Shown here in pieces: positions 1 to 64,000 of a stretch of DNA of 64,000 bases (position 1 is its first letter; every line of letters starts with the position of its first letter). A program made the translations under genes and the position numbers. The DNA comes from Synechococcaceae cyanobacterium (lineage in GTDB: Bacteria; Cyanobacteriota; Cyanobacteriia; PCC-6307; Cyanobiaceae). The stretch covers positions 1 through 64,000 of the forward strand of contig CANCJV010000017.1 in NCBI GenBank assembly GCA_947378425.1, in the 5' to 3' direction. Under the pieces are notes generated by a model, which was given only the letters and a program-made list of their open reading frames with translations, made no database searches and had not been told where the DNA came from.

Positions 1-713
1 AGCAGCGGGTGGCCCTGGGCCGGGCCATCGCCCGTCAGCCGGCCGTGTTCCTGATGGATGAACCGCTCAGCAACCTCGACGCCAAGCTGCGCACCGGCAC
101 CCGCGCCCAGATCGTCGAGCTGCAGCGGCGCCTGGGCACCACGACCCTCTACGTGACCCACGACCAGGTGGAAGCGATGACCATGGGCCATCGCATCGCC
201 GTGCTCAATGGCGGCCATCTGCAGCAGCTGGGCACGCCGCTGGAGCTCTATCAGTGGCCCTCGAATCTGTTTGTGGCCCAGTTCATCGGCAGCCCACCGA
301 TGAACCTTCTGCCGGTGCAGGTGTGTGCGCCGGGTCAGCTGCTGCTGGCCGGCCAGCGCTTCCTGCTGGAGGGGCCGCTGGAGGCCGTCAGCGCCAGCCG
401 GGTGGGCCAGACCCTCACCGGTGGCCTGCGGCCCGAACACCTCAAGCTGGCCCCCCCCGCCAACCGCAACCTGGCGGCCGAGGTGTGCCACGTCGAAGCC
501 CTCGGCAATGAACAACTGCTCACCTGCCGGCTGCTGGAGGGCAGTCATCTGTTGCTGGTGCGTGCCAGCCCCGACCAGGCGGTGAGCGTGGGCCAGAGCG
601 TGCATCTGGCTGTGGAGGCGGCCGGCTGGCGGCTGTTCGATGGGGCCGGCGAGGCCTTGGCGCTACCCCCGGCCCCGAGAGAGCATCGGCAGCTGCAGTT
701 GCCGGTGCTGTAG
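1..713 (+). CDS. Sugar-type ABC transporter ATP-binding protein, C-terminal part
   Basis: Nucleotide-binding subunit of a CUT1/MalK-UgpC type importer, acting at the cytoplasmic face of the inner membrane. The gene enters from outside the window: the frame is open to base 3 and begins inside the ABC signature ([10 protein letters not shown]), so the Walker A half is missing. Visible are Walker B with D-loop ([16 protein letters not shown]), the switch histidine ([15 protein letters not shown]) and, from about residue 95, a TOBE/OB regulatory domain typical of MalK-like ATPases. No permease or binding-protein gene follows, so the substrate cannot be read; glucosylglycerol/sucrose (GgtA-like) or another sugar is possible. 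Confidence 0.88.
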
Positions 714-1018
714 GGATTCCCGGGCGTCAGCTCTGATCCGGGTCGGCTCTCCCGGCGGCGAACAGCGCGGACGCCATAGGCCAGACGCAACAAGCCTGGT
801 GGATCGGGCCAGGAGCGTGGGCCGGGCCGCGCCTCTGACGAAGCCGCCAGCGATCGGAGTCTCAGCGGCTGGCGCTGGTGTTGGCGCTGCGGCGGGTGCG
901 CCCCTGCCAGGCCGGAGGATGCCGGCACAATCGCCGTTGCCAGCGGCAGACAGCTCAGGAGTGGAATCGCTGCCGTGCAATCGGCTGATCTGACAGCGGC
1001 AGGAGGCATATTTTACCC
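714..1018. other. Intergenic, no gene recognised
   Basis: Stretch of 305 bases between the ABC ATPase stop and pdxH. Frames on both strands give only low-complexity, arginine- and alanine-rich translations. It probably holds the pdxH promoter; I see no convincing terminator or RNA. Confidence 0.4.
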
Positions 1019-1690
1019 ATGGAGCCCCCACAACCGAACCCCAGCCCAGCGCCTGATCTCGCCGGCCTGCGCCGGGACTACGGCCGCGCCGGCCTGAGCC
1101 GCCAGGATCTCGAGGCCGATCCTGTGGCCCAGTTCCGTCTCTGGCTGGGGGAGGCCACGGCGGCAGCGCTGCCCGAGCCCAACGCCATGGTGCTGGCCAC
1201 CAGCGATGGCCGCCGCTGCAGTTCCCGCAGCGTGCTGCTCAAGGCCTTCGATCAGCGCGGCCTGGTGTTTTTCACCAACCACGGCAGCCGCAAGGCCACC
1301 GACATCGCCGCCAACGCCCATGTCAGCCTGCTGTTCCCCTGGTACGGCCTCGAGCGCCAGGTGGGCGTCATCGGCACGGCCGCCCAGATCAATGCCGCCG
1401 AATCCCTGGCCTACTTCGCCTCCCGGCCCCACGGCAGCCGCCTCGGCGCCTGGGTGTCGCAGCAGAGTGCGGTGATCAGCTCCCGCCAGCTGCTGGAGCT
1501 GGAATGGGAGCGGATGCGCCGTCGCTTCGCTGATGGCGAGATCCCCCTGCCCTCGTTCTGGGGTGGTTACCGGGTGGAGCCCACGGAGTTTGAGTTCTGG
1601 CAGGGCCGGCCCAATCGGCTGCACGATCGCTTCCGTTACAGCCGCGCCGACACGCAGGCGCCCTGGGAAATTGAGCGACTGGCGCCGTAG
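1019..1690 (+). CDS. pdxH: Pyridoxamine 5'-phosphate oxidase
   Basis: FMN-dependent oxidase converting pyridoxine/pyridoxamine 5'-phosphate to pyridoxal 5'-phosphate, a cytosolic salvage step of vitamin B6 metabolism. The 223 residues match the usual family length. Family hallmarks are present: the FMN-binding RSVLLK and FFTNHGSRK segments in the first half, the [11 protein letters not shown] block, and the C-terminal [12 protein letters not shown] with a terminal RLAP, as in E. coli PdxH. The ATG at 1019 precedes a short variable leader before the conserved LRRDY start. The gene stands alone, followed by decayed toxin-antitoxin genes. Confidence 0.95.
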
Positions 1691-1823
1691 GCCCGGGGCC
1701 TCGAGCGATCGCTCCAACAAGCAGCTGACTCGCCGATCGCCACAGGCGGCATCAGGGGATGCGGGGGCGTAGCAAGCCCCTACCGATCGACACCGTCGCA
1801 GCCAGGGCCGCCACAAAGGCGCC

Positions 1824-2169
1824 ATGAATCGTTCCTCCGACAGGTTGCATCAGGCGCAGGCCGATCTGGAGCTGGCCGGAGTCAGCGCCGCCGCCGGCCA
1901 CCATGAATGGGCTTGCTTCGCCTGCCACCAGGCGGTGGAGAAGGCCCTGAAGGGTTTGCACCTGGGCCATTGGCCAGCAGGCGTGGGGCCACGGCCTTGG
2001 GCGCTCCTGCCGCGATCTGCCGCCGGCCGTCTTCGCCGCCCTGGCGGCCAGCGTCAGCGATCTGGAGGACCGTTTGCGCATCCTTGATGCGCTGTCCATC
2101 CCGTCGCGCTCGCCCGAAAGCTTTGCCGACGGTGCCCCGAGCGATCATCACTGCTGCGCAGAAGCCTGA
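1824..2169 (+). pseudogene. HEPN-domain protein, frameshifted
   Basis: From the ATG at 1824 the frame gives the HEPN N-terminus (LHQAQADLELAGVSAAAGHHEW, then ACFACHQAVEKALKGLHL). Homology continues in another frame from about 1972 (GQQAWGHGLGRSCRDLPP and onward to the TGA at 2167-2169). One extra G in the CTGGG run near 1964-1967 accounts for the switch: removing it gives a continuous reading through HLAIGQQAWGHGL. HEPN proteins are usually toxins or RNases paired with a small MNT nucleotidyltransferase; no MNT gene is visible here. Either a genuine pseudogene or a single-base sequencing error. Confidence 0.7.
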
Positions 2170-2265
2170 CGGCTTCGGCCGGCTCCAAAGCGAGGACGCC
2201 CTGCGCCCTGCCCATTCGATCGTTGACGCCATCGCTTCCGGGTTGGACGACAGCAGAATGGGCGC

Positions 2266-2493
2266 ATGAAACGAGTTCCAGTGCACACGCTCTCAGCGGT
2301 GATTGAGCGCTGCCCCGAGACCGGGATGCTGGTTGGTTATGTCCCCGGATTCCCTGGCGCCCACAGCCAGGGAGAAAGCCTTGATGAGCTGCAGTCCAAC
2401 CTCCAGGAGGTGATCGCCCTGCTCCTGGAAGACTTCGAGCCCGCCCTGGAGAGCGATTTCATCGGGCTGCAGCAGATCTCCGTGCGGGCCTGA
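2266..2493 (+). CDS. HicB-family antitoxin
   Basis: Small (75 aa) partial RNase-H-fold protein of the HicB type. The opening strands and core VIERCPETGMLVGYVPGFPGAHSQGES, here split as ERCPETGMLVGYVPG and GAHSQGESLDEL, followed by the helix NLQEVIALLLED, are typical. HicB normally neutralises the HicA mRNA interferase encoded next to it. The adjacent downstream HicA-like frame begins 3 bases after this stop but carries a nonsense codon, so HicB may be an orphan. It lacks the C-terminal DNA-binding extension of long HicBs. Confidence 0.8.
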   Translation: MKRVPVHTLSAVIERCPETGMLVGYVPGFPGAHSQGESLDELQSNLQEVIALLLEDFEPALESDFIGLQQISVRA

Positions 2494-2495
2494 GC

Positions 2496-2717
2496 GTGGG
2501 TTCAACGCCGGTTCTTAAACCCTTAGAAGTCGCGGACATCCTGCACAAACTGGGCTTTGAGATCGTCCGTCAACGCGGCTGACACCAGCAGTTCCGCGAT
2601 GCCCATGGCCGCTGCACCACAGTCCCAGGGCACAAAGGCCGGGATATTGCCCCGCCGCTGCTTCGCCAGATCGCCAAGGACATCGGCATGACGGTGGAGG
2701 AATTCCTCAGCCACCGC
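2496..2717 (+). pseudogene. HicA mRNA-interferase, interrupted by a stop codon
   Basis: From the GTG at 2496 the frame reads a HicA N-terminus (PLEVADILHKLGFEIVRQRG), then TGA at 2580-2582, then continues in frame with HQQFRDAHGRCTTVPGHKGRDI and LRQIAKDIGMTVEEFL. Intact HicA proteins have Ser-His at the interruption, and the His is the catalytic histidine of the dsRBD-like fold; TGA is one base from TCA (Ser). The simplest reading is a nonsense mutation that truncates the toxin before its active site. The normal C-terminal stop also seems lost, as the frame runs on past 2717. Confidence 0.75.
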
Positions 2718-2929
2718 TGCATACTTCGAGCTGCTGGCCAGCGGCTCCGCCATGGCCGCCGCGCTGCAACGGGACAACCGCTGGATGTGGCACAGGTAGC
2801 GATCAGACGCTGGGGGAACCACGCCCGTTGGTGCGCCCGTGAGGTGATCACCTCACCATCGGATGCGTGTCTGTCATACAAGTTGGCATGCATCTCGTAA
2901 ACTGCTTTCGATCACGTCTGTGGCGTTCC

Positions 2930-3232
2930 ATGAGTGCCGTCAGCCTCAGACTTCCAGACCACCTGGAGCAACAGCTCAGTGAGGAAGCGCGACTCAGCGG
3001 CCAACCTCGCTCCCAGCTGATGCGCGAGGCCTTGGAAACCCTGCTGTCCCAGCGACGGGAAGAACGGGCACAAGCGGCCCTGAGGCTGGCCGCCGTGGCG
3101 TTGGCCAGCGATGCGGATGCCTGTGCGGAGGCTCAGGAGCTGGCCGCCGATTTCCTGATGGCGGAAAACGAGGCCCTGGCCGTGGCTGAGGCGCCTGCGA
3201 ACGCGACCTCGGCCGAACCGTGGTGGCGCTGA
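2930..3232 (+). CDS. Ribbon-helix-helix antitoxin (MazE/CopG-like)
   Basis: A 100-residue protein starting with an RHH fold: strand SAVSLRLPDHLEQQL then helices with the SGQPRSQLMREALETLL segment, typical of CopG-type repressors that bind DNA and sequester a toxin. The C-terminal half is alanine-rich and charged, likely the toxin-binding part. The ATG at 2930 was chosen because it sits directly before the RHH strand; an upstream in-frame GTG at 2867 would add an unrelated leader. Its stop overlaps the next start (TGATG), indicating translational coupling with the MazF-type toxin. Confidence 0.8.
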   Translation: MSAVSLRLPDHLEQQLSEEARLSGQPRSQLMREALETLLSQRREERAQAALRLAAVALASDADACAEAQELAADFLMAENEALAVAEAPANATSAEPWWR

Positions 3233-3579
3233 TGCGCCGCGGTGAGGTGTGGGTGGCACGCCTCAACCCCAATCAGGGAGCTGAGGTGGGCAAGGTGCGG
3301 CCGGTGGTGGTGATCCAGGCCGATGCGCTCACCGAAGCGGGACTCGCCACCCTGCTGGTGGTGCCCCTCACCAGCCAGCGGCGCCACGGCGCCGAGGCCC
3401 TGCGGGTGCTGATCCCTGCGCGCGACCGCTTGCTTCGCGAGTGCTGGGCCATGGCGGAGCAACCCCGAGCCCTGGATCGCAACCGCATCGGTGAAGGCCC
3501 CCTAACCCGACTCAGCGCTGCTGAAATGGCCGCTCTGGAGCAGGCGTTACGGGCCGCCCTGGGATTGGCGAGCGCCTGA
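3232..3579 (+). CDS. MazF/PemK-type endoribonuclease toxin
   Basis: Toxin of a type II toxin-antitoxin pair; MazF-family proteins cleave single-stranded mRNA at short motifs. The 115-residue protein has the diagnostic N-terminus RRGEVWVARLNPNQGAEVGKVRPVVVIQ, quoted here as RRGEVWVARLNP and GKVRPVVVIQ, then LLVVPLTSQ and the C-terminal ALDRNRIGE segment. The start is the ATG of the TGATG overlap with the antitoxin stop. The pair appears intact, unlike the HEPN and HicA genes just upstream. Confidence 0.88.
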   Translation: MRRGEVWVARLNPNQGAEVGKVRPVVVIQADALTEAGLATLLVVPLTSQRRHGAEALRVLIPARDRLLRECWAMAEQPRALDRNRIGEGPLTRLSAAEMAALEQALRAALGLASA

Positions 3580-3929
3580 GGCCTCGTGTGGATCGGCATG
3601 GATCCTGCTGGCGGCAGCGAGCAGCGGAATCCTGAGTTCATGGGCCTGCACCACGGCAGGTGCCGCTCGCTTGCCCTGCGATGGATGGGCGCCGCCGGCT
3701 GGCGCATCAGGCCAGCCCGGCCAGCGGCCACCCATTCGCAAACCGTGACGCTGGCCCGCGCCATCTACTCATTAATAGGGAGCTGACTGCCCGAAGCTCC
3801 GGCCATTTCGTACCCTGGCGAACCAGATCTACCTGCTAATTGGGTAGGCCAGAAAAAAAATCTGTCCTTGGCTGCCCAGCATTGCAGGGGGGGTAGCAGC
3901 AAAATCTAAGCAAATTTGTTTTGAATGAG
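3580..3929. other. Intergenic, composition shift to AT-richer DNA
   Basis: About 350 bases between mazF and the PEP-CTERM-like gene. The right end (from about 3840) contains runs of A and T unlike the flanking GC-rich sequence and probably carries the promoter of the next gene. No gene or RNA is recognised. Confidence 0.4.
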
Positions 3930-4616
3930 ATGCCCTTTCTTTATTCTGGTGGCCGCAAGAGCCGTGGATTTGGCGCTGTCGGCAGGCGGTTGAAGCGGCT
4001 GGCGCCTTTGCTGGCAGCGCCGTTGCCCTTTTTGCTGGGCCAGGATGAGGCCAAGGCGATTCTGACCTACAACATCTTTGAATCGGGCGGCAATGTAGTT
4101 GTTCAGACCAGTGGCAGCTTGAATCTTGCTGGAGCAACAACGGGCAGTCCCGCTTCTTGCGTAGACAATGGCGCCGTATTTAGCTCTATTGCGCAAATTT
4201 GCACTGGAGCACTTGGAACTTTGCCAGCTTATCTAATCTCAGGACCCACAAACTTTAGCAGTGCTGGCGGTATAATTCAGTTTCCTGCTTCCAGCGTTTC
4301 AGGTATTAGTGCGAAGCTTTTCGGGCTTGCCTCAACATTTTATCTTGACTCATCTTATTCCTCTGGCGCTCCAATCGTCAGCAGTGCCACATTCAATGGC
4401 AAAACTCTCGCATCCTTCGGCTTCACGCAAACTTCCGGCGTACTCGGCACCTGGACTCTGAACGGCACCAGTGAGTCAATCCAGGTTGTCCTGGCCGCAC
4501 CTGCTTCAGCAGTACCAGGCCACCTGCCCCTGCTGGGTGCCGGTGCCGCCTTTGGTTGGAGCCGCAAGTTGCGCCGGCGGATTGGTGCGGTCTCCAGCAG
4601 CAACTTCGAGCTCTGA
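3930..4616 (+). CDS. Exported PEP-CTERM-like surface protein
   Basis: A 228-residue protein with a basic N-terminus and hydrophobic signal (LKRLAPLLAAPLPFLL, about residues 23-38), a Ser/Gly/Thr-rich body, and a C-terminal tripartite tail: a VPGHLPLLG motif, a short hydrophobic stretch (AGAAFGW) and an arginine cluster (SRKLRRRI). This is the cyanobacterial variant of the PEP-CTERM sorting signal, normally recognised by an exosortase for surface anchoring. The middle has no recognised domain. Base composition is less GC-rich than neighbours, suggesting recent acquisition or fast evolution. ATG 3930 preferred; TTG 3921 is 3 codons upstream. Confidence 0.7.
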   Translation: MPFLYSGGRKSRGFGAVGRRLKRLAPLLAAPLPFLLGQDEAKAILTYNIFESGGNVVVQTSGSLNLAGATTGSPASCVDNGAVFSSIAQICTGALGTLPAYLISGPTNFSSAGGIIQFPASSVSGISAKLFGLASTFYLDSSYSSGAPIVSSATFNGKTLASFGFTQTSGVLGTWTLNGTSESIQVVLAAPASAVPGHLPLLGAGAAFGWSRKLRRRIGAVSSSNFEL

Positions 4617-4781
4617 GTTTCTGGGGTGATGTGCCCTTGGCCCTGCCTGGATCGGGTGGGGCCTTTGTTTTGGGTGTTTGACCTTCCTGCGCTCTGCCCT
4701 GCCGTGGTGGCCTGACCACTGGCGGTTTCGGGGTTGAGCTGCGTTGCCCCTGCCTTGCGTTCCTGCGTTTTCCCTCTCCCC

Positions 4782-5599
4782 ATGCCCTCTAGCTCGGAAC
4801 GCTCCTCGGGTTCGCCAGCACGGTTGCTCTCGGCGCCGGGGTTGAGTGTGGTGGCCTTGGTGTTGTTCGTGCTGTTCGCCACGCTGGTGGCGGGGGCGCT
4901 GTGGCCGCTGCAGCTGCTCAACCCGCTCTGGCAGCTGCGCCTGGCGGGCAGCCTGGTCAACGGTGCTCCCTTTGCCCTGCTGGGGCTGGCGTTGCTGCAG
5001 ATCGCCGTGGAGCTGGGGCCCCATGACCCGCTGCTCAAAAGCCGCCAGAAGCTGTGCAGCCAGCTGGCCGTGGCTGTGGCCCTGGGCTTTCTGCTGCTGT
5101 TGCCGTTGCAGGGGGTGGCGGGGCTGCAGCAGAGCCGCTCGACCACCAGAGCCCAGAGCTCCCGCATCAACGGCGCCGAACGGCGATTGGTGGCCTTGCG
5201 CCAGGCCGTGGCCAGCGCCGCCAGCAACGAGGAGATCAACCAACGGCTGCAGCGCCTGCACGGCCCGGTGCTCGGCCCCGCCGACATCGCCCAGCCCTTG
5301 CCCCTGCTCTCAAGGCCCAAGTGGCTGCCGTGCTCGATCAGGCGGCCGTGCAGATTGCTGGTGAGCGCCAGGCCACCCCTCCGGCCGATCCCTGGCGCCT
5401 GTTACCCGAGTTACTGCGCAACGGCATCGCCTGCGTGGCGTTGGCCCTGGGCTTTGCCGCCCTGGCGTTGCGGCCCGGCTCCGAGGTTTCGTTGCTGCAG
5501 GAGCGGCAGGGGGGCTGGGGCCGGTGGCAGCGGCGCCTGCGGAAAGGACGGACAGCCCGCGGCTCCGGTTCGTCCTCGAATGCGGAGTACTTCCGCTAA
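4782..5599 (+). pseudogene. HpsJ-like membrane protein, frameshifted
   Basis: From ATG 4782 the frame encodes three hydrophobic segments (VVALVLFVLFATLVAGALW; APFALLGLALLQIAV; LAVAVALGFLLLLPLQGVA) then a coiled region (INGAERRLVALRQAVASAAS, EEINQRLQRLHG). Near 5300-5320 the sensible reading moves to another frame, continuing LKAQVAAVLDQAAVQIAGER and a fourth membrane segment (NGIACVALALGFAALAL) to the TAA at 5597-5599. The layout resembles HpsJ-type proteins annotated in cyanobacteria. A one-base loss (or two-base gain) around the CTGCTCTCAAGG stretch explains the break. The family name is tentative; the frameshift is clearly visible. Confidence 0.55.
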
Positions 5600-5765
5600 C
5601 TCAGTGGGGAGGAGTCGAAGTGACGGTGAGGACTGCCTCCGCCATCGGTGTGATGAGGACGAAGAACCGTGAGAGCGGACTTCGTCAGATCAGCGGGGAT
5701 GACGACTCCTGAGGGCACGGCCTCACGAGCAGACACTGCTCGACCCAGGCAACGTCACGGCGGCC

Positions 5766-5792
5766 GTATTACGATCAGACCAAACGTCGTAC
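5766..5792. promoter_or_regulatory. Imperfect inverted repeat upstream of VapB-like antitoxin
   Basis: GTATTACG at 5766-5773 faces CGTCGTAC at 5785-5792, matching at 6 of 8 positions, with 11 bases between, ending 19 bases before the antitoxin ATG. RHH antitoxins usually autorepress from such sites, so this is a candidate operator. The repeat is short and imperfect. Confidence 0.3.
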
Positions 5793-5811
5793 AGGATCGG
5801 GGCTGGGGTCC

Positions 5812-6078
5812 ATGCCACTCACCGTCAGGCTGGACAGCGAAACCGAGCGCTGCCTCCAGGAGCTCCTGGAGGCCACAGGCCAGGACAAGAGCACCCTCAT
5901 CCGCCAACTGATCCGCGATCGCTGGCAACAGCGCAGCCCTTCCCCCTCCATCACCGAGCAGCTGGGCGGCCATCCCGAACACTTCCTCGACACCCTGCCA
6001 GCCGGCAGCGCCGAACGCCAGGAGCGGCGCCGCCTGCTCACGGAGCAACTCCTGGCTCGCCGGCTGGAGAGGCGCTGA
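5812..6078 (+). CDS. Ribbon-helix-helix antitoxin paired with PIN toxin
   Basis: An 88-residue RHH protein: MPLTVRLDSETERCLQELL gives the strand and first helix, followed by TGQDKSTLIRQLIRDRW, the second helix. The rest is charged and would wrap the toxin. It should act as DNA-binding autorepressor and antidote of the PIN ribonuclease encoded by the next gene, whose ATG overlaps this stop (TGATG), the normal arrangement of VapBC modules. Confidence 0.82.
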   Translation: MPLTVRLDSETERCLQELLEATGQDKSTLIRQLIRDRWQQRSPSPSITEQLGGHPEHFLDTLPAGSAERQERRRLLTEQLLARRLERR

Positions 6079-6506
6079 TGCGGCGGATCCTGATCGATTC
6101 AGGCGTACTGCTCAGCTACTACCAGCAGCAGGAGCCCCTGCATCAGGCGGTGCTGGCCTTCTTTGATCAGAACACCGCGCAATTGATCACCTCGCCGATC
6201 TGCATCGCTGAGGTTCTGTGGCTGCTGGGGGATCCCAGGGATCGCCGCGTTCTCGCCGCTCAGAACCACCTGCTTGGAGCGGTCAGCCGCGGTGGCATCG
6301 ACGCGATCAACCTGCTTCCAGAGGATTACGCCCGCATCGCCGAACTCAACCAGCGCTACGCCGATCTGCCCGGTGATTTCGCCGATCTCACCTTGGTGAC
6401 ACTCTCGGAGCGGCTGGACATCGCCGAGATCCTCTCTCTGGACAGCGACTTTGATGTTGTTCGGCGCTTCCGGCGTGAGCCGTTCCGCCGGGTTCCCCTG
6501 CCTTGA
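6078..6506 (+). CDS. PIN-domain ribonuclease toxin (VapC-like)
   Basis: A 142-residue PIN protein, predicted Mg-dependent endoribonuclease toxin. The acidic residues of the fold are visible: Asp in ILIDSGVLL near the N-terminus, Glu in ICIAEVLWLL about residue 43, Asp in GDFADLTLV near residue 100, and Asp in ILSLDSDFDVV. Translationally coupled to the upstream RHH antitoxin. Full length and with no disruption, so the pair is probably functional. Confidence 0.85.
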   Translation: MRRILIDSGVLLSYYQQQEPLHQAVLAFFDQNTAQLITSPICIAEVLWLLGDPRDRRVLAAQNHLLGAVSRGGIDAINLLPEDYARIAELNQRYADLPGDFADLTLVTLSERLDIAEILSLDSDFDVVRRFRREPFRRVPLP

Positions 6507-6613
6507 TCGAAGGGGAACAGCGGCATTGCTCTCGAACGAGGCACGCCCTTTCGCCGGAGTTCAGCCAGCGGGGTGGATCGGCGGCCACTCCCATGACGCA
6601 GCCCCAGCCCCGC

Positions 6614-9196
6614 TCACTTCACCCACACCACACTGCAACCCGCCCCGCCGTCTCCTTTCTCGGCATCCACCACCCGCTCCACGTAGGGCACACCCTCCAG
6701 CCAGTCGCGCAGGCCGCGTTTGAGCTTGCCGGTGCCGATGCCGTGGATCACCCACAGGGGGCCATTGGCGCTGCGCAGATGCTCCTCCACCAGCGCCTCG
6801 GCCTCGTGCACCCGCAGGCCCCGCACATCGACCGTGTTGGCCTCGGTGCGCATCAGGGGGCCCCGGCTGGCGGGATTGCGGCGGCTGCGGATCTGGACCT
6901 GGGGCTGGGCCGGTTCGGGCGGCGCCGGCTTTTCGCCGTTGAGCCCCTCGATCGCCGCCAGCGGCACCGTCGAGCGCAGCACGCCGCAGCGCACGGTCAG
7001 CTCGCGGCCATCGGCGACGATGGCCAGCACCTCGGCCGCCTTGCCCAGGGCCAGCAGGCGCACCCGCTCCCCCACGGCCGGTCGCCAGCCGCCATGGTCG
7101 CGGCGCTCCGCCTGGGGGCGATGCTCCGCCTCGAGCCGCTTGAGCCGCTGCCCCGCCTGGCGCGCCGTTTCCGCCGCTTCGCGGCCGCCGGCGCGGCCGC
7201 CCTGGCGCAGGCGCTTGATCAGGCGCCGCACCTCCCCCTGCCCGTCGCGGATTGAACGCTCCAGCTGCTGGCGCCGCTGCTCCTGGATCTCGGCGCTCTG
7301 CTCCTTCTGCTGCTGCCAGCGGGCCAGCAGCTCCTCGTGCAGCATCTCCGTGCGCGCCAGCAGCTCCACCGCCGCCTCGGCCGCCTCCTGCTGCTGCTGA
7401 CGCTGGCGCTCGAGCCCCTCGATCACCCGGTTGACATCGCCCTCACCGCCGGGCTCCAGCTGGGCCGCCGCCGCCCGCAGCACCGCTGGATCGAGGCCCA
7501 GCCTGGAGGCGATCGCCAGGGCATTGCTGCGGCCCGGGATGCCCCATTGCAGCCGATAGGTGGGAGAGAGCGTGGCTTCATCGAAGGCCACCGAGGCGTT
7601 CTCGAAGCGGGGATCGCCGTATTTGAGCGCCTTGAGCTCGCCGAAGTGGGTGGTGGCGATCGTCAGCCGGGCCCGATCGGCCAGCTGGCGCAGCAGGGCT
7701 GCCGCCAGGGCCGCCCCTTCGGTCGGATCAGTGCCGGCCCCCACCTCATCGAGCAGCACCAGGGAGGCGCCATGCCGGGCGTCGTTGGCCCCCGTGCCCT
7801 CAGCGTCGGGCAGGGCCGCCAGGATGCGGGCGATGCGGCGGATGTGACCGCTGAAGGTGGAGAGGTTCTGCTGCAGCGACTGCTCATCGCCGATGTCGGC
7901 CAGCACCTGGCCGCACCAGGGCAGCCGGGGTGTGCCGCTGCAGGGCAGAAACAGGCCGGCCCGCGCCATCAGGGCCGCCAGGCCCACGCTCTTGAGGGTC
8001 ACGGTCTTGCCGCCGGTGTTGGGGCCGGTGATCGCCACCACCTTCAGCTCCGGGCTGACCCGCACCGTCACCGGCACCACCGCGGCGCCCCCCTGGCGGC
8101 GCTGCTGCCAGAGCAGCAGGGGATGGCGCAGATCGCGGAGTTCGAATGCCGCCTGCGCCGAGTCGGCCAGCTGGGGCCGCACCGCCCCCAGCCAGGCGCC
8201 GTAGCGGGCCCGGGCCAGGGCCGCATCGAGGCGCACCAGCACCCGCTGCAGCTGCTCCAGGGCCGGCGCCTGCTCCCCGACCAGGCCACTGAGCTCGAGC
8301 AGCAACGCCCGCTCCAGCTCCTGTTCCTGCCCCTGCAGCTCCCGCAGCCGGTTGCCCAGGCCAATCACGGCCTGGGGCTCGATGAACACGGTGCTGCCGG
8401 AGGCGGAACTGTCGTGCACTAGGCCCCGCACCTGGGACGCCGCACCGGCCTTCACCGCCAGCACCGGCCGGCCACTGCGTTCGGCCACCACCGTGTCCTG
8501 CAGCAGGGGTGCATAGCGGCGCAGCAGCTCCTGCAGACGATCCCGCCGTTCGGAGCGCACGGCCAGGGATTGGCGCCGCAGGCCCGCCAGGGCTGCACTG
8601 GCGCGATCGGCCACCCGCCCCCCTTCCTCCAGGCAGAAATGCAGGCGCTGTTCCAGCTCCGGCAGGGTGCGCAGCTCCGCCACCAGCGCCGTGCAGACCG
8701 GTCGCAGCTCGGCATCGTCGATCTGGCGCCGCAGCCGCCTGGCCGCCGCCAGGGTGCCGGCCAGGGCCAGCAGCTCCTCGCCGCCGGCGCAGCCGCCCTT
8801 GGCGCACAGGCTCACGGTGGTGGCGATGTCGGCGGCGCCCTGGAAGCTCAGCCCCCCCTCCACCAGGCCATCGAGGCCCAGCAGCTCAGTGGTTTCGGCC
8901 AGCAGCGTTGTACTGCCCTGACGATCGGCCGGCAGAGGCAGGGCCCGGCAATGGCGCTCGCCGGCGCCGGTGCTGGCGAAGCTGGCCAGATGAGCCGCCA
9001 GCCGTGGCCACTCCAGCAAGGCCAGGGTCTCCCGCTCGATCTCGGGCTCGTGGCTCGGCTCCGGCACGGATCGGGAAGCCAGCTGGGCCGCGGCTTCGCC
9101 TGGGGAGCGTTCGTCGCTCGCCATCGCTGAAGCGTCAGGCCGCTGACCTGGTGCCTCAACCGTGAAGTCCATCGCCTGGCACAGCGCCTGATTCAC
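6614..9196 (-). CDS. mutS2: Endonuclease MutS2
   Basis: MutS-family ATPase without the mismatch-recognition domain; MutS2 proteins suppress homologous recombination and/or rescue collided ribosomes through a C-terminal Smr nuclease domain. Of 860 residues, the lever/clamp part covers about 50-380, Walker A GPNTGGKT lies at 391-398, Walker B (LVLLDEVGAGTDPTEG) near 470, the switch TIATTHFGELK follows, then a long coiled coil rich in Q/R/E, and the Smr domain (VDVRGLRVHEAEALVEEHL, WVIHGIGTGKL) at the end. The GTG at 9196 overlaps the VOC stop (GTGA); ATG codons 9 and 25 codons in are alternatives. Confidence 0.95.
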   Translation of the reverse strand: MNQALCQAMDFTVEAPGQRPDASAMASDERSPGEAAAQLASRSVPEPSHEPEIERETLALLEWPRLAAHLASFASTGAGERHCRALPLPADRQGSTTLLAETTELLGLDGLVEGGLSFQGAADIATTVSLCAKGGCAGGEELLALAGTLAAARRLRRQIDDAELRPVCTALVAELRTLPELEQRLHFCLEEGGRVADRASAALAGLRRQSLAVRSERRDRLQELLRRYAPLLQDTVVAERSGRPVLAVKAGAASQVRGLVHDSSASGSTVFIEPQAVIGLGNRLRELQGQEQELERALLLELSGLVGEQAPALEQLQRVLVRLDAALARARYGAWLGAVRPQLADSAQAAFELRDLRHPLLLWQQRRQGGAAVVPVTVRVSPELKVVAITGPNTGGKTVTLKSVGLAALMARAGLFLPCSGTPRLPWCGQVLADIGDEQSLQQNLSTFSGHIRRIARILAALPDAEGTGANDARHGASLVLLDEVGAGTDPTEGAALAAALLRQLADRARLTIATTHFGELKALKYGDPRFENASVAFDEATLSPTYRLQWGIPGRSNALAIASRLGLDPAVLRAAAAQLEPGGEGDVNRVIEGLERQRQQQQEAAEAAVELLARTEMLHEELLARWQQQKEQSAEIQEQRRQQLERSIRDGQGEVRRLIKRLRQGGRAGGREAAETARQAGQRLKRLEAEHRPQAERRDHGGWRPAVGERVRLLALGKAAEVLAIVADGRELTVRCGVLRSTVPLAAIEGLNGEKPAPPEPAQPQVQIRSRRNPASRGPLMRTEANTVDVRGLRVHEAEALVEEHLRSANGPLWVIHGIGTGKLKRGLRDWLEGVPYVERVVDAEKGDGGAGCSVVWVK

Positions 9197-9657
9197 GCGG
9201 CCCCGGCTGCAGCGGGTGGTTGCGACGGCGATCCGGACTCAGGTGCACCACCAGCTCGCCGTAGCAGCGGGATCGGCTCAGCGCCCACATTCGAGGGGAT
9301 CCCGGCTGCCGGCTCATAGAGCAACTCCAGCCAGTTACCCTCCGGATCCTTCATATAGAAGGAAGCGGTGCCATCGCGATGGTCATGCACCGGGCCCACC
9401 GTGTGACCCTCAGCCTCGAGCCGGTCGTGCACCCCATCGACGTCGCTGCGCTCGTCGTAGTGAAAGGCGAAGTGGGGGCCGGCGGCTGTGTAGGCGGGGC
9501 TCAGCAGGGCGATGCCCTCACCACTGGCGGGGGATTGCAGATAGGCCCAGTCGTTCCCTTCCCAGGTGAGCCGCAGCCCGAGAGCCTGATAGAAGGTTTT
9601 GGCGCGGTCCATGTCCTGCACCCGCACTGCCACATGGCCCAGCCGGCTCATGGCCAT
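9193..9657 (-). CDS. VOC/glyoxalase-fold protein
   Basis: A 154-residue vicinal-oxygen-chelate protein, possibly lactoylglutathione lyase or another metal-dependent enzyme. Two beta-alpha-beta-beta-beta units are visible: SRLGHVAVRVQDMDRAKTFY at the start and HFAFHYDERSDVDGVHDRL in the second half, ending in FYMKDPEGNWLELLYEP. His and Glu at the metal positions (GHVAVRV, LELLYEP) are present. Start taken at the ATG giving MAMSRLGH; a longer frame upstream has no conserved sequence. The stop overlaps the mutS2 start by three bases on the same strand, so the two are probably co-transcribed. Confidence 0.8.
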   Translation of the reverse strand: MAMSRLGHVAVRVQDMDRAKTFYQALGLRLTWEGNDWAYLQSPASGEGIALLSPAYTAAGPHFAFHYDERSDVDGVHDRLEAEGHTVGPVHDHRDGTASFYMKDPEGNWLELLYEPAAGIPSNVGAEPIPLLRRAGGAPESGSPSQPPAAAGAA

Positions 9658-9811
9658 GTCAGCCGCCTCATCACTGGGGCCATTCAAGCGGCTTTGCCAT
9701 CCCTTCGGTCTCGCCCTGAGGGTCGATCGCCTTCCGGGTCGATGGAACCAGGTCAACCTCATCGCTGCGGCCTCCAGGGTCAGCGCAGTCAGCCCGTCGC
9801 TGGCCAGCGCC

Positions 9812-11995
9812 TCAGCTGCCCTCCGGATCCGGATCTGAATCTGGGACTGGGATCGGGATCACCTGGTTGCGGCCCTGGCACTTGGCCTGATAGAGGGCCT
9901 GGTCGGCGCGGTTGATCAGCGTGGCCGCGCTCTCACCTCGCTGCGCCAGGGTGACGCCGATGCTGACGGTGATCGAGACCGTGCCGTCAGTGATCTCCAC
10001 CGGTGCGAGCAGGGTGGCCCGGATCTTCTCGGCAACGGCCATCGCCTGGTCGAGGTTGTCGACACCATCCAGCACCACCAGCAGTTCATCGCCGCCGAAG
10101 CGGGCCACGAGGTCATTGCGGCGCAGGCAGCTGCTGATGCGCTTCGCCACGGCGCGCAGAAGCATGTCGCCGGCTTCATGCCCCTGGGTGTCATTGATGT
10201 CCTTGAAGTGATCGAGATCACAGAACGCCACCGCCACCAGGCGATCGCTGCGCCGCTGGGACTGAAGCAGCTGATCCAGGCGCTCGAGCACTTCCTTGCG
10301 ATTCGCCAGTCCTGTCAGTTCATCGGTACGGGCGCGGTGCTCCAGCGCCTGTTCGCTGTTCACCTCGCTGTCCACCGTACGGAACGAGGCCACTTCTCCG
10401 TCCTTGTCGCCGTGGATGTTGATGTAGGCCTTGGCATGCACTTCCACCCAGTGATAACGGAGATCCCGGGCCCGCAACCTGAAGCGCACAACCACCGTCT
10501 CGGCACCGCGATCGAGCGAGGCCGTGATGCTGTTGAAAATCTCAAGATCATCGGCGTGAACCAGCTCTTCGAGCTGGCGGCCAAGCCAGTCGGTTGGCGT
10601 CCAGCCGAGCGTGTACTGAATCGAAGGGGACACCCATAACAATTGACCTTCGCGGACATGAATCACCACATCGGAAGAATTTTCAGCCAGCAGGCGATAC
10701 TTTTCCTCCGAAGCCGCCAAGCGCTGGGAGGTGAGATGGCGTTCAGTCACGTCGCGCCAAGTATAGCTGATGGAGTCACCAATCGCGACGCCGCGGATGT
10801 CATGGCGGCGACTCTCGCCCTGGATCTGCTGGGGGTAGACGAAGTCATTGAGCACCAAGGGTTGCTTTGTTTCCACCGTCTGGCAATACATCGCGAACAG
10901 CTCCCTGCCGTGTGGAGTAGGCATCACCTCAAGCAGGTGCTTGGCGATCAACTGATGGCGATCGCAGTTGATTTCCCTGCAGGCGCTGTCGTTGGCATCG
11001 GTATAAATGAAATCAACGATCTTGCCCTTGCTGTCGCGCACGGCTTCCAGCACCACATGGGGATCAAGCAGCGAATCCAGGGTGGCGGCCAGGCGGTTCC
11101 TTTCCTTCTCCAGAACGTGTCGTTGCTGCACCAGGGTGTCGACGTCCTGAAAGCTGCTGATCCAGCCCCCTGGGCCTTCGGGCGGCGCTGGCAGGGTCCA
11201 GGAGAGTCCCTGCATCCAGTGGAAGCTTCCCTCCCGGGACCGCAACCTGAGCAGCTGCGGTGATTGAGCGGATTCGGCCTTGAGTGTGAAGGTGTCATCA
11301 GGATGCACCAGGTCGGAGATGGCGGCATTGATCAGGTCGTTCACCTGCCAACCCAGCACCGTGACGATCGAGGAGGTCACCCAGGTGACCCGTTGCTCGT
11401 CGTTGGTTTCGATCACCACGGCGGAGGCATTTTCTGCCAGCAAGCGATAGCGGCGTTCACTGCTGACGAGAGCTTGCTCCGCCTGCCGAATGCGGCTGAT
11501 ATCGGCGGCGATCAGGCAATGAAATCTCACGCCATCGATCTCCAGGCCACTCATGGCCGCCAGCACCGGCAGGGCAGATCCATCAGGAAGCAGCAAGGAG
11601 AGGGGGGCATGGTCGGTGCTGCCTGGTGCCACCTGCAGCAGAGCCTCAAGGGCTGGCAGATCGGCAGCCACCACCAGGTTGCTCAGCTGCATGCCCAGCA
11701 TCGACATGCGCTCCCGGCCCGTCAGTTCCGCCAGGCGCTGATTGGCATAGAGCACCAGGCCCGCGCCTGAAATGGTGGCAGCACCCTCGCCCATCTGCTC
11801 CACAATCACCCGATAGGGACGATCTGCGGTGGTACGGGTGTAGACCCTGGCCGTTTCGCCTGGATTCGTACCGCTGGATTCCAGCACCAACGCATCCACA
11901 TCGCCGCTGGTGATGGCCTGCAGGGCCGCCTGGAGATCGTCCACCTGATGCTGAAGGTGTTCAACCTGGTCGGCCACAGCGCGCTTGTCTGGCAT
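9812..11995 (-). CDS. Multi-PAS diguanylate cyclase in the kai-like operon
   Basis: Predicted cytosolic sensor making cyclic di-GMP. The 727 residues show a short coiled N-terminus (1-35), four PAS-like units at roughly 60-170, 175-295, 300-420 and 430-545, and a GGDEF domain from about 550. The active-site signature is GGDEL (634-638), and an allosteric I-site RxxD (R625-D628) lies five residues before it. No EAL domain and no transmembrane segment. The gene begins 18 bases after the kaiB-like stop on the same strand, so it is likely the output gene of that operon. The fifth signature position is Leu instead of Phe, so activity should not be assumed. Confidence 0.9.
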   Translation of the reverse strand: MPDKRAVADQVEHLQHQVDDLQAALQAITSGDVDALVLESSGTNPGETARVYTRTTADRPYRVIVEQMGEGAATISGAGLVLYANQRLAELTGRERMSMLGMQLSNLVVAADLPALEALLQVAPGSTDHAPLSLLLPDGSALPVLAAMSGLEIDGVRFHCLIAADISRIRQAEQALVSSERRYRLLAENASAVVIETNDEQRVTWVTSSIVTVLGWQVNDLINAAISDLVHPDDTFTLKAESAQSPQLLRLRSREGSFHWMQGLSWTLPAPPEGPGGWISSFQDVDTLVQQRHVLEKERNRLAATLDSLLDPHVVLEAVRDSKGKIVDFIYTDANDSACREINCDRHQLIAKHLLEVMPTPHGRELFAMYCQTVETKQPLVLNDFVYPQQIQGESRRHDIRGVAIGDSISYTWRDVTERHLTSQRLAASEEKYRLLAENSSDVVIHVREGQLLWVSPSIQYTLGWTPTDWLGRQLEELVHADDLEIFNSITASLDRGAETVVVRFRLRARDLRYHWVEVHAKAYINIHGDKDGEVASFRTVDSEVNSEQALEHRARTDELTGLANRKEVLERLDQLLQSQRRSDRLVAVAFCDLDHFKDINDTQGHEAGDMLLRAVAKRISSCLRRNDLVARFGGDELLVVLDGVDNLDQAMAVAEKIRATLLAPVEITDGTVSITVSIGVTLAQRGESAATLINRADQALYQAKCQGRNQVIPIPVPDSDPDPEGS

Positions 11996-12013
11996 GGGGA
12001 GGAACGTGGATGG

Positions 12014-12316
12014 TTATGGCATGGGGCCAGAGCCGATCTCAAGGGCTGCCCGCACCCGCTCTTCGTTGCCCAGGTCGCCGACGAGATAGCGCCTGGGCTC
12101 AGGCCGATGCTTGACCAAGGTGGGGATGGCCAGAATGTTGTCGCGGATCGCCGCCTCTGGGTCTGTCCGGATGTCCACCACCTTGAGATCGGAGCGGCCT
12201 GCCAGTTCATGATCACAGATTTTGCGAATATTGGCCAAGGCTGCAGTCGAGCGGGGAGAGGCTCCATTGATATAGAGCGTCAGCACCCAGTGAAGGCCCT
12301 CCTGGATGGCATTCAC
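12014..12316 (-). CDS. KaiB-like protein
   Basis: A 100-residue thioredoxin-like KaiB family protein. The core reads WVLTLYINGASPRSTAALAN, then LKVVDIRTDPEAA and RDNILAIPTLVKHRPEPRR followed by the YLVGDLGNEERV segment, aligning with canonical KaiB (LYVAGNTPNS, ILATPTL, IGDLSDRERV). In the clock, fold-switched KaiB binds the KaiC CI ring. The GTG start overlaps the kaiC-like stop (GTGA). Divergence from canonical KaiB, the position behind an atypical KaiC and the absence of kaiA point to a KaiB2/KaiB3-type paralogue; which class cannot be decided without a phylogeny. Confidence 0.88.
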   Translation of the reverse strand: MNAIQEGLHWVLTLYINGASPRSTAALANIRKICDHELAGRSDLKVVDIRTDPEAAIRDNILAIPTLVKHRPEPRRYLVGDLGNEERVRAALEIGSGPMP

Positions 12317-14136
12317 ATGGATGCCTCTCGAATTCGTTCGGCCTCAAATTGATCGGTTGCGATGGCCTCCTGTCTTCGCCGTTGCTCCTCGTTCGCTTTC
12401 TCCAGCTCGCTGGATGTCGCTTCCAGCTCATTTTCTAGATCGGCAATCTGTGCTTTCAGCACGGCAGTGCGTCGTTGCAGGGAACTTTGATTACGCTTGA
12501 TGTTGGCAAGCCGGTTGTCAGCGATTCTGGCAAAACGAGCTAATTGTTGCTGACGAGCCGAACCGGTGAGAATTTCTCCACTCGGATCAATCATCACCTC
12601 GACGAGTTGGGCACCTTGGGGCGTGAGGATGAACTCCCGCACCTGATTCGAGTGGGCCATTCCCCGGCTTTTGATCACGAACAGCAAGCGGCTGCGCTCA
12701 CCATTGCGTTCGATGTTGCGTAGCAGCAGCCAGCTATCGGTGAGGGAAGACACTCCCACGGCACTCGATTCCTCTTCATTGCCATGGGTTAAGGATGTGA
12801 TCACGGAGGTGATTTCCCTCGCCTTGAGCACATCGATCTCCATGGAGAGGGTGGCTCGGATGCTTCTTTCCGGTCCCAGTTCGGCCAGGCTGCGCATGGC
12901 ATCGAGCACCACCACCCGGGGGCAGAAATCCTCCAGTGTGCGAACGAGCCGACCGAGGTGCTCCTCCAGTCCGTAGGCGGTGGAGCGCTCGGCCCAGATG
13001 TTCAGCAGACCGGCATCCACCCACTGCTGCAGCTCGATCCCCACCGAGCGCATGTTGCGGATCAGCCGGGCCTTTGATTCCTCGAACGAGATGAACAGGG
13101 CCCGTTCCCCCCGGCGGCAGGCCGCGTCCACCAGCTGGGCGGCGATGGTGGTTTTACCCGTACCAGCTCTGCCGCTGATCAACAGGCTGGCACCACGGAA
13201 GATGCCACCACTGAGCATTTGATCGAGCTGCTCCATGCCTGTGGAGATCCGTTCATCCGACGCCGTCGGGATCGATTCCGACCCGATCGAAGGCAACACC
13301 AAAAAACCCCGATCGGTGATCAGGAAGGGATACTCATTCGTGCCGTGCCCTGACCCCCTGTACTTCAGAATCCTCAGGCGGCGGGTGGAAATTTCTTCAT
13401 GCACGCGGTGGTCGAGCAGGATGGCGCAATCGGAAATCACCTCCTCAAATCCGTAGCGGGTGAGGTTGCCTTCCCGGCCCCGCTCCTCGGTCACCACCGC
13501 AGTGAGCTTGCGTTCTTTCAACCAGCGAAACAGGCGACAGAGCTCACCGCGCACCAAGACGTCATTGCCAAAACTGGCCAAGAGAACTTCGATCGTGTCC
13601 AGCACGATTCGCTTTGCTCCTATGGTGTCAATCGATTTCTCCAGGCGCAGAAACAGACCCTCCAGGTCAAAGTCACCCGTGGTCACGATCTCGGAGGGCT
13701 CGACGTGGAAGGCATCAATGATCAGCATCCCATCGGCCATCAAGGCTTCGAGATCAAAACCAAACGTGGCCATGTTTTCGATCAGGTCATTTCTGGATTC
13801 CTCGAAGGTGAACATCACGCCCGGCTCGCCGAAATCCTTGATGCCCCGCAACAGGAATTCGAGGGCAAACATGGTCTTGCCCGTGCCGGAGGCCCCGGCC
13901 ACCAAGGTGGGACGCCCCCTGGGCAGACCTCCAGCACTGATGCCATCAAACCCACGAATACCAGTGGGAGCCTTGGCCAGAGACCGAACACCAGGAGCTG
14001 GACCGCCATCTCCAGCCTGGCCCTGAGAATCACTGGATAGGGGCACGGTTCGATTCAGCTGCACAGCTTCAACGTAGCCATGCCCGAGCCACGGGATCGC
14101 GCCAACGGGAGAGATGTTGACCAGGATCCGAAGCAT
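12313..14136 (-). CDS. KaiC-like double-RecA ATPase
   Basis: A 607-residue KaiC family protein with CI and CII domains. Walker A motifs are GASGTGKT (81-88) and GRAGTGKT (322-329); catalytic Glu pairs lie in FTFEES (E112, E113) and SFEES (E352, E353). The site matching S431/T432 of the canonical protein is GVSSLTDSW, giving S463-S464, a two-serine pair. A 50-residue N-terminal extension precedes CI, and the tail from about 525 to 607 is a charged predicted coiled coil rather than the canonical A-loop region. No kaiA is adjacent. Probably a KaiC2-type paralogue rather than the core oscillator. Confidence 0.9.
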   Translation of the reverse strand: MLRILVNISPVGAIPWLGHGYVEAVQLNRTVPLSSDSQGQAGDGGPAPGVRSLAKAPTGIRGFDGISAGGLPRGRPTLVAGASGTGKTMFALEFLLRGIKDFGEPGVMFTFEESRNDLIENMATFGFDLEALMADGMLIIDAFHVEPSEIVTTGDFDLEGLFLRLEKSIDTIGAKRIVLDTIEVLLASFGNDVLVRGELCRLFRWLKERKLTAVVTEERGREGNLTRYGFEEVISDCAILLDHRVHEEISTRRLRILKYRGSGHGTNEYPFLITDRGFLVLPSIGSESIPTASDERISTGMEQLDQMLSGGIFRGASLLISGRAGTGKTTIAAQLVDAACRRGERALFISFEESKARLIRNMRSVGIELQQWVDAGLLNIWAERSTAYGLEEHLGRLVRTLEDFCPRVVVLDAMRSLAELGPERSIRATLSMEIDVLKAREITSVITSLTHGNEEESSAVGVSSLTDSWLLLRNIERNGERSRLLFVIKSRGMAHSNQVREFILTPQGAQLVEVMIDPSGEILTGSARQQQLARFARIADNRLANIKRNQSSLQRRTAVLKAQIADLENELEATSSELEKANEEQRRRQEAIATDQFEAERIREASM

Positions 14137-14177
14137 CTTGGCGGCCCCTGAGGGCGATCCATGGCCATGGGATCGGA

Positions 14178-14224
14178 GTAGAATTTAGTTCTACAAAATG
14201 TTGATTTCTGTAAAATGTTGATTT
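14178..14224. promoter_or_regulatory. Operator-like inverted and direct repeats upstream of kaiC-like gene
   Basis: An inverted repeat GTAGAA-N5-TTCTAC occupies 14178-14194, followed directly by two copies of AAAATGTTGATTT at 14195-14207 and 14212-14224, a 17-base period. The block lies 42-88 bases upstream of the kaiC-like ATG, inside AT-rich DNA in an otherwise GC-rich region. This is where the operon promoter should be, so binding by a regulator is plausible; the regulator is unknown. Confidence 0.55.
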
Positions 14225-14686
14225 GCGGAGACGGTTGACCTGTTTGAAGTGTTGATCCTACTGGCCGTTGTTGCGGCCACGAAGAGCGCATCTGCACGCC
14301 AATCAGTCCCGTCTCAACGCGATGAAAAAGTATCGTTCAGATCTCACGGGCTGGAGCTCCCACTGGAGATTGTTGAACTAATATATTTTCATTCTCATTT
14401 TCATTTTCATGGTTGGTTTGGCCGGGGAATTGCGGACAGGCCCCCGTCGTTTGGCTGCAGATTTATTGCACGGGCGCCGCAGGTCATCCAGCCGGGCCCG
14501 TGCTCACTGCGCTGGTCCGCCCAGCCTGATGCCGCTGAATGGCTTCTCCTGGCTTGCCAGGGTCAGGATCGCGGAGCTGTCAGCCGCTGGACCCCATGGG
14601 CTGGTCAAGCAGCATCTGGCGCTGGAGATGGAGCTGGAGTGGAGCTGATCGAGCCGCCAACGGCGCCGCTGGCTACGCGCTGGCCA
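14225..14686. other. Intergenic with hexamer tandem repeat
   Basis: About 460 bases between the kai-like promoter region and the end of the duplicated membrane protein gene. At 14386-14409 there are four tandem hexamers (TTTTCA, TTCTCA, TTTTCA, TTTTCA). No coding region is recognised; translations on both strands are low-complexity. Confidence 0.45.
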
Positions 14687-15682
14687 TCAAGGGAGCGACG
14701 CCTGGCCGGGCTGCCGCCGGACCCAGGCCTCCTGCATCGCCGCCACCAGCAGCAACCAGAGACTGCCGGCCAGGGTGAACAGCGGATAGGTGAGCGGTGG
14801 CTGGGGAATCACGAAGGGCAGCAGGGCCAGGCCCAGGGCCGGAGGGAAGGGCAGCCGCGCCAGCTTCAGCAGCGCCAGGGTGGCCAACACCGCCAGGAAG
14901 GTGGCGGCCGGCACCACCCCCAGGGTTTTCACCAGGGCCAGCCCCACCACGGCAGCGGCGTTGGCCACCACCAGCACGGCGCCGGAGCGACCGCTCCAGG
15001 GGCAGTGCTGCCGGTGCACGATCATCTCAAAGGCGATCACCAGCAGCGGCGGGAACAGCACCAGCGGGGAGCCGATCAGGTGCACCAGCAGCAGGCCTCC
15101 CAGCAGGAACACGGCAAAGGGCAAAGCCCACTCCCGCAGGGGCGGCAGGGGCTGGCTGCTGCCCCTGAGGAGCAACAGGGCTGAGCGGCGTGCCGAGGCG
15201 AGTGGCGAGGAGAGGGCAGGTCCCTCGACGGGTTGCCGAGCCCTGCCCCAGCGCCTGCGCAGAGCGATCAGCAGCGCCAGCCCACCGGTGCCGATCAGGA
15301 TCGAAAACGGATAGGTCCAGGTGTGGATGCCGAGGGCCAGGGGCAGCAGGCCGGCCGAGAGAGCTGGCACGATCGGCGAACGCAGGGCGGCGATCACCAG
15401 CAGGGTGAGGCCGACGTCGAGCAACACAGCCACCGGGCCGTAGGCCAGGTGGCGGGTGATCCACAGACCCTGCAGCGCCGCCAGAAAGGGGGTGAGCATC
15501 AGCAGCAGCGATGAGCGCCCCCAGGGATGGCGCTCATCGCTGAAGATCACCCAGCCCAGGGCCCCCAGCTCGGGAAAGAGCACGTACGGCATGGCAGTGG
15601 CGTTGGCGATCACCGTGATCAAGGCCAGGAAGCCCGCGATCGCCAGGGCGGCCCAGCGGGGCTTCAACCCGCTTTCAGCCAT
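14687..15682 (-). CDS. Internally duplicated polytopic membrane protein (HPP-like)
   Basis: A 331-residue inner-membrane protein with about ten hydrophobic segments in two repeats. Half one: YVLFPELGALGWVIF, HPWGRSS, IVPALSAGLLPLALGI, TYPFSILIG. Half two: SPLVLFPPLLVIAFEMI, CPWSGRS, FPPALGLALLPFVI, TYPLFTLAG. The same elements recur in order about 170 residues apart, so the protein arose by duplication. The layout loosely recalls HPP-family proteins, but the namesake motif is absent and function is unknown. It overlaps the upstream hemB stop by 19 bases on the same strand, so the two are co-transcribed. Confidence 0.75.
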   Translation of the reverse strand: MAESGLKPRWAALAIAGFLALITVIANATAMPYVLFPELGALGWVIFSDERHPWGRSSLLLMLTPFLAALQGLWITRHLAYGPVAVLLDVGLTLLVIAALRSPIVPALSAGLLPLALGIHTWTYPFSILIGTGGLALLIALRRRWGRARQPVEGPALSSPLASARRSALLLLRGSSQPLPPLREWALPFAVFLLGGLLLVHLIGSPLVLFPPLLVIAFEMIVHRQHCPWSGRSGAVLVVANAAAVVGLALVKTLGVVPAATFLAVLATLALLKLARLPFPPALGLALLPFVIPQPPLTYPLFTLAGSLWLLLVAAMQEAWVRRQPGQASLP

Positions 15683-16665
15683 GCGGCAGCATCACAGGCG
15701 TGATACGTGAGGATCAGATCGGCGCCGGCCCGACGGAAACAGAGCAGGGTTTCCAGCACGATCGCTCGCTCATCAATCCAGCCGCGCTCGGCGGCGGCCT
15801 TGACCATGGCGTACTCGCCGCTGACGTTGTAGGCGGCGATCGGCAGCTCGGTTTCGCCGCGCAGGCGATGGATGATGTCGAGATAGGCCAGGCCGGGTTT
15901 GACCATCAGGATGTCGGCCCCCTCCTGTTCATCGAGCAGGGCTTCGGTGAGGGCTTCGCGGCCGTTGCCCGCATCCATCTGATAGGTGCTCTTGTCCTTG
16001 GGAATCGGCTTGCCGGCGGCGGCGCGGGGAGCTGAATCGAGGGCTTCGCGGAAGGGCCCGTAGTAGGCCGAGGCGTACTTGGCGGTATAGCTGATGATGC
16101 CCACCTGCTCAAAGCCCTCTTCATCGAGAGCTTCGCGGATGGCACCAACGCGGCCATCCATCATGTCGCTGGGGCCGATCAGATCGGCACCGGCCCGGGC
16201 CTGGGCCACGGCCTGGCGGCAGAGAATCTCCACGGTTTCGTCGTTGAGCACCTCGCCCTCGTCCGAGACGATGCCGTCGTGGCCGTCGCAGGAGTAGGGA
16301 TCGAGGGCCACATCGGTCATGATCGCCATGCCGGGATGGACCTCCTTGAGCAGCCGGATCGCCCGGGGGATCAGGCCGTGCTCGTTGAAGCACTCAGCCC
16401 CATCCTCACTTTTCAGCCCATCGGCCACCTTGGGAAACAGCACCACGCAGCGGATCCCCAGATCCCAGGCCCGGCCCACCTCATCCACCAGGCCCTCGAG
16501 GCTCCAGCGGCTCGAACCGGGCATGGCGCCGATCGGCTCGTTCGTGGCGCCCTCATGCACGAACAGGGGATAGATGAAGTCGGTGGGGGCGAGATGGTGT
16601 TCCCGCACCAGGGCTCGCAGGGCCGGAGTCCGCCGCAGACGGCGCGGGCGGTAGGTGAGATCCAT
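15664..16665 (-). CDS. hemB: Delta-aminolevulinic acid dehydratase (porphobilinogen synthase)
   Basis: Condenses two 5-aminolevulinates to porphobilinogen, the first common step to heme, chlorophyll and phycobilins. The 333 residues match the family length. The metal loop is of the plant/cyanobacterial Mg type (DVALDPYSCDGHDG), not the three-cysteine zinc form. The two active-site lysines lie in YTAKYASAYYGPFREAL and ILMVKPGLAYLDII. The N-terminus LTYRPRRLRRTPALRALVRE is typical. The downstream duplicated membrane protein overlaps its 3' end. Confidence 0.97.
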   Translation of the reverse strand: MDLTYRPRRLRRTPALRALVREHHLAPTDFIYPLFVHEGATNEPIGAMPGSSRWSLEGLVDEVGRAWDLGIRCVVLFPKVADGLKSEDGAECFNEHGLIPRAIRLLKEVHPGMAIMTDVALDPYSCDGHDGIVSDEGEVLNDETVEILCRQAVAQARAGADLIGPSDMMDGRVGAIREALDEEGFEQVGIISYTAKYASAYYGPFREALDSAPRAAAGKPIPKDKSTYQMDAGNGREALTEALLDEQEGADILMVKPGLAYLDIIHRLRGETELPIAAYNVSGEYAMVKAAAERGWIDERAIVLETLLCFRRAGADLILTYHACDAAAWLKAG

Positions 16666-16717
16666 GGGGAGGTTCGCTCTGGCCGGATCCTACGGACCGC
16701 CCCGAGAGCGTCAGCTT

Positions 16718-17887
16718 TCAGATGTACCAGGCCACCACGGCCACCACCCCGAGCCCCAGCAGCGCCCCCCACTGGCAGATCGTGTCGATGCCGTTGATGC
16801 TGCGCTGCACGGCCTGAAGCTGCTCCGGCGCAGCCTTCTCCATGCGGTTGGAGCCCCAGAGAAAGAGGATGAACAGACCCACCGCCACGAGATAGCTGTA
16901 GGCGTAGAGCTCATCGAGAAAGGTGAGATAGGGCGTGGTGGGCAGTTCGGCCTTGTAGGTCTGCTGCAGGAACACCAGGGTCAGCAGGGCGGTGGAGGGA
17001 ATGGCCAGCCGCATCTCCCCGAGCGAACTTTCGAGACTGGGAGCCAGCATCACGATGCTCATCACGATCAGCAGCGGCAGGATCCACTTCATGAACGACG
17101 CCCAGGGCTGGCTGCCGTAGGCCACCCGGAACGCCAGCTGGCTGTAGACCTCATCCCGGTGCGGACCCATGAGTTCGTAGGTGTTTTCCCCCTCGTCCAC
17201 CCAGTTGCGCCTGAGGGAATAGCCCGCCAGTTCGCTGTAGTCACCGGTGAGCGTTCCCACAGTGTTGGACGGCTTGAGCTGCACCGCCGCCCTGGAGAGG
17301 GCGAAGGCCTCCGGCCTGGTCTCGATCACCACCGGCAGGACCACGGTCTCAAAGGGGGAGTGACGCTCATCGATGCTGTCGATGTAGAAGCGGGCCGAGA
17401 AACGGAACAGCTGATAGAAGGATCCATCGGCAAACTGCTGGGCATCGGCGCTCTCCCGCTCGATCTGGGAATTCCAGACCTCGACCTGGTTGGCGAACTC
17501 CACCATCTGATCGGGGGGCAGGTTCCGCTCGCGCCGGATCCGCTCCAGGTCCTCACCCCACTCCAGCCAGTACCAGCCATCGGCCGAGAAGGTCTGGCTC
17601 TCGAGCTGCAGGTCGTAGATGTTCTTCATCAGCAGTCCCAGCCGCAGTTGCGGCGCACCGGGGGGGAAGGGCCGCCACTCCGCCTGATGGTTGTCCGGAG
17701 TGGCCGTGGAAACCGGAAGTTCGTGGCGCAGCGGTGCCGAGACCCCGGCGGTGGAGCGCCCGGGGGAGGGGTGGGCGGGCACGAGCAGCCTGGCCACCAG
17801 CATCAGGGAGATCAACCCCAGCGCCAGGGCTGCCAAGCTCCGGATGCGGCGGCTGCGCCACGCTATGGGCCGGACCCTCTGAGCCAT
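16718..17887 (-). CDS. Prokaryotic pentameric ligand-gated ion channel homologue
   Basis: A 389-residue protein with an N-terminal signal or anchor (LAALALGLISLMLVARLLV), a beta-rich extracellular region of about 200 residues (LGLLMKNIYDLQLESQTFSA, WYWLEWGEDL) and four C-terminal membrane helices: WILPLLIVMSIVMLA, IPSTALLTLVFLQQTY, YSYLVAVGLFILFLW and CQWGALLGLGVVAVVAWYI. The M2-M3 link ELPTTPYLTFLDE matches the same place in GLIC-type channels (LP-TPYMT). No Cys-loop pair is seen, as in most bacterial members. Ligand and ion are unknown. Start set at the ATG giving MAQRVRP, since the longer frame would overlap dnaJ. Confidence 0.72.
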   Translation of the reverse strand: MAQRVRPIAWRSRRIRSLAALALGLISLMLVARLLVPAHPSPGRSTAGVSAPLRHELPVSTATPDNHQAEWRPFPPGAPQLRLGLLMKNIYDLQLESQTFSADGWYWLEWGEDLERIRRERNLPPDQMVEFANQVEVWNSQIERESADAQQFADGSFYQLFRFSARFYIDSIDERHSPFETVVLPVVIETRPEAFALSRAAVQLKPSNTVGTLTGDYSELAGYSLRRNWVDEGENTYELMGPHRDEVYSQLAFRVAYGSQPWASFMKWILPLLIVMSIVMLAPSLESSLGEMRLAIPSTALLTLVFLQQTYKAELPTTPYLTFLDELYAYSYLVAVGLFILFLWGSNRMEKAAPEQLQAVQRSINGIDTICQWGALLGLGVVAVVAWYI

Positions 17888-17984
17888 CCGCAAAAGATAG
17901 GGAGACGCCCCGCCGCCGCAGCGCCCGCATCCCGGCTTCCCACGGAGCCTGTCTCCCCTTTCGTTCCAGGGCGCCGCGCCCGCT

Positions 17985-18932
17985 TCAGAGCCGGGCGGCG
18001 CTGATCCAGCCCTGGCGCGGGTCGGCACTGCGAGCCTGGCGCAGTTCCTCCAGCAACTGCCGTTCCCGCTCACTGAGGCTGTCCGGCAGTTTCAGGATCG
18101 GTGTGAGCAGCAGATCGCCGCGCCCCTCCTTGAGCGGCCAGCCCTTGCCCTTGAGCCGCAGGCTGCGGCCAAGGCTCATGCCGGGCGGCACCTGCACGGT
18201 GGCATCGCCATCGGGGGTGGCCACTCTCACCTCGCCGCCAAGGGCCAGCTCATCGAGGCTCAGGGGCAGCTCGGCTCGCAACTGCTCGCCATCCAGCCGC
18301 CAGACCGGATGGGGCTGGAGTTTGAGCGTGAGGTAGAGATCGCCGCGGCGGCCCGTGCCGGGCTGGAGATTGCCCTTGCCCTTGAGGCGCAGGCGGCTGC
18401 CGTCCTTCACGCCGGCCGGAATACGCACCTGCACCCGTTCCTCGTTGACGGCCAGGGTGCGCTCGCAGCCGCGGAAGGCATCGCCGAGGGGCAGGTTGAT
18501 GCTGGCCTCCGCATCGAGATCAATCGGCATGCCGCGACCCGCGCCGCCCCCGGCTCCGGGGAAGCCACCGGGGAAACCGGAGCCGAAACCGCCGGGGGCG
18601 CCGCCGAAGCGGCCCAGCAGATCGTTGACGAAGTCGTCGAAGTTGCCGTAGCGGCCGAAATCGACATCCGTGCCGGCACTAGGGCCGGGACTGCCCATCT
18701 GGTTCCAGTACTGGCCGAACTGCTCATACCGCCGGCGTTTGTCGGGGTCGGAGAGCACCTCGTAGGCCTCGCTGATCTCCTTGAACCGGGCTTCAGCCCC
18801 CTCATCCCCGGGGTTGACGTCCGGGTGGTACTGGCGGGCGAGCTTGCGGAAGGACCGCTTGATCGTGTCGGCATCGGCACCACGCTCGACACCGAGAACC
18901 TTGAAATAGTCGCGGTAGCCGTTGACGCTCAT
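17985..18932 (-). CDS. DnaJ/CbpA-type co-chaperone without zinc finger
   Basis: Hsp40 that stimulates DnaK ATPase and delivers unfolded substrate. The J domain (residues 1-75) has the HPD motif in RQYHPDVNPGD; a Gly/Phe-rich linker (GGAPGGFGSGFPGG) spans about 95-135; two beta-rich client-binding domains follow (RVQVRIPAGVKDGSRLRLKG and VQVPPGMSLGRSLRLKGKG). The CxxCxGxG zinc repeats of type I DnaJ are absent, making it a type II/CbpA-like member at 315 residues. It lies upstream of the channel homologue on the same strand, separated by about 100 bases. Confidence 0.93.
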   Translation of the reverse strand: MSVNGYRDYFKVLGVERGADADTIKRSFRKLARQYHPDVNPGDEGAEARFKEISEAYEVLSDPDKRRRYEQFGQYWNQMGSPGPSAGTDVDFGRYGNFDDFVNDLLGRFGGAPGGFGSGFPGGFPGAGGGAGRGMPIDLDAEASINLPLGDAFRGCERTLAVNEERVQVRIPAGVKDGSRLRLKGKGNLQPGTGRRGDLYLTLKLQPHPVWRLDGEQLRAELPLSLDELALGGEVRVATPDGDATVQVPPGMSLGRSLRLKGKGWPLKEGRGDLLLTPILKLPDSLSERERQLLEELRQARSADPRQGWISAARL

Positions 18933-19060
18933 CAGCCGGGGCCCTGTGGTTGCATTGTCTCAGCCTCAGGGGGCCGGGCCGGCGGCCGTCAGAGGGCGGA
19001 AGGCCGTACGCAGGCAACTTGCCTAGATTTCAGCCAATTCTCAGCGCCACCGGCACCGTC

Positions 19061-19702
19061 ATGGGTCCATCCATCCGTTCCGGACGTTCCCTGTTGTTGG
19101 TGGCGCTGCTGCCGCTGCTGGGCCTGGCCAGCCCTGTGCGGGCCGGCAACCCCACCACTACAGGCAACCCCATCAAGGCCCCAGCCCCCGCCCAGTCGCT
19201 GACACCGGGTGCGGCAGCCCCGTCGTCCAGCGGGCCCCTTGCCGGCCCCAGCTCCACCCCGAGCCTCGGGCAGGCCCTCAAGCCCTCCAGCCCCGAGCAG
19301 ATCGCCCTTGCCAATCACCTGCGCCAGCGAGGAGTCATCTTCTACGGGGCCTACTGGTGCACCCACTGCTTCCGCCAGAAGAATCTGTTCGGCCAGCAGG
19401 CCGGTGACCGGCTCCCCTACGTCGAATGCGCCAAGGATCAGGCCGGAGCCGACAAGTGCACTGCCGCTGATGTGCGGGCCTATCCCACCTGGGTGCTGGG
19501 CGACGAACGGCGTGAAGGGGTCCAGACCCTGGAGGAGCTGGCCAGTTGGAGTGGTTTTGTCGGGTTCGGCAACGGCGGCAGCAAGGCCCAGGTCAATGGC
19601 CTGACACCCAGCGCCTCCACGCCCACGATCACCACGCCCAGCGTCTCCACCCCCAGGGTCGCCCCAGCCAAGAGTCTCGTGCCCGGCCTGGCCACCCCCT
19701 GA
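19061..19702 (+). CDS. Exported thioredoxin-like protein with CTHC motif
   Basis: A 213-residue protein with an N-terminal signal peptide (SGRSLLLVALLPLLGLASPVRAG), a Pro/Ser/Ala-rich linker, and a thioredoxin-like domain from about residue 80 with FYGAYWCTHCFRQKNLFG and, later, cis-proline YPTWVLG. This domain resembles the thioredoxin half of cyanobacterial VKOR-type disulfide enzymes, so a periplasmic or lumenal disulfide role is plausible. The C-terminus is a Thr/Ser/Pro-rich tail. ATG 19061 gives a proper signal peptide; the earlier in-frame start does not. A putative channel gene follows on the same strand. Confidence 0.78.
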   Translation: MGPSIRSGRSLLLVALLPLLGLASPVRAGNPTTTGNPIKAPAPAQSLTPGAAAPSSSGPLAGPSSTPSLGQALKPSSPEQIALANHLRQRGVIFYGAYWCTHCFRQKNLFGQQAGDRLPYVECAKDQAGADKCTAADVRAYPTWVLGDERREGVQTLEELASWSGFVGFGNGGSKAQVNGLTPSASTPTITTPSVSTPRVAPAKSLVPGLATP

Positions 19703-19776
19703 GCGGCCTGATGCGCTGATGGGTCTGGGCGGCTGGTGGGCTTCCAGACCCATCTCCACCGCTCATCCGCTGCCCT

Positions 19777-21297
19777 ATGGCCATCACCCAGTCCATCGTC
19801 CTCGCCGTGGGCCTGGAGCTGCTGCTGCTGGCCGTGCTGTTGCTGTGCAGGCGCCGGCGGATTCCGCCGATTCCGATTCGCCTGCCCAGTCTGGCGATTC
19901 TGATCGGGCTGATCATCAGCGTCCTGGGTGCTGCGGCGAGCAGCGGCAGTCATCCCAGCTGGCTCGGGGTGCTGCAACGCAGCAGTAGTTCCTCCGTCTG
20001 GCTGGAGACGGTGCTGCAGCTCAGCCGCGCCTACGCCCTGCTGCAGCTGATCAGTTGGTTCGCCCTGGATCTTCCCAGCGTTCTGCCCTGGTGGCCGCGG
20101 CCCGCCAAGATCCTCAAGGATCTGGGGCTGCTGGTGATCGCCAGTGCGATCACTCTGGTGGTGATTCAGCAGCTGCAGCAAGTCAATCTGGTGGGCCTGA
20201 TCACCACGTCCGCCATTCTCACGGCGGTGATCGGTCTGGCGGCTCAGGAATCACTCAAGGATCTCTTTGCCGGCATCGTGCTGCAGATTGACTCTCCTTT
20301 TCAGGAGGGAGACTATATCGATATCGGCGACAACGCCAACGGTTGGGTGATCTCCCTCACCCTGATGAGCACCCGCATCCGCCATGGGCACGGGGCTTTG
20401 ATCACCCTGCCGAACAGCCGCATCTGGGGCACGAACATTCGCCGCTTCAGTTCCCGGGGGCCGATCGCCAGGGAGATCCACCTGACGCTCGACAGTGCCA
20501 TTCCCCCCGATCAGGCCAGTGCCCTGCTGTTGCAGGTGGCCAACCGCCATCCGCTGGTGCTCAGACAGCCCGAACCGGAAGCCTTCGTCTTCAGCTACGC
20601 CGACCACGGCATCACCTACGAGCTGGAGGTCTGGCAGGAGGATCCGAGTGACAACGGCTTCGACCTCCTGCGGGGCCAATTGCTGGCCCAGATCTGGTAC
20701 GCGCTGGAACGGATCGGCCGCACCTTGCCCTATCCCGTGCGCGAATTGCGCCAGGTCACTCTGCCGGTGCAAAGCGGTGATCCGGCGGGATTCGAGGCCC
20801 CGGCACGGCTGGAGCTGCTGCGCCGCAATGCGCTGTTCCAGCAGCTTGAAGCCAGCCAGCTGCAGACCATCGCCCCGCTCACCCGCTGCCTGCGCTTCGC
20901 CCGGGGGGAGACCGTGGTGGTGGAAGGCGATGCCGGCCAGGCCATGTTCCAGGTGGTGAGCGGCAGCCTGGAGGTGCTCAAACGGATGCCCGGCGGCGAC
21001 GACAAGGTGGTGGCCCAGCTCGGTGAGGGGGTCGTCTTCGGTGAGATGAGTGTGTTCAGTGAAGAACCGCGCAGTGCGACGGTGCGAGCCCAACAGGAAT
21101 GCGTGTTGCTGGAGATCGAGCGCGATGATCTGCGGCCCCTGCTGCAGGGCAATCCCCAGTTGGTCGACAGCCTGGCCCAGCTGATCAGTGAGCGCCGTGC
21201 CCAGCTCAACAAGCTCAGCCAGGCCAGCAAGGAAGCCCAGGGAAACCAGCTGCTGTCGCACATGCAGCAGATGTTCCTGAGCCTGAAGGGGGGCTGA
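19777..21297 (+). CDS. MscS-family channel with cyclic-nucleotide-binding domain
   Basis: A 506-residue inner-membrane protein. N-terminal helices (AVGLELLLLAVLLLC, LAILIGLIISVLG, LGLLVIASAITLVVI) lead into an MscS pore and beta domain (LVGLITTSAILTAVIGLAAQ, FAGIVLQIDSPFQEGDYIDI, RHGHGALITLPNS). From about residue 350 a CAP/cNMP domain follows, with the phosphate-binding cassette FGEMSVFSEEPRSATVRA. This is the bacterial cyclic-nucleotide-gated (bCNG) architecture; such members are generally gated by nucleotide rather than tension. Its ligand, cAMP or cGMP, is not readable. A short coiled tail ends the protein. Confidence 0.88.
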   Translation: MAITQSIVLAVGLELLLLAVLLLCRRRRIPPIPIRLPSLAILIGLIISVLGAAASSGSHPSWLGVLQRSSSSSVWLETVLQLSRAYALLQLISWFALDLPSVLPWWPRPAKILKDLGLLVIASAITLVVIQQLQQVNLVGLITTSAILTAVIGLAAQESLKDLFAGIVLQIDSPFQEGDYIDIGDNANGWVISLTLMSTRIRHGHGALITLPNSRIWGTNIRRFSSRGPIAREIHLTLDSAIPPDQASALLLQVANRHPLVLRQPEPEAFVFSYADHGITYELEVWQEDPSDNGFDLLRGQLLAQIWYALERIGRTLPYPVRELRQVTLPVQSGDPAGFEAPARLELLRRNALFQQLEASQLQTIAPLTRCLRFARGETVVVEGDAGQAMFQVVSGSLEVLKRMPGGDDKVVAQLGEGVVFGEMSVFSEEPRSATVRAQQECVLLEIERDDLRPLLQGNPQLVDSLAQLISERRAQLNKLSQASKEAQGNQLLSHMQQMFLSLKGG

Positions 21298-21480
21298 TGA
21301 CTCAGGAACAGCCGTCAGATCAGGATGGATCCGATCCCAGCCGCGAAAGCTAGCCGGGGCAAGCACAACGAAAACCCTGCACCAAGGGCATGGGAATGCT
21401 TCAACACAAACAGCGTCGGCAAGGATCAACTGTCGCGCCCGGAGACCGTGCAGATTTTTGCTGAATGCAGCACAGGTCCG

Positions 21481-21495
21481 TGATAAATTATATCA
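21481..21495. promoter_or_regulatory. AT-rich palindrome upstream of the membrane protein
   Basis: TGATA-AATTA-TATCA forms a 15-base inverted repeat 15 bases before the ATG at 21510, exactly where base composition drops from GC-rich to AT-rich. It overlaps plausible -10 elements and may be an operator. It is short, so chance in AT-rich DNA is possible. Confidence 0.3.
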
Positions 21496-21509
21496 ACTGA
21501 AAAAAACAA

Positions 21510-22955
21510 ATGTTTGGCGGATTGTTTTCGCGACTATATTTTTTACAAGTATTTCTAAACTCTCTCGCTGCCGGACTTGGTGCGAGCTTCCCGTTCGCGA
21601 CCTATCTATTCAATCCGTCAGACCTGTTTGCTGATCACCTTAAGTTAACAGTTTCCTACCATTCATTTCTGCCTGATACGTTGCACTGGTCTGCCCCCAT
21701 AGCGCGGCTGGAGCCACTGTATAACCTATTTAATTCCTACCTTGCCAACCCCTTATACAGCGATGATCCGGGAAAGGCGGCAACCGAACTAACGCATTTT
21801 ATGCTTCCTCCTCTAACTCAAGTGCTTTTTATCACGCTAGCTAAATGTCTTTCTTCTTGGGATCCGCTTTGCCTTCTGGCTGCTACTTTTCTTGCCTGCC
21901 TTGCCCCGGCGGTCCTGGCTATTTATATTTGCTACAAAAGTGTACCGTGGCTTGGATTAAAAATTGCATTTCTGGCACTTATAAGTTATCCAATGATTTT
22001 TGCATTAACAAGAGGCCATCCCGTTGCACTGCTATGCGGTTCGTTGGTGATGCTTTCAGTAACCCTGTATGGAGCCAGAAGGAAAGCAATCTCCATCGGT
22101 CTATGCTTGCTTGCAATCAGCATGCGACCCAATTTATTCCCAATTCTTATTTTTTATGTAATGTCAATTCGGCATACGAAACTCAGCAGGAGGCTGGTAA
22201 GCTTGGTCGAGCTTATCGTGCTACTGATAGCAGCCAACTTCTTGCTGTACAAAATTGTCAATCACTATTACCCTTCGTTTAGCATGGCAACATTCATGCA
22301 AGGCTATTCTTTCTATTCTCGTGGAGAGGAGGAGGCGCATGGATTCTCTGGAATTGGCTCTTCGCTCTACGGAGCTGAAAGAATCTTGCTGGGATTCGCG
22401 AATCTCTATACTACGCTCGTTCCCATAATTTTCAAAAATGTTAATATAATTCTGGGCACTGCCTTTTCTGTCCTCATTGCCTTGTCTTGTGCAGAAGGAA
22501 GGACGTGCCAAGGAAGGGGGCTATTTCTAACATTGACAGCAGTCTTAATATTAACTCCACTGCTTGCAGACTACCACCTTCTGCCATTCTTGTCACTTTT
22601 CACGCTCCCTGTTGAGGGTAAAGGAAGAATCTCGGTAGGTTATGTTCAATTTACGCCTTTGGTAAAGAGCGGCCAAGATTGGAGGCGTCGCCCAACCTTT
22701 TCGGGGGATATTGATGCTTTGATAAGTGAACTTACGACGATCGAGAAGGTTACCCTTTGTCTGATACTTGTGCCTCTCGCCTATTATCTGGTTCCCAGTA
22801 GGTTGATAAGTATTGGTGCAATCCTGCGGCCAGCGCTCGCCTCAGTATGCCTTGTAATTTGGCTCAAAGATCACATAATTTCAAGAAAAGTATCGCCACG
22901 GCTCAACCCTGCCTCAACTCTGCCTAAGCCCACGGAACCCCAAGACCATAGCTGA
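21510..22955 (+). CDS. AT-rich polytopic membrane protein, possibly GT87/DUF2029-like
   Basis: A 481-residue integral membrane protein with about ten hydrophobic stretches (for example LLAATFLACLAPAVLAIYIC, AFLALISYPMIFALT, SLVELIVLLIAANFLL, LFLTLTAVLILTPLLADYH). The pattern of N-terminal loop, then RGHPVALLCGSLVML and SMRPNLFPILIFYV resembles lipid-linked-sugar glycosyltransferases of the GT-C/GT87 type, but no diagnostic motif is certain. It is conspicuously AT-rich with codon use unlike its neighbours and borders transposase remnants and ssrA, suggesting horizontal acquisition. Confidence 0.6.
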   Translation: MFGGLFSRLYFLQVFLNSLAAGLGASFPFATYLFNPSDLFADHLKLTVSYHSFLPDTLHWSAPIARLEPLYNLFNSYLANPLYSDDPGKAATELTHFMLPPLTQVLFITLAKCLSSWDPLCLLAATFLACLAPAVLAIYICYKSVPWLGLKIAFLALISYPMIFALTRGHPVALLCGSLVMLSVTLYGARRKAISIGLCLLAISMRPNLFPILIFYVMSIRHTKLSRRLVSLVELIVLLIAANFLLYKIVNHYYPSFSMATFMQGYSFYSRGEEEAHGFSGIGSSLYGAERILLGFANLYTTLVPIIFKNVNIILGTAFSVLIALSCAEGRTCQGRGLFLTLTAVLILTPLLADYHLLPFLSLFTLPVEGKGRISVGYVQFTPLVKSGQDWRRRPTFSGDIDALISELTTIEKVTLCLILVPLAYYLVPSRLISIGAILRPALASVCLVIWLKDHIISRKVSPRLNPASTLPKPTEPQDHS

Positions 22956-23041
22956 AATGTGGATTTTCTGAGTGGCTATCTGCAAAAGCTCTTGTGATTG
23001 CTTCTGGCAATAAAACATCCTATCATGGCTCTTCTTGATAA

Positions 23042-23305
23042 TGCATAAGCGTCCGCGACCCTCAAGCCTTGCTCCGGGCAAGGCATACAACAGCAGACCG
23101 AATTGGCAAGCGGCTCGGCCCTCGTCGATCTTTCAAAGCCCCTGTGAAAATGGCAGCCGCCGAGCTGGAGGCTGCCGTGCTGATCCAAATTGAAGGCATG
23201 GAAGGTCCTATTGAGGCTCGTTTTCAGGTTGCCCAGCAGAATGTTGATCCTACGAAACTCAGGCAGATCATTGGGATGCTGACAACCGCTGACAACAACT
23301 TCATG
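23042..23305 (-). mobile_element. IS1595/ISXO2-like transposase remnant
   Basis: The minus strand encodes a C-terminal piece of an IS1595-type transposase: HEVVVSGCQHPNDLPEF, RRINILLGNLKTSLNRTFHAF, then a degenerate LGGCHFHRGFER and LANSVCCCMPC. These follow the order of the conserved end of such transposases (NTVLGNLKTSL, FHAF, GGYCFRFNRRF). The upstream catalytic part is missing or scrambled across frames, so the element is dead. Terminal inverted repeats were not identified. Confidence 0.6.
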
Positions 23306-23823
23306 ACTGCTGTCCGCCGTGTCTACAGAGCACAAGCAAGCCAGGCCATTGGAGAGCACCGACTATCCTGCCGCCAGGAGCTTGCTGGCCCACTGGGAGA
23401 TGACCGCTGCACTGAAGCCTGAAGCTGGTGTGATTTTTTGCGTGTATAGGCAGACTTGTCTCGCTCAAGAAGACAGCTGTGACCATCGAATCTTTGTGCT
23501 CCGATCCACGACCTGCCATGCCATCCAGTCGTCCCTCGCCGAGCTAGGCATCATTGATCTGGATCTTTCCCCGCAGCACGGAGGTATCGTCGCGCCCGCC
23601 GCCCATGCTCCGTAGGATCTTGTATCTCAGCAGCCAGGTGGTGTCATGATTCACGCCCAGATAACGGCTCAGCTCCAGTGAGGGGATTCCTGTCTATCGC
23701 TGCGCAGAAGCATTTGGCTACAGCTTGTCCGATCTGCCAGGTGTCAACTACGTAGGCGCCCGCCTGCCTAATCGTCGCCGAACACCCGACGGACTGAGCT
23801 AGTTCAAACCGCGCGGGCAGGAG

Positions 23824-23937
23824 AACGTCAGTGCGGTCCACTCCTTCGGAGAAGCCTTCGACTATGGCCTGCACGTGATCGCCTTCAACCTGATCCGCTT
23901 GAGCAACATCCTCAAGCCCGCCGCGGAGGCTACATGA
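23824..23937 (+). mobile_element. Probable DDE transposase C-terminal remnant
   Basis: A 37-codon tail reading NVSAVHSFGEAFDYG then LHVIAFNLIRLSNILKP, ending at TGA 23935-23937. The AFNLIRLSNIL helix is like the last helix of many DDE transposases (AYNLIRM-NLL). The frame is closed by stops immediately upstream, so only a fragment remains. It is a different element, on the opposite strand, from the IS1595-like remnant. Confidence 0.4.
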
Positions 23938-24395
23938 ACAGTCAGTCTCCCAGAGGTGTGCCCCAATTGGCTGAATCACAGTCTGCCAGCGAATCCATAT
24001 GTGCCGATATTGAGCTGTTGTTTGCAGGTCTGACAGGCGCCGATGCGTCGTTTTGAGCCCGAAATCCACTCATGCCTGTGGAAAAATGGACCGTGGTCTG
24101 ATTTTTTGTAAACTCCGAGATCACCTGCAGCCCAGTGGATAGGGCCACTTTTTTATCACCATAATGTGTGCAAATCGGCCGAGCTGAGCCGATAAGTTTG
24201 CCATTCCTTCCACATGTAGCTCTGCATGGACGGCAACAAGCTGTCGTCTGGGGATTTCTTTTCCCAATTTCAGGAAAGCTTTCGGGTGACCAACCATGGG
24301 TCGGACTTGCCGGTTTCACCCCTTGGGATGTGCTTCCTTGCAAGGACGACCTGTGTTGTTCTGACCATTGCCAGAATCCAGTGTCCACCTACTTG
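23938..24395. other. Gene-poor spacer between IS remnants and ssrA
   Basis: About 460 bases with no recognisable gene. It begins with a 40-codon frame overlapping the transposase tail and then turns less GC-rich, with T runs near 24110 and 24150. It lies downstream of the tmRNA coding piece. Confidence 0.4.
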
Positions 24396-24398
24396 AAA

Positions 24399-24416
24399 GG
24401 GGCCCTTCCAGGCCCC
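24399..24416 (-). terminator. Hairpin downstream of the tmRNA coding piece
   Basis: On the minus strand GGGGCC-TGGAAG-GGCCCC forms a 6-base-pair all-GC stem followed by TTT. It lies about 50 bases past the tag stop codon and is a candidate intrinsic terminator or 3' processing hairpin for ssrA. The T run is short. Confidence 0.5.
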
Positions 24417-24590
24417 ATGGATCATTTGGGTGACAAGGCTGATCTCACCCCGTCTCCGTTAAGAGTGTCAGGCAGCCACGGGGGCGGCTTGACGGGAGAA
24501 ACGAACGATGTTGTTCGCTGTTACGGGTTTGCTCTTACCGAGCAGGCTTCAGTCACCCTCCTTATGCCCCGTCGAAACCATTGCAGCCCC
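24417..24590 (-). ncRNA. ssrA: Split tmRNA, coding piece
   Basis: On the minus strand this begins with GGGGCTGCAATGGTTTCGAC, the hallmark 5' end of tmRNA, and carries the resume frame GCGAACAACATCG and onward. Its first seven bases pair with the CAGCTCC at the end of the acceptor piece (G-U once), rebuilding the acceptor stem although the acceptor piece is encoded upstream. This is the permuted, two-piece ssrA known from the Synechococcus/Prochlorococcus/Cyanobium lineage. With SmpB it rescues stalled ribosomes. The 3' end is approximate. Confidence 0.92.
24468..24518 (-). other. ssrA: tmRNA tag-peptide reading frame
   Basis: Seventeen codons from GCG (resume Ala) to TGA encode ANNIVRFSRQAAPVAA, a 16-residue degradation tag ending in the hydrophobic VAA expected for ClpXP/ClpAP recognition. 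Similar tags are known from marine picocyanobacteria. This is not an independently initiated gene. Confidence 0.93.
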
Positions 24591-24602
24591 GGAAAGGGGG
24601 AA

Positions 24603-24690
24603 TGGAGCTGAGCGGAATCGAACCGCTGTCCGAAACACTGGTGTGAGCCACCTAGTCGGCCCGAAGACCGACCCGTTCATCTTGCCACCG
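24603..24690 (-). ncRNA. ssrA: Split tmRNA, acceptor piece
   Basis: On the minus strand this contains a hairpin (GTCGG-TCTTCGGG-CCGAC), then ACAGCGGTTCGATTCCGCT forming the T arm, and CAGCTCC plus discriminator A. The 3' CCA is not encoded (ATT follows). The piece lies 5' of the coding piece, only 12 bases apart, confirming the permutation: the transcript must be cut in the short spacer to give two RNAs. The 5' boundary is approximate. Confidence 0.9.
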
Positions 24691-24863
24691 AACCAGGGAA
24701 CGCGGCCCCAGCGGTGAGGGTGGGCATGACCGAACCTGTCAGCAGGCCGGGGTGCTGAGCCCAGCCAGCCGGAAGAGCCGAGCAGGTGCAGGCCGATCCC
24801 GGGCTGCTCTGAGGTCCGCAGGCCCCGTGACACAGCGCTGCGAGATGCGATTGGCGCGGTGCG

Positions 24864-25108
24864 GTGAGGCTGGCCCTGCGAGCTCTGCGTTCCCTGGCCC
24901 AGCGGCAAGGGAGGGTCAGCTGTGCATCCAGGCGGCCATCGATCTGCTGGCGGTGAATCAAAGGCCACCAGGCTGCGTGGCGCTTCAGGGAGAACCCGGG
25001 GTGTTTCGGGTGCGGGTGGGGGATCTCCTGATCCTCTACGAGGTGTCCGATGGGCTTCTGCTGGTGCAGGTGGTGCGGATCGGGCATCGCCGGGCGACCT
25101 GCCGCTGA
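24864..25108 (+). pseudogene. RelE/ParE-type toxin, frameshifted
   Basis: The C-terminal two thirds are clear RelE: IQAAIDLLAVNQRPPGCVAL, FRVRVGDLLILYEVSD and LVQVVRIGHRR. The N-terminal helix is in another frame, from the GTG at 24864 (RLALRALRSLAQRQGRV), and joins only through a shift near 24905-24925. A continuous frame from ATG 24845 exists but its first 32 residues do not look like RelE. No antitoxin gene is adjacent, the upstream neighbour being ssrA. Likely a decayed toxin gene. Confidence 0.55.
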
Positions 25109-25135
25109 GGGCTCCCCAGCACTGGCTGATGCGGC

Positions 25136-25555
25136 TCAGGCCTCGCCGCCTGCCTGCCAGGGATTGAGCGTGGCCACACCGGTGGGGGTGAAGTGGCGCA
25201 GGTTGCGGGTCACCACGGTGAGGCCGTGCTCGAGGGCGGTGGCGGCGATCAGCAGATCGGCACTGTCGTGACCCAGGGCGGCAGAAAGCTGGCCCCAGCG
25301 GCGGGCGATGGCCAGATCCACCACCAGCAGCCGCTCGCCGTGCAACCGCAGCAAGCGATCCAGCCAGGTCGCCAGTTCCCCCGCGAAGGCCGGATCAGCG
25401 GCACGCCGCCTGGCGATGCCGCGCTCGATCTCGCCGATGCTCACCACACTCAGAAAACAGTCGTCCTGGCGCTGCTGGGCGATCCAGCCCACAACGCCTG
25501 GATCGCGCTGACGGCGCCGCAGCTCCGAGAGAACCATCGTGTCGATCAGGAACAC
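25136..25555 (-). CDS. PIN-domain ribonuclease toxin (FitB/VapC type)
   Basis: A 139-residue PIN protein. N-terminal FLIDTMVLSELRRRQ carries the first Asp and a conserved Ser-Glu, then VSIGEIERGIARR with Glu, LSAALGHDSADLLIAATALE with the Asp pair, and LTVVTRNLRHFTPTGV near the end, which is characteristic of the FitB/VapC subfamily. The start overlaps the antitoxin stop by 10 bases. Intact and probably an active tRNA- or mRNA-cleaving toxin held in check by the Phd-like partner. Confidence 0.9.
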   Translation of the reverse strand: MFLIDTMVLSELRRRQRDPGVVGWIAQQRQDDCFLSVVSIGEIERGIARRRAADPAFAGELATWLDRLLRLHGERLLVVDLAIARRWGQLSAALGHDSADLLIAATALEHGLTVVTRNLRHFTPTGVATLNPWQAGGEA

Positions 25556-25806
25556 GGGAACTCCCGCGGCGCCAGCTCCATGCGTTCGAAGGGTTCGTCG
25601 TCCTGCGGCAGGGCCAGCAGCAGCTCCGGCAGCGAGGGCGCATTCGCCTGATCGAGGCGGCGCAGCCGCTCGTATTCAGCGGCGGAGAGCACCACACCCA
25701 CCCAGCGTCCCCGGCGGGTGACCTTCTGGGGCTCCCCGGCCAGGGCCGCATCCACCACGGCGCTGAAGCGATTCTTGGCGTCCTGCAACGTCCACTGGGC
25801 AGCCAT
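25546..25806 (-). CDS. Phd/YefM-type antitoxin
   Basis: An 86-residue antitoxin; its N-terminal fold is Phd/YefM: WTLQDAKNRFSAVVDAALAGEPQKV followed by RRGRWVGVVLSAAEYERLRRL, quoted here in parts as WTLQDAKNRFSAVVDAAL and WVGVVLSAAEYERLR. The remainder is a disordered acidic tail that would block the PIN active site. Together with the next gene it forms a Phd-PIN module with 10 bases of overlap. It probably represses its own promoter through the palindrome just upstream. Confidence 0.9.
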   Translation of the reverse strand: MAAQWTLQDAKNRFSAVVDAALAGEPQKVTRRGRWVGVVLSAAEYERLRRLDQANAPSLPELLLALPQDDEPFERMELAPREFPCS

Positions 25807-25814
25807 GAAGAAAC

Positions 25815-25835
25815 AGCTAGCTGATTCGGCTAGCT
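25815..25835. promoter_or_regulatory. Palindromic operator of the Phd/PIN module
   Basis: AGCTAGC (25815-25821) and GCTAGCT (25829-25835) form a perfect 7-base inverted repeat with a 7-base spacer, 8 bases upstream of the Phd-like start codon. Position and symmetry fit autoregulation by a dimeric Phd-family antitoxin. Confidence 0.6.
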
Positions 25836-26297
25836 TATCGAGACGGCTTCACCGCTGGCTCTTCCGGTTCCCCGCTCCAGCCTTCGCGTCACCTGCCGGC
25901 TGCTTGAGCAACGGATGGTTGACGGATCGGGGGGCGTGGTTGGAACCGATGAAATCACTGTCAGTGATGCCAATCCTTCGCGCCTTACTGCTTGCCTCCC
26001 CTGCCGGCAGGATCGCTGTTGACCAGAAGCTGAGGCTCAGGCTGGCCATCGATGGCATGTTCAACCGCTGAAAAGCGATCTCTACAGGGAACGATTCAAT
26101 GATCTGCGCAACTCCCTGCCCGGCAGCCTGCGGGTGCTGTTCGGCGCCGAGATCCTCCGTGCCTTTCTGTTCACCATCCGCCATGAGATCTGATCCGGCA
26201 CGATCCCGCTCCGGGGCCCCTGCCAGCCGCGTCGGCGCGACCACAGTCAGGCGGGACTGGGCGAACCACACTTCTGTCCGGCGGGCACAGTGGGGAG
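25836..26297. other. Intergenic with a 41-codon remnant
   Basis: No full gene. At 26068-26193 the plus strand keeps an open stretch reading LYRERFNDLRNSLPGSLRVL then FGAEILRAFLFTIRHEI before a TGA; its amphipathic, protein-like character suggests the tail of a decayed gene, which I cannot name. The remainder holds the promoter of the methyltransferase gene. Confidence 0.4.
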
Positions 26298-27530
26298 ATG
26301 AGTCTCCCCGCCCCGGCCCCCGCCAGCTTTGAGGTCATCGCCGTCGTGCCCCCCGGGCTGGAGGAGCCGGCCGCGGCCGAACTTCAGGCCCTGGGCGCTG
26401 AGGCCGTGCGCCCGCTGCGGCGGGCGGTGTCCCTGCGCACGGATCTGGCCGGCTTTTACCGCCTGCACCTGCGGGCCCGCCTGCCGTTCCGCTTCCTGCG
26501 CCAGCTCGATCGCTTCCCCTGCCCCGATCGCCAGGCCCTCTACAGGGGTGTCCAGAACGCTGCCGACTGGGCCAGCTGGCTGCCGCCGGAAACGAGCTTC
26601 CGCATCGATGCCAGTGGCGCCAGCCGCGCGTTGAGCCACAGCCACTACAGCGCCCTGCAGGTGAAAAATGCCCTGGTGGACTGGCAGCGGCAGCACTGGG
26701 GGGAGCGTTCTTCGGTGGATCTCGACGATCCGGATCTGAGCCTCCATCTGCACCTCAGCCCCGGCGGCGGGCCCCGCAGTCGCGGCGGGGGCGAGGACGG
26801 GGCCATGGCCGTGCTCAGCCTCGATGGCGCCGGTGCCAGCCTGCATCGCCGCGGCTACCGGGCCGCCATGGGCCTGGCGCCTCTGAAGGAGAACCTCGCC
26901 GCCGGCCTGATCGCTCTCACCGGCTGGGATGGCAGCGTGCCCCTCTGCGATCCCCTCTGCGGCTCGGGCACCCTGCTGATCGAAGCTGCCGCCATCGCCC
27001 TGAATCGGGCGCCGGGCTTCTGGTTGGAGGCCGATGGTCACAGTCGACCGCGACCTTTGGCCCTGCAGCGCTGGCCCGACTTCGACCCGCTCCTCTGGCA
27101 GCAGGAGGTGGCCGCCGCCCGGGAGCTGGAGCGCCAAACCCTGGCCGATGGACGGCCCCTGGCGCCCGTGATCGGCAGGGAGCGCGATGCAGCCGTGCTG
27201 GCCCAGGCCCAGGTCAATGTCAACGCCGCCGGCCTGGCTCCCTGGATCAACCTGCAACCGGGGGACGCCCGCGACTTCGAGCCGCCGGAACAGCCAGGAA
27301 TTCTGGTCTGCAACCCTCCCTACGGCGAACGGCTGGGACAAGGCGACAATCTTGAGCAGCTCTATGCCGATCTGGGCCAGATGCTGAAGCAGCGCTGCGG
27401 CGGCTGGACTCTGTGGCTGCTGAGCGGCAATCCTGAACTCACCGGCGCCCTGCGGATGAAGGCCAGCCGCAAGGTGCCGGTGAGCAACGGCGGCCTCGAC
27501 TGCCGCTGGCTGAAGTATGAAATTCGTTGA
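26298..27530 (+). CDS. THUMP-domain RNA N2-guanine methyltransferase (RlmL/RlmK-like)
   Basis: A 410-residue S-adenosylmethionine-dependent methyltransferase expected to modify 23S rRNA. The N-terminus (PPGLEEPAAAELQALGAE) leads into a THUMP RNA-binding domain (about 50-165), then a Rossmann core with GSVPLCDPLCGSGTLLIEAA as motif I and ILVCNPPYGERLG as the catalytic NPPY motif. It corresponds to the RlmL half of the E. coli RlmKL fusion. ATG at 26298. The gene stands alone on its strand, facing the two small envelope genes downstream. Confidence 0.92.
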   Translation: MSLPAPAPASFEVIAVVPPGLEEPAAAELQALGAEAVRPLRRAVSLRTDLAGFYRLHLRARLPFRFLRQLDRFPCPDRQALYRGVQNAADWASWLPPETSFRIDASGASRALSHSHYSALQVKNALVDWQRQHWGERSSVDLDDPDLSLHLHLSPGGGPRSRGGGEDGAMAVLSLDGAGASLHRRGYRAAMGLAPLKENLAAGLIALTGWDGSVPLCDPLCGSGTLLIEAAAIALNRAPGFWLEADGHSRPRPLALQRWPDFDPLLWQQEVAAARELERQTLADGRPLAPVIGRERDAAVLAQAQVNVNAAGLAPWINLQPGDARDFEPPEQPGILVCNPPYGERLGQGDNLEQLYADLGQMLKQRCGGWTLWLLSGNPELTGALRMKASRKVPVSNGGLDCRWLKYEIR

Positions 27531-27629
27531 ATTCCCGATCGCTTTCAACCTTGCCGGGCCTTGAATCGTCGTCCTGGCCCGACCCTGCCGAGATGGGCTG
27601 CCGCCAGCTGCGCTGAGCTGGCGACCTGT

Positions 27630-27995
27630 TCAGGAGCGCCCTGTCAGGGCGCGGGTGGTGCGCATCAGGCCGGCGGTGGTTTCGGGCAGATAGGGGCCCT
27701 TGAGCATCCGCCCGCCGATGCGCAGGCACAGGCCGGAGAGCACCAGATCAAGGGCGGCCACGGCGGCAGCGGCGGCCAGCCAGTCCAGGCCAAAGCGCTC
27801 GTGCAGCCAGAACAGCAGCACCACCTGGGCCGCCACCAGCGCCAGGGTCAACAGCGTCAGTCCCATGCCCAGAAAGACACCACCACCGATCAGGCGCCGC
27901 TTCTCCTTGCTGGCTTCCTGCAGGGCGAGGCGGACGTGCACGTCCATCACCGAGGCCAGCAGAGCCGTGACCTTGCCGAAGGCGGAGCCGCTCAT
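27630..27995 (-). CDS. Holin-superfamily small membrane protein (phage_holin_3_6-like)
   Basis: A 121-residue protein with two central membrane helices (GGGVFLGMGLTLLTLALVAAQVVLLFW, quoted in part as FLGMGLTLLTLALVAAQ, and AAAVAALDLVLSGLCLRI) flanked by amphipathic ends. It matches the actinobacterial/cyanobacterial YqjE/holin-like family that sits next to DUF883 proteins; despite the name these are chromosomal envelope proteins, not phage lysis genes. Its ATG overlaps the upstream gene's stop by four bases. Confidence 0.75.
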   Translation of the reverse strand: MSGSAFGKVTALLASVMDVHVRLALQEASKEKRRLIGGGVFLGMGLTLLTLALVAAQVVLLFWLHERFGLDWLAAAAAVAALDLVLSGLCLRIGGRMLKGPYLPETTAGLMRTTRALTGRS

Positions 27996-28477
27996 GCCGA
28001 ACGCCGTCCGGAGGAGAGCAACAGGCCCACCACCAGACCGACGCCCGCGGCAATGCCCAGTGCCAGCAGGGGCTTTTCGCGCACCGGCTTCTCGATGCGG
28101 GGCCTCAGGGTGCTGTTGAGCTCATCGAGCAGGCCTTCGAGCTGCTCTTCCAGGGGCCTGAGGCTGTCGGCCACCTGGCCCGCCTGCTCGGTGGTGACCT
28201 GAAGCAGATCGAGCAGCTGTTGCCGGACACCGCTCGCGGTCAGGCCGGTCTGGCGGCTGATCACCTCGGCGACGCCATCCAGGCTGCCCCGGGTGGCTTC
28301 GAGGGTGTGGCGGGCCACCTCGGGCCATTCCCGCTGAATGCGCGGCAACAGGGAGTCGAAGCGCTCCCGGAACACCCCCAGCACCGGAGACGTCACCGAT
28401 GGCTCGCCGCTGGGTGGAACCGACTCGCGGCCATTCGGGGCTGGGGATGCCGAGGGGGCGCTGGTCTCCGGGTCCAT
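27992..28477 (-). CDS. DUF883/YqjD-like membrane-anchored protein
   Basis: A 161-residue protein: Pro/Ser-rich N-terminus, long amphipathic helices (FDSLLPRIQREWPEVARHTL, DSLRPLEEQLEGLLDELNST) and a C-terminal helix REKPLLALGIAAGVGLVVGLLL ending in SSGRR, the typical DUF883/ElaB/YqjD tail, which in E. coli binds ribosomes at the membrane in stationary phase. It forms an overlapping pair with the holin-like gene, the usual yqjD-yqjE order. Confidence 0.75.
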   Translation of the reverse strand: MDPETSAPSASPAPNGRESVPPSGEPSVTSPVLGVFRERFDSLLPRIQREWPEVARHTLEATRGSLDGVAEVISRQTGLTASGVRQQLLDLLQVTTEQAGQVADSLRPLEEQLEGLLDELNSTLRPRIEKPVREKPLLALGIAAGVGLVVGLLLSSGRRSA

Positions 28478-28592
28478 GGCGTCAGGGCTGGCGTGGCAAG
28501 GGATCGGCGCCGCCGTCTGTGACCAACTTAGAGAGGCCCCTTGGCAGCGTCACCAACTTCGCTAAATTCAGCCAGCTCGTCGGGCGGGCCTG

Positions 28593-31500
28593 TTGGTTCA
28601 CATCAAGCAGGTCGCGTTCAGCCACTTCAAGTCCTTCGGTGGATCGGTCACGATTCCCCTGGAGACAGGCTTCACGGTGGTCACCGGTCCCAACGGCTCC
28701 GGCAAGAGCAACATTCTTGACGGGGTGCTCTTCTGCCTGGGCCTGGCCAGCAGCCGGGGCATGCGGGCCGAACGGCTCCCGGATCTGGTCAACTCCGCCG
28801 TGCTGCGCGACGGCAAGGCGGCTGAAACCACCGTCACGGTGCATTTCGATCTGGGCGACTGGCAGCCCGATGAGGCTGAAGCCGGTCTGGAGGCCCCGGC
28901 AGAGGGTCCCTGGATCCAGCCGGGACAGCGGCAATGGAGTGTCACCCGGCGGCTGAGGGTGGCCCGGGGCGGCACCTACAGCAGCAGCTACAGCGCCGAT
29001 GGCGTGCCCTGCAACCTGCAGCAGCTGCAGACCCAGCTGCGGCGCCTGCGCATCGACCCCGATGGCAGCAATGTGGTGATGCAGGGGGATGTGACCCGCA
29101 TCGTCTCGATGAGCGCCCGCGACCGCCGCGGCATCATCGATGAACTGGCCGGTGTGGCCCTGTTCGACAGCCGCATCGAGCAGAGCCGCGGCAAGCTCGA
29201 CGAGGTCCAGGAACGGCAGGAGCGCTGTCGCATCGTCGAACAGGAGCTGCTGGTGGGTCGCCAGAAGCTGGAACGCGACTGCGCCAAGGCCCGCAGTTAC
29301 CAGGAGCTGCGCCAGCGCCTCCACCTCGGCCGCCAGCAGGAACAGCTGCTCACCTGGGAAGCGGCTCGCGAGCAACTGGAGCAGGTCCGCAGCCGCCATG
29401 AGGCTCTGGGCCTGCAGCAGGAGCAGGAGCGTCAGACCATCGCCGCGGCCGAGCTGGCCCTGCAGGAGAGCAGCAAGGCCCTCGACGTGCTGCAGGCGGA
29501 GGTCAAGGAGCTCGGTGAAGACCAGCTGCTGGCAGTGCAGAGCGAACTGGCCGGCCTGGAGGCCGCTGAGCGTGAACTGGCCCGCCAGGCAGAGAAGCAT
29601 CAGCTCGATGCGGAGGGGCTGCAGCGCCAGCGGCTGGATTTGCAGCGGCAACAGGGCGACCTGCGTCAGCAGCGGCAGGTCCTGGAGGCAACCGATGACG
29701 CCAGCGCCCTCGATCAGGCTGAACAGGACTGCCGCAGCGCCGAGGCGGCTGTGGAGCTCTCCCGGCGCCGGCTGGGTGAGGTGGCCGATCGCTCGGGGAC
29801 CTGGCTGGACGCTCAGCAACGTCGCAGCCGCGAGCGGCAGGAGCTCCAGGACCAGTTGGGACCCCTGCTGGCTGAACGCCAGCAACTGGAGGAACGGCTG
29901 CGCCAGGGCGAAGTCCGCCTGGTGGAGCTCACTGCCGAACAGCAGCAGGAGGGAAGCGCCCACCTGGACGGGGAACAGCGGCTCCAGGCCCTGGCCGGTG
30001 AGGAACAGCAGCTGCTCGCCTCCGTGATGCGCGAGCAGGCCCAGGTGCAGGAGCTGGCTGAGGCCCTGGCCCTGCAGCAGCGCACCCGCAGCCGCCTGGA
30101 ACAGGAGCAGAGCACCCTGGAGCGCGACATCGCCCGGCTCGACAGCCGCCGCGAAACCCTGCAGGAAAGCCGCGGTACCGGTGCCCTGCGGCTGTTGCTG
30201 GAGTCGGGTCTGGAGGGCATCCATGGACCGGTGGCCCAGCTGGGGGAGGTGGATGAACGCCATCGGCTCGCCCTGGAGGTGGCTGCCGGCGGCCGCCTGG
30301 CCCAGGTGGTCGTCGAGGACGACCGCATCGCCGCCCGTGCGATCGAGCTGCTCAAGAGCCGGCGGGCCGGTCGCCTCACCTTCCTGCCGCTCAACAAGAT
30401 CCGGGGTGGCTCCGGGTCGGCGCCGGCCCAGAGCCATGGGGCCGCGCTGCAGCGTGGGGCCACCCTGCCGCGCGGCGGCGGCTCCGCTGAGGCCGGCCTG
30501 GTGGGCCGGGCCATCGAATTGGTGCGCTTCGAGCCGGTCTACGGCGAGGTGTTCCGCTACGTCTTCGGCGACACGCTGGTGTTTGGCGATCTGGCCAGTG
30601 CCCGCCGGGAACTGGGCCGCTGCCGGGCCGTGACCCTCGAGGGCGAGCTGCTCGAAAAGAGCGGCGCCATGACCGGCGGCAGCCTGCAGCAGCGCTCGGG
30701 TCAGCTCGGCTTCGGCAGCAGCAGCGACGGCGATGAGGCCGAACCGCTGCGGCGCCGCTTGCTCGACCTGGGCGAAAGCCTGCTGGCCAGCCGCCGCCGC
30801 GAAGCCGAGCTGGCCCACGGCCTCGAGCAGGTCCGGCCGCGGCTCCAGGAGCAGCAGCGCCGCCAGGCGGCCCTGGAGGCGGAGCGCAAGGCCGCCCAGC
30901 GGTCCCTCGATCCCCAGGTGCAGCGCAGCCGCCAGCTGCAGGCCAGGCTCCAGCAACTGGGCGCCGATCAGCTCACAGGCAGCCGCCGCCTGCAGGAGCT
31001 GGGCGTCCGCTGGGCGCCGTTGCAGGCCGCCCTGGCGGCCCTGGAACAGGCGGAATCCGAGGCCAGCGGCAACGCCGACAGTGCCCGTTGGCAAGGGCTG
31101 CAGAGCGAGCTGGAAACCGCTGACCGGGCCCTGAGTGAGGCTCGCCAGCGGCGCGACAACCTGCTGGCCGCCAAGCGGGAGCGCGCCCTCAGCAGTGAAC
31201 GCCTCGGCAGCCAGCTGGAGGCCCTCGGCGGCGATGAACGGCGGCTGGTCCTGGCCGTCAATACCCTGGTGTCCGAACGGCAGCAGTGGAAGGAACGGCA
31301 GCTGGCCGACCAGCAACGGCGCCAGGAGCTCGAGGCCCGCCAGAGCGAACTCAGCACCCGCTTCGGCGAACGGCGCCGGGCCCGGGATGGGGCGGAGGCC
31401 GAGGTGGGCCGCCAGCGCCAGGCCCTGCAGCAACGGCAGTGGGAGCTGCAGCGCCTGGGGGAGGAACGGCTGGCCCTGGAGGAGGAGCGCCGCAGCCAGA

Positions 31501-32222
31501 GCCTGCGGCTGGAGCAGCTGGAGCGGGAGCTGCCCGATCCCCTGCCCGACCTGCCCGAAGAGCTGCGCCAGGCGGGCCTGGCTGCCCTGCAGGAGGAGTT
31601 GCGCCGCCTGCAGCAGCGGATGGAGGCCCTCGAACCGGTCAACATGCTGGCTCTTGAGGAGCTGGAACAGCTGGAGATCCGCCTGGCCGAACTGGAGGAG
31701 CGGCTCGACGTGCTCAGCAAGGAACGCCAGGAACTGCTGCTGCGCATCGAAACCGTCGCCACCCTGCGCCAGGAAGCGTTTCTGGAAGCCTTCCGCGCCG
31801 TCGATGGCCACTTCCGCACGATCTTCGCCGGCCTCTCCGACGGCGAGGGCCATCTGCAGCTGGAAAATCCGGAACAGCCCCTGGAGGGGGGCCTCACCCT
31901 GGTGGCCCATCCAAAGGGCAAGGCGGTGCGGCGGCTGGCCTCGATGTCCGGCGGCGAGAAGTCGCTCACGGCCCTCAGCTTCCTGTTTGCCCTGCAGCGC
32001 TTCCGGCCCTCGCCCTTCTACGCCCTCGATGAGGTCGACAGCTTCCTGGATGGCGTCAACGTCGAGCGTCTGGCGGCCCTGATCGCCAGCCAGGCGGACG
32101 ACGCCCAGTTCATGGTGGTGAGTCACCGGCGCCCGATGATCGCCGCCGCCACCCGCACGATCGGCGTCACCCAGGCCCGCGGCGCCCACACCCAGGTGGT
32201 CGGATTGCCGCCGGCGGCCTGA
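28593..32222 (+). CDS. smc: Chromosome partition protein SMC
   Basis: Condensin ATPase of 1209 residues that organises the chromosome with ScpA/ScpB. The N-terminal head has FSHFKSFGG and Walker A GPNGSGKS (32-39), Q-loop MQGDVTRIVSM, coiled coil to about 510, a hinge (GIHGPVAQLGEVDERHRLAL, LKSRRAGRLTFLPLNKI, GDTLVFGDLASAR), a second coiled coil, and the C-terminal head with signature MSGGEKSLTALSFLF and Walker B FYALDEVDSFLDG. The start is TTG at 28593, directly before the conserved VHIKQVAF. A long frame on the opposite strand is only a coding shadow. Confidence 0.97.
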   Translation: MVHIKQVAFSHFKSFGGSVTIPLETGFTVVTGPNGSGKSNILDGVLFCLGLASSRGMRAERLPDLVNSAVLRDGKAAETTVTVHFDLGDWQPDEAEAGLEAPAEGPWIQPGQRQWSVTRRLRVARGGTYSSSYSADGVPCNLQQLQTQLRRLRIDPDGSNVVMQGDVTRIVSMSARDRRGIIDELAGVALFDSRIEQSRGKLDEVQERQERCRIVEQELLVGRQKLERDCAKARSYQELRQRLHLGRQQEQLLTWEAAREQLEQVRSRHEALGLQQEQERQTIAAAELALQESSKALDVLQAEVKELGEDQLLAVQSELAGLEAAERELARQAEKHQLDAEGLQRQRLDLQRQQGDLRQQRQVLEATDDASALDQAEQDCRSAEAAVELSRRRLGEVADRSGTWLDAQQRRSRERQELQDQLGPLLAERQQLEERLRQGEVRLVELTAEQQQEGSAHLDGEQRLQALAGEEQQLLASVMREQAQVQELAEALALQQRTRSRLEQEQSTLERDIARLDSRRETLQESRGTGALRLLLESGLEGIHGPVAQLGEVDERHRLALEVAAGGRLAQVVVEDDRIAARAIELLKSRRAGRLTFLPLNKIRGGSGSAPAQSHGAALQRGATLPRGGGSAEAGLVGRAIELVRFEPVYGEVFRYVFGDTLVFGDLASARRELGRCRAVTLEGELLEKSGAMTGGSLQQRSGQLGFGSSSDGDEAEPLRRRLLDLGESLLASRRREAELAHGLEQVRPRLQEQQRRQAALEAERKAAQRSLDPQVQRSRQLQARLQQLGADQLTGSRRLQELGVRWAPLQAALAALEQAESEASGNADSARWQGLQSELETADRALSEARQRRDNLLAAKRERALSSERLGSQLEALGGDERRLVLAVNTLVSERQQWKERQLADQQRRQELEARQSELSTRFGERRRARDGAEAEVGRQRQALQQRQWELQRLGEERLALEEERRSQSLRLEQLERELPDPLPDLPEELRQAGLAALQEELRRLQQRMEALEPVNMLALEELEQLEIRLAELEERLDVLSKERQELLLRIETVATLRQEAFLEAFRAVDGHFRTIFAGLSDGEGHLQLENPEQPLEGGLTLVAHPKGKAVRRLASMSGGEKSLTALSFLFALQRFRPSPFYALDEVDSFLDGVNVERLAALIASQADDAQFMVVSHRRPMIAAATRTIGVTQARGAHTQVVGLPPAA

Positions 32223-32230
32223 ATGGCGGG

Positions 32231-33706
32231 GTGGTTCACAATGGGCCGACTGGTGCCCGTGACTTGAGCTCTTCCATCCCGCCGGCGACGGATCCGAACG
32301 CACCCGCTCCGAGTGATCGACTCTGGCTGCGCTCCGAGCTGATGGGCACCCAGGTGATCACCCGCGACACCGGCCGCAGGCTGGGCGTGGTGGGCGAAGT
32401 GGTGGTCGATATCGATCGGCGTGAAGTGGTGGCTCTGGGGTTGCGGGACAATCCCCTCACCCGCTTCCTGCCGGGCCTGCCCCGCTGGATGCCGCTGGAG
32501 AGCATCCGCCAGGTGGGCGACGTGATCCTGGTGGATTCCGCCGATTCCCTCTCCGAGGGCTTCAATCCCGAGCGCTATAGCAAGGTCATCAACTGCCAGG
32601 TGGTCACCGAAGCCGGTGCCCAGCTCGGCCGGGTGCTGGGCTTCAGCTTCGACATCGAAACCGGCGAGCTCACCACCCTGGTGATCGGTGCCCTGGGGGT
32701 GCCCCTGCTCGGCGAAGGGGTGCTGAGCACCTGGGAGCTGGCCGTGGGTGAAATCGTCAGCAGCGGCACCGATCGCATCATTGTCTACGAGGGAGCCGAG
32801 GAGAAGCTCAAGCAACTCGGCACCGGGCTGCTCGAAAAACTCGGCATCGGCGGCAGCAGCTGGGAGCAGGAGGAAAGGGAGCGCTTCCGCAGCGGCGTGG
32901 TGCCGGCCGAAAACCAGCTGCCGGCCGGCCAGGCCACGGCCCCTGAGCAGCGCCGCATCCAGCCGGCCACCACCCAGGCCGTCGTCAACGACAGCGAACT
33001 CGATTACCTCGAACTGGAAGACCGGCGCGAGCGCCAGCCCCTGCGCCAGCGCCGCTATCTCGATGACGACCTTGACGGTCCTGATCCCGGCCGCAGGGAG
33101 CTGGATCGCGCTGAGTACGACCGCAGTGACGCCCCCCGCACCGGCTACGACCGCAGCGACGATTCCCGCTCTGACTTCAGCCAGGGCGGTTATGAGCCCC
33201 GCGAGATCGAGCCGTTCGAGCGTGGCCGGAACGATCGCGATCGCGATGATGATCAGCGCCCGGAGCTGCTGCGACGGGAGCCAGGGCGTGGCGACCTGGA
33301 GCGGTCTGTGCGGGAGCGTCAGGACTTCGAGCGGCGTGATGGCGAACCCCTGCCCAGGCAGCGCCGGCGTGACCAGGAGCCGGCCGGCGAGCGAGCGCTC
33401 CGGCGGCCTCCGCAGGGCCCTGAACGGGACGAAGAGATCCGCTATGGCCGGGAGCCTGAGGCCAGGGAGCGCCGCGACTGGGAGGAACAGCCTGAAGACG
33501 TCTCCCCCAGGGAGCGAGCAAGAGAGCGTCTGCCACTCGAGCCGGACCGCTCCAGCCCGGTGAGCCCTAAAGGAGAGAGGCCAGCCCCAGCAGGGAGCTA
33601 TCAGCCCTCGCGCCGACCGCTGGCCGCCGAACCCAGACCCGTCCGCAACGGCAGAGACGGGGATCCGATCGACGTCGAACCGGAAGTGCTGGACGATCCC
33701 TGGTGA
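32231..33706 (+). CDS. PRC-barrel domain protein with long charged tail
   Basis: A 491-residue protein. Two PRC-barrel domains lie near residues 30-110 (LRSELMGTQVITRDTGRRLG, VVVDIDRREVVALGL) and 115-195 (VVTEAGAQLGRVLGFSFDIE, TTLVIGALGVPLLG). From about 230 to the end the sequence is an Arg/Asp/Glu/Pro-rich disordered tail with repeated YDRSD and RRE-type words. PRC barrels occur in RimM and in photosynthetic reaction-centre H subunits. It starts 8 bases after smc, suggesting one operon. The GTG at 32231 or TTG at 32264 could be the start. Confidence 0.8.
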   Translation: MVHNGPTGARDLSSSIPPATDPNAPAPSDRLWLRSELMGTQVITRDTGRRLGVVGEVVVDIDRREVVALGLRDNPLTRFLPGLPRWMPLESIRQVGDVILVDSADSLSEGFNPERYSKVINCQVVTEAGAQLGRVLGFSFDIETGELTTLVIGALGVPLLGEGVLSTWELAVGEIVSSGTDRIIVYEGAEEKLKQLGTGLLEKLGIGGSSWEQEERERFRSGVVPAENQLPAGQATAPEQRRIQPATTQAVVNDSELDYLELEDRRERQPLRQRRYLDDDLDGPDPGRRELDRAEYDRSDAPRTGYDRSDDSRSDFSQGGYEPREIEPFERGRNDRDRDDDQRPELLRREPGRGDLERSVRERQDFERRDGEPLPRQRRRDQEPAGERALRRPPQGPERDEEIRYGREPEARERRDWEEQPEDVSPRERARERLPLEPDRSSPVSPKGERPAPAGSYQPSRRPLAAEPRPVRNGRDGDPIDVEPEVLDDPW

Positions 33707-33721
33707 GGGAGAGGTCCCGGC

Positions 33722-34204
33722 TCAGCGGGGCTTGAACTCCAGCGAAGCGGAGTTGACGCAGTGGCGTTGACCCGTCGGAGCCGGACCGTCATTGAAGACG
33801 TGGCCGAGATGGGCTTCGCAGGCACGACAGCGGATCTCCGTGCGCACCATGCCGTGGCTGGCGTCGGTGAGCGTGGTGATGGCGTCGGAGCTCACCCCGT
33901 CCCAGAAGCTGGGCCAGCCGGTGCCGGAATCGAACTTGGTCGCAGAGCTGTACAGGGCGGTGCCGCAGCAGACGCAGTGATAAGTACCGGCGTCCTTGGT
34001 CTTCCAGTAGGCGCCTGTGAAGGCCCTCTCGGTGCCCCCCTGGCGGGTGACGCGGAACTGTTCGGGGCTGAGCTTATGGCGCCACTGCTCCTCACTGGCA
34101 CCGCGGGCCAGACCACTGGCGATGCCGCAGGCGGAGCCATCAGCGGTATCAGGGGCGGAGAGGCTGGGCTCAGCGGAGTTACCGGCGGCGGCGCTGTCGT
34201 GCAT
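33722..34204 (-). CDS. msrB: Peptide methionine-(R)-S-oxide reductase
   Basis: Reduces R-methionine sulfoxide in proteins using thioredoxin. Core motifs: LSPEQFRVTRQGGTERAF, two zinc CxxC pairs (YHCVCCG and IRCRACEAHLGHVF), GTGWPSFWD, and the catalytic cysteine in RHCVNSASLEF. The ATG at 34204 gives 160 residues with a short Ala/Ser-rich leader that may be a cytosolic variable N-terminus; an earlier start would add unrelated sequence. It converges with the PRC-barrel gene. Confidence 0.93.
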   Translation of the reverse strand: MHDSAAAGNSAEPSLSAPDTADGSACGIASGLARGASEEQWRHKLSPEQFRVTRQGGTERAFTGAYWKTKDAGTYHCVCCGTALYSSATKFDSGTGWPSFWDGVSSDAITTLTDASHGMVRTEIRCRACEAHLGHVFNDGPAPTGQRHCVNSASLEFKPR

Positions 34205-34892
34205 GACGGGAGCACTGTTGGATCTGTTGTGGGGCGATGCTAACCAGGTCGGTCTTTCAGGATCGGAGCCTGGGCAGGGGATGAGCCCCCTCCGGTGCGC
34301 TCTGACCTGCAACGTCCTCAGCGCCGGAAACGGGTCGGTCGGCCGGTGGATGCGATGGCCCTGAGCGATGGCGAGGCGTGAGCCCGGCGGTCTCAGAATC
34401 TCTGCCCAGTTCAGAGCACAGGGGCTTAGCCCAGGCCTGAACCGTTCTGCGGCGGGCCGGTGGGCCCCGTTTCAGCCTGCGACGGGCCGCCCTGGCCCCG
34501 TGCTGCCAGGCGATGACCCCGATGACTCCCCACAGGAGCCAGCGCTCTCCCTCAGTCCCAGTCGATGACCTGCCCCGTATGGATGGGGTCCACGGCCGGG
34601 TTCGGGACCCACGGGCCTTCCTGGGGCCTCCAGGAGGCTGTCGAACAACGCCCCCAGGAGTGCCTCGATCGGGGGCAGGGCCCTCGCCACACCGCGGCTG
34701 CCCCCGGATCGAGGCTTCGGCAGGAGCGGATTCCGGGTGGCGGAGTGGTGTTCAGCAACGTCCTCCTCAATCAGCCAGGTCCATCCGCCCAGGGATCAAC
34801 GGCACCTCCTTCCCTGCGCGATCGGCAGAGGTGGACGGCCCTGGTTCGCATCCACACGGGCTTCAAGGAGCCTGGTGGATCGTCAGGAACGC
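34205..34892. other. Intergenic, no gene recognised
   Basis: Nearly 690 GC-rich bases between msrB and the LpxB-like stop. Frames exist on both strands but translate to Pro/Gly/Arg-rich sequence without recognisable domains. No RNA gene or repeat is apparent. It presumably includes the msrB promoter. Confidence 0.4.
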
Positions 34893-36356
34893 CTACGACC
34901 GCCATTCCCTCGGCGGCAAGGGCTCCTGCGTCCGCGGTCTCCCTGGCCGATCCGCCTGGACCGGGGCCTCGCCCCGCCGTGAGCCCTCCGGCAGCGAGCT
35001 CGTTGGCCGGGACGACGGCGGCAACAGCTCCAGCACCATCGCCGTCAGGGCCGCCACGGCGCCGGGTCGTCCCCGCAGGCTGCGCAGATCGTCACGCATG
35101 CCGGCCAGTCGCTGGGGCTGGGCCAGCCAGTCCGCCGCCTCGGCGGCGATGCTGGCCGGCTCGATCGCCCCCACCCGCTCGGGCACCACGGTCCTGCCGG
35201 CGGAGATGTTGGGCCAGGCCAGATAACCCCGATGCCGCATCCGCCAGGCGGTGAGAGCCACCCCTAGGAGACGGCGCAGCAGGGGCAGGCGGGCCAGTAG
35301 CCCCAGCCAGCCATCCCAGGCCTGCATCACGTGCAGATGCTGGGTGGGCACGAGCACGATCATCGGCAGGCTCAGGGCGCCGAGCTCGGCGGTGTTGGCG
35401 CCGACGGTGGTGAGCGCCAGGCTGCACTGGCTCAGGGCTCCGTGGGCCGGATGCTCCTGGTGCAGATGGATCTCGGTGCCGGCGGCGGTCAGCAGCACCT
35501 CGCCGCTGCGGCTGGGCACACCGGCGGCGTAGTGGCTGGCCACCGGATTGGCAGGCCCCGCGTAGGCGAGTAACTCCGCCACGGACGTGGTGGGGGCCAC
35601 CGGCAGGAGAAAGCGGCATCCCGGTCGCAGGACGGCCAGACGATCCGCTGTCTCCAGCAGAAAGGGCACACCGACCTGCAGCTTGGCCCGCTTCGAACCG
35701 GGCAGCAGGGCCACCCACTCGCCGGCGGGCAGGGGCTCGGCCTGGCGCGCCGACTCGGAGAGATCCGCCATCAGGTCGCCCACCTGCTGGCAGCGCTGGC
35801 GCCAGCGTCGGCTGAGACGGGCCGCCGCCACCGGCCCCATGGCGGCGATGCGGTCGTTCCAGCGGGGCCAGCGCGCCACCCACTCGGCATAGGTGAGGTG
35901 GCGATAGCCCAGCCGCGCCGAAAGCAGCACGGTCCAGAACTGATCACCGCCGAGGAACACCACCACGCCCTGGCGGGGCCAGGGCCCATGGCGGGCGGGT
36001 CGCAGCAGCAGCCACCAGAAGCGCGCCGCCGGCAGCACCTGCTCGAACAGGCCCCAGCGCCGTGCCACCCGCTCTTCCTGGCCGGTGGCATTGGGACAGG
36101 GCACCAGCACCAGCCGCAGGCTGGTCTGGGCCTGGGGCTGGCGCGGTCGCAGGGGGATCTGGTCGTGAAGCCGCTCGGCCAGAGGCCTCACCCAGGTGCT
36201 GAGTTCACCGGGGCCATTGCTCACCAGAACGATGGCCGTTGCAGGATCACGGTCCGCAACCGCAAGAGTGGCGGTGGCCGGAACCGTGAGCGCGGCAGTA
36301 CGGCTGGCTGCGGCAGGATCACTAGGAGCTGATCCCGGGGGGTGGGAGAGCGTCAC
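34893..36356 (-). CDS. LpxB-like glycosyltransferase (TIGR03492 family)
   Basis: Cyanobacterial homologue of lipid-A-disaccharide synthase, of about 440 conserved residues. Start of the domain is IVLVSNGPGELSTWVRPLAE; further on are VVVFLGGDQFW, WVALLPGSKRAKLQVGVPFL, CSLALTTVGANTAELGALS and MIVLVPTQHLHVMQAWDG, the nucleotide-sugar-binding C-terminal fold of GT-B enzymes. The natural acceptor is unknown. A longer frame would run through the tRNA-Leu gene, so I place the start at the GTG at 36356; a later GTG is possible. The C-terminus is low-complexity. Confidence 0.82.
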   Translation of the reverse strand: MTLSHPPGSAPSDPAAASRTAALTVPATATLAVADRDPATAIVLVSNGPGELSTWVRPLAERLHDQIPLRPRQPQAQTSLRLVLVPCPNATGQEERVARRWGLFEQVLPAARFWWLLLRPARHGPWPRQGVVVFLGGDQFWTVLLSARLGYRHLTYAEWVARWPRWNDRIAAMGPVAAARLSRRWRQRCQQVGDLMADLSESARQAEPLPAGEWVALLPGSKRAKLQVGVPFLLETADRLAVLRPGCRFLLPVAPTTSVAELLAYAGPANPVASHYAAGVPSRSGEVLLTAAGTEIHLHQEHPAHGALSQCSLALTTVGANTAELGALSLPMIVLVPTQHLHVMQAWDGWLGLLARLPLLRRLLGVALTAWRMRHRGYLAWPNISAGRTVVPERVGAIEPASIAAEAADWLAQPQRLAGMRDDLRSLRGRPGAVAALTAMVLELLPPSSRPTSSLPEGSRRGEAPVQADRPGRPRTQEPLPPREWRS

Positions 36357-36425
36357 GGGGGCTTCAGGACCCTGGCCTCTGGCGAAGAACTGGCCTGGCT
36401 CCTGGCCCACTGGGGAAAAGATGAA

Positions 36426-36507
36426 TGCGGATGGCGAGACTTGAACTCGCAAGGCCGAAGCCACACGCCCCTCAAACGTGCGTGTCTACCAATTCCACCA
36501 CATCCGC
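36426..36507 (-). tRNA. tRNA-Leu (GAG)
   Basis: Minus-strand sequence GCGGATG (acceptor), D arm TGGTGGAATTGGTAGACAC, anticodon arm CACGT-TTGAGGG-GCGTG with GAG at positions 34-36, a long class II variable arm (GGCTTCGGCC), T arm GAGTTCAAGTCTC and closing CATCCGC plus A. The 3' CCA is not encoded, as is common in cyanobacteria. GAG reads CUC/CUU leucine codons, frequent in this GC-rich genome. Confidence 0.95.
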
Positions 36508-36686
36508 GTGGTTACGACCTGGGGTCGTAGGGGTTGCGGCGCAGGCCGCAGGCTCACGGCCAGAGCCGTTCACCTCGAGCAATATACCCATCGCCCGATC
36601 CCGCCTCACGCAGGCGGAATCCAGCCGTGGGTGAGCGCTGATACAGTCCCTCACCGAACCGCTCCTGTTCCCACCGCTCCGCCCGG

Positions 36687-38042
36687 ATGCCCATCGGCAA
36701 ATTGCTGATCGCCAACCGTGGCGAAATCGCCCTGAGGATCCTGCGCAGCTGTCGGGAGCTGGGCATCCCCACCGTGGCGGTATACAGCACGGTCGATCGC
36801 AACGCCCTGCACGTTCAGCTGGCCGACGAGGCCGTGTGTGTGGGTGAAGCGCCCAGCGCCAAGAGCTACCTCAACGTTCCCAACATTCTGGCGGCCGCCA
36901 CCTCCCGCGGCGCCGATGCCATCCATCCCGGCTACGGCTTCCTGGCGGAAAATGCTGACTTCGCTGAGAAGTGCCTCGACCACGGCATCACCTTCGTCGG
37001 GCCTTCACCGGCCTCGATCCTGGCGATGGGTGACAAATCCACCGCCAAGATCACCATGCAGCGGGTCGGTGTGCCGACCATTCCCGGCAGTGAAGGACTG
37101 CTGGCTTCCCCCGGCGAAGCGGCGGCCCTGGCCGAGCAGATGGGCTACCCGGTGATGATCAAGGCCACCGCCGGCGGTGGCGGTCGCGGCATGCGGCTGG
37201 TGCCGGGCCCCGACCAACTGGAAAGCCTGTTCAAGGCGGCCCAGGGCGAGGCCGAGGCCGCCTTCGGCAATCCCGGCCTGTACATGGAGAAATTCATCGA
37301 CAGGCCCAGGCATGTCGAGGTGCAGGTCCTCGCCGATCGTCACGGCAACGTGGTGCACCTGGGCGAGCGGGACTGCTCGATCCAGCGCCGCCATCAGAAG
37401 CTTCTGGAGGAGGCCCCCAGCCCCGGCCTCGACCCCGAAATCCGCCGGCGCATGGGCGATGCGGCGGTGGCGGCCGCCCGCAGCATCGGCTACGAAGGCG
37501 CCGGCACAGTGGAGTTCCTGGTCGATCGCCACGGCGGTTTTTACTTCATGGAGATGAACACCCGTATCCAGGTGGAGCATCCCGTCACCGAGATGGTCAC
37601 CGGCATCGACCTGATCGCTGAGCAACTGCGGATCGCCGGCGGCGAGCCGATCTCCTTCAGGCAGGACGAAGTACGGATGAGTGGCCACGCGATCGAATGC
37701 CGCATCAACGCCGAGGATCCCCGCCATAACTTCCGGCCTGCACCGGGCAAGATCACCGGCTGGCTCCCACCGGGAGGCCCCGGAGTGCGCGTCGACAGCC
37801 ATGTGTACACCGGCTACGAGATTCCCCCCTTCTATGACTCCCTGATCGGCAAGCTGATCGTCTGGGGGGTGGATCGGGATCATGCCCTGCGGCGCTTGCG
37901 CCGGGCTCTCTCGGAATGTGCCGTCACCGGGATTCCCACCACAATCGAATTCCACCTCGCCCTGCTGGATCGCCCCGAATTCATCCGCGGCGACGTCCAC
38001 ACCAAGTTCGTGGAGCAGGAGATGCTGCCTCAGAAGGGTTGA
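36687..38042 (+). CDS. accC: Biotin carboxylase subunit of acetyl-CoA carboxylase
   Basis: ATP-dependent carboxylation of biotin on BCCP, the first half-reaction of fatty acid synthesis. The 451 residues match AccC. Visible: [29 protein letters not shown]-like segment ([18 protein letters not shown]), the glycine-rich ATP loop [14 protein letters not shown], bicarbonate/biotin segment [19 protein letters not shown], and [18 protein letters not shown]. The ATG at 36687 directly precedes the conserved N-terminus. It is not clustered with accB, which is usual in cyanobacteria. Confidence 0.97.
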
Positions 38043-38043
38043 T

Positions 38044-38373
38044 TCAGGCGAGGGCCTGGCTGCGCAGCAACATCTGGCTCAACAGCCCCTGCTGACCCAC
38101 CAGGATTTCCCGCAGCAGGCTGATCAGCCCGACCCAGACCACCGGCGTCACATCCACGCCTCCGATCGGCTGGATCAGGCGACGGGTCAGGGCCAGCAGC
38201 GGCTCGGTCGGAGCGCCCACCAACCGCATCAGCCCCCGGCTGAGATCGACGCGGGGGTACCAGGTCAGGACGATGCGGAACAGGAACAGCAGGGTCCACG
38301 CGGCCAGTCCCAGGGCCAGGGCGAGATGCAGTCCCGGCAGCAAGGCCAGCAGCAGGGGGGCCGGTGCCGTCAC
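38044..38373 (-). CDS. YggT/Ycf19-family membrane protein
   Basis: A 109-residue protein with two membrane helices: LHLALALGLAAWTLLFLFRIVLTWYP, given here as ALALGLAAWTLLFLFRI, and VVWVGLISLLREILV. The intervening LVGAPTEPLLALTRRLIQPIGG is the family signature (P-TEP-L---R---P--GG). YggT/Ycf19 proteins are linked to thylakoid or cell-division membrane organisation. It converges with accC, separated by one base. Confidence 0.88.
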   Translation of the reverse strand: MTAPAPLLLALLPGLHLALALGLAAWTLLFLFRIVLTWYPRVDLSRGLMRLVGAPTEPLLALTRRLIQPIGGVDVTPVVWVGLISLLREILVGQQGLLSQMLLRSQALA

Positions 38374-38458
38374 AAAGCTCTAAGCAGATGCTCCGGAAGC
38401 GTAGGAAGTCGGGGTCACTGCTTAGGATCGCGCCAACCAGTTGCCGTGCCCGAGCGCC

Positions 38459-38581
38459 ATGACCCCCTCCCTGGCCAACTTCCTCAGCAGTCTCTTCTGG
38501 GGCGCCGTGATCGTGGTCGTGCCGATCAGCATCGCCCTGGTCCTGATCAGCCAGAACGACCAGTTGGATCGGCGTCTCTGA
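38459..38581 (+). CDS. psbX: Photosystem II protein PsbX
   Basis: A 40-residue single-helix protein beginning [20 protein letters not shown] and ending in NDQLDRRL, which matches cyanobacterial PsbX almost residue for residue at the N-terminus. It sits at the periphery of PSII near cytochrome b559 and the quinone exchange cavity. The gene is too short for routine prediction but has a clean ATG-to-TGA frame, and ycf66 follows about 110 bases downstream, the conserved picocyanobacterial order. Confidence 0.93.
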
Positions 38582-38694
38582 TCCGCCCGTGGCCCCACGG
38601 CTCTGGTGCGTGCATCTCTGGGGCTGTGCAGCTGGATTCAGCCCCGCCCGGGTGCCTAGAGTGATCCGACGCATCCGCCGCTGAGGGAACCACC

Positions 38695-39696
38695 TTGGTC
38701 AATGCCTCTCTCAACTGGGCCAGCATTGTCGGCATCGTGCTGGCCGTTGGCGGAGCTTTCCTCTACTTCATGAGGAACTTCAAGCCAGCCCTGGCCCGCG
38801 ATTACGACGTCTTCTTCGCCGCCGTGGGTCTGCTCTGCGGTGGCATCCTCTTTTTTCAGGGCTGGCGGCTGGATCCGATCCTGCAGTTCGGCCAATTCCT
38901 GCTCGCCGGCACCACCGTCTTCTTCGCCTACGAGAGCGTGAGATTGCGTGGTGTCACCACCGAACAGGCTCGCCGCTCCTCCTTCTTCGAAGACGACGAG
39001 CCAGCCCCTTCCCGCCCCCGCGGCGGCCTTGGCGGTGGCAGGGACTGGGATCAGGACAATGAGCGTTTCGCTGAACCCGAACCCATCCGTCGCCGGATTC
39101 CCAACCGCGATGATGAGCCAGAGGATTTCTACCGTCCCCGTCGCCCCAGCAGGGCCGCCATCCCCGAGCGGGCCGCCAGTCGCCGCGGCGGCGAGAGCGA
39201 CGACTGGGAACGCCCCAGAAATGAAGCCGGCGCAGGCCGCCCCGAACGGGGCCTCGAAGGCCGCGATCGAGAGCCCGAGGCCCGTCCCCGCTCGGATTCC
39301 CCCAGCCGCTACACCACAACCACAGCTCCCGTCGGCACCAGTGATTTCGGGGCCCGTCGCCGGGAACGGGAGATCGGGCCTGAGGCCCGTCGGGGCAGTC
39401 GGCCCGTAGCCAGCACGGATTCCATGCCTCGCTCGAGCCGTCGCCCCGGTGAGTCCGGTGATCGCCCCTCGGGCCGTTCCTACGCTTCCGGCGACGCGAT
39501 GCCCAATGGAGTGCCACAGGGCTCACCGCTGGGCAGCGCCGGCCGCCCCGCCGCCGGCGTCAGTGATGCCGACTTCTCCCCACTGGATGGCCAGCCCTCC
39601 CGATCCAGGTCCCAAGCCCCGAGCTCAGGCGCGAGCCGTCCGGCCAGCCAACCCAGTGGCCCCGCTTTGGACAACACCTCCCGCTTCGACGACTGA
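38695..39696 (+). CDS. ycf66: Ycf66-family protein with long disordered tail
   Basis: Of 333 residues the first 95 are Ycf66: three membrane helices (WASIVGIVLAVGGAFLYFM; YDVFFAAVGLLCGGILFF; FGQFLLAGTTVFFAYES), from a TTG start. The remaining 235 residues are Arg/Glu/Pro/Ser-rich and likely disordered, far longer than plastid Ycf66. Function is unknown, but the gene is plastid-conserved and follows psbX. The tail recalls the charged tail of the PRC-barrel protein at 32.2-33.7 kb. Confidence 0.87.
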   Translation: MVNASLNWASIVGIVLAVGGAFLYFMRNFKPALARDYDVFFAAVGLLCGGILFFQGWRLDPILQFGQFLLAGTTVFFAYESVRLRGVTTEQARRSSFFEDDEPAPSRPRGGLGGGRDWDQDNERFAEPEPIRRRIPNRDDEPEDFYRPRRPSRAAIPERAASRRGGESDDWERPRNEAGAGRPERGLEGRDREPEARPRSDSPSRYTTTTAPVGTSDFGARRREREIGPEARRGSRPVASTDSMPRSSRRPGESGDRPSGRSYASGDAMPNGVPQGSPLGSAGRPAAGVSDADFSPLDGQPSRSRSQAPSSGASRPASQPSGPALDNTSRFDD

Positions 39697-39730
39697 TCTG
39701 ATCCGACCCGGGTTCCGTCCATCTCAGGGG

Positions 39731-40318
39731 TTGCGCGTTCTGGGGGGCGTTCTGCTCACGGCCCTGGTTCTGGCTGGCCTGGTCGGCTGCGGCAGCTGGA
39801 GCTGGGGCCGACGCAGTGCCGGACGTATCGGCCTGGGTGAGGCCAACCGGCAGGATCCGGCCCTGAGCGGCAATGGGCTACTCCTGGCCAGCATTGTCGA
39901 ACGGGCTGGACTGGAAACGGTGATCCTGCAGGAGCAACCCTCCGGTCGGCTGCTGCCTCTGGGCCCGCTCCAGCGCCAGCAACCGCATCGTTCGCCCTCC
40001 CTGAGCTGGAACGGCCGCTATCTGGCCGTTCTGGTCCAGCAGGGGGCACGGCGCCTGGCCGTGATCGACGATCGAGCCACGGGTCAGCTGCATCGCCTGC
40101 CCCTGCCTTCGGACTGTGATCCCCAGCGCCTGAGCCTGGCCCCCGATGGCCGGCGTCTGGCGATCGAGGTGGTGCGGGGCGGCCGCTCTCTGGTTCAGAT
40201 GTTTGATCTCTCCGGCCTGCTGGAGGCCGATTTGCCCGGCGCTCTGCCGGCCACAGGCGGCGGTCTCGGGGGTGGCGATGCGGCCCCGCTGGGCGACTCC
40301 TACGGACCCCAGCGGTAA
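39731..40318 (+). CDS. TolB-like beta-propeller lipoprotein, first of a pair
   Basis: A 195-residue putative lipoprotein: signal RVLGGVLLTALVLAGLVGC with lipobox LVGC, then beta-propeller-like repeats such as SPSLSWNGRYLAVLVQQGAR, RLAVIDDRATGQ and RLSLAPDGRRLAIEVVRGG, similar to TolB/WD40-like PD40 repeats. It is too short for a full propeller, so it may dimerise or pair with the next gene. TTG 39731 is chosen because it opens the signal peptide; upstream sequence belongs to ycf66. The stop is 2 bases before the next ATG. Confidence 0.72.
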   Translation: MRVLGGVLLTALVLAGLVGCGSWSWGRRSAGRIGLGEANRQDPALSGNGLLLASIVERAGLETVILQEQPSGRLLPLGPLQRQQPHRSPSLSWNGRYLAVLVQQGARRLAVIDDRATGQLHRLPLPSDCDPQRLSLAPDGRRLAIEVVRGGRSLVQMFDLSGLLEADLPGALPATGGGLGGGDAAPLGDSYGPQR

Positions 40319-40320
40319 CC

Positions 40321-40851
40321 ATGAATCCTCGTCAACGGCCTGATGGCCCCGGCATGGCATCCACGACCTGGCGGCTGGCCGGACTGGTCAGTCTCAGCCT
40401 GCTCGGCCTTGGTCTGGGGGGCTGCCTGGGGGGCATGCCCACCCCGATGGCAGGCCTGGATCGCCAGCTGGAGCAGGCTGGCAACAGCCGCGCCCCCGCC
40501 TTGTCGGGCCGTTGGCTGGCCCTGATCGCCGGCCGTGGCGGCCGTGACCAGGTGCTGCTGGTGGACGTGGAACGGGGGCTGCCGGTGCCCTTGCCGGGCC
40601 TGAACCGTCCCGATGCCCAGCCCCTGAGCGTGGCAGTGAATCGGCAGGGCGATCGTCTGGCGGTCGTGCGCCAGCTGGATGGCCGCACTGAACTGGTGCT
40701 CTACCGCCGCGACCTGATGGGGCTGGAACCGATCGCCATGCAGCCCAGCGGCGTGCCCAGGCGGGTGAGCCTCAGCGGCGATGGCCGGCAGCTGGCGGTG
40801 GAGGTGAGCCGGGGTGGTCTCTGGCAGATCGACTTGATCGACATCCCCTGA
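40321..40851 (+). CDS. TolB-like beta-propeller lipoprotein, second of a pair
   Basis: A 176-residue paralogue of the preceding protein. Signal LAGLVSLSLLGLGLGGC with lipobox LGGC, then the same word order: RAPALSGRWLALIAGRGGRD, QVLLVDVERG, SVAVNRQGDRLAVVRQLDG and RVSLSGDGRQLAVEVSRGG. It begins 2 bases after the first gene, so the two are co-translated and probably act together at the membrane facing the periplasm or lumen. Partner and function are not known. Confidence 0.75.
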   Translation: MNPRQRPDGPGMASTTWRLAGLVSLSLLGLGLGGCLGGMPTPMAGLDRQLEQAGNSRAPALSGRWLALIAGRGGRDQVLLVDVERGLPVPLPGLNRPDAQPLSVAVNRQGDRLAVVRQLDGRTELVLYRRDLMGLEPIAMQPSGVPRRVSLSGDGRQLAVEVSRGGLWQIDLIDIP

Positions 40852-40925
40852 ATTGCCTGCCACGCAAGCCGTTGGGCGGGCGAGGCGAAGCCAGGCGTGA
40901 AACAGAGGTGGCGCTCCGCCGCCGC

Positions 40926-41165
40926 TCAGGGCACCAGGCCGGCCCAGTGCAGGAAGGTGTCGCCGCTGAGGGATTCGACCAGCAGCAGCGCCATGAAACC
41001 GACCATGGCGAAGCGGCCGTTGACCAGCTCGGCGTAGCCACTCCAGCCGAAGGCCGGCACCTCGTTGGTGGTGGCACTGGTGGCTCTCGCCGGGGACTGG
41101 ACTTCAGCCGGAGCTGGGCCCTCTGGGGCGGCCGGAGAGCCGGAGGGGGGATGGGACTGGCTCAT
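40926..41165 (-). CDS. hli: High-light-inducible protein (HLIP)
   Basis: A 79-residue one-helix chlorophyll-binding stress protein. After a Pro/Ala-rich leader the conserved segment AELVNGRFAMVGFMALLLVE carries the Chl-binding ExxNGRxAM motif and the single transmembrane helix. HLIPs dissipate energy and protect PSII or chlorophyll synthesis under excess light. ATG at 41165 lies 4 bases after the ABC transporter stop, so it is probably in that operon; in related genomes the two genes are also adjacent. Confidence 0.93.
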   Translation of the reverse strand: MSQSHPPSGSPAAPEGPAPAEVQSPARATSATTNEVPAFGWSGYAELVNGRFAMVGFMALLLVESLSGDTFLHWAGLVP

Positions 41166-41169
41166 CGGT

Positions 41170-43188
41170 TCAGGCCTGCTGGCCAAAGGTATAGCTGGCG
41201 GCCGGCAGCAGTCGCCAGGCACCGCTGCCATCGAGTTCGAGCACGGTGTCGTGATAGTCCTTGAGGGTGGGGCGGTGACCGACGCTGACGAAGGCCATCT
41301 CGCGGCGCACCAGCAGCTCGTAGAGCCGCTTTTCGGTGTTGACATCGAGGGCGCTGGTGGCTTCATCGAGGACCACGAAGCGTGGAGAGTTCAGCAGCAG
41401 GCGGGCAAAGGCCAGGCGTTGCTGTTCCCCCAGCGAGAGCAGTCGGGGCCAGTCCTGCTTGATGTCGAGGTCCGGATAGCGGTGCACCAGATCCGGCAGC
41501 CGCACCTCCTCAAGCACATGGCGCAGCTGGCTGTCACTGAAGCGCTCGGTGCTCTGCGGATAGCAAAGCTGCTCGCGCAGGCTGCCGAGCAGCATGTAGG
41601 GCTTCTGGGGAATGAACATCAGCTCGCCCACCGGCGGCCGGTGCACCCGGCCGCCGGCCGCGGGCCAGAGGCCGCTCACCAGGCGCAGGAAGGAGGTCTT
41701 GCCGCAGCCGGAGGGGCCCACCACCAGCAGCCGCTGGCTGGGGGCCACCTGCAGGCTGAGGTCGTGGATCAGCAGGCGGGTGCTGCGCGGCGGCATCAGA
41801 TCGACATGACTGACCAGGATCGAGTCGGGTGATTCGCCTTCGGCCCCGGCTTCGGCGGTCAGGGCCGGCTGGCCCTGCTCGACGATCGACTGGGCCGCCA
41901 CGTCGCCGCTGATCGCCTCCACCTTCCCCTGGAAGCCCTCCAGACGGCTGATCGAAGCGGAGAAGGCGGCGAGTCGGTCGATGTTGTTGACGATGTAACT
42001 GACCGAGAACAACACCTGGGAGAAGGCGATGCTGGCCTGGCCGAACACGCCGAAATCCACCTGCTTCGAGAAGTAGATGGGAGCGATCACCAGCCAGGGA
42101 AGGAAACGGGAAAAATAATCGTAGGAGCGCTGTATCACATTGATCAGGGCTTCCCAGATGATGAGTTTGTTGTAGTTCTGAATCACGCCCCCTAGTCGCC
42201 TTGTTCCCTCCTTCTGCTCCTGTTGCTCGCCCCGGTAGAAGGCGATCGATTCAGCGTTATCGCGGATGTGGACCAGTCCGTAGCGGAAATCGGCCTCCAG
42301 CTTCAACTGCTGGTAGTTGAGGTTCACCAACTTGCGGCTGGCGAACACGATCAGTGCGGTGCCACCGACCGAATAGGCGAGCAGCCAGAGCGCCAAGGTT
42401 GCATTGATGCTCCAGAGGACAATGATGAAACTTAAAAAGGTGAGAAGCGCCGAGATAATTTCTACCGTTACACTAAGGCTCGTGGCCGTGAAGCTGGCCG
42501 CATCCTGTGAAATTCGCTGGTCTGGGTTGTCAATCTCCTCGACGCTTTCATCGTTGGGATTCAGAACGTAATAGGCGCGATTCGTGAGATAACGGCCCAG
42601 CATTCTTTCGCTCAACCACTCCCGCCACATCAGGCCCAGCTTGGGGATCAGATAGCTCTGTAGGGCCCGGATCGGCAGGGCCAACACCAGGCAGAAGGCA
42701 TAAATTGCCACAATCTTCCAGAATTCCTCGGCCTTGTAGGCCACGAGGGCATTCTCAATGTTTCGGGCTACATAACTGATGCCCACATTGATGCCGTTGA
42801 TCACCAGAATCAACAGCGTGATCACCCCCAGCAGCAGCCAGGGCAGCCAGCGTCCCTGGCGCAGCTTGGCCCGCGAGGCACCAAAACAGAGCAGGCCGGC
42901 GCCGAACAGCACCATCACCACCTTGCCGTAGGGCCCAGCCCAGATCGCCGCGACCTGCTGCGGCACCCCAGGCAGGAAACGGGCCTGCAATTCCGGAATC
43001 CAGGCGCCGCTGGCCGCTACCGCCGCCGTCAGCAGCAGCAGGGTGAAGCCCACCACCACCGCGATCAAAGCGACTACCAGGACCAGGAACTGGCCTGAGC
43101 TGGCGCCGTTGTCCAGTGGCAGGAAATAGGGCTGGGCCAGACGCTGCAGCTTGCCCAGCTGGTCGCGGAGAGCCTTGAAGGGGGTCAT
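41170..43188 (-). CDS. ABC transporter, SbmA/BacA-like transmembrane domain fused to ATPase
   Basis: A 672-residue half-transporter of the ABCD/SbmA-BacA type. Six membrane helices cover about residues 30-400 (FLVLVVALIAVVVGFTLLLL; WLPWLLLGVITLLILVING), with the family loop LNPNDESVEEIDNPDQRI. The ATPase has Walker A GPSGCGKTS, signature LSLGEQQRLAFARLLL and Walker B FVVLDEATSALD. Homologues move cobalamin, peptides or acyl compounds; the substrate is not predictable. ATG 43188 gives MTPFKALRDQ, preferred over an upstream start. Confidence 0.9.
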   Translation of the reverse strand: MTPFKALRDQLGKLQRLAQPYFLPLDNGASSGQFLVLVVALIAVVVGFTLLLLTAAVAASGAWIPELQARFLPGVPQQVAAIWAGPYGKVVMVLFGAGLLCFGASRAKLRQGRWLPWLLLGVITLLILVINGINVGISYVARNIENALVAYKAEEFWKIVAIYAFCLVLALPIRALQSYLIPKLGLMWREWLSERMLGRYLTNRAYYVLNPNDESVEEIDNPDQRISQDAASFTATSLSVTVEIISALLTFLSFIIVLWSINATLALWLLAYSVGGTALIVFASRKLVNLNYQQLKLEADFRYGLVHIRDNAESIAFYRGEQQEQKEGTRRLGGVIQNYNKLIIWEALINVIQRSYDYFSRFLPWLVIAPIYFSKQVDFGVFGQASIAFSQVLFSVSYIVNNIDRLAAFSASISRLEGFQGKVEAISGDVAAQSIVEQGQPALTAEAGAEGESPDSILVSHVDLMPPRSTRLLIHDLSLQVAPSQRLLVVGPSGCGKTSFLRLVSGLWPAAGGRVHRPPVGELMFIPQKPYMLLGSLREQLCYPQSTERFSDSQLRHVLEEVRLPDLVHRYPDLDIKQDWPRLLSLGEQQRLAFARLLLNSPRFVVLDEATSALDVNTEKRLYELLVRREMAFVSVGHRPTLKDYHDTVLELDGSGAWRLLPAASYTFGQQA

Positions 43189-43284
43189 GGAGCCAGGCAG
43201 ATGAGCGCATTGTCGCCGTTCGTGGCGCCGGGCCGCGGTAGCGAAGGGACAGACCACTCAGGCGCCTGGCGCGTCCCCGATCGC

Positions 43285-43626
43285 TCAACCCGGGGGCCAG
43301 GCCAGAGTCCGGCCGCCGATGACGTGCACGTGCAGATGGAAGACGGTCTGCCCGGCCTCACTGCCGCTGTTGATCACGGTGCGCCAACTGGTGAGTCCCT
43401 CCTGTTGGGCCACCTTGGCGGCCACCAGCAGCAGATGGCCCAGCAGCGCCTCGTGCTCGGGCGTGGCCTCTGAGAGCTGGGCGATCGGTTCGCGCGGGAT
43501 CACCAGCACATGCACCGGCGCCTGGGGCGTCACATCGCGGAACGCCAGGCAGCGATCGTCGCTGTAGACGGCATCACAGGGAATGTCGCCCCGCAGGATG
43601 CGGCCGAAGATCGTGTCGCTGCTCAT
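43285..43626 (-). CDS. HIT-family nucleotide hydrolase (HINT-like)
   Basis: A 113-residue HIT protein, likely a purine nucleoside phosphoramidase. DTIFGRILRGDIPCDAVYSD and DVTPQAPVHVLVIPREPI form the fold, and the catalytic histidine triad is in VFHLHVHVIGGR. Start at the ATG giving MSSDTIF. It diverges from comM, with the two start codons about 70 bases apart, and lies upstream of the ABC transporter gene on the same strand. Confidence 0.93.
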   Translation of the reverse strand: MSSDTIFGRILRGDIPCDAVYSDDRCLAFRDVTPQAPVHVLVIPREPIAQLSEATPEHEALLGHLLLVAAKVAQQEGLTSWRTVINSGSEAGQTVFHLHVHVIGGRTLAWPPG

Positions 43627-43699
43627 GGCCTGATCTGCGCCCTTGGGGCGGCCGATGGGACAGGGGGTGGCACTGATGTTGCAGTGATCCTGGCTTGTG

Positions 43700-45280
43700 A
43701 TGTTGGCACGCTGCAGCGGAGCGGCCCTGAGGGGGCTGGAGGCGGTGGAGGTGTCCGTGGAGGTGGATATCGCCCCGGGACTGCCGGGTCTGCAACTGGT
43801 GGGGCTGCCGGATGCGGCGGTGCAGGAGGCGCGCGAACGGGTGCGGGCCGCCATCCGCAACAGTGGCCTCAAGGTGCCGCTCACCCGGGTGGTGGTCAGC
43901 CTGGCCCCGGCGGATCTGCGCAAGGCCGGGCCCAGCTTCGATCTGCCGATTGCCCTGGGACTGCTGGTGGCCAGTGGTCAGCTGGCGCCGGAGCAGCTCC
44001 AGGGCATCTGGAGCGCGGCGGAACTGGGCCTCGATGGGCGACTGCGGCCGATTCGCGGTGTCCTGGCCCTGGCGATGGCGGCGCGCTCCGCGGCAGCGCG
44101 GGGGCTGGTGGTGCCGGCGGCCAATGCCGCCGAGGCGGCCCTGGTCGAGGGGCTGGCGGTCTGGGGCGCCGAGGATCTGGGCGAGGTGCTCGCGGTGCTG
44201 CGCAATCCCGCCCAGGCTCATCGGGCCAGCGCCGTGATCGCCCCTCTCCCCTGCCTCAGCGGACCGGACCTGGTGGATGTGCGCGGTCAACCCCATGGCC
44301 GCCGGGCTCTGGAGATCGCCGCAGCAGGGGGGCATCACCTGCTGCTGGTGGGTTCGGCCGGCAGCGGCAAGACGATGCTGGCCCGGCGTCTGCCGGGGCT
44401 ACTGCCCCCCCTGGAAGCGGCTGAGGCCCTGGAGCTTACCCGGCTGCATTCGGTGGCGGGCCTGCTGCTGGAAGGGGGCAGCCTGATCAGCCAGCGCCCC
44501 TTCCGCAGTCCCCACCACAGCTGTTCTGGGGCCGCCCTGATCGGCGGTGGATCGATTCCCATGCCGGGCGAGGTGAGCCTGGCCCACCACGGGGTGCTGT
44601 TCCTCGATGAATTGGCGGAATTCCGCCGCGACGTGCTCGATCAGCTGCGGCAGCCGCTCGAGGAGGGGGATGTGCTGATCAGCCGCACCAGGCAACGGTG
44701 CCGCTTCCCTTGCCGGATCACCCTCGTGGCCGCGACCAATCCCTGTCCCTGCGGGCGCTATGGCGAATCCGACGGCAGCTGCGATTGCGGAGAAAGCCAG
44801 CGGCGCCGCTACTGGAGCCGCCTCTCGGGGCCCCTGCTGGACCGGCTCGATCTTCAGGTGGTGATGCGCCGGCCACCGGCCAGGGAGTTGGCCCAGGGAA
44901 TCATCGAGGACAACCCCCAGGCGGGCGCTTCATCGCGTCACCAGCCGGAAACCAGTGCGGTGGTGGCTGAGCGGGTGCGTCAGGCCCGGGCCTACATGGC
45001 GGCGCGCAATCCTGGCGGCGGCTGCAACGCCCAGATCGCCGCGGCGGCTCTGCCCCGGGTGCTGGCTTTGGATGTGCCTGGACGCCATCTCTGGGAGAGA
45101 GCCATGGAGCAGCGCCGCCTTTCGGCCCGCGGCGGCATGCGATTGCTGCGGGTGGCCCGCACGATCGCCGATCTGGCTGGGCAGTCCAGCGTGGGAACGG
45201 CAGCCATCGCCGAAGCTCTCACCTTCCGCAGTTTTGACCTGGTGGCATCCGAATCATCCGTTCCCATCAGGTCGGACTGA
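43700..45280 (+). CDS. comM: ComM/YifB-type Mg-chelatase-like AAA ATPase
   Basis: A 526-residue hexameric helicase-like AAA protein; ComM promotes branch migration during natural transformation. N-terminal Lon-like domain (VEVDIAPGLPGLQLVGLPD, PADLRKAGPSFDLPIALGLL), then Walker A VGSAGSGKTML, RPFRSPHHSCSGAALIGGG, Walker B GVLFLDELAEF, a cysteine cluster ATNPCPCGRYGESDGSCDC and the C-terminal domain RLSARGGMRLLRVARTIAD. The ATG at 43700 follows an in-frame GTG. Its presence suggests transformability. Confidence 0.93.
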   Translation: MLARCSGAALRGLEAVEVSVEVDIAPGLPGLQLVGLPDAAVQEARERVRAAIRNSGLKVPLTRVVVSLAPADLRKAGPSFDLPIALGLLVASGQLAPEQLQGIWSAAELGLDGRLRPIRGVLALAMAARSAAARGLVVPAANAAEAALVEGLAVWGAEDLGEVLAVLRNPAQAHRASAVIAPLPCLSGPDLVDVRGQPHGRRALEIAAAGGHHLLLVGSAGSGKTMLARRLPGLLPPLEAAEALELTRLHSVAGLLLEGGSLISQRPFRSPHHSCSGAALIGGGSIPMPGEVSLAHHGVLFLDELAEFRRDVLDQLRQPLEEGDVLISRTRQRCRFPCRITLVAATNPCPCGRYGESDGSCDCGESQRRRYWSRLSGPLLDRLDLQVVMRRPPARELAQGIIEDNPQAGASSRHQPETSAVVAERVRQARAYMAARNPGGGCNAQIAAAALPRVLALDVPGRHLWERAMEQRRLSARGGMRLLRVARTIADLAGQSSVGTAAIAEALTFRSFDLVASESSVPIRSD

Positions 45281-45995
45281 ACTCCATGCCTGCTGTCAGT
45301 CCCTCCCGTCCGGGCTGCTGGTCATCAGCACAGTCAGGGAGTCACCCAAAGTGTGGGTCTCCGGCACTGAGCCCATCTTGAACAAAGCTCTGGATCATCC
45401 CTCCGATGGGCCCAGGGCCTCTGGTGCACGGATGGAGGGGATTTCAGGCACCCGACTCTGGCATTGACGGGATGTGCTGACCTTGCTGAGCGGAGCGGAA
45501 GGGCCTTGGAAACTCATCCAGGGCAACATGAGATCAGCCACTGATCACTCCAGCTTTGGCTGAGCGATCCATCGGACAGGTTCAACCAATCGTGCCGCAG
45601 CGGGTGTTGGCGAGGAGGAAGCTGCGATGTCCCAAGCTCCCGTCTCTGTTTCTGGTCTCGATGCTCCGCCCCGTTGCCAGAAATGGGATGGGTGATGTTC
45701 GGAGGTTTGGCCCTCAAACGGCCTGGGCTGGTCAAGCACCGACTTGATTACCCAGATGACTCCGTGGGGTCAATCTCACGCCTATGAATTGCCAGCATCG
45801 GGCTGGGCTGAACAAGCTCCGGCTGTATCCAGTGAACGTCGCGGAGCTTGATGGTTAATCAGGAGCCTCGAAGGCCCAATCCAGAAAACGCCCTCAGGGC
45901 CAGGCAAACCGTGCTCATCTACAAGGTGAGGGGCATCCTGGCTCGACTGACTGCTCCAACGGATTGTAAAAAGCTGGTTCAGCCCAAGGGCCTGA
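45281..45995. other. Intergenic, no gene recognised
   Basis: About 715 bases between comM and rpsU, which are convergent. Stops occur frequently in all frames and I recognise no protein or RNA. A GCCCTTGGGC palindrome near 45981-45992, just past the rpsU stop, could be a weak transcription end signal, though it has no adjacent T run. Confidence 0.4.
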
Positions 45996-46166
45996 TCAGC
46001 GGCGACGACGGCGCTGCTGGGCTTTGCGCTTGTACTTCTCGGTTGGGGTTTCGTGGTGCCGCAGACGCTTCAGATCCGCAAAGATTCCGGCTTTGGACAC
46101 CTGGCGCTTGAAGCGACGCAGAGCGGATTCGATCCCTTCGTTTTCGCCGACGGTGACCTGGGTCAT
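45996..46166 (-). CDS. rpsU: 30S ribosomal protein S21
   Basis: A 56-residue ribosomal protein: [20 protein letters not shown] at the start, then [20 protein letters not shown] and a basic tail [13 protein letters not shown], all typical of bS21. It binds near the 3' end of 16S rRNA and helps initiation. Unlike most bacterial copies it is not with dnaG/rpoD here, as expected in cyanobacteria. Confidence 0.96.
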
Positions 46167-46225
46167 GAAAAGCTGCTGAAGCGTGTCAAGTGCGGCAATC
46201 TAGCAAGCCCCCCGACCGACCTTGC

Positions 46226-47101
46226 TCAGTTCGTTGGGAAAGTCGCAGGCTGGGGGCCTGGCTTGGCCGGTGTTGCCCGCAGTGGCGCCGAGGCAGGGGT
46301 GCCGGGAGCGGTGAAGGACCTCGGCGTTGCCTTGGGATCCGGGCGAGCCGCGGCTGCAGGCACGGGCGCCGGTGGGACCTGGCCAGTGCCAGTGCCAGTG
46401 CCGGTGACCGGGGTACCTTCTGCCGGCCAGGCCTCACTGAACAGGTAGACATGGCCGAGATTGCGACCGCCAAACTGGCGCCGCATCAGCCGCCAGCCAG
46501 GCTCGAAATCCAGCTTGTGAAAACCGCTGGCCGCCCCACCGGCCCGGGCCACCACCATCTCGGGGCCGGCCCCAGGCTTGGTTGGCAGGGCAATCAGGAG
46601 GGTGTCACCAGCCTCACTGCGCACCAGCAGCCGATAGGCGCCGGCTAGGTCGCTGGGGCCTACCCGTACGGAATAGCCGTTGGCATCGATATAGCGACTG
46701 CAGATGCCGGTGAAATCAAAGGTGGCCAGCAAGGGATTGACGGCTGCCGGTTTGCCTGTCCCAACGGCGAAACAGGGCTTCATGTTGTTGAGCTGTTCGT
46801 AGACGTTCAACTGGTAGCGGCCGCTGCTGCCAACGGGTGAGGCCACCAGCACGAACCTCTGGGGATCGAGCTCAGCTGCCGTGAACATCGACTGGGCCGA
46901 GGCCGCCTGGGGCGTGAGGACTGCTGTGGCAGCTGCGGTGCTGGCAGCCAAGGCGCTGGCAACAGTGATTCCGCCGCTTTCAGCCAGTGAACTGAACACA
47001 GCGGTTGAGCCACTCACGGCCGTGATGCTGCTCAAGGCCGTGGCGGTCAGGGCGCGGGAGGCCCTGCGGCGAAGCAACACGGGGATCAGGGAAGGAAACA
47101 C
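46226..47101 (-). CDS. DUF3747 exported protein
   Basis: A 291-residue cyanobacterial protein. The Ala/Thr/Ser-rich N-terminus ends in TPQAASAQS, a likely signal-peptidase site, then the DUF3747 domain begins (FVLVASPVGSSGRYQLNVYE, CFAVGTGKPAAVNPLLATFD, GWRLMRRQFGGRNLGHVYLF). The C-terminus is Pro/Ala-rich. Function is unknown; the family is restricted mostly to cyanobacteria and probably faces the periplasm or lumen. It is followed by rpsU on the same strand. Confidence 0.85.
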   Translation of the reverse strand: MFPSLIPVLLRRRASRALTATALSSITAVSGSTAVFSSLAESGGITVASALAASTAAATAVLTPQAASAQSMFTAAELDPQRFVLVASPVGSSGRYQLNVYEQLNNMKPCFAVGTGKPAAVNPLLATFDFTGICSRYIDANGYSVRVGPSDLAGAYRLLVRSEAGDTLLIALPTKPGAGPEMVVARAGGAASGFHKLDFEPGWRLMRRQFGGRNLGHVYLFSEAWPAEGTPVTGTGTGTGQVPPAPVPAAAARPDPKATPRSFTAPGTPASAPLRATPAKPGPQPATFPTN

Positions 47102-47230
47102 GTCGCTCTTGTTAGGTCAGGGGGCTGGGTCCGCCAGCTGAATCGTATGCAGGCCAGAGGCCTAACACCAGCCCTCAGAGCCCGATCTCAGACCGGCCGG
47201 TGGCCCGGTTCTGACACCAGGCCAGCCACC

Positions 47231-47434
47231 TCAGGATGGAGAGGGCCTGTTGATGCGGATGGCCACCAGCAGGGTGAGCAGGGTTCCCGGCAGGCTGGCC
47301 GCCAGGATCCAACGGGTGGTCTGCACGCCCAGATCGGGGTCGCCGTAGGCCAGTTCAAAGATCGAGCCGGTGGCGGCGATGCCCAGCAGGCAGGCCAGGG
47401 CCAGGAACAGGCCGGACAGGGGTTTCATCGGCAT
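47231..47434 (-). CDS. Small two-helix membrane protein
   Basis: A 67-residue protein with two hydrophobic segments, LSGLFLALACLLGIAATGSIF and WILAASLPGTLLTLLVAI, and an intervening acidic loop YGDPDLGVQTT. It ends 7 bases before the def stop on the same strand, so it is likely downstream in the def transcript. I do not recognise the family; the regular two-helix layout and spacing to def argue that it is real. Confidence 0.55.
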   Translation of the reverse strand: MPMKPLSGLFLALACLLGIAATGSIFELAYGDPDLGVQTTRWILAASLPGTLLTLLVAIRINRPSPS

Positions 47435-47441
47435 CGCGAGG

Positions 47442-48047
47442 TCAGCGGATGGACAGGACGTGATGGCGCTCGAAACCCTGCTGCTGCAGTCCTTCGTTGA
47501 GGCTCAGCTCATCGGTGACGCGATCGACGAACAGCACGCCGTTGAGATGGTCCAGCTCGTGCTGGATGCAGCGAGCCAGCAGGCCATCGGCCTTGATGCG
47601 CCGCGGCCGGCCGTACTCATCGCGGAAGCTCACCTCCACCGTGGAGGGCCGCACCACATCGAGATACACGCCCGGGATGCTGAGACATCCTTCTTCGTAG
47701 GTGTTGAGGGAAGCGCCGGCGGTGGTGATCTCCGGGTTGATCAGCACGATGGGCGGATTGGCCGCCTCCTCGAAATCGAGATCGATCACGAGCATCTGCT
47801 TCTGCACCCCCACCTGGGGCGCGGCCAGACCGATGCCCCGGGCGGTGTACATGCAGCGCAGCATGTCGCGGGCCAGCTCCCGGATGGACTCATCCACCTT
47901 GCTGATCCTGCGGGCCGGATGGCGCAGCTCCCGATCCCCGAGCTGGTGGATGGCCAGGGGGGGCTCCTCCAGAGGCTGCTTCGGAACCATGAGGCTGCGG
48001 AAGCTCTGATCGGCCTTTCGCGCCAATTGGGCGAAGCTACGCGCCAA
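47442..48047 (-). CDS. def: Peptide deformylase
   Basis: Removes the N-formyl group from nascent proteins, an Fe/Zn enzyme acting at the ribosome exit. All three motifs are intact: GIGLAAPQVGV, EEGCLSIPG with the metal Cys, and QHELDHLNG with the two metal His and catalytic Glu. The 201 residues include a short N-terminal extension typical of cyanobacterial/plastid PDF1B-like forms. It diverges from the S9 peptidase gene. Confidence 0.96.
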   Translation of the reverse strand: MARSFAQLARKADQSFRSLMVPKQPLEEPPLAIHQLGDRELRHPARRISKVDESIRELARDMLRCMYTARGIGLAAPQVGVQKQMLVIDLDFEEAANPPIVLINPEITTAGASLNTYEEGCLSIPGVYLDVVRPSTVEVSFRDEYGRPRRIKADGLLARCIQHELDHLNGVLFVDRVTDELSLNEGLQQQGFERHHVLSIR

Positions 48048-48483
48048 GGGATCACCTCAATCGTTGAGCACCATTGTAGGAGTCGTGGCTGGGAGAAAGG
48101 GTTTGGGAGGACCTGGTGAACGGGAGAACGCTCAGGGTGACGGTCGAGAAGCCCATGGGCCTGCCCATCGGTCCGCCAATCGGCCAGAGGTGCGTGCTGC
48201 AGGCTCCCCCGACGATCCCAATCCAGGTCAGCCGCAGCAGTTCCATCAGAGCCGGCCTGATCCGATCCTGGATCAGGCCGAAGATCCCGATGCCAGTCAC
48301 GCCGAGGAGCTGGGCTGCAACCGCACAGCGCCGCCTGGCGCAGGCTCTCCCGAGGCCGGCATCGCAACCCAGCTGGATGGACTCCGGCTCAGTAGGCCCC
48401 ACGAGCTGGGTCCCGATCAGCCCAACCCTCGCAGCGCCAGCCAGACCGCCATCGTGATCCCCAACCCGCCCAATGATCACGGC
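48048..48483. other. Divergent promoter region, no certain gene
   Basis: About 435 bases between def and the S9 peptidase start. The peptidase frame is open through this region but its translation is Pro/Gly/Arg-rich without family similarity, so I treat it as untranslated. A minus-strand frame here has two hydrophobic patches but no recognisable family. Confidence 0.4.
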
Positions 48484-50535
48484 ATGGCCGACGGCAACGT
48501 CCATCCCGGCCAGCCGGGGTCCGATCCCCTGACGGCGGCTCAGGTGGTGGCGGCCAGTCCGGTGCTGCGGGAACCGAGGCTGAACGGCGGACGCCTGTTC
48601 TGGCTGGAACAACGCCCGAGCGAACAGGGCCGCACCACCTTGCTGATGCAGGTCGGCGGTGATCCGCCCCTGGAGCTCACCTGCGGCCGCAACCTGCGCA
48701 GTCGGGTGCACGACTACGGCGGCGGCTGCTATGCGGTGGCCGGGCCGACCGTGGTCTTCATCGATGACAGCGATCGCGGCCCCTGGCGGCTGGAGCTGGC
48801 CGCCGGCGCGGATGCCGCCTTGGATGACGCACCGGCCCCGGCGCAGCGGCTGATTCCACCGGCTGATCCTCAGCGTCCCCGGGCCTTCGCCGATGGTCTG
48901 ATCGATCAGCAACGCAGCCGCTGGATCGGCGTGATGGAACAGGACGGCCGCGATCACCTGGTCAGCGTGCCCCTGAGCGGTGGGGAGCCCCAGGTGCTCC
49001 ACACTCCCGCCGACTTCGTTGGCTACGCGGTGCTCAGCCCCGCCGGCAGCCATCTGGCCTGGGTGGAGTGGCAGCAGCCGTCCATGCCCTGGGAGCGCAG
49101 TCAACTGTGGCTGGGGCGCATCGACCCCAACGGCCAGTTGGTTGACATTCGACCCCTGGCAGGTTCGGACGCCGCTGCTGCCGGGGCCTCTGCTGCCGGG
49201 GCGATCTCGATCTTTCAGCCCCTCTGGGCGGGCCCGGATCTGGTGGTGGCGAATGACCGCAGCGGCTGGTGGAACCTGGAGCGGCTCGCCGAGGCCGAAG
49301 CCCTGGCCGCCGATGCCGAACCTCATTGGCAATGCCTGCTGCCGATGGCGGCGGAATTCGCCATGCCCCAGTGGGTCTACGGTCTGCGCACCACCGCCTG
49401 GGATGGCCAACAGCTGCTGGCGGCGGCCTGCCGCAACGGCTTCTGGGAACTGGGACGGCTGCGGCCCAGCGCCACCGGGGAGCTGCCGCTGAGCTGGCAG
49501 CCCCTAGAGCTTCCCTTCAATGACCTGGCGGCGCTCGACGCCGAGTCGGGCCGCCTGGTGGCCGTGGCCGCGGCCCCCGACCGCGGTTCGGGTCTGCTGC
49601 AGCTCGACATCACCAGCGGTCGCTGGCAACACGAGCCGGCTGCCGCCACTGCCCTCGAGCCGGCCGTGATCAGCCCACCGCAGGCTCTCTGGTTTGAAGG
49701 CCACGGCGGCCAAGCCACCCAGGCCTGGTATTACCCGCCCCTGGGTGCTCCCACCCCTGAAGCCCCGCTGCTGGTGAAGGGTCACAGCGGCCCCACCGCC
49801 ATGGCCCGCACCGGATTGAGCCTGTCCATCCAGTTCTGGACCAGCCGGGGCTGGGGGGTGGTCGATGTCAACTACGGCGGTTCGACTGGTTTCGGCCGGG
49901 CCTACCGGGAGCGTCTTCAGGGCCAATGGGGTGTGGTTGATGTGGCTGACTGCATCGCCGCCGCCCGCACCCTTGTGGCTGCGGGCCAGGCCAGCGCCGA
50001 GCGGATCGCCATGGAGGGCGGCAGTGCCGCCGGCTTCACCGTGCTGGCGGCGCTCTGCCACGACGACGCGATCCGCGCCGGGGCCTGCCGCTATCCGGTC
50101 ACCGATCTGGCAGCCCTGGCCGGCGGCGACCATCGCTTTGAGGCGCGTTATTTCGATGGCCTGATCGGTCCCTGGCCGGCAGCGAAAGCGATCTACGACG
50201 CCCGCTCGCCACTGCACCATGCCGAGCGCATCCACCGTCCGGTGATCCTGTTCCACGGCCTCGACGATCGGGTGGTGCCGCCGAAGCAGAGCGAACAGCT
50301 GGCCCTGGCCCTGGGCGAGCGGGGCGTGCCGGTGCAGCTGCACCTGTTTCCCGGCGAGGGCCACGGCTTCCGCAGTGGTGCCGTGCAGCAACAGGTGCTT
50401 GAGGCGACCGAAGCCTTTTTCCGCCGCCACTTCCAGCTCGACCACGTGCAAGGCGACATCGGCCGAAACGAACAGGACAAGCCAGGCGGATCCCAGCCTG
50501 AGGGGTCTCAGCCGGACGGGTGCTCAGGATGTTGA
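48484..50535 (+). CDS. S9 prolyl-oligopeptidase-family serine peptidase
   Basis: A 683-residue cytosolic peptidase. Residues up to about 400 form a beta-propeller (repeats such as GGRLFWLEQRPSEQGRTTL, RVHDYGGGCYAVAG, YAVLSPAGSHLAWVEWQ), followed by an alpha/beta hydrolase domain: WGVVDVNYGGSTGFGRAYRE, catalytic Ser in MEGGSAAGFT, Asp in FHGLDDRVVPP, His in GEGHGF. This is the dipeptidyl/acylaminoacyl-peptidase pattern. ATG 48484 begins just before the conserved DPLTAAQVV segment. The gltS start overlaps its stop by 7 bases. Confidence 0.9.
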   Translation: MADGNVHPGQPGSDPLTAAQVVAASPVLREPRLNGGRLFWLEQRPSEQGRTTLLMQVGGDPPLELTCGRNLRSRVHDYGGGCYAVAGPTVVFIDDSDRGPWRLELAAGADAALDDAPAPAQRLIPPADPQRPRAFADGLIDQQRSRWIGVMEQDGRDHLVSVPLSGGEPQVLHTPADFVGYAVLSPAGSHLAWVEWQQPSMPWERSQLWLGRIDPNGQLVDIRPLAGSDAAAAGASAAGAISIFQPLWAGPDLVVANDRSGWWNLERLAEAEALAADAEPHWQCLLPMAAEFAMPQWVYGLRTTAWDGQQLLAAACRNGFWELGRLRPSATGELPLSWQPLELPFNDLAALDAESGRLVAVAAAPDRGSGLLQLDITSGRWQHEPAAATALEPAVISPPQALWFEGHGGQATQAWYYPPLGAPTPEAPLLVKGHSGPTAMARTGLSLSIQFWTSRGWGVVDVNYGGSTGFGRAYRERLQGQWGVVDVADCIAAARTLVAAGQASAERIAMEGGSAAGFTVLAALCHDDAIRAGACRYPVTDLAALAGGDHRFEARYFDGLIGPWPAAKAIYDARSPLHHAERIHRPVILFHGLDDRVVPPKQSEQLALALGERGVPVQLHLFPGEGHGFRSGAVQQQVLEATEAFFRRHFQLDHVQGDIGRNEQDKPGGSQPEGSQPDGCSGC

Positions 50536-52241
50536 CGCTCATCACGGATGCGCTGCCGCTCTTTGGCCTGGCCCTGGGACTGCTGCTGGCGCTGCTTGCG
50601 GCCGGCAGCCTGCTGGGCAAGCTTCTGGGCATGCACCGCTGGGGGATTCCGGAAGCCCTGCTGGCAGGCTCGCTGGGGTTGTTGATCGCCCCCAGCGGTG
50701 TTCTGCCGCTGATCCCGCCCGCCGTGATCCACCTCTGGGACCAGCTGCCCCTGATCCTGCTGACCCTGGTGTTCGCCACCCTGCTGCTGGGCAAACCTCT
50801 GCCGGCCATCGGGGGGCTGTGGCGTCCCCTTTCGGCCCAGGTGCTGATGGCCCTCACCCTGGCCTTCGGTCAGTACCTGGTGGCCGGACTGGCGGTGTTG
50901 CTGGTGCTGCAGCCGCTCGTGGGGGCTCCGGCGGTGATGGCCTGCCTGATCGAGGTGGCCTTTGAAGGGGGCCATGGTTCGGCCGCCGCCATGGGGCCCA
51001 CCTATGCGCGCCTGGGCCTGGAGAGCGGCGAGGCGCTGGGTCTGGCGATGGCCACGGTCGGTTTGCTGGCCTCAACGTTGGTGGGGGGACTGGTGGTGGT
51101 GCTGGCCCGGCGCCGGCGCTGGTTGCTCAGTGATGCTCCGCTTGGGGAAGTACCTGACGTCCCCCTGCCGCCTGTTGCCCGGGCGAACGCTGCCCAGGCC
51201 ATCCCGGGACAGTCCACCTCGCTGCAGGCCTTCGCTGGTGCTGCAGGGTTGTCTGGGCAACAGCCGGAGCTGGCCTTGCAGCCCCCTGATGCCGAGCCAC
51301 TGATTTCAGCGGCAGGGGTGTCCCCCGACCAGGTTTCGCTCACCGCGACCCGACAAGCTCCGAGCGGGCAAGCCCAGGCTGCGCCAGCTGCCGGCTCAAC
51401 CTCTGAAGCGGCGCACGCGCCCTCTCGGCAACCACTGGTCGTGCAGCAACAGGCTCCGCAACAACCAACCTCTCAACAACCCCCTTCACAAGCCGGACTC
51501 TCGCCAGGAGATCCTGCGCAAAGCGGGGCTGCAACGCCCTCCCCTGCGGTACCGGCACCGATCGCCCGCGCGGCGGTGAACCTGGCCCTGACCGGGGTGG
51601 CTGTGGCCCTGGGCTGGGGGATGTTGGAGGGCTTGCGCCATCTGGCGGACAGCCTGGGGGGAGGTTTTGCGATGGTGATCGAAGTGCTGCCGGTCTTTCC
51701 CCTGGCTCTGGTGGGCTCCCTGCTGGTGAGGCTGGGGCTTGAGCGCAGCGGCCAGGCCCATTGGGCCTCGGCTCCGGTGCAGAACCGGATCGGCACGATC
51801 TCCGCCGATCTGTTGATCACGGCGGCCACCGCCTGCCTCGATCTGTCGCTGCTGGCCAAGGACTGGTTGCCGTTGACGGTGCTGGCCGTGGTGGGCCTGA
51901 TCTGGAATCTGGCGGTTTTGCTGCTGCTCGCGCCAAGAATCCTGCCGGCCAGCTGGTTCGAGCGGGGGCTGATCGAGTTCGGTCAGGCCACCGGTGTGGC
52001 CGCCAGTGGGCTGCTGCTGCTCAACATGGTGGATCCCGACGATCGCAACGGCACCCTGACGCCGTTCTCGATCAAGCAACTGATCCTGCAGCCCCTGCTG
52101 GCCGGTGGCGTGATCACGGTGGTGGCTCCGCTGGCGGTGGACAGTTGGGGCTTGCCGATCTGGACCGCCTTCTGCCTGGCCTTGGTGGTGCTCTGGATCA
52201 GCCTCGGCCTGTGGTTGGCCGGACGCCGGGCCGTCGCCTGA
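50529..52241 (+). CDS. GltS-family sodium/glutamate symporter with central insert
   Basis: A 570-residue inner-membrane transporter. Two inverted halves show GltS motifs: LIEVAFEGGHGSAAAMGPTY in the first, FGQATGVAASGLLLLNMVDP in the second, with about ten membrane helices. Between them (about residues 200-345) lies an Ala/Gln/Pro/Ser-rich insert of roughly 145 residues, making the protein much longer than E. coli GltS (401 aa). Start could be ATG 50529 or the upstream GTG 50520. Translationally coupled to the S9 peptidase, hinting at linked peptide/glutamate use. Confidence 0.87.
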   Translation: MLTLITDALPLFGLALGLLLALLAAGSLLGKLLGMHRWGIPEALLAGSLGLLIAPSGVLPLIPPAVIHLWDQLPLILLTLVFATLLLGKPLPAIGGLWRPLSAQVLMALTLAFGQYLVAGLAVLLVLQPLVGAPAVMACLIEVAFEGGHGSAAAMGPTYARLGLESGEALGLAMATVGLLASTLVGGLVVVLARRRRWLLSDAPLGEVPDVPLPPVARANAAQAIPGQSTSLQAFAGAAGLSGQQPELALQPPDAEPLISAAGVSPDQVSLTATRQAPSGQAQAAPAAGSTSEAAHAPSRQPLVVQQQAPQQPTSQQPPSQAGLSPGDPAQSGAATPSPAVPAPIARAAVNLALTGVAVALGWGMLEGLRHLADSLGGGFAMVIEVLPVFPLALVGSLLVRLGLERSGQAHWASAPVQNRIGTISADLLITAATACLDLSLLAKDWLPLTVLAVVGLIWNLAVLLLLAPRILPASWFERGLIEFGQATGVAASGLLLLNMVDPDDRNGTLTPFSIKQLILQPLLAGGVITVVAPLAVDSWGLPIWTAFCLALVVLWISLGLWLAGRRAVA

Positions 52242-52956
52242 GGCCGGCATCCGATCGCTCCCCGTCGGGGATGGTCCTGGTGTCCCGGCGCTGCCAGGAG
52301 GTGGCCCTACGGGTTCAAAGGGAGCGGGATGAGCGAGCTTCAAGGACGTAGGTGAAACAACTGCAGTTGGGACCAAGCAGCTGGATGAGCAGAGGCACCC
52401 CGCGGCGACACGGTTTGTGGTGACCGGAGCTGGGCAGTGGGGAACGGCAGGTGCTGCCAGGAACGCTTCAACACTCTCGATGGCATGGTTGGCTTGCGGC
52501 TCAGGAACCTCCAGCTCCGATCCTTCAATCTGGGGTCTGCATGGGCAGAGCAAGTCCTGCGAGGTCCGGGCCGGCAGGGCGGACGCAGCAAGGCCGATAT
52601 CATCCACGGACTCCAGCTCTTCATGGCCCGAGAGGTGTTTCACACCTTGCAGGAACAAACACCAGCGCAGATCCGCCGGCCTGGATGGGTAGAGGGGCTG
52701 GACGAATCCTCAGGAGGTGCCATTCGTTGCATCAGCTCTGCATGAATGACCAGGGTCAGCTAGCGCCAGGCCTGATCTCTGCGGCTGAGGAGATCAGCAA
52801 CCTGGGCGATCAGAGAAGTGAGCGGAAAAGGCTGTCAATAGGGACTGGATCACGCAGGGTGGGGGGAGATCATTCTCGTGAGATGGTGAGATTTTGTTGA
52901 TACAGATCCTTGAATGAGTGCTGACTTCACCCTGCCCGCAGCTCTTGCCTTTGCGG
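52242..52956. other. Intergenic with an 8-base-pair stem-loop
   Basis: About 715 bases without recognisable genes. At 52772-52797 CTGATCTC and GAGATCAG form a perfect 8-base-pair stem around a 10-base loop; no T run follows on either strand. Frames near 52440-52745 look non-conserved. Confidence 0.4.
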
Positions 52957-54099
52957 TCAAGGGGTATTCCAGACGAAGCGGCTGCTGGCGGCGTAGTTCC
53001 ACACGAAGACCACGATGATTCCCGCCAACTGGGCCCAGAGACTGTCGCGAGCTACGTTTTCATAGAAGGCGATGGCCAGCCCCACATTGGCCAGGGCCGG
53101 CAATGACGAAACCAGGAGGAACTTGAGCAGCCCCCTGAGGAGTGCGAAGCCACGCAGGCGGGCGAAGCGGAATGTCAGGACATTGTTGATCAGATAGTTT
53201 GAGGTAGCGGCTGCCACCACGGCAAAGGGCAGGGCCCGCTCAAAATTGATACCTCCCAGGCCGGTGAGCAGCTGACATAACAGGATCTGCACCAACACAC
53301 CGGTGGAGCCAACCAAGCCGAAACTGATGGCTCGACGGGGCAAGATCCGAAACGACAGACTGTGCAGAATTGAGATCAGGAAATCCCAGACGATCGCCAG
53401 ATCGAGCTTGGAGCTGCCATGGAGTCGTGGTTGGAAGGAGAGCGGGATTTCCGCCACCCGAAGCCGCCCCTTGCTGACGGCCAGCAACTCATACAGAAAT
53501 TTAAAGCCATTCACATCCACTGCCCGGAGCAGCGGAATGGCCTCGTCCAGCCGTAGGACAAAGAAGCCACTCATATAATCGGTGAGCGAGTCATAGACCC
53601 TCGCCAAGCTGAAACGAGCGAAGCGATTGGCCCAGTTGGATCCCTGTTCGCGTCGGCCACTGAGGCCGAGGATTTTCGCCTGGGCGTGGAAGCGGCTGCC
53701 GATCACCAGATCCAGCTCCTGACGTTGCAATGTTTCGATCGCCTGCAGCACCGAAGCCGGCTCATGTTGCCCATCGCTGTCCATCACGACAGCCACATCG
53801 CCTGTGGCATCCAGCAGCCCTTCTTTGATGGCACTGGCGAGTCCAGCCCGTCCCACTCGGCGAATCAGTCGCAGGGTCGGTTCGTGGTGGGCCAGTTGCC
53901 GGACCAACTCGGCAGTGCCGTCGGCAGAGTCGTCGTCAACCACCAGGATTTCCAGGTCGACGTGCTGTTTGAGCAGCAGCAGCTTCGCTAACAACGGCTC
54001 GATGTTGTAGCGCTCGTTGTAAGTGGGCAGCACGATTGAGACCCGCAGGGCAGGAGCGGATGCAGAGGCAGCTTTGCCATCGGTCTCCGGAGCCATCAA
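52957..54099 (-). CDS. GT2 glycosyltransferase fused to GtrA-like membrane domain
   Basis: A 380-residue polyprenyl-phosphate-sugar synthase type protein. The GT2 domain covers about 20-245: VSIVLPTYNERYNIEPLLAK, ILVVDDDSADGTAELV, VVMDSDGQHEP with the DXD-like motif, and IGSRFH. From about 250 four membrane helices form a GtrA domain (ISFGLVGSTGVLVQILLCQL, FAVVAAATSNYLINNVLTF, GIIVVFVWNYAASSRFVW). Such fusions transfer sugars to undecaprenyl phosphate for wall or O-antigen decoration. It opposes the rfbB locus across a gene-poor gap. Confidence 0.9.
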   Translation of the reverse strand: MMAPETDGKAASASAPALRVSIVLPTYNERYNIEPLLAKLLLLKQHVDLEILVVDDDSADGTAELVRQLAHHEPTLRLIRRVGRAGLASAIKEGLLDATGDVAVVMDSDGQHEPASVLQAIETLQRQELDLVIGSRFHAQAKILGLSGRREQGSNWANRFARFSLARVYDSLTDYMSGFFVLRLDEAIPLLRAVDVNGFKFLYELLAVSKGRLRVAEIPLSFQPRLHGSSKLDLAIVWDFLISILHSLSFRILPRRAISFGLVGSTGVLVQILLCQLLTGLGGINFERALPFAVVAAATSNYLINNVLTFRFARLRGFALLRGLLKFLLVSSLPALANVGLAIAFYENVARDSLWAQLAGIIVVFVWNYAASSRFVWNTP

Positions 54100-55724
54100 G
54101 ATCTCAACAACAGCAATAACATTGTACAGTGGTGGCCTGGAGATTGAATAGTAAAAGCAAGCGCAACATTGCTGGATATCCAGTGTCAGGCTGCCGAAAT
54201 GCTGCCGTCGCTGATCGGATCAAGTTGCTTCAGGCCTGGCTGCAGCAATTCCACTCTCTGCATGACACCAGTGAGCCTGGTCTCCACGGACCTTGGGTGC
54301 GATGCTCCTTGCTGAGGACGAAGCGCTATTCCAGCCAGTGAACATGCTCAAGATGGAGTCAAGTTGATCGAGTTCATGCAAGAATCTGCTGTTGCAGCAT
54401 GGGTCGTGTACGTGCATTCTTGTTGTGACTCCTCAGGCGCAACAAGTCCATCGGCAACTCCGGATTCAAGCCCTTGGTGTTGGCTCAGTCCAGAAACTAC
54501 GAGATGGCATATCTCAGGACCACGTCACAGCAGTCCTACAAGGCGTTTCCCGCTAATCTCAGGCTATTCCCGCCCGTGCTGCACTCGATCGGCAACCCCA
54601 AACAGATCAGAGGCGTGTCGATTGTTCGAGGCACTGAAGCACTGAGTTGGCATATCGTATATCGAATGTCCTTGCACATGATCCTCTGGTGTCGCTGCGA
54701 GCATGTCTTTCGTCATACTCAACGGTACCTCGATCATCAGTGATTGTGAGCTGCTGTTCCTTGCCTGGGGTTCCAGCTCCTATGGATTGCCTCCGTTCCA
54801 GGCTGGATTGGCGTGGGGGCACAGCGGCATCAAGACGTGGCGTGCCTCAGGCACGTGTCGCTATTGCTCCAGGCGATCGAGTGTGCAGCAGCATGTCGTT
54901 GAACTCACAGAATGAAGCATCATCAAGGCTGCGTTTGCTGCCCCGAATATTCTTGCCGGTCTTTGGGCTGAAGTGAGTGTGACTGCCGGTGCAAGGTATG
55001 CGGCCAGAAAGTTTCAGGGTGTCAATCATTTGGTGCTGGCCATGCTGAGAGCTCCAGCCAGCGGGCTATGCCCACGATGCCGGGCCGACCACTTTGCAAG
55101 CAGACGGGAAGCTGGTGCTGGTGGCGCCGGTGGCTGAATGCTTTGCGCTTCGACTCATGGAAGCCATTCCGGTGGCCTTGCTGAGGCCATGGTGCAAGCG
55201 TGGAGATCGTGACTCTGAGATCTCCAGCTTCGTCGATGTCGCATCTTTGATTGCTCAAGTATTCCCGAGTTCATGGAGTGTCATGGTCGAGAAACGGAAT
55301 GGCAAGTGGTGTCAAGGTCAACTTTTCTCGATCAGTATTTTGCGGCCAATATGCTGAAAATGGGGCCACAAATGATGTTGGTGTGGCGCTTCAATTGCTG
55401 GCCGATCAAATCCAGGGGGCGCCTGTACCTGCGTTGCTCTCGGTTGTTCCTGGTGCGTGGATGGGTTTTCTGGATATGGTGTGCGTGTATGTCTGTGTCG
55501 TCGCTATCTGCTGGACTTGCTTCTGCTTGTTTGGATTCATCTCGGTCTGAGTTGTTTGAATATTCCCCGGTATCGTCGCTGCAAGCGCCTTGGATCCAGC
55601 GGACAGCGCCGTGCCAAAACTTCTGCAGGCCAACGCTCGCTGCCGAGGCCGATCGATCGCTGCAACCTGCTCGTTCAGGCAGCCCTTCGGTCACGGGTAA
55701 TCTGACTCGAGCTGTTTTCAACCG
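54100..55724. other. 1.6 kb gene-poor region of lower GC
   Basis: Between two divergent sugar genes. Base composition is clearly less GC-rich than its surroundings, frames are short and their translations (Cys/Trp/Ser-rich) resemble no family. It could be a decayed polysaccharide or mobile segment or hold untranslated RNA. I find no transposase, tRNA or clear repeat in it. Confidence 0.45.
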
Positions 55725-56813
55725 ATGCACGCTTTGCTCGACGGTCGCCGCCGGATTCTGGTGACCGGAGGGGCAGGCTTCATCGGCGGGGCCGTGGTGC
55801 GGCGGTTGCTGCGCGACAGCGAGGCCACGGTGTTCAATCTTGACAAACTTGGCTACGCCAGCGATCTGACCAGCATCGAGGCCGTGCTCGCCGAGCTTGG
55901 AGCGGCGGCGGACGGCCTCGGTGGTCCCCGCCACCGGCTACTGAAGGCCGATCTCAGCGATGCCGCCGCGACCCATGCGGCCGTTGCCGCAGCTGATCCC
56001 GACCTGATCTTGCATCTGGCGGCAGAAAGCCATGTGGATCGCTCGATCCAGGGCCCGGCCGCCTTTGTCCAGAGCAATGTGCTGGGCACCTTTCATCTGC
56101 TGGAGGCGGCGCGCAGCCATTGGCAAGGCCTCAAAGGCGAGCGCCACTCGGGGTTCCGCTTTCATCACATCAGCACCGATGAGGTGTTCGGCTCCCTGGG
56201 GCCCAGCGGCCGGTTCTCGGAAACGACCCCCTACGACCCCCGCAGCCCCTATTCGGCCAGCAAAGCCGGCAGCGATCACCTGGTCAACGCCTGGCACCAC
56301 ACCTACGGCCTGCCGGTCGTGCTCACCAACTGCAGCAACAACTACGGGCCCTGGCAATTCCCTGAAAAGCTGATTCCGGTGGTGATCCTCAAGGCTTTAG
56401 CCGGTGAGCCGATTCCCCTCTACGGCGATGGGGCCAACGTCCGCGACTGGCTGTTTGTCGAAGACCATGTCGATGCCCTGCTGCTGGCGGCCTGTCGCGG
56501 CCGCCCGGGCGCCAGCTATTGCGTCGGCGGGCACGGGGAGAGGCCGAACCGAGAGGTGGTCGAGGCCATCTGCAGCCTGCTCGATGAGCTCAGGCCCTCC
56601 GGGGCTCCCCATGGCCGCCTGATCACCCGCGTCACTGATCGCCTCGGCCATGACCGGCGCTACGCCATTGATCCCGGTCGGATCAGCCAGGAGCTGGGCT
56701 GGCAGCCCCGGCAGGGGTTCGAGGCCGGTCTGGCCCTGACCGTGCGCTGGTACCTGCAGCAGAGCGGTTGGTGCGAGCGCATGGCTCAACGGCTGGCGAT
56801 GGAAGGGCCATGA
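55725..56813 (+). CDS. rfbB: dTDP-glucose 4,6-dehydratase
   Basis: NAD-dependent SDR enzyme converting dTDP-glucose to dTDP-4-keto-6-deoxyglucose on the way to dTDP-rhamnose and other deoxysugars. 362 residues. Rossmann motif TGGAGFIGGAVVRRLL, LHLAAESHVDRSI, HISTDEVFGSLG with the active-site Thr/Asp/Glu, catalytic SPYSASKAGSDHLV, and NCSNNYGPWQFPEKLIP. No rfbA, C or D is adjacent, so the rest of the pathway is elsewhere. ATG 55725. Confidence 0.94.
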   Translation: MHALLDGRRRILVTGGAGFIGGAVVRRLLRDSEATVFNLDKLGYASDLTSIEAVLAELGAAADGLGGPRHRLLKADLSDAAATHAAVAAADPDLILHLAAESHVDRSIQGPAAFVQSNVLGTFHLLEAARSHWQGLKGERHSGFRFHHISTDEVFGSLGPSGRFSETTPYDPRSPYSASKAGSDHLVNAWHHTYGLPVVLTNCSNNYGPWQFPEKLIPVVILKALAGEPIPLYGDGANVRDWLFVEDHVDALLLAACRGRPGASYCVGGHGERPNREVVEAICSLLDELRPSGAPHGRLITRVTDRLGHDRRYAIDPGRISQELGWQPRQGFEAGLALTVRWYLQQSGWCERMAQRLAMEGP

Positions 56814-56938
56814 GCTGGGAACGCAATGAGGCCCCAGCGGTCGGAGCACAGGCCGGGGCGTTGATCGGCCGATGGATCTCCCCTCAACTGAGCAACGGCG
56901 ATAGATTCCCGATAAGCAAATGGGGCGGAGGACGACCG

Positions 56939-58237
56939 ATGGCTCGAAAACGTTCTCCTGCCTTTGGTTGCAGCAGTTCCTTGGCTTCACTCAGGGGTCT
57001 GGATCCATCCAGATCCGCTGTTCCGATCCGATCCCTGGCCATCACCGAATCAGACGGATGTGGCTGGAGCAGGTCTTCCTGTCCTCCGGGCCCCAGGCCC
57101 GAGGCGCCCTTCAGGCTCCTGGCCTTCCAGTCCAGCCGTCTGCTGCACCTGCTGCGCGCAGGTCTTTTCCCCCTCGTCTGTGCTCTGGATACCGTCGGCC
57201 TGGGCGCCGCTGCTCAGGCCGCCAACCCTCCCACCTCGCCGCAGTGGAGCAGGGTTACTCCAAGCAATGTGGCCGTGACCAGCCCGGTCTGGGGTTCTGC
57301 GCCGTCTTTGCAGAATGAATCGGGCTGGCAGGTGATCGATACCTCCGGTGGCTTGCCCTCCACGTGGCAAGCCGGTCCCGCCGACGTGGGCCGTCCACCC
57401 GTGACGGCCGCCTTCCAGGTGCGCAGTGTTGGTCGAGGCTTCACCGTCAACGGCAATCCCTACCCCGATATCAGCCTCAAGCTTCCCAACGCCTTCGCCC
57501 TCGACCAGCAGTTCAACTTCTCCGCTCAGTTGCTTGGCACCAGTCGAACCCGCACCTGTCAGGTGCCTCAGGGCAAGAGCTGGACTGAGTGTTCCGACGG
57601 TGATTTGTTCCTGGAGCTCACACCGCTGACGGGCAAAAACGCCAGCTTGGGCATCAATTGGACCCTTCAGAGCCTCAGTAATCGCAATACCAGTTTCGGA
57701 TCCGGCCAGAGCCTGGGCTTCAAGGGAGCCTTGAATCTCACGCCCACCCTGGGCCTGGCCTTCGGCGGTGAACAGATCATCCAGTTCGACGGCAACACCG
57801 ACCTCGGCCGCAACTACTATCTGCTTCTTTCCCAGGCCGTTCCCCTCTCCAGAGGCGAGAAGCCCGCCATGTTGGTGGCCACGGCCGGGGTTGGTTCCGA
57901 TGCCTTTGGCTATGGCGGCAACGGTGTGCTGGGTAGCACCAACTGCATCGGCGGCGGCAATATCAGCAGCAACAATTATCCCAAGGGCACGGATTGCTAC
58001 TGGGGGCCGGTCGGGGCGCTCAGCGTCGCCATCAATGACCGCCTCTCGATCGGCGCTGAATGGTTCGGCTACGGCATCGGTGCCGGCCTCTCACTGCGCC
58101 CCTTCAGTGATCTGCCCCTGACCGCCTCGCTTTACGCCATCGATTTTCTGGGCAACACTCCCTCCTACATTCAGGACACCTGCACCACCGATCCCTGCGA
58201 GACCCGCTACTACGGTCGCCTGACCTACTCCTTCTGA
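56939..58237 (+). CDS. Predicted outer-membrane beta-barrel protein
   Basis: Secreted barrel-type protein ending in Phe ([10 protein letters not shown]), as expected for BamA substrates. The hydrophobic stretch [21 protein letters not shown] looks like the end of a signal peptide, placing the mature start near ANPPTSP. After it come alternating beta strands, for example [18 protein letters not shown] and [20 protein letters not shown]. The true start is uncertain: ATG 56810 overlaps the rfbB stop, ATG 56939 is nearer, yet both leave a long leader before the signal. Function unknown. Confidence 0.68.
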
Positions 58238-58265
58238 TCGTCGTCCCCCTGACAGGCCAGGCCCT

Positions 58266-59831
58266 GTGACCCTGAGGCTCACCAACACGCTCAGCCGCGC
58301 CAAGGAGGTGTTCATTCCCCTGAATGACCGGCGCGTCTCCATCTACTGCTGCGGGGTCACCGTCTACGACCTCTGCCATCTGGGCCATGCCCGCAGCTAC
58401 ATTGTCTGGGATGTGCTGCGCCGTTATCTGAGCTGGCCCGGTCAAAACGGTGGCGCCTACGCGGTGACCTTCGTGCAGAACTTCACCGACATCGACGACA
58501 AGATTCTCAACCGCGCCGCCGAACAGGGGCTGGCGATGGAGGAGGTGAGTGAACGCAACATCAGCGCCTACTTTGAGGACATGGATGCTCTCAACATCCA
58601 ACGGGCCGATTCCATGCCAAGGGCCACCGCCTGTCTCGATGGCATTCGCACCTTGATCGCTGAGTTGGAAAACAAAGGAGCTGCTTACTCCGCCGAAGGT
58701 GACGTCTATTTTGCCGTGATGAAACGGCCCGATTACGGCAAACTCTCCGGCCGTGATCTCAATGAGCAGAAGGAGGGTGCCAGCGGCCGCACCGCGGGAG
58801 AAGAGGATGCCCGCAAGCACCATCCCTTTGATTTCGCCCTCTGGAAAGGAGCCAAGCCCGGCGAGCCCAGCTTCCCCTCCCCCTGGGGGCCAGGCCGGCC
58901 TGGTTGGCATATTGAATGCTCGGCGATGGTGCGGCAGGAACTTGGCGACACGATTGACATCCACCTCGGTGGTGCCGATCTGATCTTTCCCCACCACGAG
59001 AACGAAATCGCCCAGTCCGAGGCGGCCAGCGGCAAACCTCTGGCCCGCTTCTGGCTGCACAACGGCATGGTCAATGTGGGGGGCGAGAAGATGTCGAAAT
59101 CCCTCGGCAACTTCACCACGATCCGCGCCCTGCTGCAGAGCGGCGTCAGCCCCATGACCCTGCGGTTATTCGTGCTGCAGGCCCATTACCGCAAGCCCCT
59201 GGACTTCACCCTGGAGGGGCTCGATGCCGCCGCCACCGGTTGGAAAGGGCTGGCTGGTGCACTGGACGTGGGCAGGAAGCACCAGGATCTGCTGAGTTGG
59301 TCCTCAGGCCCGCTCGACCCCAGCGCCGTTCCGTCCGCGGAGCTCGGGCCGCATCGTGATCGCTTCCGGGACGCCATGGACGACGATCTCAACACCGCCG
59401 CCGCTCTGGGGGAGCTGTTCGAGCTGGCCCGACCGCTGCGGGCCCTGGCCAATCGCCTGCGCATCGGCGAGCTGCCCAGCGAGGCGGAACGGGCCCTTGA
59501 GAGCCGCTGGCAGCTGTTGGTCCAGCTGGCGGGGGTCCTGGGGCTGGAGCCGGATCGGCGGGCCAAGGGCCCAGGCCTGGGAACAGGCGGCGACAGCAGC
59601 GCCGCGGCTGCATGCCCGGGAACCATGGCGCCAGTGTCACAAGGGCCGGCTCTCGCTGCGGCTGCCCCCCCTCTGGACGATGCCGCCATCGAAGCGCTGG
59701 TGGAGCAGCGCAAGGCTGCCAAGGCGGCTCGCGATTTCGCCAGCGCCGATCGCTTGCGCGAGGCGTTGAAGGCTCAGGGCATCGAACTGGTGGATAAACC
59801 CGGCGGCGTCACGGTCTGGCTGCGGGGGTGA
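58266..59831 (+). CDS. cysS: Cysteinyl-tRNA synthetase
   Basis: Class I synthetase of 521 residues charging tRNA-Cys. HIGH motif [13 protein letters not shown], zinc ligands including YCCGVTVYD and GWHIECSAM and [12 protein letters not shown], and KMSKS in [15 protein letters not shown]. The C-terminal anticodon-binding region contains a Gly/Ala/Ser-rich insert of about 35 residues (around 445-480) not found in the E. coli enzyme. GTG or ATG ambiguity is small; the start at 58266 gives [14 protein letters not shown]. Overlaps the next gene by GTGA. Confidence 0.97.
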
Positions 59832-60817
59832 GTGGGGCGATCACGCCGCTGCAGGCCACCGGCTTCCTGCTGGCCAGCTATGCGGTGATCGGCAACGACG
59901 CCCTCCAGACCCTGGGACCGTTTCTGGCCGCCAACCGCGGGCGCATCGCTAGATCCTGGCAGGCGTTGTTTCTGTGTGCGGTGCTGCTGGCGGTGTTGCT
60001 GCTGGGCTGGCTGCGCAGCGGGGGCGATCCGGCCTGGGGCCGGCTGGCGAACTTCGCACCTGGGGCTTCCCTGGACTGGCCCGACCTGATTCCGCCCCTG
60101 GCGGTGCTGGCGCTGACCCGGTGGGGGGCGCCGGTCAGCACCTCCTTCCTGGTGCTGACGGCCTTCACTCCCGCCAACCTGCCCCAGGTGCTGGGCCACT
60201 CAATCGTGGGCTACGGCGTGGCCTTCCTGCTGGCCATCGCGCTGTATGCCGGTGTCCAGGCCGCGCTCGCTGCCCTGACGGCGCGGCGCCTCCACGATCC
60301 GGCGCCAACGGACGTTGTCGCGGCCGGCGACCCTCGCCTCTGGCTGCTGCTGCAGTGGGCTGCCAGTGGCTGGCTCTGGAGCCAGTGGCTGATCCAGGAC
60401 CTGGCCAATCTCTACATCTATCTGCCGCGCCGCCTCAGCGCATCTGAGATGGCCGGTTCGCTGCTGGCCCTCTGCCTGGGGGTGGGTCTGCTGATGGCGA
60501 CCAATGGCGGCGCCATTCAGCAGCTGCTGATCAGCAAGAGCAATAGCGGGGATCCCCGTGCCACCACCCTGATCTCGGCGCTCTACGGCCTGATTCTGTT
60601 CGGCCTGGGCCGCTGGAGCCCGCTGCCGCTCAGCACCACCTGGGTGTTTCTGGGGTTGCTGGGCGGCCGCGAGCTGGCCTTGCGCCAGCGGCAGGGCGGG
60701 TTGAAGGCGGGCGACAGCCTGCTGATCCTGGGCCCCGATCTGCTCAAGGCCGGCCTCGGTCTGATCCTGAGCGTGGCCGTGGCGCTGGCGGTGCCCTGGC
60801 TCAAGGCGATCCTCTGA
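59828..60817 (+). CDS. Divergent PiT-like transporter
   Basis: A 329-residue polytopic protein with about nine membrane helices. Two inverted half-motifs resemble the PiT phosphate transporter family: [20 protein letters not shown] near the N-terminus (cf. GAND-ANALG) and [16 protein letters not shown], with [19 protein letters not shown] in the second half (cf. PVSTTH). The canonical GANDVAN sequence is not exact, so phosphate as substrate is inference. The GTG start overlaps the cysS stop (GTGA), so translation is probably coupled. Confidence 0.65.
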
Positions 60818-60847
60818 GGTCTCCTTCAGGCCGGCGGCGGTCCGCCG

Positions 60848-61126
60848 TCAGTCGTCCCCGGGGCCAGGGTCCTGCTTGTTTTTCATCATCGCCTCGATCC
60901 TGCGGATCCGCTCCAGGCTTGTCTGCCAGATCTCCAGCCTGAAACGGGCCTGCGGATCCCCGCTCGCGGCCTCGAGCCGGCAGCTCTCCAGCAGGGCGTC
61001 GAGGTCGGCGCCCCGCTCGAAGGCATCCCAGAGCACGCGCTCCTGCCGTGCCCGCTCGATGAAGTTCCAGCGTTGCAACCAGAGCATGGGGCCAAAGCAA
61101 TTCACCCAGTTAAGCCTCATCGCCAT
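60848..61126 (-). CDS. Small conserved helical protein
   Basis: A 92-residue mostly helical protein ([54 protein letters not shown]), with an acidic-basic coiled C-terminus. Regular amphipathic pattern and compact frame suggest a real gene; I cannot name the family. It lies opposite to dxr, about 95 bases apart, with divergent starts. ATG 61126 or 61120 could be used. Confidence 0.55.
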
Positions 61127-61220
61127 TGCGGCCAGGCGGCCACGGCCCCAGGGCCCCAGAGCCGGGGCGCCGCCGGCAGTGGGAAACTGTTGGCCCCATC
61201 GTGTCCTTCGGGAGCCCGCC

Positions 61221-62467
<1,247 letters not shown>

Positions 62468-62471
<4 letters not shown>

Positions 62472-62905
62472 GCAGTCCGCCGATGGAGCCAGCGCATCCA
62501 GCCTTGCAGCAGCAGGTCCCCCAGCCCCTGGTCAGTCACCACCTTTTGCTCTGTGCCACGCCCAGCAAGGCCCTCTGCTGCCCCGATCCCACGGTGGGTC
62601 AGGCCAGCTGGGAGACTCTCAAACGCCTGGTGCGGGATCTGGGGCTCGACAAGCCCACCAGCCGCTCCGGTGGGGTGGTGTGGCGCACCAAGGCTGATTG
62701 CCTCAGGGTCTGCGGCGGTGGTCCGATCCTGTTGATCTGGCCCGATGGCATCACCTATGGCGGCGTCACCCCAGAGCGGATCGAGCGGATCCTGCACGAG
62801 CACGTGATCGGCGGGCAACCCGTCAACGCGTGGATTCTGCAACGCTCGGCTTTCAGCGTTCAAGCCTCGGCACAACAACCTGGCGGCCAACCCCACCAGG
62901 CCTGA
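62468..62905 (+). CDS. Thioredoxin-like 2Fe-2S ferredoxin
   Basis: A 145-residue (or 140 from ATG 62483) protein of the thioredoxin-like [2Fe-2S] ferredoxin family. Four cluster cysteines: [12 protein letters not shown] in the N-terminal part and [11 protein letters not shown] about 45 residues on, followed by [19 protein letters not shown], the family signature. It sits directly downstream of dxr with overlap, and may give electrons to Fe-S steps of the MEP pathway; that link is inference from position. Confidence 0.88.
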
Positions 62906-63230
62906 AATCCATAGGTCTGTTGACTTCCGGAGGCTTCAGCGCAACAGGTCTCAGCTGAACGAGTCCAGCTTTCAGGCTCTTGATCACCCACCAAGCTCCG
63001 TGAAAGCTGCGCCCACGCGGACCGGGCAGTGGCCGCTGCCCACCGCTCAGGACTGGAGGGCTTTGCAGAGCCCTGGGTGGATTGGTCCGGGCCAACCCCT
63101 GCAGGCTGGTGTTCCATCCAGCACCGCTCAGGGAGTTCTCAGTCCAGCCGGACTGATGTCAACCGGTTCTGTCAACCGGCATGCATGCCGTGTGTTGACT
63201 TTCCCTGGGGGGGCTTGTTGGCGGCGGGCT
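62906..63230. other. Intergenic with direct repeat and palindrome
   Basis: About 325 bases separating convergent genes. TGTCAACCGG occurs at 63157-63166 and again at 63170-63179, and is followed by the perfect 14-base palindrome CGGCATGCATGCCG at 63177-63190. No gene is recognised. As the genes converge here, a termination or protein-binding role is possible. Confidence 0.5.
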
Positions 63231-64000
63231 TCAACCCAGCACCTCTGAGGCCACCAGTCTGTGGCTGAGCCAATCCGCCGCCTGCCGATCGGCCCAGCTG
63301 GCGCTGCGACCGTCATCGCGGCCATGGAAGCCGTTGTGGCCGCCGTGGGCCGTGATCCGTGTCTCCAACCAGGGGCAGTCGTGCGCGTTGGCCGCAGCCG
63401 CCAGTTGCTGGGTGGCGGCCACCGGCACCCAGGGGTCATCGGCGGCATGGATCAGCAGGATCGGGGGCATGGCGGCTCCTGACGCAACCGCCGCCAGCAG
63501 GGGGGTCAGCGGACTGGCCGCTTCGTAGTAGGCGCCGACGGAGGAAAATCCCCAGCGCGGCGCCGTGATCCGCGCATCGAAGGCCTGCAGGGTCCGCACC
63601 CGGGCCGCCCCCGTCAGGGCGCTGCGCTCCACCGGCAGGACGCCCAGGGGATCGGCGAGGGTCAGCTGCCGCAGCCGCCGGAGCACCCAGCGGCGATAGA
63701 CGCGGTTGCGAGGTCGGTCGAATTGGACGCTGCAACGGACCAGATCGAGGGGGCTGCTGACGCACACCAGACCATCCAGCAGGGGCGCTTGCTGAGGAGC
63801 CTCCAGCAGCCCGTTGAGCAGCATCGTGCCGCCCAGGGACAGGCCGACACCGAACAGGGGAACGGAGCTCCCGGGCGAACCGGTCTGGTCCGCCAGTTGA
63901 TCGGCCAGCTGGCGCGCCCGGATCAGAGCTGGATGGAGATCGCGGTTGCAGAGGGCGGCGTAGGTGCCGGAGGCCAGGGAGCGACCGGCACCGCCGCCGC
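63231..64000 (-). CDS. YheT-like alpha/beta hydrolase, 5' end outside window
   Basis: Alpha/beta-hydrolase of the YheT/EMB8 group; the gene runs off the right end, so its N-terminus is missing. Minus-strand frame from 64000 reads GTYAALCNRDLHPAL then the nucleophile elbow GVGLSLGGTMLLNGLL, VCVSSPLDL, LLIHAADDPWVP with the acid Asp, and ITAHGGHNGFHG with the catalytic His. Substrate unknown, probably an ester. Confidence 0.85.
   Translation of the reverse strand, partial: GGGAGRSLASGTYAALCNRDLHPALIRARQLADQLADQTGSPGSSVPLFGVGLSLGGTMLLNGLLEAPQQAPLLDGLVCVSSPLDLVRCSVQFDRPRNRVYRRWVLRRLRQLTLADPLGVLPVERSALTGAARVRTLQAFDARITAPRWGFSSVGAYYEAASPLTPLLAAVASGAAMPPILLIHAADDPWVPVAATQQLAAAANAHDCPWLETRITAHGGHNGFHGRDDGRSASWADRQAADWLSHRLVASEVLG

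Follow-up and report, generated by a model that had tools for sequence, protein, structure and literature searches.

A KaiA-less KaiC2–KaiB2 operon with a multi-PAS diguanylate cyclase as its third gene in a cyanobacterium

The KaiBC pair of Rhodobacter (Cereibacter) sphaeroides is the nearest characterised relative of the operon described here and acts as an hourglass, not as a self-sustained clock (Pitsawong et al. 2023, PMC10076222; PDB 8DBA, 8FWI, and 8FWJ). Its KaiC is of the KaiC2 type, with a Ser-Ser phosphorylation site, a C-terminal coiled coil, and an adjacent kaiB. The present operon shares these features as well as the N-terminal module that opens the third gene. However, this gene encodes an HWE histidine kinase in R. 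sphaeroides and a diguanylate cyclase here, and the host is not an alphaproteobacterium with KaiBC only but a cyanobacterium that also has KaiABC. Synechocystis-type KaiC2/KaiB2 systems (PMC5520375, PMC11372060) resemble the operon in the Ser-Ser site, the lack of kaiA in the operon, and their place in the KaiC2 clade; the role of KaiC2/KaiB2 in cyanobacteria is an open question (PMC5520375). The other cyanobacterial KaiC2/KaiB2 copies sampled differ from it in that most come with a second kaiB gene and a PAS-type histidine kinase. c-di-GMP has been tied to the cyanobacterial clock only recently and indirectly (PMC13001216).

The first-pass annotation took the arrangement to be undescribed in its present use and pointed to precedents in other bacteria. 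The precedents are real, and they narrow the novelty: GGDEF/EAL proteins following kaiC–kaiB have been known outside cyanobacteria since a 2011 survey (PMC3164672), so that grouping of the Kai pair with a c-di-GMP domain protein is common to those loci and the present one. The survey excepts cyanobacteria, and its text contains no HD-GYP proteins, no N-terminal module common to both enzyme types, and no KaiB fusions to such a module. A literature search returned no paper linking KaiC with an HD-GYP output.

The window, meaning the whole stretch of 64,000 nucleotides analysed, carries the three genes on the minus strand (Table 1). Pfam matches bear out their first-pass identities as KaiC-like (KaiC twice, E 5e-105), KaiB-like (E 8e-23), and PAS-GGDEF proteins (GGDEF E 2e-48, plus PAS). 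The ORFs likewise confirm that kaiC and kaiB overlap by the four nucleotides GTGA and that the cyclase gene begins 18 nt past kaiB. Because of this overlap and spacing, and because the order is kept in a second species (L059), the three genes would be read as one transcript. The kaiC ORF encodes 607 residues, but the true start is probably the GTG at 14046, giving 577 residues, because L059, the closest relative, has a stop in frame upstream of that codon; the same comparison rules out the ATG at 14136 as the conserved start. The absence of kaiA holds for the operon, which, unlike a KaiABC-clock operon, has no kaiA next to it, but not for the genome, where a canonical kaiA–kaiB1–kaiC1 cluster lies on contig C25.

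Table 1. Features of the Kai operon and its upstream region (positions in the window)
Feature	Positions	Strand	Description and basis
kaiC	12313..14136	-	KaiC2/KaiC_RS type, two P-loop domains; Pfam KaiC x2, tree, motifs
kaiB	12014..12316	-	KaiB2 type, GTG start, 100 aa; Pfam KaiB, alignment
Multi-PAS diguanylate cyclase	9812..11995	-	727 aa; Pfam, residues, hydropathy, low-confidence model
N-terminal Kai-associated module of the cyclase	11456..11995	-	residues 1-180: coil, SGDVDALV motif, first PAS
GGDEF domain of the cyclase	9863..10333	-	
Two imperfect 17-nt direct repeats, upstream of kaiC	14184..14217	+	

KaiC is assigned to the KaiC2 type. Its CII phosphorylation site consists of two serines (VSSLTDSW), as is the rule for KaiC2 (PMC5520375). 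The phylogeny proposed in the first pass places it with KaiC2, far from KaiC1 and KaiC3, by a 100/100 split, the Cyanobiaceae forming a clade at 95/100; which rows count as KaiC1 or KaiC3 was decided from their motifs and their linkage to kaiA and not from their names. Hence, tree and motifs reject a KaiC1 or KaiC3 identity. The Walker A motif is present twice, and so is the pair of catalytic Glu residues (GASGTGKT/TFEES and GRAGTGKT/SFEES). The best solved relative is 8DBA, and identity to the crystallised hourglass KaiC of R. sphaeroides is about 50%. As in the KaiC_RS-type hourglass, the C terminus is extended, with 139 residues past the phosphosite compared with 74–93 in KaiC1/KaiC3, and it forms a helix of about 80 residues (526–606) in a low-confidence AlphaFold model (pLDDT 57, used for secondary structure only). 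KaiB scores 80.3 bits against a curated domain cut-off of 27 and falls below the clock-KaiB equivalog cut-offs. Its best solved relative is the KaiB of 8FWJ, and in the alignment it has Ala where KaiB1 has Gly88/89.

The cyclase has the residues of an active diguanylate cyclase at the A-site and at the metal/GTP positions (RFGGDEL, CDLDHFKDINDTQGH): the active site reads GGDEL, and an inhibitory RxxD site is present. A putative fourth PAS domain, at about 310–415, appears only as a sub-threshold match in the close relative and weakly in the low-confidence model. Hydropathy gives no transmembrane segment in the cyclase, and Pfam gives no KaiB-like or kinase domain, which sets it apart from SasA, as does GGDEF as the output enzyme. 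Its N terminus combines a coil, the motif (S/N)G(D/E)VDALV, and a PAS domain in a gene directly after kaiB, and thus belongs to a module family also found in histidine kinases and HD-GYP proteins encoded after kaiB elsewhere. What is new herein is that the cyclase shares this module with the histidine kinases that follow kaiC–kaiB in other cyanobacteria and in Alphaproteobacteria.

The first-pass idea of a clock-like module with c-di-GMP output stands in part. The Kai pair is physically tied to a cyclase with intact catalytic and inhibitory-site residues. However, because the organism also has a normal KaiABC clock, the operon is an extra KaiC2-type system, and its nearest characterised relative is an hourglass. 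The best reading is an energy/phosphorylation timer built on KaiBC2, in which c-di-GMP synthesis and degradation have taken the place of a kinase output. For the window, we consider it probable, with moderate confidence, that the operon is a KaiA-less KaiC2–KaiB2 phosphorylation/ATPase timer of the R. sphaeroides type, in which the diguanylate cyclase replaces the usual histidine kinase. Co-transcription, binding, direction of control, timing, and cyclase activity are herein what we infer. KaiC would assemble via its C-terminal coiled coil and, by analogy with KaiC_RS, autophosphorylate on the Ser-Ser pair at a high ATP/ADP ratio. When the ratio drops, KaiC would dephosphorylate and KaiB would sit on the CI ring, again as in KaiC_RS. 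The coil–SGDVDALV–PAS module would then read the KaiC–KaiB state, much as the signalling proteins SasA and CikA do in the output of KaiABC, probably by docking on KaiB. The signal may then reach the GGDEF dimer by way of the row of PAS domains, with c-di-GMP tracking the state of the timer. Against this reading, the N-terminal module could respond to a ligand instead of Kai proteins.

A simpler energy or stress switch, in which KaiC2–KaiB2 reports ATP/ADP or other stress directly and sets c-di-GMP without delay or day-length memory, is a possible though rather doubtful account. It fits the ATP/ADP ratio driving KaiC_RS dynamics (PMC10076222), the ties of non-cyanobacterial KaiC2 to adaptive growth (Rhodopseudomonas) and to coping with stress (Legionella) (PMC5520375), and the full KaiABC clock already in the genome. 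Yet the two-Ser site and the long coil are conserved, and in KaiC_RS these carry slow phosphorylation states, which argues against a mere switch.

The synteny survey suggested in the first pass was run over 400 Cyanobiaceae genomes, other cyanobacteria, and Alphaproteobacteria (phyla beyond cyanobacteria being sampled through plasmids only), and the linkage of kaiB with the module recurs. All eight strong module carriers among the Cyanobiaceae are c-di-GMP enzymes (three GGDEF, five HD-GYP, and no kinase). The 16 strong carriers in other cyanobacteria comprise 13 kinases and three GGDEF proteins, 15 of them directly 3' of kaiB, and the Alphaproteobacterial carriers are HWE or hybrid kinases. 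A restriction of module-GGDEF proteins to picocyanobacteria is refuted by a genus that does not belong to the Cyanobiaceae, three genomes of which have kaiB–module–PAS–GAF–GGDEF loci without an adjacent kaiC. In genus g30, KaiB is fused to the module; such fusions occur in G121 and G099 and recall the KaiB-like domain of SasA. In L059, the same gene order is found at 83–87% identity, and dN/dS between the window and L059 is 0.14–0.23 for all three genes, which indicates that the coding sequence is under purifying selection. Because of this selection, the conserved order, and the module following kaiB in many genomes, the arrangement of the trio is more than chance.

These data bear on the improbable reading of the cyclase as an independent PAS sensor that merely shares a promoter with kaiCB. 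The PAS domains may bind ligands of their own. Co-transcription by itself proves nothing, and GGDEF proteins are common in the genome (13). Against this, the kinases, HD-GYP proteins, and GGDEF proteins encoded after kaiB share one N-terminal module, which is also fused to KaiB in G121 and G099. The fusions and the recurrent HD-GYP and GGDEF outputs support c-di-GMP as the intended output of the Kai module.

The HD-GYP proteins retain HDIGK and HHExxxGSGYP, and a sister KaiC–KaiB–HD-GYP unit of relatives would do the reverse of the cyclase. In the source genome, contig C67 carries a third kaiC–kaiB pair, its kaiC interrupted by one in-frame TAA, that runs up to the contig edge; the following gene is absent from the assembly, and the pair is probably such a unit cut off there. 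The GGDEF and HD-GYP versions coexist in two operons in the Umea MAG, and Synechococcus sp. CS-1332 has one operon kaiC–kaiB–HD-GYP–GGDEF with 4-nt overlaps throughout. More tentatively, paired KaiC–KaiB units might run a c-di-GMP synthase and a phosphodiesterase via one common KaiB-reading module and write the phase of the timer directly into the second messenger, beside a normal KaiABC clock. The KaiC of CS-1332 has Thr-Ala in place of Ser-Ser at the phosphorylation site, and the GGDEF domains of the fused G121/G099 proteins are degenerate; hence, phosphorylation is not universal in the family, and neither is cyclase activity. The source genome encodes PilZ proteins, which are possible receptors of c-di-GMP, and a search of it for ComFB-type receptors gave none. 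The operon and its HD-GYP sisters offer a small, concrete test case for a Kai timer driving a second messenger without a kinase, CS-1332 in particular, where a single operon encodes the Kai pair together with the phosphodiesterase and the cyclase. They also show cleanly how the output of a clock can be rewired by modules, since kinase, GGDEF, and HD-GYP domains replace one another behind a common input.

A reverse flow, in which c-di-GMP metabolism feeds into the Kai system by GTP use or through c-di-GMP itself, is very unlikely. The period of S. elongatus lengthens when c-di-GMP is lowered, but Kai proteins in vitro are unaffected by it (PMC13001216), and elsewhere the place of the cyclase is taken by a histidine kinase, an output-type protein. 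Least likely of all is that the operon was acquired or is decaying and has no role at present; the broken sister copy on C67 and a truncated kaiC in G096 favor this reading, but the purifying selection and the wholly intact catalytic motifs contradict it. Also in its favor, and weighing against the timer reading, the arrangement is rare and patchy (6/400 Cyanobiaceae genomes) and the GC content of the operon (0.59–0.62) lies below that of the window (0.66), which is compatible with recent transfer.

A promoter scan gave no sigma-70-like match, and a search of the window against Rfam was negative for c-di-GMP riboswitches. The direct repeats upstream of kaiC sit in a stretch that is missing from L059.

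The genes of the kaiC-like, kaiB-like and PAS-GGDEF trio are encoded as reported by the first-pass annotation: coordinates and Pfam matches agree, the kaiC stop and the kaiB start overlap as GTGA, and the GGDEF gene follows kaiB after 18 nt. The trio is environed by a gene for an unassigned protein upstream and by genes for a glyoxalase-like protein and MutS2 downstream. In the closest relative, the MAG Umea1p2_bin-0011 (G507), it is intact and unchanged in order, with an amino-acid identity of 83-87% and dN/dS values (NG86) of 0.14 for kaiC, 0.23 for kaiB, and 0.19 for the cyclase. Since the frame of this relative is stopped 5' of the position matching window kaiC residue 31, GTG 14046 appears to be the likelier kaiC start. 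The AT-rich stretch 5' of kaiC that carries the imperfect repeats is absent from this relative; the GC content of the operon (0.59-0.62) lies below that of the window (0.66).

Coordinates of the features described
Feature	Location	Coordinates	Strand	Remarks
KaiC-like gene	window	14136-12313	minus	first in transcription order; Pfam KaiC twice over cut-offs
KaiB-like gene	window	12316-12014	minus	GTG start; Pfam KaiB over cut-off
Multi-PAS GGDEF gene	window	11995-9812	minus	last of trio; Pfam PAS and GGDEF over cut-offs
Imperfect 17-nt direct repeats	window	14184-14217
Two small genes	window	5812-6506		1-nt overlap
tmRNA	window	24400-24688		Rfam RF01851
Third kaiC-kaiB pair	contig C67 (L039)	1-2035	minus
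KaiC of Synechococcus sp. CS-1332	L044	7224-8960
REC-PAS-GGDEF-EAL or REC-GGDEF gene	L098	10511-12688
same	L099	2685-4859
same	L100	248-2395
same	L101	13361-14308
same	L104	10320-11957
Interrupted kaiC2	L104	2499-5226
KaiB-module-degenerate GGDEF fusion (genus g30)	L145	5799-8051
same	L146	5413-8191
Module-like PAS-GGDEF protein	L147	4780-7383
same	L148	5783-7732
same	L149	5446-7797
same	L150	5546-7981

The KaiC phylogeny suggested earlier, run on 37 sequences with the kaiA-linked rows as KaiC1, assigns the window KaiC to the KaiC2 type. It falls into a Cyanobiaceae clade (support 95/100) within the part of the tree that also holds the KaiC of Rhodobacter sphaeroides (KaiC_RS) and KaiC2 of other cyanobacteria, separate from the KaiC1 and KaiC3-like rows. 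Both P-loops, both catalytic Glu pairs, and the Ser-Ser phosphosite, the mark of KaiC2 (PMC5520375), are present. Among solved structures, the best relatives are 8DBA/8FWI (KaiC) and the KaiB chain in 8FWJ (KaiB); these belong to the hourglass system studied in PMC10076222; like KaiC_RS, the window KaiC has the Ser-Ser site, a long tail, and the Trp and Arg of the allosteric path. The tail comprises 139 residues past the phosphosite, compared with 74-93 in KaiC1/KaiC3, and is predicted as one helix (526-606), the rest of the model being of low confidence. The window KaiB carries Ala at the KaiB1 Gly88/89 position, as do the alignable Cyanobiaceae KaiB2 sequences and one KaiB chain in the PDB (5JWO), reportedly engineered to favour the KaiC-binding fold. 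In CS-1332, whose operon has both HD-GYP and GGDEF proteins, Thr-Ala replaces the Ser-Ser phosphosite.

The cyclase contains a GGDEF domain with GGDEL, the metal/GTP stretch CDLDHFKDIND, and an inhibitory site of RxxD type (RRND). Pfam clearly shows three PAS stretches, and a candidate fourth (~310-415) has a sub-threshold match in the close relative only and is weak in the model; neither a transmembrane segment nor a LOV motif was seen in the protein. Residues 1-180, termed the module, consist of a coil, SGDVDALV, and a PAS domain, and can be aligned with the N-terminal parts of proteins whose genes directly follow kaiB elsewhere.

The synteny survey that had been proposed found module proteins after kaiB in many genomes, with differing outputs; all counts include related genomes and are not independent events. 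Among 386 genomes of the phylum survey (E below 1e-26; other phyla sampled through plasmids only), 16 strong matches lie outside the family, 15 of them directly 3' of kaiB. Of these 16, thirteen are histidine kinases, one of which is split across two reading frames, and the remaining three have a PAS-GAF-GGDEF architecture; on alphaproteobacterial plasmids, the module protein is an HWE or hybrid kinase. Within 400 Cyanobiaceae genomes (E below 1e-60), eight strong matches are spread over six genomes: three GGDEF proteins (window, G507, and CS-1332), five HD-GYP proteins (CS-1332, G044, G059, G507, and G096), and no kinase. The output appears to have been swapped in Cyanobiaceae, with c-di-GMP enzymes in place of the kinase behind the module.

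The family HD-GYP proteins retain HDIGK and HHExxxGSGYP, and the KaiCs linked to them form a supported tree group. CS-1332 has the order kaiC-kaiB-HD-GYP-GGDEF with every junction overlapping by 4 nt, and G507 has two separate operons, kaiC-kaiB-GGDEF and kaiC-kaiB-HD-GYP. In G059, a divergent PAS-GGDEF gene adjoins kaiC-kaiB-HD-GYP, and in G044 pieces of PAS-GGDEF lie immediately upstream. Among further Cyanobiaceae loci (L042, L043, L046) are cases of kaiC2-kaiB2 without an adjoining module protein and one lone kaiB2.

Searches with PF06745 and KaiB located a canonical kaiA-kaiB1-kaiC1 on contig C25 of the same assembly; the genome has a normal Kai clock besides the window operon. The small contig C67 carries the third kaiC-kaiB pair, in which kaiC has a single in-frame TAA; its sequence stops in poly-G right behind kaiB, and the following gene is missing from the assembly. 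Because the KaiC of this pair groups with the HD-GYP-linked KaiCs, the pair probably had an HD-GYP partner that was cut off at the contig end.

Proteins of the Cyanobiaceae genus g30 join a KaiB domain to the module in a single chain, followed by a degenerate GGDEF; the gene lies directly after a sigma-70 gene, and the fusion is a possible Kai-linked regulator of the sigma factor. The chief evidence that KaiB and the module function together comes from these fusions and from the exchange of output domains while the module itself stays constant. Module-like PAS-GGDEF proteins without KaiB, some without a clean GGDEF, occur in further Cyanobiaceae, several directly after a sigma-70 gene.

Gene order, homology, intact motifs, selection, and the module on c-di-GMP-making and -destroying enzymes are direct observations. 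As in KaiC_RS, ATP/ADP and KaiB would set the phosphorylation and ATPase state of KaiC2, which the module would read and relay to the GGDEF dimer; the sister unit would drive c-di-GMP degradation. Three PilZ proteins of the same genome could act as receivers, one of them within what by eye resembles a cellulose-synthase-like glycosyltransferase. On sequence grounds, the unit could be either a timer that keeps a memory or a switch set by the energy state.

A 2011 survey (PMC3164672) describes kaiC-kaiB clusters followed by a kinase or GGDEF/EAL protein in bacteria, cyanobacteria excepted, bearing out the precedent named in the first-pass annotation. The arrangement is hence not undescribed outside cyanobacteria; among open-access papers, eight mention KaiC, KaiB and GGDEF together and two mention KaiC and HD-GYP, and neither of these two, judged by title and abstract, concerns a kaiC-kaiB-HD-GYP operon. 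In S. elongatus, the period is altered indirectly by c-di-GMP (PMC13001216).

In other cyanobacteria, REC-PAS-GGDEF-EAL or REC-GGDEF genes adjoin ordinary kaiC2-kaiB-kaiB'-histidine-kinase operons, a second kind of c-di-GMP link; at L104, kaiC2 is interrupted by an apparent transposase-type insertion. Elsewhere in the window, the two small genes resemble by eye a ribbon-helix-helix antitoxin and a PIN-type toxin, and the cyanobacterial tmRNA is matched by the permuted tmRNA model as well.
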